A stretch of 43,979 bases of DNA from Bacteroidota bacterium (GTDB taxonomy: Bacteria > Bacteroidota > Bacteroidia > UKL13-3), in contig JAUXUD010000087.1 in the NCBI GenBank assembly GCA_030680835.1, positions 1 to 43,979 of the forward strand. Direction: 5' to 3'. Below are positions 1 to 43,979 of the stretch, one piece after another. Both the position numbers and the translations under genes were made by a program. Under the pieces are notes generated by a model. That model saw only the letters and a list, made by a program, of their open reading frames with translations. It made no database searches and was not told the origin of the DNA. Within the stretch, counting starts at the first letter, position 1. Every line of letters begins with the position of its first letter.

Positions 1-252
1 AATAAAGTAAGTGATGAAGTGTTGGCTTCCAAAACCCAAAATATTGATCTGATTTTGGGTGGCCATACACATACTTTTTTGCCTGAACCGGTTCAATATA
101 AAAACCTTGTTAATAAAAATGTACTTGTTAACCAGGTTGGCTGGGCCGGTATTAACCTCGGGCGCATTGATTTTACTTTTGAACCGCTTATTAACACTCC
201 GGCAAAAATTGAAACAGGGCTGATTGAGCTAATAAACCCTGAAAAAGGCTAG
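1..252 (+). CDS. Metallophosphatase (5'-nucleotidase family), C-terminal fragment
   Basis: The reading frame is open from the first base, so the gene begins outside the window; about 83 codons remain. The motif GGHTHTFLPEP is the last metal-binding block (GxH-H) of calcineurin-like phosphoesterases of the UshA/5'-nucleotidase group. The protein ends about 60 residues after it, so there is no 5'-nucleotidase C-terminal domain (PF02872). In Bacteroidota the two domains are often separate adjacent genes (family knowledge), which fits. The likely role is hydrolysis of nucleotides or other phosphate esters, probably outside the cytoplasm; the signal peptide would lie in the missing part. Confidence 0.75.
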   Translation, partial: NKVSDEVLASKTQNIDLILGGHTHTFLPEPVQYKNLVNKNVLVNQVGWAGINLGRIDFTFEPLINTPAKIETGLIELINPEKG

Positions 253-503
253 TATATTAAGCAATTGTTATCCGTGAAGAGATTCTTATTTATTGATATT
301 TTGAGCCAAACCTCTATTAATGTTAATTTTTTGTTTAATAAGTTTGTCTCAATTGAAAAAATTTATTTGCAAACATTTTTTAAGTGTGTTAGAAATCAGT
401 GGGTAATTTTTTTTTTGCTCATTTTGCTAAAATTAAATGTTGAAAACATTTTGTGATGTGAACTTTTTTAGTCACTTTTACCTTCGAAATGAAGGAGATG
501 ATT
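253..503. other. AT-rich intergenic region upstream of dnaA
   Basis: About 250 bases without a credible gene. It is very AT-rich, with runs of T near 409-417. A Bacteroidota-type -7 element TACCTTCG (7 of 8 to TAnnTTTG) lies at 479-486, but no TTTG stands at the expected spacing. I see no cluster of DnaA boxes (TTATCCACA-like), so nothing here argues for an origin of replication. Confidence 0.4.
492..497 (+). promoter_or_regulatory. Shine-Dalgarno sequence that decides the dnaA start
   Basis: AAGGAG lies six bases before the ATG at 504. Two other in-frame ATGs (489, 498) precede or overlap it and have no ribosome binding site. This supports 504 as the start. A strong Shine-Dalgarno sequence is notable because most genes in this window lack one. 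Confidence 0.6.
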
Positions 504-1940
504 ATGACTGAGAAAACCTGTGAAAGTATTTGGAATAGTATTCTGAAACTTATCCAAGACAATGTACCTGCGCAAAGCTTTAAAACATGGTTTGAACCCA
601 TCAAACCCATTAAGCTTGATAACAAAGTTTTAACAATCCAGGTTCCCAGTCAGTTTTTTTATGAATGGTTGGAAGAGCATTACGTGAGTTTGCTTAAGAA
701 AACACTTAAGCAGGAGTTGGGTATGGGAGCCCGGCTTGAATATAATATTATCGTTGAAAACGGCACAAGTACTTCAAGTCCGTATGTTGTGAACATACCG
801 GGTAGCAGCAGCTCCAAAGCCGACCTGCAGCAAAGCAGTGTGGGTATCAACTTAAATCCAAGTATAAAAAATCCTTTTATTATCCCGGGTATCAAAAAGG
901 TGAACATAGACAGTAACCTCAACCCAAGTTTAACCTTTGATAATTTTATTGAGGGCGATTGCAACCGATTGGCCAGAAGTGCCGGTATTGCAGTAGCCAA
1001 TAAGCCGGGAGGCACCTCCTTTAACCCTTTGATGGTTTTTAGTGAAACCGGTCTGGGTAAAACGCATTTGGTTCATGCCATTGGCAACATGATTAAACAA
1101 AACAGCAGAAATAAAATTGTTTTGTATGTACCGGTTGAAAAATTCATCAATCAGTTTGTGGATGCCATCCGCAATAACTCGAATCAGGATTTTATCAATT
1201 ACTATCAGCAGGTTGATGTATTAATTGTAGATGATGTTCAGTTTCTGGAAAACAAACAAAAAACCCAGGAGATATTCTTTACCATATTTAACCATCTGCA
1301 TCAGTTGGGCAAGCAAATTATTTTAACCAGTGATCGCGCCCCCAAGGATTTAAAGGGAATGGACGAGCGCCTGTTGAGTCGCTTCAAATGGGGCTTGTCG
1401 GCAGATTTGCAAACACCCGATTTTGAAACACGCTTAGCTATTTTAGAGCATATGATGTATAATGATGGCATTACCCTTCATCGTGAAGTAGTTGAATATG
1501 TTTCACACAATATAAATACCAATGTGCGCGAATTACAGGGTGCACTGGTAAGCTTACTGGCACAGGCCAGCTTAAACCGCAAAGAGGTGAACCTCGATCT
1601 GGCCAAGCAAATTTTGAAGAATTTTGTGAAAAACAATACCCGTGAAATTTCTATCGAATACATTCAGAAACTGGTTTGTGATTACTTTACCATTCCGGTT
1701 GAACAGGTTAAATCAAAAACCCGTAAGCGTGAAATTGTTCAGGCCCGCCAGATATCCATGTATTATGCAAAAGATTTAACAAAGTCGTCGCTTAAAACAA
1801 TCGGGATGCACTTTGGTGGCAGAGACCACTCAACTGTGATACATGCCTGCCAAACGGTTAACGATTTAATGGAAACCGATAAAAAGTTTAAATCCGATAT
1901 TGATGAAATCGGAAAACGCATCAAAATGAACCTGGTTTAA
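504..1940 (+). CDS. dnaA: Chromosomal replication initiator protein DnaA
   Basis: The protein is 478 residues, normal for DnaA. Domain I begins with a typical TEKTCESIWNS stretch and a W-F-E-P-I motif. A variable linker with serines follows to about residue 115. The AAA+ domain III has a Walker A motif (GLGKTHLVHA, about residue 180) and Walker B (VLIVDDVQF). Domain IV ends with the DNA-binding signature GGRDHSTVIHACQ. DnaA binds DnaA boxes and melts the origin in an ATP-dependent way. The start at 504 is chosen from an AAGGAG sequence and the conserved MTEKTC opening. The gene stands alone, followed by a strong terminator. dnaN and rpmH are not next to it, as is common in Bacteroidota. Confidence 0.97.
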   Translation: MTEKTCESIWNSILKLIQDNVPAQSFKTWFEPIKPIKLDNKVLTIQVPSQFFYEWLEEHYVSLLKKTLKQELGMGARLEYNIIVENGTSTSSPYVVNIPGSSSSKADLQQSSVGINLNPSIKNPFIIPGIKKVNIDSNLNPSLTFDNFIEGDCNRLARSAGIAVANKPGGTSFNPLMVFSETGLGKTHLVHAIGNMIKQNSRNKIVLYVPVEKFINQFVDAIRNNSNQDFINYYQQVDVLIVDDVQFLENKQKTQEIFFTIFNHLHQLGKQIILTSDRAPKDLKGMDERLLSRFKWGLSADLQTPDFETRLAILEHMMYNDGITLHREVVEYVSHNINTNVRELQGALVSLLAQASLNRKEVNLDLAKQILKNFVKNNTREISIEYIQKLVCDYFTIPVEQVKSKTRKREIVQARQISMYYAKDLTKSSLKTIGMHFGGRDHSTVIHACQTVNDLMETDKKFKSDIDEIGKRIKMNLV

Positions 1941-1941
1941 T

Positions 1942-1981
1942 AAAAAAGCCTCCTTGTCAACTGATAAGGAGGCTTTTTTTT
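1942..1981 (+). terminator. Rho-independent terminator after dnaA
   Basis: A perfect 10-bp stem (AAGCCTCCTT, 1946-1955, with its complement at 1966-1975) has a 10-base loop. It is flanked by an A-tract on the left and a T-tract on the right, so it could act in both directions. It begins one base after the dnaA stop. Confidence 0.9.
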
Positions 1982-2092
1982 GACAAGGACTTTTCTATAC
2001 ATAATCCATAAAATTACACTTGGTTCAAAACAGGTGTTTGTTTACATTGCATTACTTATTAAAAGAATAGATATTAAACCGTAAAATAAAAA

Positions 2093-2590
2093 ATGGAAGT
2101 TTCAATTATAGTGGTGGCAGATGAAAACAATGGGATTGGAAAAGACAATCAATTACTTTGTCATTTGCCTGCCGACCTTAAGTATTTTAAGCAGTTAACA
2201 ACAGGGCATCATATTTTAATGGGGCGTAAAACTTTTGAATCCATTGGTAAACCTTTGCCCAACAGAACCAATCTGATTATCTCACGTTCGGGCAAACCCA
2301 TTGAAGGTTGCCTGGTGTTTGATACCATTGAGGCGGCAAAAGATTTTGCAGAGAAAAACAAGGAAACCGAACTTTTTATATTAGGAGGTGCAAGTATATT
2401 TTTACAATGTATCCGATTTGTGGATACCGTTTTCCTAACGCGGATTCATCACCATTTTGAGGCCGATACTTTTTTCGAACCCTTATCCGAATCACAATGG
2501 AAGCGAGTCTATCAGGAACCGCATCTGGCAGATGCTAAAAACGCCTATGATTATTCTTTCGAAACCTATAAGCGAATCACGGATAAATAA
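2093..2590 (+). CDS. folA: Dihydrofolate reductase
   Basis: 165 residues, the usual DHFR size. The N-terminus has the substrate and NADPH site pattern (IVVADENNGIGKDNQLLCHLP, with the acidic residue in LPADLKYFK). MGRKTFESIG and the LFILGGASIF block near residue 100-105 complete the family signature. The enzyme reduces dihydrofolate to tetrahydrofolate with NADPH, feeding thymidylate and purine synthesis. It is first in a tight series with purD (4 bases away) and an MFS transporter, so folate and purine functions are likely co-transcribed. The start has no clear ribosome binding site. Confidence 0.95.
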   Translation: MEVSIIVVADENNGIGKDNQLLCHLPADLKYFKQLTTGHHILMGRKTFESIGKPLPNRTNLIISRSGKPIEGCLVFDTIEAAKDFAEKNKETELFILGGASIFLQCIRFVDTVFLTRIHHHFEADTFFEPLSESQWKRVYQEPHLADAKNAYDYSFETYKRITDK

Positions 2591-2594
2591 ATTT

Positions 2595-3872
2595 ATGAAT
2601 ATTTTATTAATAGGTTCAGGGGGGAGAGAACACGCATTTTCCCAAAAACTTACGCAAAGTAGTTTGTGTTCAAACTTGTTTGTTTTACCCGGTAATGCAG
2701 GAACTTCACAACTAGCTAAAAATGTTGCAATAGACAATACCGATTTTCCGGCTATTGGTAATTTTTGTCTTGAAAAAAAAATTGAACTGTTAATCGTGGG
2801 TCCTGAAGATCTGTTGGTGAAAGGGCTTAGAGACTTTTTTGAATCAGATCCACAATTAAAAGAAATTGCTTTTGTGGGACCAGATGCAAAAGGAGCTCAG
2901 CTGGAAGGCAGTAAAGACTGGAGCAAAGCTTTTATGGAAAAGTATAATATTCCAACTGCGGCATACAGAACTTTTAACGTTGATACGATGGATGCAGGAA
3001 TTGATTATGTAAAAAATCATTCACTGCCTGTGGTATTAAAAGCAGATGGTTTGGCAGCCGGTAAAGGTGTGCTTATTTGTGAAAGCAACAACGATGCCGT
3101 GAACGAACTCAAACTGATGATACAGGATAAAAAGTTTGGGGAAGCAGGCAGCAAGGTGGTTGTTGAAGCGTTTTTAAACGGAATTGAACTTTCGGTTTTT
3201 GTATTAACGGATGGTACAAATTATAAAATATTGCCTTCGGCTAAAGATTATAAACGGATTGGAGAAGGGGATACAGGCCTGAATACTGGCGGTATGGGTG
3301 CTGTTAGTCCGGTACCTTTTGCAGATGCAGTATTTATGCAAAAAGTGGAAGAACGTATTATAAAACCCAGCATTTTAGGATTACAAAAAGAACAAATACA
3401 TTATACCGGATTTATTTTTATTGGTTTGATGAAGGTATATGATGATCCCATTGTAATAGAATATAACTGCCGGATGGGTGATCCTGAAACAGAAGTAGTA
3501 TTGCCATTGATTCAAAATGATTTTGCAGAACTGATGCTTGCAACAGCAAAGGGTGAACTCGATAAAATACAACTGCAAATTGATTCACAAAGTGCGGCTA
3601 CTGTCATGCTGGTTTCAAAGGGTTACCCAGGAGATTATGAAAAAGGAAAACGAATCAGTGGTTTGGATTTGGTTACGGATTCGATGCTGTATCATGCCGG
3701 AACGCGTATAAATGAAAATGGCGAATTACTTAGCAATGGCGGGCGCGTTATGGCAGTTACTTCATTGGGTTCAAATTTAAAAGAAGCATTGGCAATGTGC
3801 ATGAAGAATGCAGAAAAAATACAATTTGAAAATAAATATTATCGGAAAGATATTGGATACGAATTTATATAG
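2595..3872 (+). CDS. purD: Phosphoribosylamine-glycine ligase
   Basis: 425 residues from the ATG at 2595, the normal length of [18 protein letters not shown] is the classic N-terminal motif, so the longer frame starting upstream inside folA is not used. The ATP-grasp region has [14 protein letters not shown] and the glycine-rich [17 protein letters not shown]; the metal-binding end has [16 protein letters not shown]. It makes glycinamide ribonucleotide from phosphoribosylamine, glycine and ATP, the second step of de novo purine synthesis. It starts 4 bases after folA and ends 8 bases before the MFS gene. The other pur genes are not in the window. Confidence 0.96.
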
Positions 3873-3880
3873 GTATACGC

Positions 3881-5104
3881 ATGACGGTAAATAAAAACAA
3901 AGCATTGGGGTTTATTTTTATTACTCTTTTATTGGATGTAATCGGGTTGGGAATTATTATTCCGGTCATACCCAAATTAATTGTTGAATTGATTCATGGT
4001 GATATGAGTGAAGCCTCTCTGATAGGAGGCTGGCTGATGTTTTCTTATGCTATTTTTCAGTTTATATTTTCACCCATTCTGGGTAACCTGAGCGATCGTT
4101 TTGGCCGTCGTCCCGTTTTGTTGTTTTCGTTATTTGGTTTTGGAATTGATTATTTGATTTTGGCGTTTGCTCCAAATATTATTTGGTTATTTATAGGCAG
4201 AATTTTAGCAGGTATAACCGGTGCGAGTTTTACAACCGCAACAGCATATATTGCCGATATCAGTGCGCCCGAAAAACGGGCACAAAATTTTGGAATGATT
4301 GGTATGGCTTTTGGACTGGGCTTTATTATTGGTCCGGTAATGGGAGGTGTTTTAGGGCAATATGGATCACGTATCCCATTTTTCGCTGCCGCCGGAGTGT
4401 CTTTTATTAACTGTCTGTATGGTTATTTTGTTTTACCGGAATCTCTGGCATCGGATAATCGAAGAAAGTTTGAGTGGAAAAGGGCAAATCCTTTTGGTAC
4501 ACTCAAACATCTTAATAAATATCCAATGGTGAGCGGATTAATTGGTTCATTGTTTTGTTTGTATATGGCCGCTCATGCGGTACAAAGTACCTGGACCTAT
4601 TTTACCATGGAAAAATTTAAATGGGATGAAAAAATGGTTGGTTATTCTTTGGGTGTTGTGGGTTTATTGGTAGTTATTGTGCAGGGTGGTTTAATCAGGG
4701 TTATCAACCCCCGAATTGGTCAGAAACGTGCCGTAATTTATGGGATCCTTTTTTATTTAATTGGGTTAATCCTTTTTGCATTTGCCAGTGAAAGCTGGAT
4801 GATGTTTGCTTTTTTAATACCCTATTGTTTAGGAGGAATAGCAGGGCCCGCCTTACAGGGGATTATTTCAAATCAGGTACCGGCAAATGAACAAGGAGAG
4901 TTACAGGGCGGAATCACGAGTTTGGTAAGTGTAACTTCTATATTCGGACCCTTACTCATGACTCATTTATTCTCTTATTTTACATCCATTTATACACCCG
5001 TATATTTCCCGGGTTCCCCTTTTTTAATGGCCGCCCTTTTTTGTGTTGCAGCAATAATTATTGCCTATCGGTTTTTGAAATCAGTAAAAGGAGCAATTCA
5101 TTAA
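3881..5104 (+). CDS. MFS transporter, TetA/multidrug type
   Basis: 407 residues with about 12 hydrophobic segments. The loop between TM2 and TM3 has the MFS motif A ([14 protein letters not shown]). TM5 has the antiporter motif C pattern ([12 protein letters not shown]). TM1 ([18 protein letters not shown]) carries the acidic residue typical of the Tet(A)-like DHA1 family. A proton-coupled exporter of small molecules in the inner membrane is expected. The substrate cannot be read from the sequence, and a tetracycline-specific role is not implied. It follows purD by 8 bases and probably shares its transcript. Its stop codon runs straight into a tandem-repeat hairpin shared with the convergent DUF2911 gene. 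Confidence 0.85.
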
Positions 5105-5226
5105 TTATTAGGTATTAGGTATGAGTTATTAGGTATGAGTTATTAGGTATGAGTTATTAGGTATGAGTTATAAGGTATGAGGTATTTTTTTTGCTCATAC
5201 CTCATACCTCATACCTTATACCTAAT
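5105..5226. repeat. Tandem repeat folding into a long hairpin between convergent genes
   Basis: Units of the type TTATTAGGTATGAG recur about four times from 5105. The last part forms a hairpin: arm 5156-5185 pairs with 5197-5226 at 27 of 30 positions, with a T-rich loop. The left end touches the MFS stop codon and the right end touches the stop codon of the DUF2911 gene. A bidirectional terminator is the likely role (inference). Confidence 0.8.
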
Positions 5227-6104
5227 CACTTCTTCTTCGGTGCTGCCATTTTAAATCCTGGAATTGCTTTTATTTCATCCATCAGTTTGGCGTTGTTTTT
5301 TACATAGGCATCATCATGATCGGCCATTGCCAGCTCGGTTGACTTTGTTGCACTTTCAATGGCACCGTTATAGTCTTTTAAACCTTTCTGAATTTTGGCT
5401 TTTAAATGCCAGGCCCAAAAGGCTTTCGGATTGGCTTCAATGGCTTTGTTAACCCAAGTTAATGCCTGATTCAGGTCTTTGTTGTTATCAAAATAATAAG
5501 AAGCAGCTCCATAATAAGGGCGGGTATCTTTGGCCATCACTTCACTTATTTGTTTGCTGATGCGCTCATCATAATTGGTAGTAATATTTAGCCGAACTGC
5601 AGTGTTTTCCCATTTCAAAATCAGGTCGCAGCTATTGTTGCGTATATTGTTAATTTCAATGGTAAAAGTCTCTACCAGGTCGCTTAGTTTTTCTGACTTA
5701 ACGGTAAAACGGGCAATGTCATTTTCTTTTTTATAGGCATCTCCATCAGTTACATTCAGGTCTTTTGAAAGGACTAAAATCCATTCAGCACTTCCCGGAA
5801 AGCTTATCAATCCATATTTTCCGGCTTTAACATCGGTTCCGTTTATTTTTACATCTTCACCAAAATTTAGGGTAGTGGCGCTGTTGGCACCCGTACGCCA
5901 GAATTTATCAAAGGGTACCACATCACCAAAAATTTTCCGTCCTTTTACACCCGGACGTGAATAACTGATTTCGATTTTAGAAGTAGCAAAATTTTGTGAA
6001 ATACTGGTAGTAGGACTGGGTTGTGGAAATGGAATGGTTTGAGCCTGTGCTGAACCTATCCATAATGCTGTGAAAGCAATTGTTTGCAGTAATGTTTTTC
6101 TCAT
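5226..6104 (-). CDS. Secreted DUF2911 protein with TPR-like C-terminus
   Basis: 292 residues. The first 21 form a signal peptide (MRKTLLQ, hydrophobic core, then AQA before QT). Residues about 35-180 match DUF2911 as known from Bacteroidota: ISYSRPGVKGRKIFGDVVP and FWRTGANSATTLNF are its hallmark blocks. Residues about 195-280 look like two TPR helical hairpins (ALTWVNKAIEANPKAFWAWH, then YNGAIESATKSTELA). The DUF2911 function is unknown. A periplasmic or surface protein that binds partners through its TPR part is plausible. The gene is single, convergent with the MFS gene, and its stop codon forms the edge of a repeat hairpin. Confidence 0.85.
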   Translation of the reverse strand: MRKTLLQTIAFTALWIGSAQAQTIPFPQPSPTTSISQNFATSKIEISYSRPGVKGRKIFGDVVPFDKFWRTGANSATTLNFGEDVKINGTDVKAGKYGLISFPGSAEWILVLSKDLNVTDGDAYKKENDIARFTVKSEKLSDLVETFTIEINNIRNNSCDLILKWENTAVRLNITTNYDERISKQISEVMAKDTRPYYGAASYYFDNNKDLNQALTWVNKAIEANPKAFWAWHLKAKIQKGLKDYNGAIESATKSTELAMADHDDAYVKNNAKLMDEIKAIPGFKMAAPKKK

Positions 6105-6222
6105 ATCGTTTTTATTTTGAAGTGCAAGTTTAGGGAATCAAACTTAAAAATATGTAATTTGTTTAATTGTCTTTTTGTATTTTGCATAAAAAAGTATGTA
6201 GTCCAAATACATTTTATAGAAA

Positions 6223-6735
6223 ATGAAAGAAATTTTAGAAACCCCTGTTATTAAGGGAAAGGATGTTTGGATTGCAGATACCGCCAGGGTATTTGGCAGG
6301 GTTCAGCTCGGAGACTATTGTTCCGTATGGTTTGGGGCTGTTATCCGTGGCGATAGGGATTCGATATGTATCGGGAATCGCAGCAATGTTCAGGATAATG
6401 CGATTGTTCATGTAGATCCTGGCTTTCCGGTAACAATCGGTCATGACTGTATAATTGGTCATGGTGCCATCGTGCATGGTGCTGTAATTGGAAATCATGT
6501 GTTGGTGGGTATGCACTTAACTGTTTTAAACGGCGTAAGCATCGGTAATTTTTGCATCATAGGTGCCAACGCATTGCTAACAGAAGGAATGCAAATTCCG
6601 GATTATTCTCTGGTATTGGGTTCTCCCGCAAAAATTATTAAACCACTCAATGCAGATCAAATTGAAAAAGTAAAACAAAACGCACAAACCTATGTTGATT
6701 TGAGCCGGGAGTATTTGAAATATTATAAAAGATAG
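6223..6735 (+). CDS. Gamma-carbonic anhydrase-like hexapeptide protein
   Basis: 170 residues of left-handed beta-helix repeats ([IV]G-x4 units). Arg42, the GDR motif and NVQDNAIVH match the gamma-carbonic anhydrase/YrdA family. The three zinc histidines appear as His63, His80 and His85. The conserved glycine-rich turn, usually GMGA, reads Gly-Met-His-Leu (residues 96-99), an unusual change close to the active site. The family includes real carbonic anhydrases and enzymes of unknown substrate, so activity is uncertain. The C-terminal helix (DQIEKVKQNAQTYVDLSREY) is standard. The gene stands alone. Confidence 0.88.
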   Translation: MKEILETPVIKGKDVWIADTARVFGRVQLGDYCSVWFGAVIRGDRDSICIGNRSNVQDNAIVHVDPGFPVTIGHDCIIGHGAIVHGAVIGNHVLVGMHLTVLNGVSIGNFCIIGANALLTEGMQIPDYSLVLGSPAKIIKPLNADQIEKVKQNAQTYVDLSREYLKYYKR

Positions 6736-6890
6736 TAAAAAATCCGGGGTATACTTATTCGGCATAATCCGTTTTAAGAATTGAAAAGGAATTTGTTCTC
6801 TTAACAAATGGCTAAATTTTTAATCTTTCCACAAAATGAACGATTGATTCAGGCTGAATGTTCGAGATTTATTTATCGTATTTTCGTTGC

Positions 6891-8741
6891 ATGAAAATAA
6901 TAAACGGAACCCTTTTTACCCTTTTAATATTTGCCCAATTTCAGGTTTGGGCACAAAAGCCCGAAATAAAAAGAATAGACCCTGAATACTGGTGGCACAA
7001 CCTGGAAACACGCGATTTGCAATTATGTGTTTATGGGATAAACGTAGGTTTATATGAAACTAAATTAAAAACTACTGAAGTAAAAATTAAGAGTATTCAA
7101 AAGTTAAGCAATCCAAATTATTTAATTGTAAATCTTGATTTACAGCAATACCACGGAAATTCGGTTATCATAGATTTTGTATTTGAAGACAAATCAAAAA
7201 CAATTACCTACAAACTCGAAACGCTTTATAAATTACCGCATTCCATAGAACCTTCCGATTTTGTTTACCTGGTTTTTCCTGACCGGTTCAGTAATGGAGA
7301 TATAAAGAATGATGCCTTGAAAACCTTACAGGAAAAAACCTGTGACCGGAGTAACTTAGGTGGACGTCATGGTGGAGATATTCAGGGAATCATCAATCAT
7401 TTGGATTACCTGCTTGATCTGGGAGTTACCGCCCTTTGGCTCAATCCCACTTTGATAAATGATCAGCCTGCATACAGTTATCATGGGTATGCTTTAACCG
7501 ACAATTACGCAAGCGATCCGCGATTAGGTTCAAACCAGCTCTATAAAAAATTGGGGGATGAGTTACATAAGCGGAGTATGAAACTAATTATGGATCTGGT
7601 TCCGAATCATATCGGGAGCAAACACTGGATGATGCTTGATTTACCTGAGAATGATTTTGTAAATCAATGGCCGGAGTTTACCCGAACCAATTACCGGGCA
7701 ACCACACAGTTTGATCCGCATGCGAGTGCATACGACAAAAAGAGAATGGTAGACGGATGGTTTGACCTGCATATGCCGGATGTAAATCAAAGAAACCCCT
7801 GGGTAGCCACCTACCTGATGCAAAGTTATTTGTGGTGGATTAATTATGCTGGTATTGATGGGTTCAGGATAGATACCTATAGCTATAATGATTATGATTT
7901 TATGGATAAATGTATGACGTATATTCAAAATGAATATCCGAATTTTTACAGCACCGGTGAGATATGGGAACAGGGAGGAGTTTTAAATATGGCTTATTTC
8001 ACAGAAAAAAATACCTATACAAAATCACCACAGAGCCACTTAAGCAGCGCCAAAGATTTTCAATTGTATTGGTCGATATTGGATGCATTAAAGAATAAAC
8101 CCGAATGGGATAAAGGACTGGCAAAAATATATTTTACCTTAACCCATGATGGTTTATACCATGATGCAAATTTGAATTTAACATTTTTGGATAACCATGA
8201 TGTAAACCGTTTTTATACAGAGATAAAAGAAGATTTTAACAAATGGAAAATAGGGATGGGATTGCTGTTAACACTTAGGGGCATACCCAGCATTTATTAT
8301 GGAACAGAATTGCTTTTAAGTAACCCGCTTCCAAAAACCAATGATGGTGAGATTCGTCAGGATTTCCCTGGTGGCTGGCCAACAGATACAATAAATAAGT
8401 TTAATGAAATTGGAAGAACAGCAAAAGAAAATGAAGCCTTTCATTTCATAAAAAAATTGGTAAACCTGCGCAAAAATGAAGAAGCCATTAGCCATGGGAA
8501 ATTAATGCAGTTTACTCCGGAAGGGAATACCTATGTATTTTTCAGGTATAATGCATCATCGTGTTTTATGATTGCAGTGAACAGGGGGGAAGAAGCTGCA
8601 GACTTGGATACCCGGCGCATGCAGGAACGATTGACCGGTTATACAAAAGGCATTGACCATGTAAACAATGAAACCCTGAGCAGTTTGGGCCGGGTAAAGC
8701 TTGAACCCAATACAATACGGATTATAGAATTATTGAAATAA
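6891..8741 (+). CDS. Secreted GH13 alpha-amylase, cyclomaltodextrinase/neopullulanase type
   Basis: 616 residues from the ATG at 6891. This start gives a clean signal peptide (MKIINGTLFTLLIFAQ, ending WAQ); a start at 6858 would put 11 residues before it. Residues about 22-120 are the N-terminal cyclomaltodextrinase domain (PEYWWHNLETRDLQLCVYG). The catalytic barrel shows region I (MDLVPNHIGSKHW), the nucleophile in GFRID (Asp328), the acid/base in TGEIW (Glu357) and the third acid in FLDNHD (Asp437). A C-terminal beta domain follows. It should cleave alpha-1,4-glucans or cyclodextrins outside the cytoplasm. No SusC/SusD genes are nearby, so it is not in a classical polysaccharide-use locus. 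Confidence 0.9.
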   Translation: MKIINGTLFTLLIFAQFQVWAQKPEIKRIDPEYWWHNLETRDLQLCVYGINVGLYETKLKTTEVKIKSIQKLSNPNYLIVNLDLQQYHGNSVIIDFVFEDKSKTITYKLETLYKLPHSIEPSDFVYLVFPDRFSNGDIKNDALKTLQEKTCDRSNLGGRHGGDIQGIINHLDYLLDLGVTALWLNPTLINDQPAYSYHGYALTDNYASDPRLGSNQLYKKLGDELHKRSMKLIMDLVPNHIGSKHWMMLDLPENDFVNQWPEFTRTNYRATTQFDPHASAYDKKRMVDGWFDLHMPDVNQRNPWVATYLMQSYLWWINYAGIDGFRIDTYSYNDYDFMDKCMTYIQNEYPNFYSTGEIWEQGGVLNMAYFTEKNTYTKSPQSHLSSAKDFQLYWSILDALKNKPEWDKGLAKIYFTLTHDGLYHDANLNLTFLDNHDVNRFYTEIKEDFNKWKIGMGLLLTLRGIPSIYYGTELLLSNPLPKTNDGEIRQDFPGGWPTDTINKFNEIGRTAKENEAFHFIKKLVNLRKNEEAISHGKLMQFTPEGNTYVFFRYNASSCFMIAVNRGEEAADLDTRRMQERLTGYTKGIDHVNNETLSSLGRVKLEPNTIRIIELLK

Positions 8742-8801
8742 AAGTATTGACAATTCCTTTGGACATTTTTCATTACTTTCGCCCCCTGATTTTTCTGAAA
8801 A

Positions 8802-10175
8802 TTGTTAAAACTATATTCCGTTTATAAACCGTATTTTAACCAGATTGCAAAGCTAAGTTACCCGATTATAATCGGGCAATTGGGCATTGTATTAATGGGT
8901 GTGGCCGATATTGTAATGATTGGCAAACTGGATGCAGTGAACCTGGCAGCGGCTTCTCTGGCCAATTCGGTTTATTTTTTAATTTGTATTTTGGGTATTG
9001 GTACACTCACTGCGGTTTCACCCCTGGTTGCCAAAGCACGTGGTGCCGGTCATCCCAATCAGTGTGCAATCCTTTTTCGTCAGGCCGTTTGGGCATCGGT
9101 AACATTATCTGCTTTTATCGGAATTGTATTGTTTGTATTAACCGAAAATTTGCATTGGTTCGGACAAACACCCAGGGTAACTTTATTAACCAAAAGTTAC
9201 CTGCACATGTTAAATGTAGGTACATTTCCCATGTTATTGTTTTTGGCCATCAAGCAATACAGCGATGGATTATCCTTTACAAAACCATCAGCCATTGTTA
9301 CCGTTATTGCCCTATTATTAAATGTATTTTTAAACTGGGTATTAATTTATGGAAAGTTTGGTATGCCGCGCTGGGAGCTGTTTGGAGCAGGGGTTGCAAC
9401 TACCCTGTCGCGGGTGGCCATGGCAATAATGATGTATGTGTATATACGGATGAATAAGCTATATAAGCCTTATATGCATTTAAAACAGCATGAACACGAT
9501 GCCCTTTTTTTAAAAGAAATTTTCAAGGTGGGTTTGCCTTCCGGGTTTCAATATTTTTTTGAAATAGCAGCCTTTGCATTCGCAGCCATTATTATTGGCT
9601 GGATGAGTGAATATGCCATGGCTGCGCATCAGATTGCAATTAATATTGCATCGGTCACGTATATGATTGCAACCGGTATTGCAGCCGGAGGTTCCATAGC
9701 AGTGGGGAATGCACTGGGAAGGCGTAATAAAAAGGACATCATCCGTTCGGGAAATGCAGCCTTGATTATGGCAGCTGTTTTTATGGGGAGTTGTGCAATT
9801 GTGCTTGCAATTTTTAACCGTGAGATTGTTTCCTTTTATATTAATGATCCGGAAGTTTCGCAAATGGCCATCTATCTGTTGTGGATAGCTGCCATTTTTC
9901 AGTTAAGTGATGGCATACAATGTGTAGGTTTAGGTATATTGCGTGGTATTGGCGATACCAAAAGACCTACACTCATAACCATTGTGGCATATTGGATTAT
10001 AGGCATTCCGATTGGTTATTGGCTGGGATTTAAAATGGGAATGAGTTTATATGGGGTATGGATTGCCTTGTTAATTGGTTTAACTTTTTCGGCAATATTT
10101 CTTACCGGGAGATTTTATAAACTGAGCCGTAAGGTGGATGTAAATTATCACAATCCTTTAAATGTTGCAAATTGA
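8802..10175 (+). CDS. MATE family efflux transporter
   Basis: 457 residues and about 12 membrane segments in two related halves. The opening IAKLSYPIIIGQLGIVLMGVADIVMIG and the second-half AAHQIAINIASVTYMIATGIAAGGSIAVG are typical of NorM-like MATE proteins, which export cationic drugs or metabolites using Na+ or H+. The start is taken as TTG at 8802: an in-frame TGA at 8796-8798 leaves only AAA and TTG before the conserved N-terminus, and the first ATG would lie inside TM1. A -7-like TACTTTCG is at 8774-8781. The stop codon lies at the edge of a GTACGAT repeat. Confidence 0.9.
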   Translation: MLKLYSVYKPYFNQIAKLSYPIIIGQLGIVLMGVADIVMIGKLDAVNLAAASLANSVYFLICILGIGTLTAVSPLVAKARGAGHPNQCAILFRQAVWASVTLSAFIGIVLFVLTENLHWFGQTPRVTLLTKSYLHMLNVGTFPMLLFLAIKQYSDGLSFTKPSAIVTVIALLLNVFLNWVLIYGKFGMPRWELFGAGVATTLSRVAMAIMMYVYIRMNKLYKPYMHLKQHEHDALFLKEIFKVGLPSGFQYFFEIAAFAFAAIIIGWMSEYAMAAHQIAINIASVTYMIATGIAAGGSIAVGNALGRRNKKDIIRSGNAALIMAAVFMGSCAIVLAIFNREIVSFYINDPEVSQMAIYLLWIAAIFQLSDGIQCVGLGILRGIGDTKRPTLITIVAYWIIGIPIGYWLGFKMGMSLYGVWIALLIGLTFSAIFLTGRFYKLSRKVDVNYHNPLNVAN

Positions 10176-10236
10176 TGTACGATGTACGAATTACGATGTA
10201 CGATGTACAATGTACGAATTACGATGTACGAATTAA
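10174..10236. repeat. GTAC-rich tandem repeat
   Basis: Degenerate copies of GATGTACGAATTAC and GATGTAC follow each other without a gap from the MATE stop codon on. Every unit holds the palindrome GTAC, so the tract can pair with itself. A short relative of the same unit lies at 13561-13587. Confidence 0.8.
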
Positions 10237-10281
10237 TTATTTTGGTCATATTTGCTGACTTCAAATATTATATTTTTTATA

Positions 10282-11193
10282 ATGACACAGCGGTTTAAAG
10301 TGCATCTGGCATTGGGTATTGTATCTCTTATTTATGGGGCTACTTTTACGATTGCCAAAATAGCGATGCCACTTTATATCCAACCCAATGCATTTATTCT
10401 TATAAGAGTATTTGTTGCCTCTGTTTGCATTTTTCTGTTTCACCGGTATTATGTAAAAGGCAAAATTCAGGATAAAAAAGATTTGTTACCCTTACTGGTT
10501 TCTGCATTATTTGGGGTGGCAGCAAATATGTTATTATTTTTTAAGGGACTTGCAATTACCACACCCATCAATGCATCGGTATTGATGTTAAACACACCCG
10601 TATTTGTTTTGATTTTTGCGGGCATTATGCTGAAAGAAAAATTTACCCTGGCAAAAGTTGCAGGCATTCTCATTGCAGCATTTGGGGCATTATTTTTAAT
10701 TGGCGGTACCCGGTTTACATTTGATTCTTCAACTGCTTTGGGTGATTTTTATGTGACCTGTAATGCAATAATTTATGCATTCTATCTGGTATATGCAAAA
10801 CGTTTAATGGTTAAATACCATCCCTTAACAGTTACCCTTTATTCCTTTTTCTTTGGCTTTTTTATGGTATTGCCATTCGGTTTGAACCAATTTATGGAAA
10901 TAGATTTTCTTCACATTCCGGCAGTTATTTGGTTATGCATTGCTTTTATCACTTTGGGTTCAACCTTTTTAACCTATGTTTTAAATGCCTTTGCACTTAA
11001 AAATGCAAGTTCGGCTTTGGTTGGAACCTATATTTATCTGCAACCTGTTTTTGCTGCAATTATTGCCATATTAGCAGGTAAAGATGAATTGAGCAGGCAA
11101 AAAATAATCAGTATGTTCATCGTGTTTGCTGGTGTATACATCGCGGCTTACAGGAAGAAGGCAGAGGGCGTTGGGCAGAGGGTAGGAGGGTAG
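10282..11193 (+). CDS. EamA/DMT family transporter
   Basis: 303 residues from ATG 10282 with about ten hydrophobic segments. The two EamA halves are visible; the first has IYGATFTIAKIAMPLYIQPNAF and PVFVLIFAGIMLKEKFT, the second TFLTYVLNAFALKNASSALVG and FAAIIAILAGKDELS. DMT exporters carry amino acids, metabolites or drugs; the substrate is unknown. A longer frame beginning with TTG at 10252 adds residues not typical of the family. The last residues (EGVGQRVGG) and the stop codon are encoded by the start of the G-rich repeat downstream, so the repeat has grown into, or supplied, the end of the gene. Confidence 0.88.
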   Translation: MTQRFKVHLALGIVSLIYGATFTIAKIAMPLYIQPNAFILIRVFVASVCIFLFHRYYVKGKIQDKKDLLPLLVSALFGVAANMLLFFKGLAITTPINASVLMLNTPVFVLIFAGIMLKEKFTLAKVAGILIAAFGALFLIGGTRFTFDSSTALGDFYVTCNAIIYAFYLVYAKRLMVKYHPLTVTLYSFFFGFFMVLPFGLNQFMEIDFLHIPAVIWLCIAFITLGSTFLTYVLNAFALKNASSALVGTYIYLQPVFAAIIAILAGKDELSRQKIISMFIVFAGVYIAAYRKKAEGVGQRVGG

Positions 11194-11345
11194 GATTGTA
11201 GGAGGGTAGGATTGTATGAAGGTAAGATTGTATGAGGGTAGGATTGTATGAGGGTATGATATAATTACCAAAAATCATTTCATACGCTCCTATCTTCCTC
11301 CCCTCCTATCTTCCTCCCCTCCTATCCTCCTCCCCTCCTACGCTC
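11178..11345. repeat. Purine/pyrimidine-asymmetric 16-bp tandem repeats
   Basis: The left part (11178-11260) repeats GAGGGTAGGATTGTAT about four times and is purine-rich. The right part (11287-11345) repeats CTCCTATCTTCCTCCC about 3.5 times and is almost pure pyrimidine. Both units are 16 bp and partly complementary, so a long imperfect hairpin or a triplex-type structure is possible. The tract fills the gap between the EamA gene and yicC. Confidence 0.8.
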
Positions 11346-11373
11346 CTTCTTCCAACACCCATACCCTCTGCTC

Positions 11374-11404
11374 TTTGCATTTCCCCCGCTAATGCTTACC
11401 TTCG
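11374..11404 (+). promoter_or_regulatory. Candidate Bacteroidota promoter of yicC-gmk
   Basis: TTTG at 11374-11377 and TACCTTCG at 11397-11404 are separated by 19 bases. This matches the Bacteroidota vegetative pattern TTTG-N19-TAnnTTTG with one mismatch. The ATG of yicC is at 11424. Confidence 0.6.
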
Positions 11405-11423
11405 CCCCTTATAATTAGTTTGT

Positions 11424-12293
11424 ATGTTAAGATCAATGACGGGCTTTGGCCTGGCAGAATTGGATACCGAAAAGTTTACGATAAAGGTTGAAATTAAATC
11501 GTTGAACAGTAAATTTCTGGAAATGAACCTGCGCATGCCGCGTCAATGGCAGCATAAGGAGCTCGAATTGCGTAAGGAATTAACCAAATTGATTGAGCGG
11601 GGCACGGCTCAGGTTAATTTAAACATCAGTTACAAAATGGTTCAGGATAAAGTGATGCCTGTAAATCAGGAAGTAGCTGCCTATTATCTTGCAGAAATTA
11701 AAAAAATGTCAATAGGCACCGGATGGGCACCTGAGCAATTATTGAATAATGTTTTTACCATTCCCAATATCATTCAGGCCAATGAAGATACGCCTGGGGA
11801 TGACGACTGGAAAGAGATATTGAAAGTAGTTCAGCTTGCCTATACAGAGTTTGATCAATTCAGATGTGATGAAGGCAATATGTTAGCCGGTGAATTAAAA
11901 AAAATGTGCAGATCGGTGGCTGAGAAACTGGATGAACTGACACCGTTTGAAGAAGAAAGAATCAGCACGGTTAAAGAACGCATTTTAAAAGATTTGCAAA
12001 CCCTGAACCAGGAACAAATGGATAAAAACAGGTTCGAACAGGAGCTGATTTATTATATCGAAAAACTGGATATCAGTGAAGAAAAAACACGACTGAAGCA
12101 ACATTGCGATTATTTTTTAGAAACGGTAGACACAGCTTCCAGTGGTAAAAAGCTTAACTTTATTGCACAGGAAATGGGCAGGGAAATAAACACCATTGGT
12201 TCAAAATCGAACCACCATTTAATGCAACGCCGGGTTGTTGAAATGAAAGATGAACTGGAAAAAATCAAGGAGCAAATTAATAATGTATTATAA
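11424..12293 (+). CDS. yicC: YicC family endoribonuclease
   Basis: 289 residues, the normal length. The N-terminus MLRSMTGFG and the block EIKSLNSKFLEMNLRMPR define the YicC N-terminal domain. The C-terminal DUF1732 part ends with EKIKEQINNVL and carries LNFIAQEMGREINTIGSKS. YicC of E. coli has been reported as an endoribonuclease (family knowledge). The gene precedes gmk as in many bacteria; the gmk ATG lies 18 bases after the yicC stop. A good Bacteroidota promoter sits upstream, just beyond the 16-bp repeats. Confidence 0.92.
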   Translation: MLRSMTGFGLAELDTEKFTIKVEIKSLNSKFLEMNLRMPRQWQHKELELRKELTKLIERGTAQVNLNISYKMVQDKVMPVNQEVAAYYLAEIKKMSIGTGWAPEQLLNNVFTIPNIIQANEDTPGDDDWKEILKVVQLAYTEFDQFRCDEGNMLAGELKKMCRSVAEKLDELTPFEEERISTVKERILKDLQTLNQEQMDKNRFEQELIYYIEKLDISEEKTRLKQHCDYFLETVDTASSGKKLNFIAQEMGREINTIGSKSNHHLMQRRVVEMKDELEKIKEQINNVL

Positions 12294-12311
12294 GTGTTGA
12301 GCCTGAACCCA

Positions 12312-12878
12312 ATGAATAAAAAAGTCATCATTTTTTGTGCACCTTCCGGCTCCGGAAAAACTACTATTGTTAAACATCTGTTGTCGGTTAACACAAAGCT
12401 TGCATTTTCTGTTTCAGCTTGCACCCGCAAGCAACGTGAAGGTGAAGTGGATGGTAAAGATTATTATTTTTTGAGTGTTGAAGAATTCAAACAAAAAATT
12501 GCACAAGGTGCGTTTTTAGAGTATGAAGAAGTATATGGAGGTAATTTTTATGGGACTTTAAAATCTGAAATAGACCGTATCTGGAGTTTGGGAAAGATTG
12601 TATTGTTTGATGTGGATGTAGTAGGCGGGTTAAGTATCAAGAATTACTTTGGAGACCAGGCATTGGGTGTATTTGTAAAACCTCCCGATGTGCAGGAGTT
12701 GGAAAACAGGCTGCGTTACCGGTCAACAGAAACGGAACAAACTTTGCAAATGCGGATCGAAAAAGCGATACAGGAATTAACCTATGAATCAAAATTTGAG
12801 AAAGTACTTTTAAATGATAAATTAGAAAAAACCCTGATTGAAGCCGAATCTTTGGTGAATGAATTTTTAAATAAATAG
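12312..12878 (+). CDS. gmk: Guanylate kinase
   Basis: 188 residues from ATG 12312. The P-loop APSGSGKTT is at about residues 10-18, followed by SACTRKQREGEVDGKDYYF, the GMP-binding block, and FLEYEEVYGGNFYGT. It phosphorylates GMP to GDP with ATP. The open frame reaches back to the yicC stop, but the residues before this ATG are not family-like. It lies downstream of yicC and 34 bases before nadD, probably one transcript. Confidence 0.95.
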   Translation: MNKKVIIFCAPSGSGKTTIVKHLLSVNTKLAFSVSACTRKQREGEVDGKDYYFLSVEEFKQKIAQGAFLEYEEVYGGNFYGTLKSEIDRIWSLGKIVLFDVDVVGGLSIKNYFGDQALGVFVKPPDVQELENRLRYRSTETEQTLQMRIEKAIQELTYESKFEKVLLNDKLEKTLIEAESLVNEFLNK

Positions 12879-12912
12879 TATTTACATTTACAGCATAAAA
12901 TAATTTCAATAC

Positions 12913-13488
12913 ATGCAAATCGGACTTTTTTTTGGTTCCTTTAATCCCATCCATACCGGACATTTAATTATTGCCAATTATATGGTTGATTATACCCGGT
13001 TGGATGAAATCTGGTTTGTAGTTTCACCACAAAATCCGTTTAAAGCAAATGATGAATTGTTGGATGAAAAGGAGCGCCTGCATTTATTGCAACTGGCTGT
13101 TGAAAAAGATATCCGGTTTAAAGTAAGCGATATTGAAATGAATCTGCCCAGACCATCCTATACTTATCTTACCCTGGAACACCTCAGAAAAACATTTCAG
13201 CAACATGAGTTTACCTTAATTGTTGGAGGTGATAATTACCAGGAATTTCACAAATGGAAAGAATACAAAACGATATTGGAACATCATTATGTAAATGTAT
13301 ATGCAAGGATTGGGATTGTAGAAAAACCTTTACTGGCCAATCATCCAAAAATAAAATTATTTGAAGTCCCCTTATTAAATATTTCATCCACCTATATCCG
13401 TGAAACCATTCAGGCCGGTAAATCAATCCGCTATCTTGTACCCGAAGCCGTGCGTATCGAAATCGAAACCCGGAAATTTTATATTTAG
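12913..13488 (+). CDS. nadD: Nicotinate-nucleotide adenylyltransferase
   Basis: 191 residues. GSFNPIHTGH (residues 8-17) is the nucleotidyltransferase signature with its two histidines. SSTYIRE near residue 158 is the second signature, and the C-terminal YLVPEAV is typical of NadD. It joins nicotinate mononucleotide and ATP to form deamido-NAD. It lies after yicC-gmk with a 34-base gap and may share their promoter. It is convergent with the aldehyde dehydrogenase gene; a short GTAC repeat lies between them. Confidence 0.94.
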   Translation: MQIGLFFGSFNPIHTGHLIIANYMVDYTRLDEIWFVVSPQNPFKANDELLDEKERLHLLQLAVEKDIRFKVSDIEMNLPRPSYTYLTLEHLRKTFQQHEFTLIVGGDNYQEFHKWKEYKTILEHHYVNVYARIGIVEKPLLANHPKIKLFEVPLLNISSTYIRETIQAGKSIRYLVPEAVRIEIETRKFYI

Positions 13489-13560
13489 AAAGTAGAAAGT
13501 AGCAAATAGTAAAAAGCAAACTAAACTTTAATACATCATACAACTTACCTCATGCATTGA

Positions 13561-13587
13561 CATCGTACATTGTACATTGTACATCAT
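13561..13587. repeat. Short GTACATT repeat at the end of the aldehyde dehydrogenase gene
   Basis: GTACATT occurs in tandem, and its reverse complement shares GTACAATGTACGA with the repeat at 10174-10236. The stop codon of the minus-strand gene (13584-13586) lies inside the edge of the repeat. Confidence 0.65.
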
Positions 13588-14957
13588 CCTTTGACCCAAA
13601 CCGATTTTACATTGCAAAAAGATTTTAAGCCGAAGCTTCCAATTTCTCTGCCATAGCCCGATTTTTTGATTCCTCCAAAAGGGAAACGCACATCGCTTTT
13701 TACAATTTGATTGATGTATACCATTCCCGATTCTATTTTTGATGCCATGCGTTTGGCTCTGCTTAAATCGGTACTGTAAATACTGGCCCCCAAACCGAAT
13801 TTTGTATCGTTGGCAAGGGCGATGGCTTCTTTATCGGTATCGAATAGATACAAGCCGATTACCGGTCCAAATAATTCTTCCTGATAAGCTCTTGAACCTT
13901 TGGGAATATTTGTTAAAATAGTTGGAGGATAAAAGAATCCCCTGCTTGTTTTCTGACTGGATTGGAATAAAATATTGGCTCCGCTCTGTACGGTATCATT
14001 AACCTGATTTGTGAGCAGTTCCAGCAAATCTTTCCGGGCCAGGGGTCCTATTTGTGTTTCGGCCAATTGAGGATCACCTAAAATTAATTTTTCGCTTTCA
14101 GCTATTAATTTTTGGGTAAACAATTCAGCTATTTCTCTTTGAACCAAAAAACGTTTGGCAGCCACACAACTTTGTCCGTTGTTTTGAAAGCGGGCAAACA
14201 CAGCTTGTTGAATGGTTTCATCAAGTTTGGCATCATTCAATACTATTAAGGGATCGCTGCCACCCAATTCCAGCACACTGTGTTTTATATGTTTCCCCGA
14301 TTGTGCAGCAACTGCAGAACCCGCTGCTTCACTTCCGGTTAAAGTAGTTCCTGCAATCCGATCATCTGCAATGAGTTCACTCACCAATTTTTCATCTGCA
14401 AAAATAGTTTGATAAATGCCGGATGGAAAACCCGATTGGTCAATTAAATTTTGCAATGCCAAACTGCATTGGGGCACATTGGGCGCCGGTTTTACCAATA
14501 TTCCATTGCCGCTCATAAGTATGGGTACAGCACTTCTTAATATTTGCCAATACGGAAAATTCCAGGGGAAAATACCCAGCACAATTCCCATGGGTTCATA
14601 ACAAATGCTTACTTCATGACTTTCATCAACCTGAGTCATTTCAGGTTGTAAAAGTTCCTCGCTATGCCTTGCATAATATTCGCATAAAGTGGCCGATTTA
14701 AGAATTTCAGCTTTGGCATGAGCAAATAATTTACCCATTTCCATGGATACCATTTTTGCCAGATCATCTGCATTTGATTTTAACAAATCTGCCAGTTTCA
14801 ATATGGGTTCAGCACGTTCATTAAAACCCAGATTACGCCATTGATGGTAAGCCAATTTGCCCTTTTCGAGCATCAGTTCAGCCTGTGTTTTACTTGTAAA
14901 AGGGTATTCCTGTAGTTTTGCTTCTGTAGTTGGATTGATGCTAACATAAGGTCTCAT
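13584..14957 (-). CDS. NAD(P)-dependent aldehyde dehydrogenase, succinate-semialdehyde type
   Basis: 457 residues, typical of the compact GabD/YneI-like group. Catalytic Cys264 sits in NNGQSCVAAKR and the general base Glu230 in VLELGGSDP. PWNFPYWQ carries Asn133 of the oxyanion hole. The N-terminal opening (YVSINPTTEAKLQEYPF) and the end (FGGIKKSGYGREIG) fit NAD-dependent succinate-semialdehyde dehydrogenases. It would oxidise succinic semialdehyde or a similar aldehyde to the acid; exact substrate is uncertain. No GABA transaminase gene is near. A perfect -7 box lies just upstream on this strand. Confidence 0.88.
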   Translation of the reverse strand: MRPYVSINPTTEAKLQEYPFTSKTQAELMLEKGKLAYHQWRNLGFNERAEPILKLADLLKSNADDLAKMVSMEMGKLFAHAKAEILKSATLCEYYARHSEELLQPEMTQVDESHEVSICYEPMGIVLGIFPWNFPYWQILRSAVPILMSGNGILVKPAPNVPQCSLALQNLIDQSGFPSGIYQTIFADEKLVSELIADDRIAGTTLTGSEAAGSAVAAQSGKHIKHSVLELGGSDPLIVLNDAKLDETIQQAVFARFQNNGQSCVAAKRFLVQREIAELFTQKLIAESEKLILGDPQLAETQIGPLARKDLLELLTNQVNDTVQSGANILFQSSQKTSRGFFYPPTILTNIPKGSRAYQEELFGPVIGLYLFDTDKEAIALANDTKFGLGASIYSTDLSRAKRMASKIESGMVYINQIVKSDVRFPFGGIKKSGYGREIGSFGLKSFCNVKSVWVKG

Positions 14958-14961
14958 ACAG

Positions 14962-14969
14962 CAAAGGTA
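14962..14969 (-). promoter_or_regulatory. -7 element TACCTTTG of the aldehyde dehydrogenase gene
   Basis: Read on the minus strand this is TACCTTTG, an exact match to TAnnTTTG, four bases before the ATG. The transcript would have almost no leader. I see no TTTG box at the usual distance upstream. Confidence 0.5.
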
Positions 14970-14984
14970 AATTAAAAATTTTTA

Positions 14985-15099
14985 AGTACGAAGTATGAAG
15001 TATGAGGTATGAGGTATTAGGTATAAGGTATAAGGTATGAGGTATAAGGTGTTAGTATTTAACTCATACCTCATCACTCATACCTTATACCTCTCTATA
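14985..15099. repeat. GGTATAAG/GGTATGAG tandem repeat and hairpin
   Basis: Heptamer-like units (GGTATGA, GGTATAA) run from about 14995 to 15056. Arm 15027-15056 pairs with 15062-15091 at about 25 of 30 positions. The unit is the same as at 5105-5226. It lies downstream of the enoyl-CoA hydratase stop codon and upstream of the aldehyde dehydrogenase promoter. Confidence 0.8.
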
Positions 15100-15876
15100 T
15101 TAGTTTCCTCTGAAGTGTGCAGGACGTTTTTCTAAGAATGCCTTGGTACCTTCAATAAAATCTTCAGAGCCAAAGAAGTTGCCAAATTCATTGATTTCAA
15201 TATTATTTCCATCGGCACGTTTTTCATAATAGGCATTTACACATCTGATAACACTTGCAATGGCCATGGGTGCCTTGGTTTTAATTTTATCAAGAATCTC
15301 TTCGCATTTTGGAATTAACTGATCGGGTGAAACCACATGATTAACCAAACCCAGTTGTAATGCTGTATTCGCATCAATCATATCTCCGGTCATTAAAAAT
15401 TCAAGGGCTCTGCCTTTGCCAATTAATTGTGCCAAACGCTGGGTTCCTGCATAGCCGGGTGTAATACCCAGATTCACTTCGGGTTGTCCAAAACGGGCCT
15501 TTTCAACACATACCCTTAAATGGCAACTCATAGCCAATTCATTTCCGCCACCTAATGCAAATCCGTTAACGGCTGCTATAACAGGCTTCGGACAATGATC
15601 AATGGCACGCAGCGTAGCATGACCTTCTTCGCTCATCCGGGTTCCTTCCTCCACATTAAAATTAGCAAATTCTGCAATGTCGGCACCTGCGGCAAAAGCC
15701 TTGGTTCCTTTTCCGGTAATTATTACCCCTCTAACGTCATGGTTATTGTAAATGCTTAATATTGCATTTTTAATTTCTGTAAGTGTTTGAATATTTAATG
15801 CATTCAATTTGTCTTCGCGGTTGATGGTAATATAAAAGATCTGGGCTTTAATTTCAGTTAATATTGTGTGATACAT
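15100..15876 (-). CDS. Enoyl-CoA hydratase/isomerase
   Basis: 258 residues from the ATG at 15876, the family length; the opening MYHTILTEIKAQIFYITINR fits. An ATG at 15891 is also in frame. Crotonase motifs: AFAAGADIAEF (oxyanion hole), NGFALGGGNELAMSCH (first catalytic Glu region) and LGITPGYAGTQRLAQLIG (second Glu position reads Gly-Ile-Thr-Pro-Gly instead of the usual LGxxPGxGG, close to standard). It probably hydrates trans-2-enoyl-CoA in beta-oxidation. It stands alone between repeats and the terminator of the B12-binding gene. Confidence 0.9.
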   Translation of the reverse strand: MYHTILTEIKAQIFYITINREDKLNALNIQTLTEIKNAILSIYNNHDVRGVIITGKGTKAFAAGADIAEFANFNVEEGTRMSEEGHATLRAIDHCPKPVIAAVNGFALGGGNELAMSCHLRVCVEKARFGQPEVNLGITPGYAGTQRLAQLIGKGRALEFLMTGDMIDANTALQLGLVNHVVSPDQLIPKCEEILDKIKTKAPMAIASVIRCVNAYYEKRADGNNIEINEFGNFFGSEDFIEGTKAFLEKRPAHFRGN

Positions 15877-15982
15877 AATTTCTGTTAACATTTTTTCTTT
15901 CTGTTTGTTTTTATAAAAATATTGAGCGTGCAACTATACTATTTATTTTAAAAAAACAAAATGTCTTTTATCGCACATTCAT

Positions 15983-16010
15983 AAAAAAAGCGCTGATTCG
16001 CGCCCTTTTT
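15983..16010 (-). terminator. Terminator after the B12-binding protein gene
   Basis: On the minus strand a GC-rich hairpin (GGGCGC, loop, GCGC) is flanked by an A-run and followed by seven T. It begins a few bases after the stop codon of the gene at 16013, ending the gltX operon. Confidence 0.75.
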
Positions 16011-16012
16011 TA

Positions 16013-16420
16013 TTAAAATTGTCTGTTTTTTTGAACCCAATCTTTTATATAATCGGCTATATCGCCGGTAGTTGTACCCGGTGTGAATAATTTTCCAATA
16101 CCCATTTCATTCAGTTTTTCAATGTCTTCGAGCGGAATAATGCCCCCTCCGGTTACCAATACATCATTGATATTATTTTGTTTCAGCAATTCTTTTAGGC
16201 GGCTAAAAACACTGATATGGGCACCTGATAAAATACTGACTCCAATTACATCCACATCTTCCTGGATAGCTGTTTGTACAACCATCTCAGGCGTTTGGCG
16301 CAAGCCTGTATAGATTACTTCCATGCCTGCATCGCGCAGGGCTGTTGCAATAACCTTGGCTCCCCGGTCGTGGCCATCCAAACCTATTTTTGCTACCAAA
16401 ACTCTTACCGGGCGGTTCAT
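16013..16420 (-). CDS. Stand-alone cobalamin (B12)-binding domain protein, methylmalonyl-CoA mutase type
   Basis: 135 residues: only the B12-binding Rossmann domain. DGHDRG (residues 15-20) is the DxHxxG motif; His17 would be the lower axial cobalt ligand. SILSGAH and the GGG in VTGGGIIP are the other cobalamin-contact blocks. In the family this domain is the C-terminus of methylmalonyl-CoA mutase or a separate small subunit. No catalytic subunit lies in the window, so a partner elsewhere is expected. Its ATG overlaps the stop of the lipoprotein gene (ATGA), indicating translational coupling with the gltX operon. Confidence 0.88.
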
Positions 16421-17067
16421 TTCTTTTTACTTTTTTTATCGTTTGTTTTAACCTTTTTCAATAGGATAAATTCTTTGCCCCTTAATTCTCTGTCAAAATA
16501 ATTAGCAAACTGCTCATCATTCATCATCATGTATTTAAGCGTTGAATTGGAATCACCATTTCCCAAAGGTGGCGTTGTCATTCCTCCTTTTGGATCAGGC
16601 ATGGCAATAATGGGTTCATGATTCAATGGCATTTCACGATCAGATAAATACGGCATCATGCGCGATGGCTGTGAATTTTTTGTTTTTTCCTCCAATACAT
16701 AATAAACCCGCAGTCCATTGGCAACGGGTTCAAGCACCGTGATATTCCAAAGAGATTTAATATTTGCATCAGGCGTTCCTATCAGGTAAAAATTGTTCAG
16801 CCTGTTAAAATAAAATTGCTCATTAATTTTATTTTCCTCTATACCCAAACGTGTAATCTGTTTGATACTGTTGTCATTAATGTTGATAAAAAAAGAATCC
16901 CGGGTAGCAGATTCCATCATGTTCAAATTAACCTCATAGGTTCCCTGAATCCCTATGGGAATAATTTCCATTTTTTCACCCGGTAAGCGGTCAAATTTAG
17001 CAGGATTGCAACTCGCCATAAAGCCTGCCACTATAGCAAATACAAGAAATTTTCTTATTGTTATCAT
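16417..17067 (-). CDS. Hypothetical lipoprotein
   Basis: 216 residues. The N-terminus is a lipoprotein signal ([20 protein letters not shown], with lipidated Cys20). The rest has no domain I recognise: a beta-rich region to about residue 130, a Pro/Gly-rich stretch ([16 protein letters not shown]) and a lysine-rich end (NDKKSKKK). The mature protein is probably anchored in a membrane facing the periplasm. Both ends overlap neighbours by four bases: its ATG sits in the gltX stop and its stop sits in the start of the B12-binding gene. The lysine-rich tail is unusual for a secreted lipoprotein. Function unknown. Confidence 0.8.
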
Positions 17068-18599
17068 ATTTTTATTTTTTCTAATGCGTTTTGAATTCTT
17101 TTACATGTTTTTTCTTTTCCCAATAATTCGGCAATTTCAAAAACCTGGGGCCCACCTGATACTCCTGTTAAACAAACCCGGAACAATTGTAAGAAATCTT
17201 TTCCGGCTATCCCATTTTTATTTAAGGTTTCCTGATAAACGGTTTCTATCGAAAGTTGGGTGAATGTTTCCATAGAAGAAAAATTTTGAATTAAATCCTT
17301 TAATAATGCAGGAATATTATCATTCCATCGCTTCTTTACAACCATTTCATCATAGTGTTCAGGATCAATAAAAAAGTAGCGGCCATAATCCCATAGCTCT
17401 TTGGTAAAGCTTATTTTTTCTTTAATGAGTCTGCAGGTATTTAACAAATACTTTTCATCAAATGCGTGATCCAAACCATGTTCAACCAATGCCTTGTGTA
17501 CAAAAGGAACAAAATCTTCATCCTTCATTTTATGCACATATTGCTGATTGTACCACTTTGCTTTGTTTGGATCGAATTTGGCTCCACTCTTGCTTACCCG
17601 TTCCAGTGTAAATGCTTCTATCAATTCATCCATAGAAAAAATTTCCTGATCGGTTCCGGGGTTCCATCCCAGCATGGCCAATAGGTTCACAACGGCTTGC
17701 GGCAGATAACCGGATTCTCTATATCCGGTTGAAACTTCCTGTGTAATGGGGTCAACCCAGTTTATTGGAAATACCGGAAATCCCAAGCGATCCCCATCAC
17801 GTTTGCTTAGTTTTCCATTTCCTTCGGGTTTTAGCAACAAAGGCAGGTGTGCAAATTTTGGCATCTCCGCTTCCCATCCAAAACTGCGGTAAAGCAAAAC
17901 ATGTAAAGGAGCTGATGACAACCATTCTTCACCCCTGATGACGTGTGAAATGTTCATCAGATAATCATCAACAACATTAGCGAGATGATAAGTTGGCATT
18001 CCATCGCTTTTAAATAAAACCTTATCATCCATCTGGTTTGTATTAAAACTTACCCAGCCCCGTATTTCATCAAACAGTTTCACTTCTTCATTCAGGGGTA
18101 ATTTATAGCGAATTACATAATGTTCACCACTTTCCAGTCTGCGTTTAACCTCATCTTCAGGGAGGGTCAGGGAGTTTTTCATGCTGCTTCGCGTGATGGG
18201 ATCATATTTTGCATCTGCATGTGTGGCTTTCAAACGGTCGCGCATGGAGCTAAGGTCTTCAGCAGTATCAAAAGCATAATAGGCATGGCCCGCTTCCAGG
18301 AGTTGCATAGCATATTCTTTGTAAATGTGTTTGCGTTCACTCTGGCGATAGGGCGCATAAGGCCCATCTCCAAAACCGATTCCTTCATTGGCTTCAATTC
18401 CGAGCCATTTCAACGATTCAATAATATATTCTTCGGCACCCGGTACAAAACGTGTCTGGTCGGTATCTTCTATTCTGATAATAAAATCTCCACCCTGTTT
18501 TTTGGCAAATAAATAATTGTACAGTGCTGTACGTACTCCGCCTATATGTAATGCTCCCGTAGGACTGGGAGCAAATCGTACTCTAACGCTTCTATCCAT
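17064..18599 (-). CDS. gltX: Glutamyl-tRNA synthetase
   Basis: 511 residues from the ATG at 18599; an upstream TTG frame adds five residues that are not family-like. The class I HIGH motif reads HIGG in FAPSPTGALHIGGVRTALY, and the KMSKS equivalent is KLSKRDGD. It charges tRNA-Glu with glutamate. The gene heads a three-gene operon in which each junction is an ATGA overlap (gltX to lipoprotein to B12-binding protein). A perfect TATATTTG box is 12 bases before the start. Length and motifs are normal. Confidence 0.96.
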   Translation of the reverse strand: MDRSVRVRFAPSPTGALHIGGVRTALYNYLFAKKQGGDFIIRIEDTDQTRFVPGAEEYIIESLKWLGIEANEGIGFGDGPYAPYRQSERKHIYKEYAMQLLEAGHAYYAFDTAEDLSSMRDRLKATHADAKYDPITRSSMKNSLTLPEDEVKRRLESGEHYVIRYKLPLNEEVKLFDEIRGWVSFNTNQMDDKVLFKSDGMPTYHLANVVDDYLMNISHVIRGEEWLSSAPLHVLLYRSFGWEAEMPKFAHLPLLLKPEGNGKLSKRDGDRLGFPVFPINWVDPITQEVSTGYRESGYLPQAVVNLLAMLGWNPGTDQEIFSMDELIEAFTLERVSKSGAKFDPNKAKWYNQQYVHKMKDEDFVPFVHKALVEHGLDHAFDEKYLLNTCRLIKEKISFTKELWDYGRYFFIDPEHYDEMVVKKRWNDNIPALLKDLIQNFSSMETFTQLSIETVYQETLNKNGIAGKDFLQLFRVCLTGVSGGPQVFEIAELLGKEKTCKRIQNALEKIKI

Positions 18600-18611
18600 A
18601 ATCAATGAGGG

Positions 18612-18619
18612 CAAATATA
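18612..18619 (-). promoter_or_regulatory. -7 element TATATTTG of gltX
   Basis: On the minus strand this is an exact TAnnTTTG match, 12 bases before the gltX ATG. No TTTG box is found at 18-20 bases further upstream. Confidence 0.5.
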
Positions 18620-18677
18620 TGGAAAAAGTTTAGAAATCATTTTAGGCTTCAAAGATTTGGTAACACCAGATATATGG

Positions 18678-18909
18678 TTCGACAAGCTACCAATGACATC
18701 TTTTGTATGTGTTTGAAAAACAAGCACTTCATTTGGATGTCATTACGTTCAAAAATTATGGGTTGACCCATAAGTAATCCCTCACCATGACAGCTATTCT
18801 GGCTATAATCAGTATTAATTGGAAGGATAATTTTTTGCAAGCAAAAAATTATCCTTCCAATTAATACTGACTCTGAATACAACTGAATTGTCACCCTGAG
18901 CTTGCCGAA
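18678..18909. mobile_element. MITE-like element with 21-bp terminal inverted repeats
   Basis: The left end (18678-18698) and the right end read backwards (18909-18889) share TTCGRCAAGCT, five variable bases, then TGACA, with identical spacing. Inside are three hairpins: 18692-18744 (9-bp outer stem plus inner stem), 18758-18771 (ATGGGTTGACCCAT) and 18809-18870 (30-bp perfect arms around two bases). There is no coding sequence. The open frame crossing it on the minus strand only reflects the inverted repeat. The end motif resembles the CTTCGACAAGCTCAGGGTGACA repeat seen in many bacterial genomes (recollection). No clear target-site duplication. Confidence 0.6.
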
Positions 18910-19014
18910 GGGCTGCTTGACCTGACACGTTTCATTCATTTTTTTTAAAAAATTTCGAAAAATTGGCCAACTCGTAGTATTTTGCGCCTTATTGCAAAAT
19001 AAAACAACATTTTT

Positions 19015-19581
19015 ATGAATGACCCAAGATTAAAACCATTATTTGATTCATTGAAGGAAGAAATGGATCATGCCATTAATCATGCAGCTACTGAATTTGC
19101 AAAAATAAGGGCAGGTAAGGCGCATCCTGCAATGCTTGATACGGTAAAGGTTGATTACTACGGACAATTGGTTCCCATCAGCCAGGTTGCCAATATCAAT
19201 ACCCCCGATGCACGTTCCATTACCGTACAACCCTGGGAAAAAAGCATGCTGCAAACGATAGAAAAGGGAATTGTAATTGCCAATCTGGGATTTAATCCTA
19301 CAACGGATGGGGTGCTCATTCGCATTGCATTACCTCCATTAACCGAAGAGCGTAGAAAAGAAATTGTAAAAAAAGTAAAAATAGAATCGGAGAATGCAAA
19401 AATTGCAATTCGAAATATCCGGAAGGAAATTAACGAAAAGGTTAAAAAATCTCAAAAAGAAGGAGTTCCCGAAGACGATGTAAAAGTTGCTGAACAACAG
19501 GTTCAAAAAACCACCGACGCATATATTAAAAAAATTGATGAACTCACTGCTGTTAAAGAAGCGGAATTGATGCACGTTTAA
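19015..19581 (+). CDS. frr: Ribosome recycling factor
   Basis: 188 residues, the usual size. The N-terminal helix carries FAKIRAGKAHPAMLD, the standard RRF motif, and the middle has VDYYGQLVPISQVANI and ITVQPWEKSML. The C-terminal helices are EERRKEIVKKVK and the charged coiled-coil stretch. With EF-G it splits post-termination ribosomes. pyrH, its usual partner, is not adjacent. It lies after the MITE-like element, and the next gene starts 17 bases on. A TATTTTGC sequence (one base shorter than the -7 consensus) is at 18978-18985. Confidence 0.95.
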   Translation: MNDPRLKPLFDSLKEEMDHAINHAATEFAKIRAGKAHPAMLDTVKVDYYGQLVPISQVANINTPDARSITVQPWEKSMLQTIEKGIVIANLGFNPTTDGVLIRIALPPLTEERRKEIVKKVKIESENAKIAIRNIRKEINEKVKKSQKEGVPEDDVKVAEQQVQKTTDAYIKKIDELTAVKEAELMHV

Positions 19582-19598
19582 TCGTGTTATGAGCAATC

Positions 19599-21617
19599 AT
19601 GCAGCGTCTTACGATTAAGAGTAAAAAATTTATAACATGGGCTGCAAAAGTAGCCGCTGTTTTTTTGTTATTAACCATTATTATTTTTTTTTCCTTTCGT
19701 GGGTACTTTCTGAATAAGGCGATTGAAAAAATTCAATTGAAACTTTTAAGCAAGTACGATACGGTGTTAAAGGTGAAAGAAGCCGGATTTAGTGGCATTG
19801 CCACTGTGTCACTTAAAGGGATTGAAGTGGTACCTACAGGAAAAGATACATTGTTTAAGGCGGATCAGTTCTCTTTGAGTGTTAAATTCTGGTATGCTTT
19901 ATTTGCCGATATCCGGGTTGAAAATATTGGTTTGAGCAATGGTTACCTGCAGCTGATAAACAGGAATCAGCAAAAGAATTACGATCAGTTTTTTAAGCAA
20001 AAGGATTCAAGTGCTGTTCAAAAAGAAAAAGGAGAGCTCCTGAAAGCAGAGAAACTAAATTATGCAGAAGTATTATATAAACTCATTGTTAAAGTACTAA
20101 ATAAAGTTCCAAACCAGGTTGATATCCTGAACTTTTCGTTGAGAGGAGTAGATGAAGAAAATTATTGCAATTTCAATATTAAAAATCTGACATTTAATGA
20201 GGGAAAAGTAAGTTCTGAAATACAAGTTGAATCCAATGAATTAACCCAGCAATGGCGACTCAGCGGATTGGCAAGTCCTTCAGAAAGAAGCGCGGATGTA
20301 ATATTCAGCAATATGGATAGTGGCAGGGTAATTATTCCTTATTTATCTGAAAAATATAAGATGAAGCTGGGTTTTAAAGCGGTACGCATGCAATTAAATA
20401 ATGTTAGTTTTAATGATGATGAATTGCAGATAAACGGTGTGGCTTCGATAGAATCATTCCTGGTAAATCATCCACGGATTTCTAAAAAAGATGTAATTAT
20501 TGATCAGGCAGAATTTAACTATGCTTATAAAATAGGAAGCAATTATATATCACTCGACAGTAGTTCAACATTTGTGTTTAATGGTTTTGTTTTGCATCCG
20601 TTTATAAAGTTTGAAAACGGTCCCGATACGGTTTACCATTTTGTTGCAAGAACCGAAAAAACAGAAGCACAGCAATTTATCAGTGCCTTACCCGAAGGAT
20701 TGTTTTCACATTTTAAAGGCATGCAGGCTACCGGTAGTTTTGCTTACCGGCTCGATTTTAAATATAATGAAAATCATCCGGATGAAATGATTTTCGAAGG
20801 AAAACTGGAAAAAGAAAATTTCAGAATCATAAAATACGGAGAAGCAAATTTGAGTAAATTAAACGGAGATTTTATTTATTACCCCATGGAAAATGGAAGA
20901 CCCATGCGTGGCGTGATGGTAAGTGTTGAAAATCCATATTATACCCCGCTCGATTTAATTTCTCCATTACTGAAGAAGGCGGTTCTAACCACCGAAGACC
21001 CTTCATTTTACTGGCATCGTGGATTTGTAACGGAAGCGTTCCGACAGTCTATAGTTAAAAATATGCGCACAGGCAAGTTTAAGCGCGGCGCGAGTACCAT
21101 GAGTATGCAACTGGTAAAAAATGTGTTCTTAACCCGTGAAAAAACAATGGCCCGCAAGCTGGAAGAAATTTTGCTGGTTTATATTTTAGAGAACAATAAT
21201 TTATGCAGCAAAGACCGCATGTTTGAAGTGTATCTGAACATCATTGAATGGGGTCCGAATGTGTACGGAATCGGAGAAGCATCGGAGTTTTATTTTAAGA
21301 AGAAACCCATGGATTTAACCCTGAGTGAGAGTCTGTTTTTATCTACTATTATCCCTGGTCCCAAGCATTTTATGTGGCGATTTAATAAAGATGGTTCATC
21401 TAAACCTTACCTGGAAAGAACCTACAGGTTTTTATCCCGTTTAATGATTGCAAGAAATGTGATTGTGCCTGAGGATACACTAGGCTTAACCCATCAGGTT
21501 ATGATCAATGGACCGGCACGGAAATATATTATTAAAAATGATTCTCTGGTAAATGATACCCTGATAGAAAAGGAACTAGAATTGATTCAACATCCCGAAG
21601 GTCGTGAGGAAGATTAA
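19599..21617 (+). CDS. Monofunctional GT51 peptidoglycan transglycosylase with long AsmA-like N-terminus
   Basis: 672 residues. One membrane anchor (about 12-34) is followed by about 400 residues that look beta-rich and AsmA-like (inference from pattern, LKGIEVVPTG and similar). The GT51 domain occupies about 440-630: TTEDPSFYWHRGF with catalytic Glu466, KRGASTMSMQLVKNVFL, RKLEEILLVYILE, and MFEVYLNIIEWG. It polymerises lipid II glycan strands on the outer face of the inner membrane. There is no transpeptidase domain. The classic monofunctional enzyme is only about 230 residues, so the N-terminal extension is large. Its end overlaps the next gene by 14 bases. Confidence 0.85.
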   Translation: MQRLTIKSKKFITWAAKVAAVFLLLTIIIFFSFRGYFLNKAIEKIQLKLLSKYDTVLKVKEAGFSGIATVSLKGIEVVPTGKDTLFKADQFSLSVKFWYALFADIRVENIGLSNGYLQLINRNQQKNYDQFFKQKDSSAVQKEKGELLKAEKLNYAEVLYKLIVKVLNKVPNQVDILNFSLRGVDEENYCNFNIKNLTFNEGKVSSEIQVESNELTQQWRLSGLASPSERSADVIFSNMDSGRVIIPYLSEKYKMKLGFKAVRMQLNNVSFNDDELQINGVASIESFLVNHPRISKKDVIIDQAEFNYAYKIGSNYISLDSSSTFVFNGFVLHPFIKFENGPDTVYHFVARTEKTEAQQFISALPEGLFSHFKGMQATGSFAYRLDFKYNENHPDEMIFEGKLEKENFRIIKYGEANLSKLNGDFIYYPMENGRPMRGVMVSVENPYYTPLDLISPLLKKAVLTTEDPSFYWHRGFVTEAFRQSIVKNMRTGKFKRGASTMSMQLVKNVFLTREKTMARKLEEILLVYILENNNLCSKDRMFEVYLNIIEWGPNVYGIGEASEFYFKKKPMDLTLSESLFLSTIIPGPKHFMWRFNKDGSSKPYLERTYRFLSRLMIARNVIVPEDTLGLTHQVMINGPARKYIIKNDSLVNDTLIEKELELIQHPEGREED

Positions 21618-22890
21618 AAAAATAAATTTCCTGTATGCAGCTTTTGTAGCTGAACTCCTGTTGATTTTTTATTTAAGGAACGATACAGGTTTTATTTTGA
21701 GTCCCTTACTTATCCTGAGTGCCGGTTTATTTCTGGCTGTTTATCCCTTTTTTATTATCAGAAGTGAACACAATATACAGATTGAAAAAAAATCCGTTGT
21801 TTTAAATAAATTAAAAAACGGAAAAAACATCTGGCTTATTTTTTCAGGCTTGTCTCTTATATTTATTTTCTGGTCATATATTATTTTTCAAAAAAATCCG
21901 GTTGCTATCAATCAATCGGATATTATTCCGTTTATCCGGGATGTAATGGTAAAACGATTTTTATCAGGAGAAACGGTTTATGCACCGGTAATATTTAACG
22001 GATATCCAACAGCTTTTACACCCAATTATCTTCCTTTTCAATGGGGGCCATTTCTTGTTACAGCTGTTTTAAATATAGATTTACGCTGGACATATGTCAT
22101 TATGTTTCTGGGCGCAACAGCCTTTTATGTTTATCACCTGACTAAAAAAGAGGAGCCTGTTTCAAAATGGCTACTGAATGTTTTTTTGCCTTTTATTGTT
22201 GTATTCTCAATATATTTAAAACAAGCCCGCGATGCAGCGCATACCATCGAAATTCTGATTATGTCGTATTACCTTTTTTTAGCAAGCTCCCTGTTTGTAA
22301 AAAGCAATTTAATCAGAGCACTGGCACTTACATTTCCTGTATTGTCGAGGTTTTCATTTTTGTTTTGGCTGCCCGTTTATTTTTATAGCGGACTGCGGGC
22401 CCATTGGAAAAAATATTTAAGTCTAGGTTTGATTTTTACGGGTTTCATTCTCTTGTTTTTCATTGTTCCTTTTGTAATACCCAACCCTTCATTTTTAAAG
22501 ACTTTTAATGATATTTATCTGGATGGAGCCATCGGTGAGTGGAGCGGCCAAAGCTGGCAACAACCGGGCGACAGGCCTTTTCAGCTGTTCCAGGGAATGG
22601 GTTTTGCAAGTTGGTTCTATTACTTTTTTGAAGGCTCATTAATTGAAAAAATACTGGCATTGAAAATGACGCTGATGGGGGCTTGTATAATCAGCATGTT
22701 TTTACCCGTACTGTTTTTTAATAAAGCACGTAAAGTTATTTCTCACCAATTGTTTTCATTACTGGCGTTGAAGTTTTGCCTTACATTATTTTATGCATTT
22801 ATACTTGTGCCTTATATCTATTTATTCTGGGTGCCTTTAATGGTAAGCGTGGTTATTATTTCACGTATGAATGAGAGAACCGAGAGTTGA
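21604..22890 (+). CDS. Polytopic membrane protein, GT-C glycosyltransferase-like
   Basis: 428 residues with about ten membrane segments. The start is GTG at 21604; no ATG lies near, and the first segment begins at residue 9. A periplasmic loop after the third segment holds NQSDIIPFIRDVM (Asp106) and later GETVYAPVIFNGYPTAFTPNY, a layout like GT87/DUF2029 mannosyltransferases (inference). It would use a polyprenyl-phosphate sugar donor outside the membrane. It overlaps the GT51 gene by 14 bases, so it may serve the same envelope process. Beyond it lies a long hairpin shared with the convergent methyltransferase gene. Confidence 0.65.
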   Translation: MRKIKKINFLYAAFVAELLLIFYLRNDTGFILSPLLILSAGLFLAVYPFFIIRSEHNIQIEKKSVVLNKLKNGKNIWLIFSGLSLIFIFWSYIIFQKNPVAINQSDIIPFIRDVMVKRFLSGETVYAPVIFNGYPTAFTPNYLPFQWGPFLVTAVLNIDLRWTYVIMFLGATAFYVYHLTKKEEPVSKWLLNVFLPFIVVFSIYLKQARDAAHTIEILIMSYYLFLASSLFVKSNLIRALALTFPVLSRFSFLFWLPVYFYSGLRAHWKKYLSLGLIFTGFILLFFIVPFVIPNPSFLKTFNDIYLDGAIGEWSGQSWQQPGDRPFQLFQGMGFASWFYYFFEGSLIEKILALKMTLMGACIISMFLPVLFFNKARKVISHQLFSLLALKFCLTLFYAFILVPYIYLFWVPLMVSVVIISRMNERTES

Positions 22891-22900
22891 AGTTTTTTTT

Positions 22901-22986
22901 AAACACATAGGCACATAGAAATTCACATAGGTTTCACATAGATTTTTCTATGTGAAACCTATGTGGTACTATGTGCCTATGTGTTT
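22901..22986. repeat. Long inverted repeat built of CACATAG units
   Basis: Arm 22901-22918 pairs perfectly with 22969-22986, and arm 22924-22941 with 22948-22965; small unequal spacers separate the stems. CACATAG occurs again and again within the arms. It fills the gap between two convergent genes, about ten bases from each stop codon, so a two-way terminator is likely. Confidence 0.85.
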
Positions 22987-22995
22987 AATTCTTCC

Positions 22996-23709
22996 TTAAT
23001 TGGCAGCCGTAATAAAAATAGATTGGCTTACCTTATTTACCAATGGGATTTTTTCAAGTACATTTCCGATAACAACCGAAGGATTGATGAGCCAGTCAGG
23101 AATGCCCGGCAATAAAAAATCCCGGTATGAAACCTGTATTTCCGAAAAACCCGCCTGCTTTAATTTTGCTTCTATGAATGGTTTTGAAAATGCCATTTCA
23201 TCGGGTTCAAGAGATGCTTTTTTTCTAAGTGAAGGGTAACTGAAAATTAAATAAATATAGGGATTGTAAATATTAGGTTCCCAAAAAATAATCTTTCCAC
23301 CCGGCTTTAATAGAAGCCTTAAATTCACCAATGCTTCATCCAGGTGATGGTATAAATGATGCAGGATGCCATTGCCTACAATATAATCAAAGCGGTTTTC
23401 TTTAAACTCATCAATTTTGTTAAAGTCAAGTACATCATAACGTAATGTCGGGTGTATAAATTCCTTTTTTGCTTCTTCAATAAAAGGCACACAAAGATCG
23501 GTTCCCAGCACCTGCATATTTGTTTTTTGAGCCAGCATAAAAGCAATGTCTCCGGTACCACAACCAATTTCAAGAATATTGCGGTTGGGTTCAACCAACA
23601 TTCTTGCTATTAATGCATCACATCTTCTCTCAGCTCTTACCCGGGTGCTATAACTGTCTGCCCAGCCCTGGTTGTAACCTCTGTCGTCTTTTTTATTTTT
23701 TTTGTGCAT
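22996..23709 (-). CDS. Class I SAM-dependent methyltransferase
   Basis: 237 residues. The SAM-binding motif is ILEIGCGTGDIAF (about residue 45-57), followed by VLGTDLCVPFIEEA, and DYIVGNGILHHL as motif IV. The C-terminal part is hydrophobic in places (YNPYIYLIFSYPSLR), as in methyltransferases that act on lipids or polyprenyl-linked sugars. It is last in an operon after the epimerase-GT2 fusion (21 bases away) and the split transketolase, so a sugar or lipid-linked glycan substrate is plausible. Substrate unknown. Confidence 0.85.
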   Translation of the reverse strand: MHKKNKKDDRGYNQGWADSYSTRVRAERRCDALIARMLVEPNRNILEIGCGTGDIAFMLAQKTNMQVLGTDLCVPFIEEAKKEFIHPTLRYDVLDFNKIDEFKENRFDYIVGNGILHHLYHHLDEALVNLRLLLKPGGKIIFWEPNIYNPYIYLIFSYPSLRKKASLEPDEMAFSKPFIEAKLKQAGFSEIQVSYRDFLLPGIPDWLINPSVVIGNVLEKIPLVNKVSQSIFITAAN

Positions 23710-23730
23710 GATTTATGTATAAGGAGAAGT

Positions 23731-25659
23731 TTAATAAGTTTTTCTTAGGATATTTCTCCTGATGAATTTTGGTCGGCGTTTTGTTTCCTCTAAAATTTTA
23801 GCCTGATATTCTCCAAGTATGGAAAGTGCCAGCATATTTAAACCGCCGAAAAATAAAATGAGTACAATAATGGATGTGATGCCATGTGGATTTCCAGGCA
23901 TCACAAAATAGAAAATAATCTGAAGCAAAATGGCAATAAATGAAAGCAAGGTGAGCGACCAGCCCAGATACGTCATTAACTCCAGCGGAACATAACTGAA
24001 ACTAAAAATTGCCTTGCGTGCCCAGGAAATATTTTTTCGCATATTGTTTGTTGTAACTCCAAACATACGCTCCGGCCTTATATAATCAACTCCCGTTTGT
24101 TTAAACCCTACCCAGGCCCGTAAACCCCTGAGAAATTGGTCGGTTTCAGGCATTTTAATTAATTCGTTTACAACTTTCCGGTCCATTAAAGCAAAGTCGC
24201 CGGCATCCAGGGGCATGGGTACATAACTTACTTTTCTAAACAAACGATAAAACAATTTATAAAATGAAACCAGGGTTTGATTTCCTTCGCGTGCTACTCT
24301 TCTTCCGTAAATTACATCAAAACCTTTCACATATTCTTCATAAAATTTTTCAATCAGTTCGGGTGGATCCTGCATGTCTCCATCCAGCAAAATAACCCCG
24401 TCGCCTGTTGATATTTCCATGCCCGACAGGAATGCACTCTGTGAACCAAAATTGCGCGAATGTTCAATGGCAATTACATGATCATCTTCATTCACAATTT
24501 TTTGAAGTACCTCAACGGTATTATCCGGCGAACAATCATTCACAAAAATAATTTCATAATCAACAAAAAGTTTTTGAAACACTTTTGTCAAACGTTCATA
24601 CATAAACGGAATCGCCTCTGCATCTTTATAACAGGCAATCACTGCCGATAATTTATGCTTTATTTTATCCTGAATCAGTTTCTTTTCATACAAAGGCCGG
24701 GCATAATTTTTCTGCCATTGCCAGGTTTGTGTAAGGCCGTCTTTTAAACTCGTTTCACTTTCCCATCCCAATAATTCTTTTGCAAGTGCTGCATCGCCAT
24801 ACCACTCTTTTAAATCCCATTTGCGGTTGGCCATATCTCCCCAATGCGGTTCTTCGGGGATATTGAATATTTTTTTTATTACCGAAGCGATATCCCGTAT
24901 GGTGGTTTTTTTGTTACTGGCAATATTAATGGATTGCCCTTTTATGATTTGAATATGTGTACAAGCCAGCAATGTTGCCAGAATGGCGTCATCAATATAT
25001 ACAAAGTCTCTAGAAATATCAGGTTGAACCAAAGGAGGGAAATGACCTTCCATTCCAGCATCAATGAGTTTTGGTATTAAACGATCGGGTTCTTCATACG
25101 GACCGTAAATAGAATAATACCGCAAATTGGTAACCGGCATTTCTTTGAGGGTGCCATAAAATTTAATCATATGTGCCGCACCCACTTTGGTAACTGCGTA
25201 ATGCGAGTTGGGCATCAGGGGGTCATTTTCTTTTGGAGCCGATGCGTTTAAACCATATTCAGAAGAACTGCCTGCATGTATGTATGCATTGATTGAAAAA
25301 CGGGATGCCGTTTCGAGTATATTCAAAAACCCCAGCACATTGGTTTCGTATATCAAATCTACATCATCCTGTTTGCTATAGGCTCCATAAGCCACCAGAT
25401 CAAAAATGGTCCTGAATTGATTTTCTTCAAAAAGTTTATGAACCTGATCTTTTTTATTGATATTACAATGTAAAATATGCTTATGCGGAATATCATCCAA
25501 ACGCCAGGGAACAAAGGGCTTGCTGGTTACTGCAAATACATCGTTTCTATAGGCAAGTATGGTTCGCACCAGGTTTGCGCCTATAAAACCACCGGCACCA
25601 AAAACTACGATTGGTCCCTGCAATTTTAAAACTTCTAATTTAATTTTTTCGCTGATCAT
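23731..25659 (-). CDS. Fusion of NAD-dependent epimerase/dehydratase and GT2 glycosyltransferase
   Basis: 642 residues with three parts. Residues 15-320 are an extended SDR: GAGGFIG (21-27) binds NAD, Ser131-133 and YAVTK (Tyr154, Lys158) form the catalytic set. Residues 336-560 are a GT2 domain of the polyprenyl-phosphate sugar transferase type, with DGD at 426-428. Two C-terminal membrane helices (about 561-587 and 594-616) complete it. The fusion suggests one protein that finishes a nucleotide sugar and loads it onto a lipid carrier (inference). The GT2 part is a paralogue of the gene at 33685. It lies 8 bases after the transketolase C gene. I see no frameshift or linker scar. Confidence 0.88.
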   Translation of the reverse strand: MISEKIKLEVLKLQGPIVVFGAGGFIGANLVRTILAYRNDVFAVTSKPFVPWRLDDIPHKHILHCNINKKDQVHKLFEENQFRTIFDLVAYGAYSKQDDVDLIYETNVLGFLNILETASRFSINAYIHAGSSSEYGLNASAPKENDPLMPNSHYAVTKVGAAHMIKFYGTLKEMPVTNLRYYSIYGPYEEPDRLIPKLIDAGMEGHFPPLVQPDISRDFVYIDDAILATLLACTHIQIIKGQSINIASNKKTTIRDIASVIKKIFNIPEEPHWGDMANRKWDLKEWYGDAALAKELLGWESETSLKDGLTQTWQWQKNYARPLYEKKLIQDKIKHKLSAVIACYKDAEAIPFMYERLTKVFQKLFVDYEIIFVNDCSPDNTVEVLQKIVNEDDHVIAIEHSRNFGSQSAFLSGMEISTGDGVILLDGDMQDPPELIEKFYEEYVKGFDVIYGRRVAREGNQTLVSFYKLFYRLFRKVSYVPMPLDAGDFALMDRKVVNELIKMPETDQFLRGLRAWVGFKQTGVDYIRPERMFGVTTNNMRKNISWARKAIFSFSYVPLELMTYLGWSLTLLSFIAILLQIIFYFVMPGNPHGITSIIVLILFFGGLNMLALSILGEYQAKILEETKRRPKFIRRNILRKTY

Positions 25660-25667
25660 AGGCTTGC

Positions 25668-26582
25668 TTATTTATTAAAAAATTGTTTCAATGTATTTTC
25701 CAAAGCTTTGCCCCCCAGACTATTTTCTTCCTGATGCCATTTTTGATCTCCGTAGTTTCCGGAGGGGTAACCGCGGGCACATAATGAATCGAATTTTAAA
25801 TCTGTGTTTTTAATAGTAGGATTTTTTAAAATATGACTTGCCACCAACTCCCCGATACCGCCTGCTGCATAATGTTCTTCAATGGTTAAAACTTTTGCCG
25901 AATGATTGATGCTTTCAATTAATTCGATCGGTAAGGTATCAAATGGAACCATTCCGATTACCCAAATATCCAGGTCTAAGGAATATTTTTCATTTAATTC
26001 CACGATATTTAAAACCACAGGACCAATTCCCACAACAACTCCTGATTTTCCCTTCGAAATATTTCTAAAACCGGTAAACGGTTCAACCTGAGAAGGCCTT
26101 TTAACACTGTTATTTAAACGCAGATAATTTGGATTTTTATCCAAAAGCAAGAGTTGAATTATGTCCTCTATGTCATCATTATAAGTAGGAGCATAAATGC
26201 GCATATTTTGAACCGAACGCATCAGGGCAATATCCTCTAAACAATGATGGGTTGAGCCCATAATGCCATATCCGTAGCCACCCCCGTTGCCGATTAATTT
26301 AACAGGCATATTGTGCAGGCCAAGCTCATTTCTTATTTGTTCAAACGGACGGTTTATTACAAAAGGTGCAATGCTGTAAACAAATGGAACAAATTCATCA
26401 TAAGCCAATGAAGCCGCAACCGAAATCATGTTTTGCTCCGAAATGCCCATGTTAACAAAGCGGTCGCCCATTATAGATTCAAGCTCTTCAAATGCCATAA
26501 AACCCAAATCTCCGGTTAAGAAAACAAAGGATTTATGGGTGTGTGCTAATTTTAACAGGGATGCTGATAATTCTTTTCTCAT
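25668..26582 (-). CDS. Transketolase, C-terminal subunit
   Basis: 304 residues: the pyrimidine-binding and C-terminal domains only. NMGISEQNMISVAASLA holds the ThDP-activating Glu49. GYGIMGSTHHCLEDIALMR is the conserved block for this class. It pairs with the N-terminal subunit gene 8 bases upstream to form one enzyme. Transketolase moves a two-carbon unit between sugars. Such split copies inside glycan clusters probably work on a sugar for surface polymers rather than in central metabolism (inference). It is followed 8 bases later by the epimerase-GT2 fusion. Confidence 0.88.
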   Translation of the reverse strand: MRKELSASLLKLAHTHKSFVFLTGDLGFMAFEELESIMGDRFVNMGISEQNMISVAASLAYDEFVPFVYSIAPFVINRPFEQIRNELGLHNMPVKLIGNGGGYGYGIMGSTHHCLEDIALMRSVQNMRIYAPTYNDDIEDIIQLLLLDKNPNYLRLNNSVKRPSQVEPFTGFRNISKGKSGVVVGIGPVVLNIVELNEKYSLDLDIWVIGMVPFDTLPIELIESINHSAKVLTIEEHYAAGGIGELVASHILKNPTIKNTDLKFDSLCARGYPSGNYGDQKWHQEENSLGGKALENTLKQFFNK

Positions 26583-26590
26583 GGATAGTA

Positions 26591-27382
26591 TTAGTTTCTT
26601 AAATCAGCCTGTAATAAATCAAAATCTTCAATGTTAATCGGAAGATAATGGCAATCCAGTTTTCCTTCCAAACTTTTCCATCCATTTCCCTTAATTGTAT
26701 TTGCAATTATTGCAATCGGTTTTTTTGTGTTTTCAAATTTAGATTTCAGTCCAACCAGGGCTTTATAATCATGACCATCAATACCAATTACTTCAAATCC
26801 AAAACTTTTCAGTTTATCATCTAATGGTTCCAGGGCCATCACTTCGTCGGTAAAGCCATAACCCTGTAGCCGGTTTCTGTCAATGATCCAGATTACATTT
26901 GTTAACTGATGCTGATTGATAAACAAGGCAGCCTCCCAGGTACTTCCTTCATTGAGTTCTCCATCAGAAGTAATGCAGTATGTTTTTCTATCCGATTTTT
27001 TCAGTTTTGATGAGAATCCAAAACCTGCCGCAATGGAGAGTCCATGACCCAAACTGCCTGTTGCAAAAGGTATTGCGGGGTACTTGTTCACAGGAGGGTG
27101 GGCAGGTAAAGTGGTATTATTGAGATAAAAGGTAGCAATCTGTTCTTCTGTAATTTGCTTATCCTCAGCCAACACACTGTATAAACAGGCAGCAGCATGC
27201 CCTTTGGACAGAATCATTTTGTCATCCCCACGCATCCATGCAAACTTTGTGACTGTTAATATTTCGGCACAGGACAAACTGGAGCCTAAGTGGCCGGCAT
27301 TGGCACATTTGTACATGTTTAAAAACCGCCGCTTTACGCTTTTTATCCGTTCCTCCATGAAGTCCTGATTCTCTTTATCCAT
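26591..27382 (-). CDS. Transketolase, N-terminal (ThDP-binding) subunit
   Basis: 263 residues. AGHLGSSLSCAE (His31), ILSKGHAAA and GSLGHGLSIAAGF (His113) are transketolase active-site blocks. The ThDP/Mg motif begins with Ser139-Asp-Gly in place of the usual Gly-Asp-Gly and ends with Asn170. The rest is normal (ELNEGSTWEAALF). It binds ThDP pyrophosphate and needs the adjacent C-terminal subunit for activity. It lies 53 bases after a polytopic membrane protein gene and likely shares its transcript. TACCTTCG at 27399-27406 (minus strand) could be a -7 element for it. Confidence 0.88.
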   Translation of the reverse strand: MDKENQDFMEERIKSVKRRFLNMYKCANAGHLGSSLSCAEILTVTKFAWMRGDDKMILSKGHAAACLYSVLAEDKQITEEQIATFYLNNTTLPAHPPVNKYPAIPFATGSLGHGLSIAAGFGFSSKLKKSDRKTYCITSDGELNEGSTWEAALFINQHQLTNVIWIIDRNRLQGYGFTDEVMALEPLDDKLKSFGFEVIGIDGHDYKALVGLKSKFENTKKPIAIIANTIKGNGWKSLEGKLDCHYLPINIEDFDLLQADLRN

Positions 27383-27435
27383 ACATTTTAATAATCGGCG
27401 AAGGTATCGAAAATTTATGTTTTTGGAAAAAGTTA

Positions 27436-29343
27436 CTAATTACCAGTCCATTTAACTTCTACAAGTCCATATTTTAATGCACTTGCAACAAACTGTTCCC
27501 GGTTAACGGCTTTGTTCAATGAAAGAATACCGACAGCGAGTTTGTTATCCACAACCGGAAAAACAATTAAATGATACCCTGAGTTTAACTGATTCTTTAA
27601 AAAAGCAGATGTTTCATCGATAAATACATTTGCACAAAACGGTGAAAAATATCCGGTTTGCGGATATCCCAACCGATAATTCAGATAGCTATCCGCTTCA
27701 CTGATGATCATAATTTTATCGTACTTCAATGACTTTAAATACGCACCTTTTACGGCAAGTTCATTTTCTATTGGGTTGGGTTCAAAGATTGTATGTGTTT
27801 GAATTTTATTAAGTGCAAGATTCCATTTGCCCTTTATGGCAGTACTGTAATTGATGCCAATGCAGGCAATTAAGATGAGGGTTACAAACAGCATATTTTT
27901 TTTAGAAAGGGAATGGGTATATAAGAGATCGAGGGTTAGGAATAGGATGAACACAAAAATTCCTGAAATATTTAGCAGGTTATGATCATGTGACCTGCCA
28001 AAAAAATAAATGAGCTGAATGCAGGTGACTCCGATGATAAAAAAAATAAGCGGCTTATTTTTTATTGTTTTATTCAGGATATAAAAGCAAATGGGAAGCA
28101 GCCAGGCAATAATCCAAAATGACGAATATTTTGAAATGGGAAGAAATCCGAGATGCAGGTTAGAATACATCTTTCCGGATGCAGATCCGAAGCTTCCAAA
28201 AATTATATAATGAACCATTAATGCAATGAGAACGGGCAACAGCAATTTTATTTTTTCGGGAAATAATATATGCTTTTTTTCGGTGAAAAATGGATTTAAA
28301 AAATCAATAAAAAGGATAAAAATATATAAGCCTAAATACATCAATCCAAAAATATCATCAGCCAGATACATAGCTGAAAATGCAGCTGCGGTTTTCCATG
28401 AATTGAAACCAAAACCAACTACAGCCAGGAGCAGGGGCACCCACAAATCGAGCCGGATAACTGAAACCTGAGGGATGCTCACAGGGCCATCTGAAATGGC
28501 AAAACATCTTACAATAATCAGAACAAATACGAATAAAAAAGCATAGGTTTTTGAATGAAACAAATCCAAAGCGGCTTTTCGGTACAATAAAATCCAGAAG
28601 GCAAAAATAAAAATCAGAACAATTTGCATTTCGTGAAGTTTAAGATGCAATAGCTGCATCCATGAAAACAGATACGTGCCGGCCAGGTTGTACTGCATAT
28701 AAAAAGTACCGGGCATTTCACCCTGGAGTATTTTATTGGCGGGGCCTATATAATAACTGTAATCAAAAACACTTGCGGGACTATTGATTAACAAACCCAC
28801 AACACATAGAAATGCAAAGAAAATAAACAATAAAACGGGTTTGAATCCATTGGGTAAACTTATTTTGTTTAATCGAATAATACCAAGGGACAGAAAGAGG
28901 GTGATGAATAAAACAACCAGAATATTATCGGTGAATAATGAATTTTCATAAGTTATAAAACGAAAAATAAAAAAGGCAGTTACCGATAATAAACAAAGAA
29001 TTTGAATCCAAACATTTCTCAAAAAATTTGTGTTAAAATATATTTTTTTTGTGATTAACAGTCCGATACCCAGATATACAGGCATGGCAAGGGTCATTAC
29101 ATTCAATTCAATCCCGTCAACAGTATCCATCCAATAGCTTAGCCAGGGAACGATATTTTGTTTAGCGGTATATAGTCCGCTGGTATGAATGGTATCGGAT
29201 AGCAGGATAAAAACCGAATAAAAAACAACAAACAGCAAATTCAGTAAAAACAAGTGGGTAATACTGAATTTTAAATCTCCGTCAAAAAAAATCTTGTAGC
29301 GGTTTGGTATTTCTGGTTTTCTCAAAAGATCCGGATGGGTCAT
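27436..29343 (-). CDS. Polytopic membrane protein, possible GT-C glycosyltransferase
   Basis: 635 residues with about 13 membrane segments and a C-terminal soluble part of about 110 residues. After the first segment a loop carries WMDTVDGIEL (Asp73, Asp76, Glu79), placed like the catalytic acid of GT-C enzymes. Middle segments hold SPASVFDYSYYIGPANKILQG, which recalls the donor-side motif of PMT-like families. I do not recognise a named family. It is the first gene of the operon with the transketolase pair, the fusion and the methyltransferase. It is divergent from the next membrane protein at 29459. Confidence 0.6.
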   Translation of the reverse strand: MTHPDLLRKPEIPNRYKIFFDGDLKFSITHLFLLNLLFVVFYSVFILLSDTIHTSGLYTAKQNIVPWLSYWMDTVDGIELNVMTLAMPVYLGIGLLITKKIYFNTNFLRNVWIQILCLLSVTAFFIFRFITYENSLFTDNILVVLFITLFLSLGIIRLNKISLPNGFKPVLLFIFFAFLCVVGLLINSPASVFDYSYYIGPANKILQGEMPGTFYMQYNLAGTYLFSWMQLLHLKLHEMQIVLIFIFAFWILLYRKAALDLFHSKTYAFLFVFVLIIVRCFAISDGPVSIPQVSVIRLDLWVPLLLAVVGFGFNSWKTAAAFSAMYLADDIFGLMYLGLYIFILFIDFLNPFFTEKKHILFPEKIKLLLPVLIALMVHYIIFGSFGSASGKMYSNLHLGFLPISKYSSFWIIAWLLPICFYILNKTIKNKPLIFFIIGVTCIQLIYFFGRSHDHNLLNISGIFVFILFLTLDLLYTHSLSKKNMLFVTLILIACIGINYSTAIKGKWNLALNKIQTHTIFEPNPIENELAVKGAYLKSLKYDKIMIISEADSYLNYRLGYPQTGYFSPFCANVFIDETSAFLKNQLNSGYHLIVFPVVDNKLAVGILSLNKAVNREQFVASALKYGLVEVKWTGN

Positions 29344-29458
29344 TTATGATGGTAAAAGGGATTAAGTGGGTGAAGGTAATAATAAGTGATTCAATATACA
29401 AGTTGGGTTAATTCTCCAATAATTCATTTCTTCGCACAGATATATAATCACGCAAATC

Positions 29459-31042
29459 ATGAATAAAAGGTTGATGTTATCGTTATTGGGGGGATTCATC
29501 TATGTTGCAATTTGCTTTTTACCGGTAATAAAAAGTGGGTTATATGCAGATGATTTACCCAATTTTCAGCATCGGGCCGCTCATGTAAACAGCGATTTAA
29601 GAAACGTAGTTCATAAAGCTGGTGCGGCAACAGAACATTGGAAAACAAATGGAAGGTATACCCCCGTTTCGTTTTTATGGATGGGTTGGGTTTTTCATGT
29701 TTTCACAACAATTACCAGCTATAAAATATTTGTATACCTCATGAATATGCTTGCGGTATTGGCATTTGTTATGTATCTCAGGGTTCTTAAAATCAATATG
29801 TCGTATAGCATCTGGCTCATTTGTTTTGGTTCAGTGATTCAATTCCGTGTGGGTTACCATGATGCATACACAAGTTATAACGGCATGTACCAGTTATTGG
29901 CAGTTTTTGCTTTTGCAACTTTAATATTTCATTGCCTGTACTTTGCCAGACAAAAGACATGGTTTTTAATTGCTTCGGCTTTTTGTTTTCTGATGGGTAT
30001 ATTCATTTCTGAAGTTGGATTGTTTACACTTTTACTGCTTCCGTTTACTGCTGTGTTTTTGAAAATACCGTTAAAAAAATGGACAGGAAGTATCGTTCCC
30101 ATTTTACTTATTACAATGGGGTATCTGGGATATATAATATGGCTCAGAATGCACATGATTGAGAAAGATGCATATTCCGGATTAAAAACAAGTTTTGATT
30201 TTCCGGAGATGGCTGAACTTATGCTGAAACAATTGTATGCTTCATTGCCATTAACAAATCTTCAAAACAAATCGGCAATACCTATTGTGCTATTTCACCA
30301 GTTAACCCGTTTTTGGAATTTAACTGCTGTTATCGGAATTCTTCTGACGGGTTATTCAATTTTAAAAAATTATAAACTACCGGATCAGGTTAAAATGTAT
30401 CCTTTTAATTTGAAAAGTGTTTTGTTTGCAGTTGCACTGATGGTTTTACCTGCATTATTTATACTTCCTTCGGCAAAGTATCAAAACGAGATAAACTGGA
30501 GTAGCGCATACCTGCCCGTTTACATTCAAAGTTTCGGAACTGCAATGTTGCTGGCCCTGCTTTTTGAATATGGTTTTAAAATGTGGCAGGGTTCAAAGCG
30601 CTGGTATTTGAACGTTCTTATGGTTTTTATTACGTGCAGTACTGCAATTGCTTTTCTGCTTAATAATGCATTAATCAATGTTCGGTCGTATAAGATTGCT
30701 TTTCCTGCTCAGGTTTTATTTGAAGCCGTAAAAGATGGTGCTTTAAACAAATGCAGGAACGGAAGTACCATTGTACTGGGCAATGATTACTATTGGAAAT
30801 CTCCATCAGGGTATCAAATGTTGTTTAAAGAGATTACAGGAAAAGATTATAAGGTTTATGATAACGGCACCCAATTTATTCCCGGCGATACTTCAGATTG
30901 TTATTTTTTGGATTGTCAACCCGGGAAAAAAGTAATTGTTACATTGCATAAAATGGATTGTTACAACCATGAAAAAAAGGTACTGATTGAAAAAAGAGAA
31001 ACAGATTGTTATATCGATGTGATTAAGGAGGACGGAATTTAA
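29459..31042 (+). CDS. Polytopic membrane protein, possible GT-C glycosyltransferase
   Basis: 527 residues, about 11 membrane segments. Just after TM1 the loop SGLYADDLPNF holds Asp31-Asp32, the place of the GT-C catalytic acid, and WKTNGRYTPVSFLW follows. The C-terminal about 110 residues are soluble (KCRNGSTIVLGNDYYWKSP). The overall pattern fits a transferase working on polyprenyl-linked sugars from the outer face, but I cannot name the family. It is divergent from the transketolase operon and convergent with the gene at 31052, only nine bases apart, with no visible terminator. Confidence 0.55.
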   Translation: MNKRLMLSLLGGFIYVAICFLPVIKSGLYADDLPNFQHRAAHVNSDLRNVVHKAGAATEHWKTNGRYTPVSFLWMGWVFHVFTTITSYKIFVYLMNMLAVLAFVMYLRVLKINMSYSIWLICFGSVIQFRVGYHDAYTSYNGMYQLLAVFAFATLIFHCLYFARQKTWFLIASAFCFLMGIFISEVGLFTLLLLPFTAVFLKIPLKKWTGSIVPILLITMGYLGYIIWLRMHMIEKDAYSGLKTSFDFPEMAELMLKQLYASLPLTNLQNKSAIPIVLFHQLTRFWNLTAVIGILLTGYSILKNYKLPDQVKMYPFNLKSVLFAVALMVLPALFILPSAKYQNEINWSSAYLPVYIQSFGTAMLLALLFEYGFKMWQGSKRWYLNVLMVFITCSTAIAFLLNNALINVRSYKIAFPAQVLFEAVKDGALNKCRNGSTIVLGNDYYWKSPSGYQMLFKEITGKDYKVYDNGTQFIPGDTSDCYFLDCQPGKKVIVTLHKMDCYNHEKKVLIEKRETDCYIDVIKEDGI

Positions 31043-31051
31043 TTCAGAATC

Positions 31052-32803
31052 TCATTTGAATTCATCGGCTCCGTTTTGATATAAAGTAATCTTTGTCTTT
31101 TCAACAATACATTCAAATCTATTCGTTGAAGTCAAAAATAATTTAATTCGGCTTTGCTTATAATATTCAGGGATATTAACATAAAAAGCATAATCATTTA
31201 CTGCAGCGCTTTTCATTCTCGGATTAAACAAATTGATCGAGTTTCGCTTAATGGAATCTTCCTGGATCAATTCTGAATATAAACGGGCTGATTCACCATT
31301 AATAATTTTGACAGAAGATTCTATTTTTAACCATTTTGTAGAAACGTCCGGTTCCGGATTATGGATTCCGGGATTAAGGTCTGCAATAATTACCATTGAA
31401 TCATTGTTAAAATTCAGGTTTAGGGCGGTATCCATTTTAAATATAACTTCCTGTTTAAATTCAGATTCATCATCCAGCCATTCGGGGTTTTCAAGCAGGC
31501 TTATAACAAGAGGAGCGGGATTCGGATTTAAATAAACTTTTGAATAATATAAACGGTTCATGCCATTATAATGAAGAATGGCATGATTGTATTGCCAGAT
31601 TTGAAAAAGGTTTACGTATATTAAATAAATTCCTGTAAGATAGAATATATAACGCCATTTTTTTGAACTCACATAATCAATAAATGCCCCCAATGCCAAT
31701 GCAAAAACCGGATAACTCTGTACCAGAGCCCTTGTTGAATAACTGCCTCCATACCTCCAGTCAAACCACGAAATAATAATCCAGATATTGAGGATGCAAA
31801 AATAAATAACTGATTTTTTAAAAGGATATTTCTTTACAAAAAATAAACCCATTATAAAAAAAATAGTTACAGGGGTATAAATAAACCATCCCTTTTCAAA
31901 TCCAAACAATACCCTGAAAAATGGATTCAAAAATGTCCATTTACTTCCCACATCGTAAATAAAATGGCCACTTGCAATCTTCCAGTATATGAGTTGGGGA
32001 AGAATTCCAATAATGCCAAATAGAATAATACACCAAAGATGAAGCCTGTTGTTTTTTAACAGAGCCCACTTTTCCCTTGCTTGTTCTTTGGTTTGAGTAT
32101 TCCACAATAAGGGAATCAAAAACATAATGGCTTCTGTTGGCCTGCTGATTGTTGCCAATCCGATAATAAAACCAGTAAGTGAAGCAAAGAATATTGTTGG
32201 TTTTTGATGCCATTTTATGGTGGAATAAATTACCAGGGCATATAAAAAAAAGATCGGAATATGGCTTTGGGCACTGTCTATTGCAGCATATTGAATTGCA
32301 TTGGTAGCCAGGGCAATCAGTAACAAAGTAATTGAAGTGGTTAAATCACTATAATACCTGAGCAATATATTGCGGAGTATAAACAAACCCAATAAGAAAT
32401 AAATTAATATTCCAAAAGAAATTGAATATTGATAAGGGGGTGAAAATCCATCCGCAGCATAATGACTGTTAATCGCGATTATATGGCCAATCAGAAAAAA
32501 AGGCATTTCCAGAATGGCAATACCTCCCAAATATTTTGTCACATAATTTCCGTTTTCTATTTTGTTTACCTGGTAAATGGTGCCACCTGAAACTGCATAA
32601 GTGCTGTCAATTGCCGGAAGCCAGGCGAATTGGGTATAATCATGATAAATAAAAATACCCGGCAGATAAACGTAATAACCCAGAGCGTCCCAGGTTGTGA
32701 CTTTGAAAGCTTGTTCAGATTTATTTTCAGGATAAGAAATCCTGTAGTTTAGCGCAATCAGACAAATGATGCAATAAATAATGAAAGAATAAATATTTTT
32801 CAT
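31052..32803 (-). CDS. Polytopic membrane protein, possible GT-C glycosyltransferase with C-terminal soluble domain
   Basis: 583 residues. About ten membrane segments reach to residue 410; a soluble region of about 170 residues follows, beta-rich in appearance. Asp39 in TTWDALGYYVYLPGIF stands after TM1 as in GT-C enzymes. TISRPTEAIMFLIPLLW and WYGG-like SWFDWRYGGSYSTRALVQ resemble motifs of Bacteroidota membrane glycosyltransferases (recollection). It lies 21 bases after a GT2 gene on the same strand. The pair could load and transfer one sugar. Function otherwise unknown. Confidence 0.6.
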   Translation of the reverse strand: MKNIYSFIIYCIICLIALNYRISYPENKSEQAFKVTTWDALGYYVYLPGIFIYHDYTQFAWLPAIDSTYAVSGGTIYQVNKIENGNYVTKYLGGIAILEMPFFLIGHIIAINSHYAADGFSPPYQYSISFGILIYFLLGLFILRNILLRYYSDLTTSITLLLIALATNAIQYAAIDSAQSHIPIFFLYALVIYSTIKWHQKPTIFFASLTGFIIGLATISRPTEAIMFLIPLLWNTQTKEQAREKWALLKNNRLHLWCIILFGIIGILPQLIYWKIASGHFIYDVGSKWTFLNPFFRVLFGFEKGWFIYTPVTIFFIMGLFFVKKYPFKKSVIYFCILNIWIIISWFDWRYGGSYSTRALVQSYPVFALALGAFIDYVSSKKWRYIFYLTGIYLIYVNLFQIWQYNHAILHYNGMNRLYYSKVYLNPNPAPLVISLLENPEWLDDESEFKQEVIFKMDTALNLNFNNDSMVIIADLNPGIHNPEPDVSTKWLKIESSVKIINGESARLYSELIQEDSIKRNSINLFNPRMKSAAVNDYAFYVNIPEYYKQSRIKLFLTSTNRFECIVEKTKITLYQNGADEFK

Positions 32804-32824
32804 TTTAAGAAAATTGAGGTGAGA

Positions 32825-33538
32825 TTATTGGTTAAACAAGCCATATTTCAGGATGCAATAAATTGCCCTGAACCCATCTTTCCAGTTTATTTTTTTCCCT
32901 TCTTCGTAGGTTCTGCCATAATAGGAAATGCCCACTTCATAGATTCTGATATTGGGTAAACGACTTATTTTGGCTGTTACTTCCGGTTCAAATCCAAAAC
33001 GTTTTTCTTTTAATTCAATTTGCTTTAGCCGATCAGCCTTGAACAATTTATAGCAGGTTTCCATATCTGTTAAATTCAGATTGGTAAACATGTTTGATGC
33101 AAATGTTAAAATGTTGTTTCCAATCGAATGCCAGAAAAACAGGATCCGGTGCGGATTGCCACCTATAAAACGGGAACCGTAAACCACATCTGCAAAACCA
33201 TCCAGAATGGGTTTCAGCAGGATATTGTATTCCTGGGGATCATATTCCAAATCAGCATCCTGAACAATAATATAATCACCCGTTGACTCTTTAATACCTA
33301 TATGTATTGCGGCACCTTTTCCGCTGTTTTGTTTGAGTTCAAAATATTTAATATAGGGTTTGGATTGCATGTATACACGCACAGATTCCGCCGTTTGATC
33401 ACTAGAAAAATCGTTAACGATTATAACTTCCTTTTCCAGATTGCCTATAAGTATAACTGCATCAATCTTATTCAAAATCTGATGAATGGTTTTGGCCTCG
33501 TTATAAGCCGGTACAATAATGCTGAGTTTTTTTGCCAT
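32825..33538 (-). CDS. GT2 glycosyltransferase, DPM1-like
   Basis: 237 residues from ATG 33538. The opening [18 protein letters not shown] is standard; six extra residues upstream are not. VNDFSSDQT is the nucleotide-binding block and DAD (94-96) the metal-binding motif. It has no membrane helices, like eukaryotic DPM1. It would transfer a sugar from a nucleotide donor to polyprenyl phosphate. It lies 21 bases before the GT-C-like gene, which fits a donor-transferase pair. A divergent GT2 gene starts at 33685. Confidence 0.85.
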
Positions 33539-33649
33539 AGTTAACGGGTAGCCCAAATAAATGATTGCACAAATATATTCAAAGTATGAACCTTTGAAAT
33601 ATTATTTTGTTTATCTCTTAAGAATGATTTTATGCCCTACCCGCTAGTA

Positions 33650-33679
33650 TTTCAAATGCCGGCGGATTCATTATATTTG
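33650..33679 (+). promoter_or_regulatory. Promoter of the GT2-methyltransferase pair
   Basis: TATATTTG (33672-33679) is an exact -7 match. TTTC at 33650-33653, 18 bases before it, is one mismatch from TTTG. The ATG at 33685 is only five bases after the box, so the transcript would be nearly leaderless. Confidence 0.55.
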
Positions 33680-33684
33680 TCGCT

Positions 33685-34653
33685 ATGAATTCATTGCCAC
33701 AGGTTTCTTTTGTGATTCCCCTTTATAATGAAGATGAAAATTTTGAAGCACTGGTATCCCGCTTAAACCCGATACTGGATTTGCTTGAGGTTCCCTGTGA
33801 AGTAGTAATGGTGGATGATGGCAGCAGGGATCAGACACCGGTATTGATGAATAACCTGGCACTTATCGATGCACGGTACCAGGCTGTTTTTTTATCACGT
33901 AACCACGGGCATCAGCTTGCATTGAGTGCAGGATTAAAAATGGCAACAGCAACCGAGGCGGTGATGGTATTGGATGGAGATTTGCAGGACCCTCCCGAAG
34001 TGGTTATAGAAATGCTGGCAAAATTAAGAGAAGGATTTGAAGTGGTTTATGGAGTGAGAAAAAATCGCAAAGAGCCCTGGTTTAAAAAAATGGCATACTT
34101 TTTTTTCTACCGTTTGATGAAATTATTTGCACGTATTGATTTACCGGTCGACTCAGGTGATTTTGCATTAATGAGCCGAAAGGTGGTTGACTATTTAAAT
34201 ACCATGCCCGAGCAAAACAGATACCTGCGTGGCATGCGCGCCTGGATCGGATTTAAACAAACCGGAATTCCTTATCAAAGAAGCGGAAGACATGCAGGTT
34301 CTACTAAATATTCATTTAGAAAATTATTGGAACTTGCGTATAGCGGGGTATTTAATTTCAGTGATTTCCCCATTAAATTTATTACCCGCCTTGGATTAAG
34401 TGCCATTGTGGTTTCACTGTTATATCTGGTTTATGTATTGATTTCAAAATTTGCATATGGAAATGTTCCAACAGGATTTACTGCATTGTTAATGGCTATT
34501 GTCATGTTTAGCGGGGTACAGTTAATTTCACTGGGTATTATTGGAGAATATGTTTTGAGAATATACCAGCAAAGTCAAAAGCGGCCACTGTATATTATCG
34601 ATAAAGTAATTAAAAATAAAACCCTGTTAAATGGACAAGAACTACTACCTTGA
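33685..34653 (+). CDS. GT2 glycosyltransferase with two C-terminal membrane helices (GtrB/DPM-like)
   Basis: 322 residues. IPLYNEDENF, MVDDGSRDQT and DGDLQDP (DGD 97-99) are polyprenyl-phosphate glucose/mannose transferase motifs. Two membrane helices follow at about 230-255 and 265-290. The protein is a clear paralogue of the GT2 half of the fusion at 23731 (shared SGDFALM, RAWIGFKQTG). It would make a polyprenyl-phosphate sugar for GT-C enzymes. It overlaps the downstream methyltransferase by 23 bases, so the two are translated together. Confidence 0.88.
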   Translation: MNSLPQVSFVIPLYNEDENFEALVSRLNPILDLLEVPCEVVMVDDGSRDQTPVLMNNLALIDARYQAVFLSRNHGHQLALSAGLKMATATEAVMVLDGDLQDPPEVVIEMLAKLREGFEVVYGVRKNRKEPWFKKMAYFFFYRLMKLFARIDLPVDSGDFALMSRKVVDYLNTMPEQNRYLRGMRAWIGFKQTGIPYQRSGRHAGSTKYSFRKLLELAYSGVFNFSDFPIKFITRLGLSAIVVSLLYLVYVLISKFAYGNVPTGFTALLMAIVMFSGVQLISLGIIGEYVLRIYQQSQKRPLYIIDKVIKNKTLLNGQELLP

Positions 34654-35374
34654 GTATTACGATTTGGAACGCAATAACTGGTGGTTCAAGGCCCGTCAGG
34701 AAATTATCCGTTCGCAGATTATAAAATTAACAGAAGGAAAAACAAATATTTCCATTTTAAATATAGGCGTGGCTACCGGTGCTTCAAGCATCATGCTCGC
34801 AGAATTCGGTAAGGTAAAATCCATTGAGTTTGATGCAGAATGTTTTGAGTTTGTAAAAGAGAAACTTGATATTGATATTGAGCAGGGATCTATTTTAGAG
34901 TTACAGTTTGAACCCAATTCATTTGACCTGGTATGTGCATTCGATGTAATTGAACATGTTGAAAACGATCAGCTGGCAGCCATTGAAATGATGCGGGTTT
35001 GCAAACCCGGAGGCTTTGTTTTCGTAACAGTTCCGGCATTTATGAGTCTGTATGGAAAGCATGATATCGTGAATCATCATTTCAGGCGTTATAAATCGGA
35101 TGGGTTAAAGATGTTATTTTCTGAACAGGGTTCCATTGTTTATGATACTTATTTCAATTCCGTATTATTTATTCCGATATTTTTGGTTCGCATAATCAAT
35201 AAATTAATTCCGGGTATTTTAAAAAGTAAGGGTTCCGGTTCCGATTTCGGGATGATCCAATCGAAGTTTTTGGATCGCTTGTTTTATAAAATATTCATGT
35301 TTGAAAATGGACTCTTAAAAAAGGCTACAAGGTTTCCCTTCGGTGTTTCTGCTATGTTGATATGGAAGAAATAA
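34631..35374 (+). CDS. Class I SAM-dependent methyltransferase
   Basis: 247 residues. LNIGVATGAS (about 43-52) is SAM motif I, VKSIEFDAECFEF motif II, and DLVCAFDVIEHVEND motif III/IV. The central TVPAFMSLYGKHD and the YKSDGLKMLF helix match methyltransferases found in polysaccharide clusters. The hydrophobic FIPIFLVRIINKLIPGI suggests membrane contact. It overlaps the GT2 gene by 23 bases. A role in modifying a lipid-linked sugar is inferred from context. A long hairpin follows it. Confidence 0.85.
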   Translation: MDKNYYLEYYDLERNNWWFKARQEIIRSQIIKLTEGKTNISILNIGVATGASSIMLAEFGKVKSIEFDAECFEFVKEKLDIDIEQGSILELQFEPNSFDLVCAFDVIEHVENDQLAAIEMMRVCKPGGFVFVTVPAFMSLYGKHDIVNHHFRRYKSDGLKMLFSEQGSIVYDTYFNSVLFIPIFLVRIINKLIPGILKSKGSGSDFGMIQSKFLDRLFYKIFMFENGLLKKATRFPFGVSAMLIWKK

Positions 35375-35400
35375 TCATAAAGCAATGCACAAAATTTGTT

Positions 35401-35472
35401 TCTCTTCGTTTCTTTGTTTCTTTGTAGCAATTGGAATTTTTATGGCTACAAAGAAACTAAGAAACAAAGAAA
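35401..35472. repeat. TTTCTTTG inverted repeat between convergent genes
   Basis: Arm 35401-35428 pairs with 35445-35472 at 25 of 28 positions around a 16-base loop. The arms are made of TTTCTTTG units. It sits between the stop codons of a methyltransferase and an efflux adaptor gene; a two-way terminator is likely. Confidence 0.8.
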
Positions 35473-35485
35473 TATATTCATGTAA

Positions 35486-36853
35486 TTACTCTTTTTTCTT
35501 GGCGTCAAAGAGTTCTTCCTTGGTAACTTTTTTAATTAAATCACCATGTTTGAGCGTTTTTGAAACGGTGCTATATGGACCTGAAACCACCTCATCTCCT
35601 TCTTTTACACCCTCAGTAATCTGAATAAACTTGTCATCCTGAATGCCGGTTTTTACCTTGCGGATACTTGCCTTATTGTTCACATTTAAGAACAAAACTT
35701 CCACATCATCCTTGCTGTTATCCAATGAAGTAGTTTTCTTTTCGTCCTTGTCTTTTTTCTTTGCAAGGGTATCCAATGCACTTATTCCCCTTACGGTAAC
35801 CGATTCAATAGGCACGGCAATAATATTCTTTACCCGTTCTGTTTGAATCTCAACACTGGCGCTCATGCCCGGACGAAAAACGGATTTTCTTTTGCCGAAT
35901 TTCCTCGTTAAATCCTCATAACTGCTTCTTAAAATTCTGATTTTAACTACAAAATTCGTAACCTGGTCGCTGGTAGTAAGCGCAGATGTAGTTGCACTGT
36001 TGGCTATTTCAGTAACCTGTCCTTTAAATTTCCGGTTCGGGTAGGCATCCACTTCAATGTCTGCCGTATCGCCCAACCCAACCTTTACAATATCATTCTC
36101 ATTCACGTCCACACTCACCTCCATATCATTCAGATTGGCTACCCGCATCATTTCCGTTCCTGCCATTTGCGAAGTACCTACAACGCGTTCTCCCTTTTCA
36201 ACACTCAGCTTCGAAACGATGCCGCTTACAGGTGCAAATATTTCGGTACGGGTTAAGTTTTTGCGCGATTCTTTTAAAGTGGCTTCAAAACTTTTTACAT
36301 TGTATTCGGCAGCAATAATGGTTTGTTTACTGGCTTCCACTTCGGCTTTTGCATTTTGAAAAGTACTTTTTGAGGTTTCCATTTCAGCATCAGAAATTAA
36401 TTTTTCGGCATACAATTTCTGGTTGCGTTCATAGGCCTTGGAGAGTTCGTTATAGCGGGCTTCCGACTGAACCAATCTTGCTTTTGTGGTAGCCAGATTT
36501 GCTTTTATATTGTTCAGTGAAGATTCCGAACGATCCAATGCCGACTGATATAATTCCGGATCAATACGTGCCAGCAGTTTGCCTGCAACTACAGAGTCGC
36601 CTTCCATTACATATAACTCCCTGATTTCACCCGAAACATCTGAACTTATTTTTACTTCTTTTTCAGGTTGAATTCTACCATTTGCAGAAACAGTTTCAAT
36701 GATGGTTTTGCGTTCAACTTTGGCCATGGTAACTTTAGTACCTTCTTTCTGACCGAACCATCCGGCCTGTTTACCAATTACAGCGATTATGATGAGTACA
36801 CCTACTCCGATTCCTAAATAGAGCAGGGTTTTATTTTTTTTCTTTGCAGCCAT
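35486..36853 (-). CDS. Efflux periplasmic adaptor subunit (HlyD/MacA-like)
   Basis: 455 residues from ATG 36853. A cytoplasmic start rich in lysine is followed by one membrane helix (about 8-25). VSANGRIQPEKEVKISSDVSGEI is the first lipoyl half, then a coiled-coil hairpin (about 90-190), the second lipoyl half and beta-barrel and membrane-proximal domains. The lysine-rich DTLAKKKDKDEKKTTS insert is odd. It links an inner-membrane pump to TolC. It follows the TolC gene by 20 bases, but no ABC or RND pump gene comes next; the neighbour is a convergent methyltransferase. The pump must be encoded elsewhere. Confidence 0.88.
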   Translation of the reverse strand: MAAKKKNKTLLYLGIGVGVLIIIAVIGKQAGWFGQKEGTKVTMAKVERKTIIETVSANGRIQPEKEVKISSDVSGEIRELYVMEGDSVVAGKLLARIDPELYQSALDRSESSLNNIKANLATTKARLVQSEARYNELSKAYERNQKLYAEKLISDAEMETSKSTFQNAKAEVEASKQTIIAAEYNVKSFEATLKESRKNLTRTEIFAPVSGIVSKLSVEKGERVVGTSQMAGTEMMRVANLNDMEVSVDVNENDIVKVGLGDTADIEVDAYPNRKFKGQVTEIANSATTSALTTSDQVTNFVVKIRILRSSYEDLTRKFGKRKSVFRPGMSASVEIQTERVKNIIAVPIESVTVRGISALDTLAKKKDKDEKKTTSLDNSKDDVEVLFLNVNNKASIRKVKTGIQDDKFIQITEGVKEGDEVVSGPYSTVSKTLKHGDLIKKVTKEELFDAKKKE

Positions 36854-36873
36854 TTTCAATATTTCTTTTTTTA

Positions 36874-38322
36874 TTAATAAAGAGATTTACCCAAATAAAA
36901 ATCCAAAACTTTTCGCCTGAATAATAACTCATATTTCGCCTGGGTATAATCAGCTTCGGCGCGAATGTAACTGTTTTTGGTATTTAAGTAATCAGCCATA
37001 TTCATGGCTCCCAGTTCAAATTGTTTGTCTGCCACATCAAATGCTTCCTTATTGGCATCAATGTTTTCTTTATTGGCATCAAACTTTTTGTAGGCCGATT
37101 TAAAGTCAACATAAGATTGGGCAATACTCCGGTATAAATTATTACGGGTTAATTTCTCGTTTAATCGACTGCTCTCCTGGTTGATGCTGCTTTTCTGAAT
37201 ATTGTTATTTACGTTCCATCCGTTAAAAATGGGAACCGATAAATTTAAACCGATACTGGTTCCCAGATTTCTGTCGAACTGATCACCAAAGGAAGTTGTT
37301 TTATAACTCGGATAGGTTGGTATACCCGTATACACATTAATCACTTCACCATTATATAAACCGGCTCCAATGGGCACCTGGGTATATGAAACAGCACCCA
37401 CACCGGTTGTGCTTTGAGTAGTATAAAAAGAAGAAACATTTCCGGATAAGGTTAAGCGCGGCGAGCGGCCGCCCAGGGCCATCCGGTGCTGAATTTGTGA
37501 GCCTTGTTTTCGCTGCTCTGCCGCAACTACATCCGGACTCCTTTTGCTGAATTCATCAAAAATTACATCAATACTTCTGGGCTCATCTTCAATAATCAGG
37601 TCTTTGGTATCGGGCATAAAAACCCGGTATGCGGTATCCGGTTTTATTTCAATAAGCAGCCACAATTCGAGATAAGCCTGCATTAACGTGTTATCGGCAT
37701 TTACATAAAGCAATTCTTCGCTGGCCAGTTGGGCCTTGAGCTGAAGGTATCTGCTTTTATTGCTACTGCCCAGTTCATACATTTTTTTCTGGCGTTCAAC
37801 CTGTGCCCGTGTAGCCGCAGTACGCGCAAGAGCCACGTTTTTTAATTCAATGCTTTGTAAAACCCTTAAGTAAGTATTGCATACATTAAGTGTGATGGTG
37901 TTTTTGGTTTGCTCCAAATCCTTTTCACTGGCTTTTGCATTCGATTGCTGCAAACGCATATTGTTTACAGTTTGAAATCCGTTAAATAAAGGCATACTTC
38001 CTGAAATCCCAAATGAATTGGTTCTGAATGAAATACCTTTTTGAGCTGCATTGGTTGAAGGGTTGATGGCAAAACCGGTTTGCCAGTTATTGGTACCATT
38101 GGCATTAATGCTGGGGAGGGCTGCCATTTTACTTTGCAGAAAATCAGCTTTCATACTCCGGGTAGTTAATTGTTGCTGTTGGATGCTGATATTTTTGCTT
38201 AAAGCTTGTTCAACACAAGCCTGTAAAGTCCAGCCATTGCTGGTTTGTGCATGTAAGGCCCAAGTGCTAAAAAAACTAATCGTTAAAAGGGCCGTATTTT
38301 TTTTTAATATTTGAACCGTCAT
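36874..38322 (-). CDS. TolC family outer membrane efflux protein
   Basis: 482 residues from ATG 38322, which gives a signal peptide ending in LHAQ; a start at 38355 adds non-typical residues. The mature start GWTLQACVEQALSKNISIQQQQL is the OEP repeat pattern, repeated in the second half (NNIQKSSINQES). Long helices and four beta-strands (for example SFGISGSMPLFNGF and SIGLNLSVPIFNGW) form the trimeric outer membrane channel. It is the first gene of the pair with the adaptor and is divergent, by 38 bases, from the polysaccharide deacetylase gene. Confidence 0.9.
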   Translation of the reverse strand: MTVQILKKNTALLTISFFSTWALHAQTSNGWTLQACVEQALSKNISIQQQQLTTRSMKADFLQSKMAALPSINANGTNNWQTGFAINPSTNAAQKGISFRTNSFGISGSMPLFNGFQTVNNMRLQQSNAKASEKDLEQTKNTITLNVCNTYLRVLQSIELKNVALARTAATRAQVERQKKMYELGSSNKSRYLQLKAQLASEELLYVNADNTLMQAYLELWLLIEIKPDTAYRVFMPDTKDLIIEDEPRSIDVIFDEFSKRSPDVVAAEQRKQGSQIQHRMALGGRSPRLTLSGNVSSFYTTQSTTGVGAVSYTQVPIGAGLYNGEVINVYTGIPTYPSYKTTSFGDQFDRNLGTSIGLNLSVPIFNGWNVNNNIQKSSINQESSRLNEKLTRNNLYRSIAQSYVDFKSAYKKFDANKENIDANKEAFDVADKQFELGAMNMADYLNTKNSYIRAEADYTQAKYELLFRRKVLDFYLGKSLY

Positions 38323-38360
38323 TTGTAAAACCAGATTTATAAATTTAGGCCACAAAAATA

Positions 38361-38978
38361 ATGTTTAGTTACACAATACCTCAACTTCTTCAAATTGTTG
38401 CGAAAAGCTATACATGGAAGGTTAAAACAAGAGATAAGAAGTTGTTTTTAACTTTCGATGATGGTCCGCACCCAAACATTACATTATGGGTAATGGCCCA
38501 ATTGGCAGAATACAATGCAAGGGCAACTTTTTTTTGTGTGGGTGAAAATGTAAAAAAATACCCGGAAACCTATAAGGAGCTTTTAAAAATGAAACATGCT
38601 GTAGGCAATCATACCTATCATCACATAAAAGGCTGGAATACACCGGATGATGATTACCTGGAAGATATACACATGGCTTCAAAGTTTATTCATAGTCCCT
38701 TGTTTCGACCCCCTTATGGCAGGATATTGCCTTCCCAGACAAAAAAACTTTTATCAAATTATCAGGTTATCATGTGGAATTATTTAAGTGGTGATTTTGA
38801 TGAAAATTTAAACCGGGAAAAAAGCCTCCAAGTAATGAAAAGGGCAGAACCCGGCAGCATCATGGTTTTTCATGACAGTGAAAAAGCATTTGAAAATCTT
38901 CAATATTTGTTACCCAAAATATTGGCATATTTTAGTGAACAGGGCTATACATTTGAATCCATACCTTACCTTAAATAA
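38361..38978 (+). CDS. Polysaccharide deacetylase (NodB domain)
   Basis: 205 residues. TFDDGPHP (Asp33, Asp34), the metal histidines in VGNHTYHH (His84, His88), RPPYG (116-120) and the catalytic HD (171-172) are the NodB motifs. It has no clear signal peptide, though residues 1-16 are hydrophobic. It removes N- or O-acetyl groups from a glycan, perhaps a surface polymer made by nearby genes. Its stop is next to the ATG of a membrane GT2 gene, with no gap, so the two are coupled and may share a substrate, in the manner of PgaB/PgaC (inference). Confidence 0.88.
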   Translation: MFSYTIPQLLQIVAKSYTWKVKTRDKKLFLTFDDGPHPNITLWVMAQLAEYNARATFFCVGENVKKYPETYKELLKMKHAVGNHTYHHIKGWNTPDDDYLEDIHMASKFIHSPLFRPPYGRILPSQTKKLLSNYQVIMWNYLSGDFDENLNREKSLQVMKRAEPGSIMVFHDSEKAFENLQYLLPKILAYFSEQGYTFESIPYLK

Positions 38979-40073
38979 ATGTTAGAACTCAGTTTAATTT
39001 TAATTTTATGGGCTTACCTTCTGGTGCAACTGGTTATTTTTGCGGGTATTTTTTCTGAACCCAGGGCAAGAAAGAAACAGCTGGACTGGCCATTTATAAG
39101 TATTCTGGTTCCCGCCCGCAATGAAGCGGAACATATTGAATCCTGTTTGAAGAGTCTGTTACAAATAGATTATCCCTCAGGCGCATTTGAAATTTTGGTG
39201 GGTAATGATGGTTCAACGGACGATACAGGAAAAATTATTGAAAACCTGGCTCATCATAACCCTCAGATCGTTCAATATCAAATTGAGGGACAATTGGGTT
39301 CGGCCAAAGCAAAAGCCAATGTACTTGCTCAATTGGTTCACAAGGCGAAAGGAGAATATATTTTTGTTACCGATGCCGATATTACGGTATCCAAAACATG
39401 GGTTAAAAATTTATTGCCATACCTGCTTGAACCCAATATGGGTATTGTAAGTGGTACCACATTAATTGAAGGTCCCGGATTTTTTGCCGGCATGCAAAGT
39501 CTCGAATGGCTTTTAGCAAATGGTAATTTACTGGGTCTGGATCATTTGGGAATGAAAGGTACTGCAGTTGGAAACAACATGGCTTTTACCCGGGAAGCGT
39601 ACTTTAAAACAGGTGGCTTCGAAAAAATTCCGTTCTCGGTTACCGAAGATTTTCAACTGTTTAATTATATACGAAAACAAGGTTTTAAAACTAGAAATCT
39701 GGGGCAAAGGGCTTCACTTAACCTATCAAAACCACAAACAAATTTTATGAGGCTGTTACACCAACGCAAACGCTGGATGATAGGTGCACAGGGTCTTCCC
39801 TGGTATTGGTTTCCCTTTTTTATTCTTCTCTCCTTATATGCCCCGGTAATTGTTATTTTGTTTTTTATTCATTTCAAAATGGCTTTCACCATCTTGCTAA
39901 TTAAATTTTTATTGCAGAGTGTTTTCCTAATGTATCTTCAAAATAAATTTAGAATCAAAACCCATTATTTTTATTTATTCGTTTTTGAACCCTATTCCAA
40001 TATCATAAATTTTCTAATGCTGGTATTTTATTTGATGCCCATAAAAATGAACTGGAAGGAAAGGAAGTATTGA
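38979..40073 (+). CDS. Membrane GT2 processive-type glycosyltransferase
   Basis: 364 residues. One N-terminal helix (5-25), a GT2 core with VPARNEAEHIE, DAD (132-134), TED (222-224) and QRKRW (262-266), then about three C-terminal helices. The D-DxD-ED-QxxRW set is that of cellulose, chitin and PNAG synthases, but the protein is short. The start directly follows the polysaccharide deacetylase stop. A synthase-deacetylase pair making a deacetylated glycan or lipid-linked sugar is a reasonable guess. Downstream lies the REP-repeat region. Confidence 0.85.
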   Translation: MLELSLILILWAYLLVQLVIFAGIFSEPRARKKQLDWPFISILVPARNEAEHIESCLKSLLQIDYPSGAFEILVGNDGSTDDTGKIIENLAHHNPQIVQYQIEGQLGSAKAKANVLAQLVHKAKGEYIFVTDADITVSKTWVKNLLPYLLEPNMGIVSGTTLIEGPGFFAGMQSLEWLLANGNLLGLDHLGMKGTAVGNNMAFTREAYFKTGGFEKIPFSVTEDFQLFNYIRKQGFKTRNLGQRASLNLSKPQTNFMRLLHQRKRWMIGAQGLPWYWFPFFILLSLYAPVIVILFFIHFKMAFTILLIKFLLQSVFLMYLQNKFRIKTHYFYLFVFEPYSNIINFLMLVFYLMPIKMNWKERKY

Positions 40074-40117
40074 AAGAGCATAAAGCATAAAACTTGTGTT
40101 TAAATGCTAATTATTAA

Positions 40118-40340
40118 ATCCCGAAGGGAAGCCAATACTATAGTGTCAATATTATAGGAATGACAATTGATTTTATAATCCCCAAACCCCGAATCAAATT
40201 ATTATTTGCCATTATTCAAACCCGAAGGGTTGTCATTATTATAGAAATTTCAATTGAAATCCGGAATTCCCAAACCCCGAAGGGGTGATATAAAATCAAG
40301 TGCCCAAAATTATTGTTGCAAATCAAAAATCACCCCGATT
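40118..40340 (+). repeat. Left REP-like array
   Basis: Hairpin cores: CCCGAAGGG (40120-40128), AACCCGAAGGGTT (40219-40231) and ACCCCGAAGGGGT (40274-40286), plus two half copies (about 40186-40193 and 40331-40340). The spacers share TATTATAG-AAxxxCAATT with the array on the other side of the transposase gene, but in the opposite orientation. Copies are degenerate. The array begins just after the GT2 gene and ends 22 bases before the transposase stop codon. Confidence 0.8.
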
Positions 40341-40362
40341 ATTAAACACAAGTGACAACAAA

Positions 40363-40845
40363 TTATTCAATCCAATCAAATAAATATTTTTCATTATATT
40401 CAATTTCGAAATGCTTTAAATATTCCAAATATTCTGTTTTAAATGTTTTCTTTTTGTGGTGTTCTTCCTGGTTTAAAATGTAATTATATACGTTCTGAAT
40501 CTGTGAATGTGAATATGAAAAAATTCCAAATCCTTCCTGCCAGCAGAATTTCTCTTTAATAAATTTATTATCATTGATAAAATTACAGGAATTATTTTTG
40601 ATATCACGCACTAAATCTGAAGCTGCCATTGATGGTTTCAATCCAATAAATGCGTGAATATGATCCGGCATTCCATTCACAATAATGGATTTTTGCTTTT
40701 TGCCATTTATGATGCCGGCAATGTATTTATGTAAATCATCTTTCCATGATTTATCGATTAGATTTTCTCTGCCTCTAACCGCAAAAACAACCTGAACATA
40801 TAATTGTGAAAATGTTGCGACCCTGTTAACGTTATTAATTTTCAT
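40363..40845 (-). CDS. REP-associated tyrosine transposase (IS200-like, Y1)
   Basis: 160 residues. The HUH motif is His62-Ile-His64 in GMPDHIHAFIG. The catalytic tyrosine is Tyr122 in YNYILNQEEHH, and Gln126 stands four residues later as in IS608 TnpA (Tyr127, Gln131). The opening TFSQLYVQVVFAVRGREN and the end HFEIEYNEKYLFDW are typical of Bacteroidota single-copy IS200-like proteins. It should cut and join single-stranded DNA at hairpins. Arrays of CCCCGAAGGGG hairpins lie on both sides in inverted orientation; the first palindrome is only about 25 bases before the ATG. There is no TnpB partner. The gene is intact. Confidence 0.9.
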   Translation of the reverse strand: MKINNVNRVATFSQLYVQVVFAVRGRENLIDKSWKDDLHKYIAGIINGKKQKSIIVNGMPDHIHAFIGLKPSMAASDLVRDIKNNSCNFINDNKFIKEKFCWQEGFGIFSYSHSQIQNVYNYILNQEEHHKKKTFKTEYLEYLKHFEIEYNEKYLFDWIE

Positions 40846-40868
40846 TTTTGGTTATATATAAATTGTAC

Positions 40869-41155
40869 CACCCCTTCGGGGTTTTGAATTAAATGTGAAT
40901 TGTGTCATTTTCTATAATATTATCACCCCTTCGGGGTTTTGAATTAAATGTGAATTGTATCGTTTTCTAAAATATTATCACCCCTTCGGGGTTTTAATAT
41001 TTGATGAATTCTATTATATTCTATAATAACATTGCCCCTTCGGGGTTTTAATATTTGGTGAATTGTATCATTTTCTATAATATTATCACCCCTTCGGGAT
41101 TTTTAATATTCGGTGAATTGTATTATTTTATAAAATAACCTCTCACCTTTGGAAT
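40869..41155 (-). repeat. Right REP-like array, units of 54-55 bp
   Basis: CCCCTTCGGGG occurs at 40871, 40926, 40981 and 41035, CCCCTTCGGGA at 41089, and a decayed copy (CACCTTTGG) near 41144, at spacings of 55, 55, 54, 54 and about 55 bases. The spacers are themselves similar (GTGAATTGTATCATTTTCTATAATATTAT-like), so this is a tandem repeat and not CRISPR. The core forms a stem with a TTC/TTCG loop. The array lies in inverted orientation to the left one. Confidence 0.9.
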
Positions 41156-41548
41156 ATTGTTATATGTAATTTTATATTTCTTGTTTGTTATTGTTTTGTT
41201 GTTTAATATTTATGATGGGACAAATAATGGTAATAGAATTCAAAGATATATTCTGAAATTTACTTTTTGATTTTTAGAATCTGTAGAAACGTAAAAAGAC
41301 TTTTTGTAATTTCCAGCTAAACATATTTGATAATTATTACACGGAGGATTTGATAAATGATACCACTTCTTGTTATTCCTATGCTTTGAGGTTTTTTAAT
41401 TTTGAAAAAATGTATTTTAATCAATTTTTGAATGCATCTATCAAAAATAAAAAACATTCCTAAACAGATTAATTCTCAATCGTTTAAATAATTATCCCAT
41501 TAATGGGATTTAATTTGGAAATTGCTTATGGTTACACAGGTTCAAAAA
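41156..41548. other. AT-rich region without genes between REP arrays
   Basis: Nearly 400 bases with no open frame of note. The only structure is a perfect 16-base palindrome, ATCCCATTAATGGGAT, at 41494-41509. A GGAGG at 41343-41347 precedes a ten-codon frame that I do not call. Confidence 0.5.
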
Positions 41549-41670
41549 CCCCGAAGGGGTGATACTAAGATTTTCAATCCCGAAGAGATGATATTATTGA
41601 AGGGATGATATTATTCTAGAAACAGCATATGGTATCCCAAATTCCAAAACACCGAAGGGGTGATACAATT
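41549..41670 (+). repeat. Outer REP-like copies, forward orientation
   Basis: CCCCGAAGGGGTGATA at 41549-41564, decayed copies TCCCGAAGAGATGATA (from 41578) and GAAGGGATGATA (from about 41598), and CACCGAAGGGGTGATA at about 41650-41665. The conserved TGATA after the hairpin is the same flank as in the arrays nearer the transposase. They end about 40 bases before the stop codon of the GT39-like gene. Confidence 0.8.
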
Positions 41671-41706
41671 CATTTAAATTTATTATTGAAATAATTTGTG
41701 ATAAAC

Positions 41707-43206
41707 CTATTGAATGTCTGTTCTCCCCAATAAGTGAAATAATTTACATTCTTGCATTGATTCTATTTCCTTTACTACAAAATGATTCCTGATTTCTTCC
41801 TCATGTTTCCAATTAATAGTTATTACATCTATATTATTTGGTAAAGTATGGATATTGTTTTGCCATAATTCCGACTTAAACCCCTTACGCTGATCCTCCT
41901 GAATGTAAAAAAACATGGCACAATCAAAATTCTGATCATAAACAAAAAGTTTCTCTGTTTTATATTTTTCTGCTCTTAATGCTGTTAGAAAAGGCTTTAA
42001 ATATTGTGTTTCTTTTTCAAACATATTTTTTTTAATGATAAGAGAAAGTGGCCAGCATGAAAATAAAAGCAGGCTATAAAAAATTGTTCTGGATAAAGTA
42101 ATCTGCCTTTTTTTTATTAATTCAATGATGCTCACTGCGGTAATAAGTGCCATCAGCGGATACCAAATGGCATCGTACCAATCTTTCATGGTTTTGCTTT
42201 GTGAAATGGATAGTATACAGAAAAACCAAACCAGTATAATAAATTTTAGCAATTGAATTTCTTTGGTTTTTTCTTTTCTGATGACAATATGTAAAGCAGG
42301 AAATAAAAACAATATCCAGGGCATAAAATATTGCTGGTCAAACATCCGAAACAAGAAAAACAAAGCGTGATTTCCTTCATGTGTTTGAGGCTCAATTATT
42401 TCAAACCGACCTTTGAATTCCATATCCCATACCGCTTGCAAAAAGCCTGGATCCAGTTGTTCCCGCATAAAGTACCATGTAAAAACTATTGTTGCAATTG
42501 TGCCAAAAACAATCCAGAACGAAGGTTTTTTGCATGTTGCCACCAATTTTTTATTTAGCAATAGCCACATAAAAAAGGAAGGTAGTAACATGATAATTCC
42601 CGGGCCTTTTGTTAGGGTAGCAAATAATAATCCCAGTCCGAATAACAGCAATGCAAGCATTTGTTTTTTACCCAATTCAACAGTATAAACAAAAAAAGAA
42701 AGGCAACAGAATAAACTCCAAAAAACAAAAGTAGTATCCGTATCACCCGTTCGTGCAATATGCCATTGGAAAAAACCAACTGAACTAAGCAGAATGACCG
42801 CACTCAACATTGCACTTGCAAAGTTTTTTAAATAATAATAACCAAAGGCATATAATAATAGGATTGAAAAAAGTGCAAACAAAGCAGCCGGCATCCTGAT
42901 TGCAAGTTCGGGATTATTGGGCATAATCTTTAGGCTGATTGCTGCAATCCAAACATATAATGGAGGTTTTGTGCAAAATCTTTCGGGTAATTCATTAAAA
43001 TTATAAACCAAAAACAGGTGGGGATTTTTCAGCATGTTTTGTGCATTAATTAAATAACAGGATTCATCCCAAACCCTTAATGTCAGCCGATCCAGGTGCA
43101 GAAAAACAACAAAATATGAAACGAATAGTAAAATAACCAATCCAAAAATAAATTGCCGGTGTCCTGAATTGCCAAATAGTTTATAGTTTCTAAAGTATGT
43201 TTTCAT
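41707..43206 (-). CDS. GT39/ArnT-like membrane glycosyltransferase
   Basis: 499 residues with about 11 membrane segments and a soluble C-terminal part of about 120 residues. VWDESCYLINAQNML (Asp47, Glu48) is the catalytic acidic motif after TM1 in PMT/ArnT proteins; CTKPPLYVW and ATLTKGPGI are further family hallmarks. It should transfer a sugar from a polyprenyl-phosphate donor to a lipid, glycan or protein on the outer face of the inner membrane. The donor could come from one of the GT2 enzymes in this window. It is isolated from them by the REP region and divergent from the TatD gene. Confidence 0.82.
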   Translation of the reverse strand: MKTYFRNYKLFGNSGHRQFIFGLVILLFVSYFVVFLHLDRLTLRVWDESCYLINAQNMLKNPHLFLVYNFNELPERFCTKPPLYVWIAAISLKIMPNNPELAIRMPAALFALFSILLLYAFGYYYLKNFASAMLSAVILLSSVGFFQWHIARTGDTDTTFVFWSLFCCLSFFVYTVELGKKQMLALLLFGLGLLFATLTKGPGIIMLLPSFFMWLLLNKKLVATCKKPSFWIVFGTIATIVFTWYFMREQLDPGFLQAVWDMEFKGRFEIIEPQTHEGNHALFFLFRMFDQQYFMPWILFLFPALHIVIRKEKTKEIQLLKFIILVWFFCILSISQSKTMKDWYDAIWYPLMALITAVSIIELIKKRQITLSRTIFYSLLLFSCWPLSLIIKKNMFEKETQYLKPFLTALRAEKYKTEKLFVYDQNFDCAMFFYIQEDQRKGFKSELWQNNIHTLPNNIDVITINWKHEEEIRNHFVVKEIESMQECKLFHLLGRTDIQ

Positions 43207-43299
43207 GAGGTTACTTATGTGTGAATTTAATATTATTTGTTGAAATTATAGGATTCTTATAATCTGGGCTGATAAATATCATAATTAGCTTCTTCGCAT

Positions 43300-43307
43300 T
43301 ATATTTG
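43300..43307 (+). promoter_or_regulatory. -7 element TATATTTG of the TatD gene
   Basis: Exact TAnnTTTG match, six bases before the ATG at 43314. No TTTG is found at the expected distance upstream. Confidence 0.5.
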
Positions 43308-43313
43308 CACTTG

Positions 43314-43979
43314 ATGAATTTTGTAGATACACATACTCATTTATATGCTGAAGAATTTAATGCAGACCGCAGGGTGATTATTGAAAAGGCGATTACCAAT
43401 GGGATAAACAAATTATTTCTGCCAAACATAGATATACATTCTATACAACCGATGCTGGATGTGGTATGGGATTTCCCGGAAAATTGTTTTCCCATGATGG
43501 GCCTGCATCCCTGCTCGGTTGATGCGCAGGTGGAAGCCCACTTGTTTCAGATCCAAAAGTGGTTTAAGAAAAGAAAATTTTGGGCAGTGGGAGAGATCGG
43601 ACTTGATTTTTACTGGAGTCTCGAATTTAAAGAACAGCAAATCATGGTCTTTAAAAAACAAATTCAGTGGGCCATTCAACAGGATTTACCAATAATCATT
43701 CATTCGAGAAATAGTACCGATGAAGTAATCGCCATCATCCGGGAAATGAAGCATCCTTTATTACGCGGAATCTTTCATTGTTTTAGTGGAAATGCGCAAC
43801 AGGCTCAAGAGGTTATTGATCTTGGTTTTTATCTGGGAATAGGAGGGGTGCTTACCTTTAAAAACAGTGGTTTGGATGCCGCTATTGCCGGTATAGATTT
43901 AAAGCATATGGTACTTGAAACCGATTCGCCCTATCTGGCTCCCATCCCATTCAGAGGCAAGCGAAATGAAAGTTTTTAT
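43314..43979 (+). CDS. TatD family metal-dependent hydrolase, cut by the window end
   Basis: 222 codons are present and the frame is open at the last base; complete TatD proteins have about 255-260. VDTHTHL (metal-binding), GEIGLDFYW, IIHSR, GIFHCFSG and LETDSPYLAP appear in the right order, so only the last 35-40 residues are missing. The family includes 3'-5' DNA exonucleases and D-aminoacyl-tRNA-deacylase-like enzymes. The start is the first ATG after a perfect -7 box. Confidence 0.92.
   Translation, partial: MNFVDTHTHLYAEEFNADRRVIIEKAITNGINKLFLPNIDIHSIQPMLDVVWDFPENCFPMMGLHPCSVDAQVEAHLFQIQKWFKKRKFWAVGEIGLDFYWSLEFKEQQIMVFKKQIQWAIQQDLPIIIHSRNSTDEVIAIIREMKHPLLRGIFHCFSGNAQQAQEVIDLGFYLGIGGVLTFKNSGLDAAIAGIDLKHMVLETDSPYLAPIPFRGKRNESFY

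Follow-up and report, generated by a model that had tools for sequence, protein, structure and literature searches.

REP-like hairpin units beside the gene of an IS200-class Y1 transposase in a Bacteroidota genome

REPs are widespread bacterial repeats. The ends of IS200/IS605 elements such as IS608 are a left and a right hairpin that lie on the same strand and face one direction, and in IS608 the distance from hairpin to site is about 10 nt. Among the Y1 transposases, TnpA-Y1 subclass 1.2 is described in Table 1 of Quentin et al. (2018; PMC6006769) by the motifs DH[IV]H, WQ and YIKNQKEHH and a median length of 148 aa; the parts of that paper that deal with the subclass give Cyanobacteria and Bacteroidetes as hosts, list REP as 'no' and describe its members as generally without typical IS200 end structures. 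The REP search outlined there was made in TnpA-REP-encoding genomes and required GT[AG]G at 0–2 nt from the 5′ side of a stem 7 bp or longer, so that the 2018 survey could have missed units such as those described below. No report of REPs for subclass 1.2 was found in the literature searched, from which most subscription papers were absent. The reading that we favour for the present locus, with a probability of roughly 0.72, is that an IS200-class (subclass 1.2) Y1 transposase, a single-strand nuclease, operates a REP-like system.

Layout of the locus and class of its transposase

The window, i.e. the whole stretch of 43,979 nucleotides that was analysed, is an entire contig (C72) of a genome of 4.30 Mb in 104 contigs. 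Its transposase ORF sits between inverted arrays of one hairpin unit of ∼30 nt (Table 1), and the neighbouring genes match models for glycosyltransferase family 2 and PMT-type mannosyltransferases. Scoring against a 30-nt consensus placed six reverse units to the right of the gene, at spacings of 55, 55, 54, 54 and 55 bp, and forward units to its left, at spacings of 101 and 55 bp, as a sequence-only reading of this DNA had proposed in describing two arrays of opposite orientation. That reading called the right array regular, which holds for the 54–55 bp spacing, with the correction that the tail of the innermost unit lacks TAG; it called the left array degenerate, although the 55-bp step recurs there too. 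The forward copies that it had noticed further to the right were also recovered: they span 41546–41676 and include a half unit that starts at 41592. On either side of the gene, the nearest units direct their tails at it. The far-right forward units match the left ones at 77% over 70 nt, 1375 bp apart, and by this resemblance the gene and the right array are bracketed by forward units.

Table 1. Features of the transposase locus (positions in the window; scores out of 30 are matches to the unit consensus, R1 is the unit model described in the text, and TRF stands for Tandem Repeats Finder).
Feature	Position	Strand	Evidence
Y1 HUH transposase, 160 aa, TnpA-Y1 subclass 1.2 signature (DHIH, WQ, YILNQEEHH)	40363–40845	−	ORF, Pfam, NCBIfam, motifs, structure
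REP-like unit, hairpin slightly decayed, tail ends TAG; downstream side of gene, tail towards gene	40116–40145	+	21/30
REP-like unit, intact hairpin AACCCGAAGGGTT + 10 nt + TAG	40217–40246	+	R1 E 7.5e-5
REP-like unit, intact hairpin, tail without TAG; 55 bp from previous unit	40272–40301	+	R1 E 0.77, partial
Right-array unit 1, adjoins gene start, hairpin intact, tail without TAG	40855–40884	−	consensus score
Right-array unit 2, hairpin + 10 nt + TAG	40910–40939	−	R1 E 4.6e-6
Right-array unit 3, hairpin + 10 nt + TAG	40965–40994	−	R1 E 2.9e-5
Right-array unit 4, one stem pair broken, tail ends TAG	41019–41048	−	27/30; not an R1 match
Right-array unit 5, one stem pair broken, tail ends TAG	41073–41102	−	R1 E 7.3e-5
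Right-array unit 6, decayed	41128–41157	−	20/30
Right tandem array, period 55, 4.9 copies	40869–41137		TRF
Outer forward unit, intact hairpin, tail without TAG	41546–41575	+	consensus score
Outer forward unit with 17-bp half-unit duplication (3′ half of hairpin + tail; second tail ends TAG)	41575–41621	+	R1 E 0.0062; TRF 41582–41615, period 17
Outer forward unit, partly decayed, tail without TAG	41647–41676	+	consensus score

Four of the array units score 27–29 of 30. At a loose cut-off of at least 18 matches of 30 to the consensus, 14 places elsewhere in the window were picked up, each scoring 18–19, and three base-shuffled windows yielded 5, 10 and 10. Tandem Repeats Finder aligned the right array with 84% matches (score 333), and successive 132-nt stretches of it, spacers included, are 69–75% identical. 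A regular period and a palindromic repeat might recall a CRISPR-like array; here the spacers are common to the units, as the identity of the 132-nt stretches indicates, and the units occur in two orientations, which leaves that reading a negligible probability.

The product of the 160-aa ORF matched Pfam Y1_Tnp with an E-value of 7.3e-23. It had been read as an intact Y1 HUH transposase with His62, His64, Tyr122 and Gln126, and all four residues proved invariant in 16 aligned sequences; in a set of 41 sequences, H62, Y122 and Q126 never vary and at least 90% have H64. The Tyr helix is followed by about 30 residues. The protein passed the NCBIfam model transpos_IS200 (61.6 bits, cut-off 55) and did not pass REP_Tyr_transpos (27.4 bits versus a cut-off of 80). 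Its nearest solved sequences are the TnpA proteins of ISDra2 (2xm3, E 1.7e-11) and IS608 (5e-8), and E. coli TnpA-REP (4er8) was absent from the 11 PDB sequences obtained up to E 10 in the sequence search. A fold search with an AlphaFold2 model (mean pLDDT 86.8, pTM 0.74) matched ISDra2 at Z 15.0 over 108 aligned residues (rmsd 2.5) and placed 4er8, matched at Z 11.4 over 114 (rmsd 3.0), behind both ISDra2 and IS608. Judged by its sequence, the window's transposase is a member of TnpA-Y1 subclass 1.2, i.e. of the IS200 class, and not a class-2 RAYT.

Identity as a class-2 RAYT was considered and rejected, because YILNQEEHH stands in place of Y---NP and the score fell below the cut-off of the REP model. 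The label RAYT, which the sequence-only reading had used, does not apply in the strict sense to the repeats either, which have no GT[AG]G at the 5′ foot and a usual stem of 5 bp rather than at least 7 bp.

The unit and its partner gene in other genomes

GTDB species genomes were scanned for relatives of the gene, and the best 80 of at least 547 loci were analysed. The hosts of these 80 are Bacteroidota, together with records named Ignavibacteria, Brocadia, Chloroflexi, Anaerolineales and Neomarinimicrobiota; many of the genomes are MAGs, whose bins may be mixed, and the nearest named relatives of the transposase are mostly records named Bacteroidota. In the best 80 of at least 547 loci, hairpins occur at 9.3 per kb in the first 250 bp downstream of the gene and at 9.5 per kb upstream, and at 0.5–1.6 per kb beyond 1 kb, a density beside the gene of approximately nine times that beyond 1 kb. 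Within 600 bp, 437 of 568 hairpins have exactly a 5-bp stem and a 3-nt loop. A TAG follows the 13-nt hairpin at a distance of 10 nt 205 times, or in 18.0% per strand, compared with 0–1.9% at other offsets; among far hairpins of the same loci, TAG stands at that offset in 2.7%. The plan of the unit can hence be written as A-[5-bp stem, 3-nt loop]-10 nt-TAG. Across 212 such units, conservation extends from −7 to about +22 relative to the loop centre and weakens beyond these limits. The base before TAG is mostly A or G in these 212 units, for which TAG itself was a selection criterion; the fixed offset of TAG was established in the analysis that did not select on it. Their consensus has no GTRG just 5′ of the hairpin and no T run on either side.

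The absence of a T run bears on the possibility that the hairpins serve the neighbouring genes as transcription terminators or as regulatory elements in RNA. Such a role would fit hairpins that are GC-rich, mostly intergenic and, in the window, followed by T-rich sequence on one strand. It does not account for a tail and a TAG offset that are conserved and track the protein, nor for a density centred on the Y1 gene, and no Rfam match was obtained in 39900–41800 up to E 0.1; we consider it highly improbable.

Counting only strict units, which have a perfect 5-bp stem (decayed units are thus uncounted), we found 201 in 108,659 bases near the genes and 15 in 346,853 distant bases of the best 80 of at least 547 loci. 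In 100 dinucleotide shuffles the mean was 0.58 units and the maximum 4, as against the 201 observed. At least one strict unit lies within 700 bp of the gene in 66 of these 80 loci, and units lie on both sides in 31; 14 loci have none within 700 bp, some of them being cut by contig ends. The stem also emerges when it is not selected for. Sites picked by the tail alone have a perfect, correctly placed 5-bp stem in 51% of 244 near cases and 4% of 264 far ones, sliding the partner strand of the near sites by 1–3 nt leaves 0%, and each stem position shows all four Watson–Crick pairs.

The orientation seen in the window is common as well: in the best 80 of at least 547 loci, the nearest upstream unit is forward in 44 of 53 and the nearest downstream unit reverse in 36 of 44. 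Where the upstream unit is forward, its TAG lies 35–81 nt before the matched gene start in 37 of 44 loci of this same best 80, a position that would suit self-regulation. An ATG occurs in the 20 nt after TAG in 105 of 211 units, versus 38 for GTA, at no single position. Pairing between a guide and TAG was looked for and none was found; the base before TAG shares little mutual information with positions 5′ of the hairpin, and the weak signals look phylogenetic.

These layouts also speak to the idea of an IS200/IS605 insertion sequence in decay, the end hairpins of which had undergone chance duplication. The IS200 model that the protein passes, the proximity of ISDra2 and IS608 among solved relatives and the presence of decayed units all agree with it. 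However, the flanking units are inverted, not arranged in one direction. The genome holds three full Y1 genes and one fragment, with no near-identical copy of the window's gene, and the other two full genes are just 54% and 36% identical to it. Between 40074 and 41706, no second ORF of at least 60 aa is present, hence no ORF of TnpB size in the locus. Last, the layout is kept in other genomes, in the 66 loci of the best 80 of at least 547. A decaying element is accordingly very unlikely.

Hairpin and linker vary with the protein. Protein distance correlated with that of the linker at r 0.67 and of the hairpin at r 0.59 in Mantel tests, neither value being reached in any of 5000 permutations; the tests used 65 loci of the best 80 of at least 547, since the remainder either lacked a strict unit within 800 bp or carried a stop in the matched region. 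Shared descent of the flanking DNA adds to such a correlation, yet only the unit is conserved.

Pairing of gene and unit was further followed by searches of whole genomes. A repeat pattern derived from G009 was matched, with up to three mismatches, 31 times in G009, four times in G012 and in none of the other 17 of 19 genus genomes, and its reversed control gave 0 matches; close members of the G009-type gene are found, among the same 19 genomes, in G009 (L031, L037) and G012 (L030). We also built a model, R1, from 52 units out of 107 distinct units of the clade, thinned by hand for variety and taken from beside genes of other genomes, with the window's genome excluded. The set searched at the level of the order comprised 64 genomes, all labelled as one family. 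R1 matched at E ≤ 0.01 in nine of the 64, all of which have a Y1 sequence (G055 only a fragment). The mere presence of Y1 did not separate the genomes significantly (9 of 50 with Y1, 0 of 14 without, p 0.19), and that of a close homologue did so (8 of 17 versus 1 of 47, p 4e-5), under a cut-off chosen post hoc and with the window's genome included. At E ≤ 1, R1 matches were obtained in 8 of the 19 genus genomes, the set in G003 being a 30-bp tandem repeat.

Within the genus, the TAG layout is present within 700 bp of 10 of 11 closer paralogues (51–100% identity) and of 0 of 13 distant ones (27–44%), 4 of 28 loci having been set aside as fragments or broken. Some of the distant paralogues have other repeated palindromes. 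As these lack the TAG layout, our claim is limited to this clade and does not extend to all of subclass 1.2. Gene and unit go together in this transposase clade, with exceptions. In G018, which is 96% complete, a related repeat occurs in 23 copies, and neither sequence nor profile searches detected a Y1 gene; two of its contigs start inside such an array, so that the assembly may lack the gene, or the gene may have been lost. G013 contains 16 repeat copies and a single Y1, a distant one (27%), no R1 match was obtained in G034 in spite of its 72% homologue, and G005 has a gene related to the Y1 paralogue on contig C42 of the window's genome and no match to the pattern of the C42 type. A clean empty site was not found in the genus: the gene at 41707–43206, to the right of the locus, has one good genus relative, at 60% identity in G002. 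The DNA next to that relative differs from the window's, and the ORFs beside it resemble a toxin–antitoxin pair.

Dispersed copies, tandem arrays and a proposed mechanism

In the 4.3-Mb genome of the window, CCCCGAAGGGG occurs 15 times, six of them at the locus, and 0 times when read backwards. R1 detected 18 sites at E ≤ 0.01, of which five belong to the locus and 13 are spread over 10 other contigs. These dispersed copies have the unit of ∼30 nt in common and not the preceding 32 nt, and they lack the array spacer; it is therefore not the 55-bp unit that disperses in this genome. Ten of the 13 overlap no ORF of at least 100 aa, and three do. The sequence-only reading had taken the locus for a REP-type system, to be judged by copies elsewhere in the genome and by association with the transposase in relatives. 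Both were found, in the 13 copies on 10 contigs and in the association at 66 of the best 80 of at least 547 clade loci.

The same genome contains a second system. The Y1 gene on contig C42, the one 54% identical to the window's, has a repeat type of its own, CCCCGATGGGGTCGCATGTTTATAG, with 37 copies on 13 contigs at up to three mismatches and with 7-bp stems. Thirty-four of the 37 copies form 17 tail-to-tail inverted pairs with 13–15 nt between the TAGs. This pairing is REPIN-like, and the genome thus holds a paired system and a partly tandem one.

Tandem spacing of this kind, which the sequence-only reading had called unusual for RAYTs, occurs at other loci as well. Same-strand neighbours less than 200 bp apart number 56 in the best 80 of at least 547 loci, of which 42 are spaced at 42–63 bp and 31 at 49–54 bp; with strict units, runs of at least two units occur in 18 and of at least three in eight of these 80. 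The earlier observation is right and more general than first thought. In lists of tandem spacers, drawn from pairs 38–62 bp apart, the spacers are nearly identical within most multi-unit runs (L110, L118, L126, L149, L151), whereas in L137 two successive spacers are unlike with the spacing kept (53 and 50 bp); between species, spacers look unrelated by eye. In G009, arrays on contigs without a Y1 match consist of 55-bp units whose spacer looks, by eye, homologous to the spacer beside the gene. Unit counts in these paralogous copies are 1, at least 4 and at least 6 (the last two reach contig ends), a difference of whole units; the copies also have sequence in common beyond the arrays, which makes them parts of a larger repeat.

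Such arrays could have been made only by replication slippage or unequal recombination, with TnpA recognizing the REP-like hairpins and taking no part in array formation. Spacers that are near-identical in most runs and, by eye, unrelated between loci are what local duplication gives; the G009 arrays vary by whole units on contigs without a Y1 match, and the dispersed copies in the window's genome come without the spacer. Against this, slippage sets no preferred period, yet the 31 of 56 same-strand pairs at 49–54 bp in the best 80 of at least 547 loci cluster across species, and the spacers of L137 are unlike in spite of their kept spacing. We give this explanation somewhat less than an even chance. 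The data fix a preferred period; the number of units may be set either by TnpA or by recombination.

For the REP-like system run by TnpA, several elements can be read directly from the sequences compared, namely the inverted bracketing units, the dispersal, the tracking of the protein by hairpin and linker, and the differences in unit number between paralogous arrays. TAG is the likely site of cutting and joining. By analogy with the IS200/IS605 and RAYT enzymes, TnpA would bind the hairpin as folded in single-stranded DNA (probably that of the lagging-strand template) and cleave, through Tyr122, beside the TAG that lies 10 nt beyond the stem on the 3′ side; the cut end would then be joined to another hairpin–TAG site. 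Joining at distant sites would spread the unit of ∼30 nt, while use of the TAG that a unit already provides would add one of ∼50 nt head to tail and give rise to arrays, the length of which recombination or slippage may later alter. The gene may also be regulated by a hairpin in its leader. Cutting and joining at TAG would bring the fixed 3′ limit of the unit, its dispersal, the tail-to-tail pairs and the head-to-tail arrays into one scheme.

More speculative, and in our estimate rather unlikely, is an extension of this scheme in which a lineage of IS200-class Y1 enzymes was domesticated separately from the RAYTs and has its own minimal REP of one hairpin (5-bp stem, 10-nt linker, TAG), which would serve as both ends and as target of a tiny single-strand transposon. 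Insertions of ∼50 nt at TAG would then build the arrays, and an array would be a record of TnpA events.

Relation to known systems

The clade combines an insertion-sequence protein with the genomic habits of RAYTs, in a subclass listed without REPs, and bears on how a transposase became a host gene that maintains REPs. It offers a defined substrate for tests in vitro (13-nt hairpin, 10-nt linker, TAG), many natural pairs of enzyme and repeat for swapping, and one genome with two systems, of which one forms mainly inverted pairs and the other is partly tandem.

With TnpA-Y1 subclass 1.2, as characterized in the relevant parts of PMC6006769, the system shares the motifs, a length of ∼150–160 aa, low copy number, low identity within a genome and Bacteroidota hosts; it differs in that REP is entered there as 'no', whereas here a clade is tied to a REP-like unit. 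The subclass 2.6 TnpA of Bacteroidetes, in the account given in the same paper, likewise has hairpins on its flanks, described simply as atypical, of which further copies occur in the genome; its protein belongs to class 2, with NH[LIV]H, YIH[QN]NP and a median of 179 aa.

Closest to the present protein in sequence and fold are the IS200/IS605 enzymes of IS608 and ISDra2, and a short conserved site at a fixed distance after the hairpin is as at the right end of these elements. Unlike them, the locus lacks both a second end of the same direction and an ORF of TnpB size; it has no near-identical copies, and its flanking units are inverted.

The class-2 REP/RAYT REPtrons, e.g. that of E. coli, resemble it in having a Y1 HUH gene between inverted palindromes, dispersed and mostly extragenic copies, and gene and repeat types that go together; the REPIN-like inverted pairs of the C42 paralogue add to the likeness. 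In contrast to those systems, the Y motif here is of the Q type and not of the NP type, the stem has 5 bp, the conserved element is a TAG 10 nt away in the 3′ direction and not a GTAG at the 5′ foot, and head-to-tail arrays have a preferred period. Copies number in the tens, not hundreds: 18 of the window type and 37 of the C42 type, below the more than 100 per genome stated as usual for REPs in the pertinent passage of PMC2817692.

Unit variants and the sequence after TAG

In the flanks of the 80 relatives, the best 80 of at least 547 loci with a related Y1 gene, ATG was enriched within the 20 nt 3′ of the TAG (105 of 211 units, versus 38 for GTA); the excess had no single fixed position within these 20 nt across the 211 units. 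Separately, half units of ∼17 bp, comprising the 3′ half of the hairpin and the tail, were tandemly duplicated in two genomes (table).

The window also carries arrays of 7-, 8-, 14- and 16-bp units (TATTAGG, GTATGAG, GATGTAC and similar), and shortly after some of these comes a second array, built from the complementary motif. On contig C60, heptamers resembling these motifs adjoin a dispersed repeat copy.

Coordinates of duplicated half units, palindromes and short-unit arrays
Feature	Location	Description
Half unit	window 41582-41615	duplicated
Half unit	G000 C1:21802	duplicated
Half unit	G028 C121 (L211)	duplicated
Palindrome	L040, 1961-2305	20-nt, mostly every 46-47 bp
Palindrome	L038, 2013-2121	19-nt, every 30 bp
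Palindrome	L048	third type
Short-unit arrays	window 5106-5223, 10174-10235, 11178-11347, 14993-15050	

Repeats and genes at other loci

Genome G018 holds 23 copies of a related repeat, both arrayed and single, and sequence and profile searches of that genome found no Y1 gene; two of its contigs, C83 and C88 (loci L204 and L205), start within repeat arrays. In a further genome (G002, contig C91, locus L190), ORFs resembling a toxin-antitoxin pair adjoin a relative of the window's PMT-type gene, on the side where the window has repeats and transposase.

Repeat types of other Y1 genes

The second Y1 gene of G000, the genome to which the window belongs, is on contig C42 and has a repeat type different from that of the window's gene (C42:116885-116947 and 35 further sites); 34 of its 37 copies form inverted pairs whose tails face each other across 13-15 nt. 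Three other types of repeated palindrome, all lacking the TAG layout, accompany distant subclass 1.2 paralogues.
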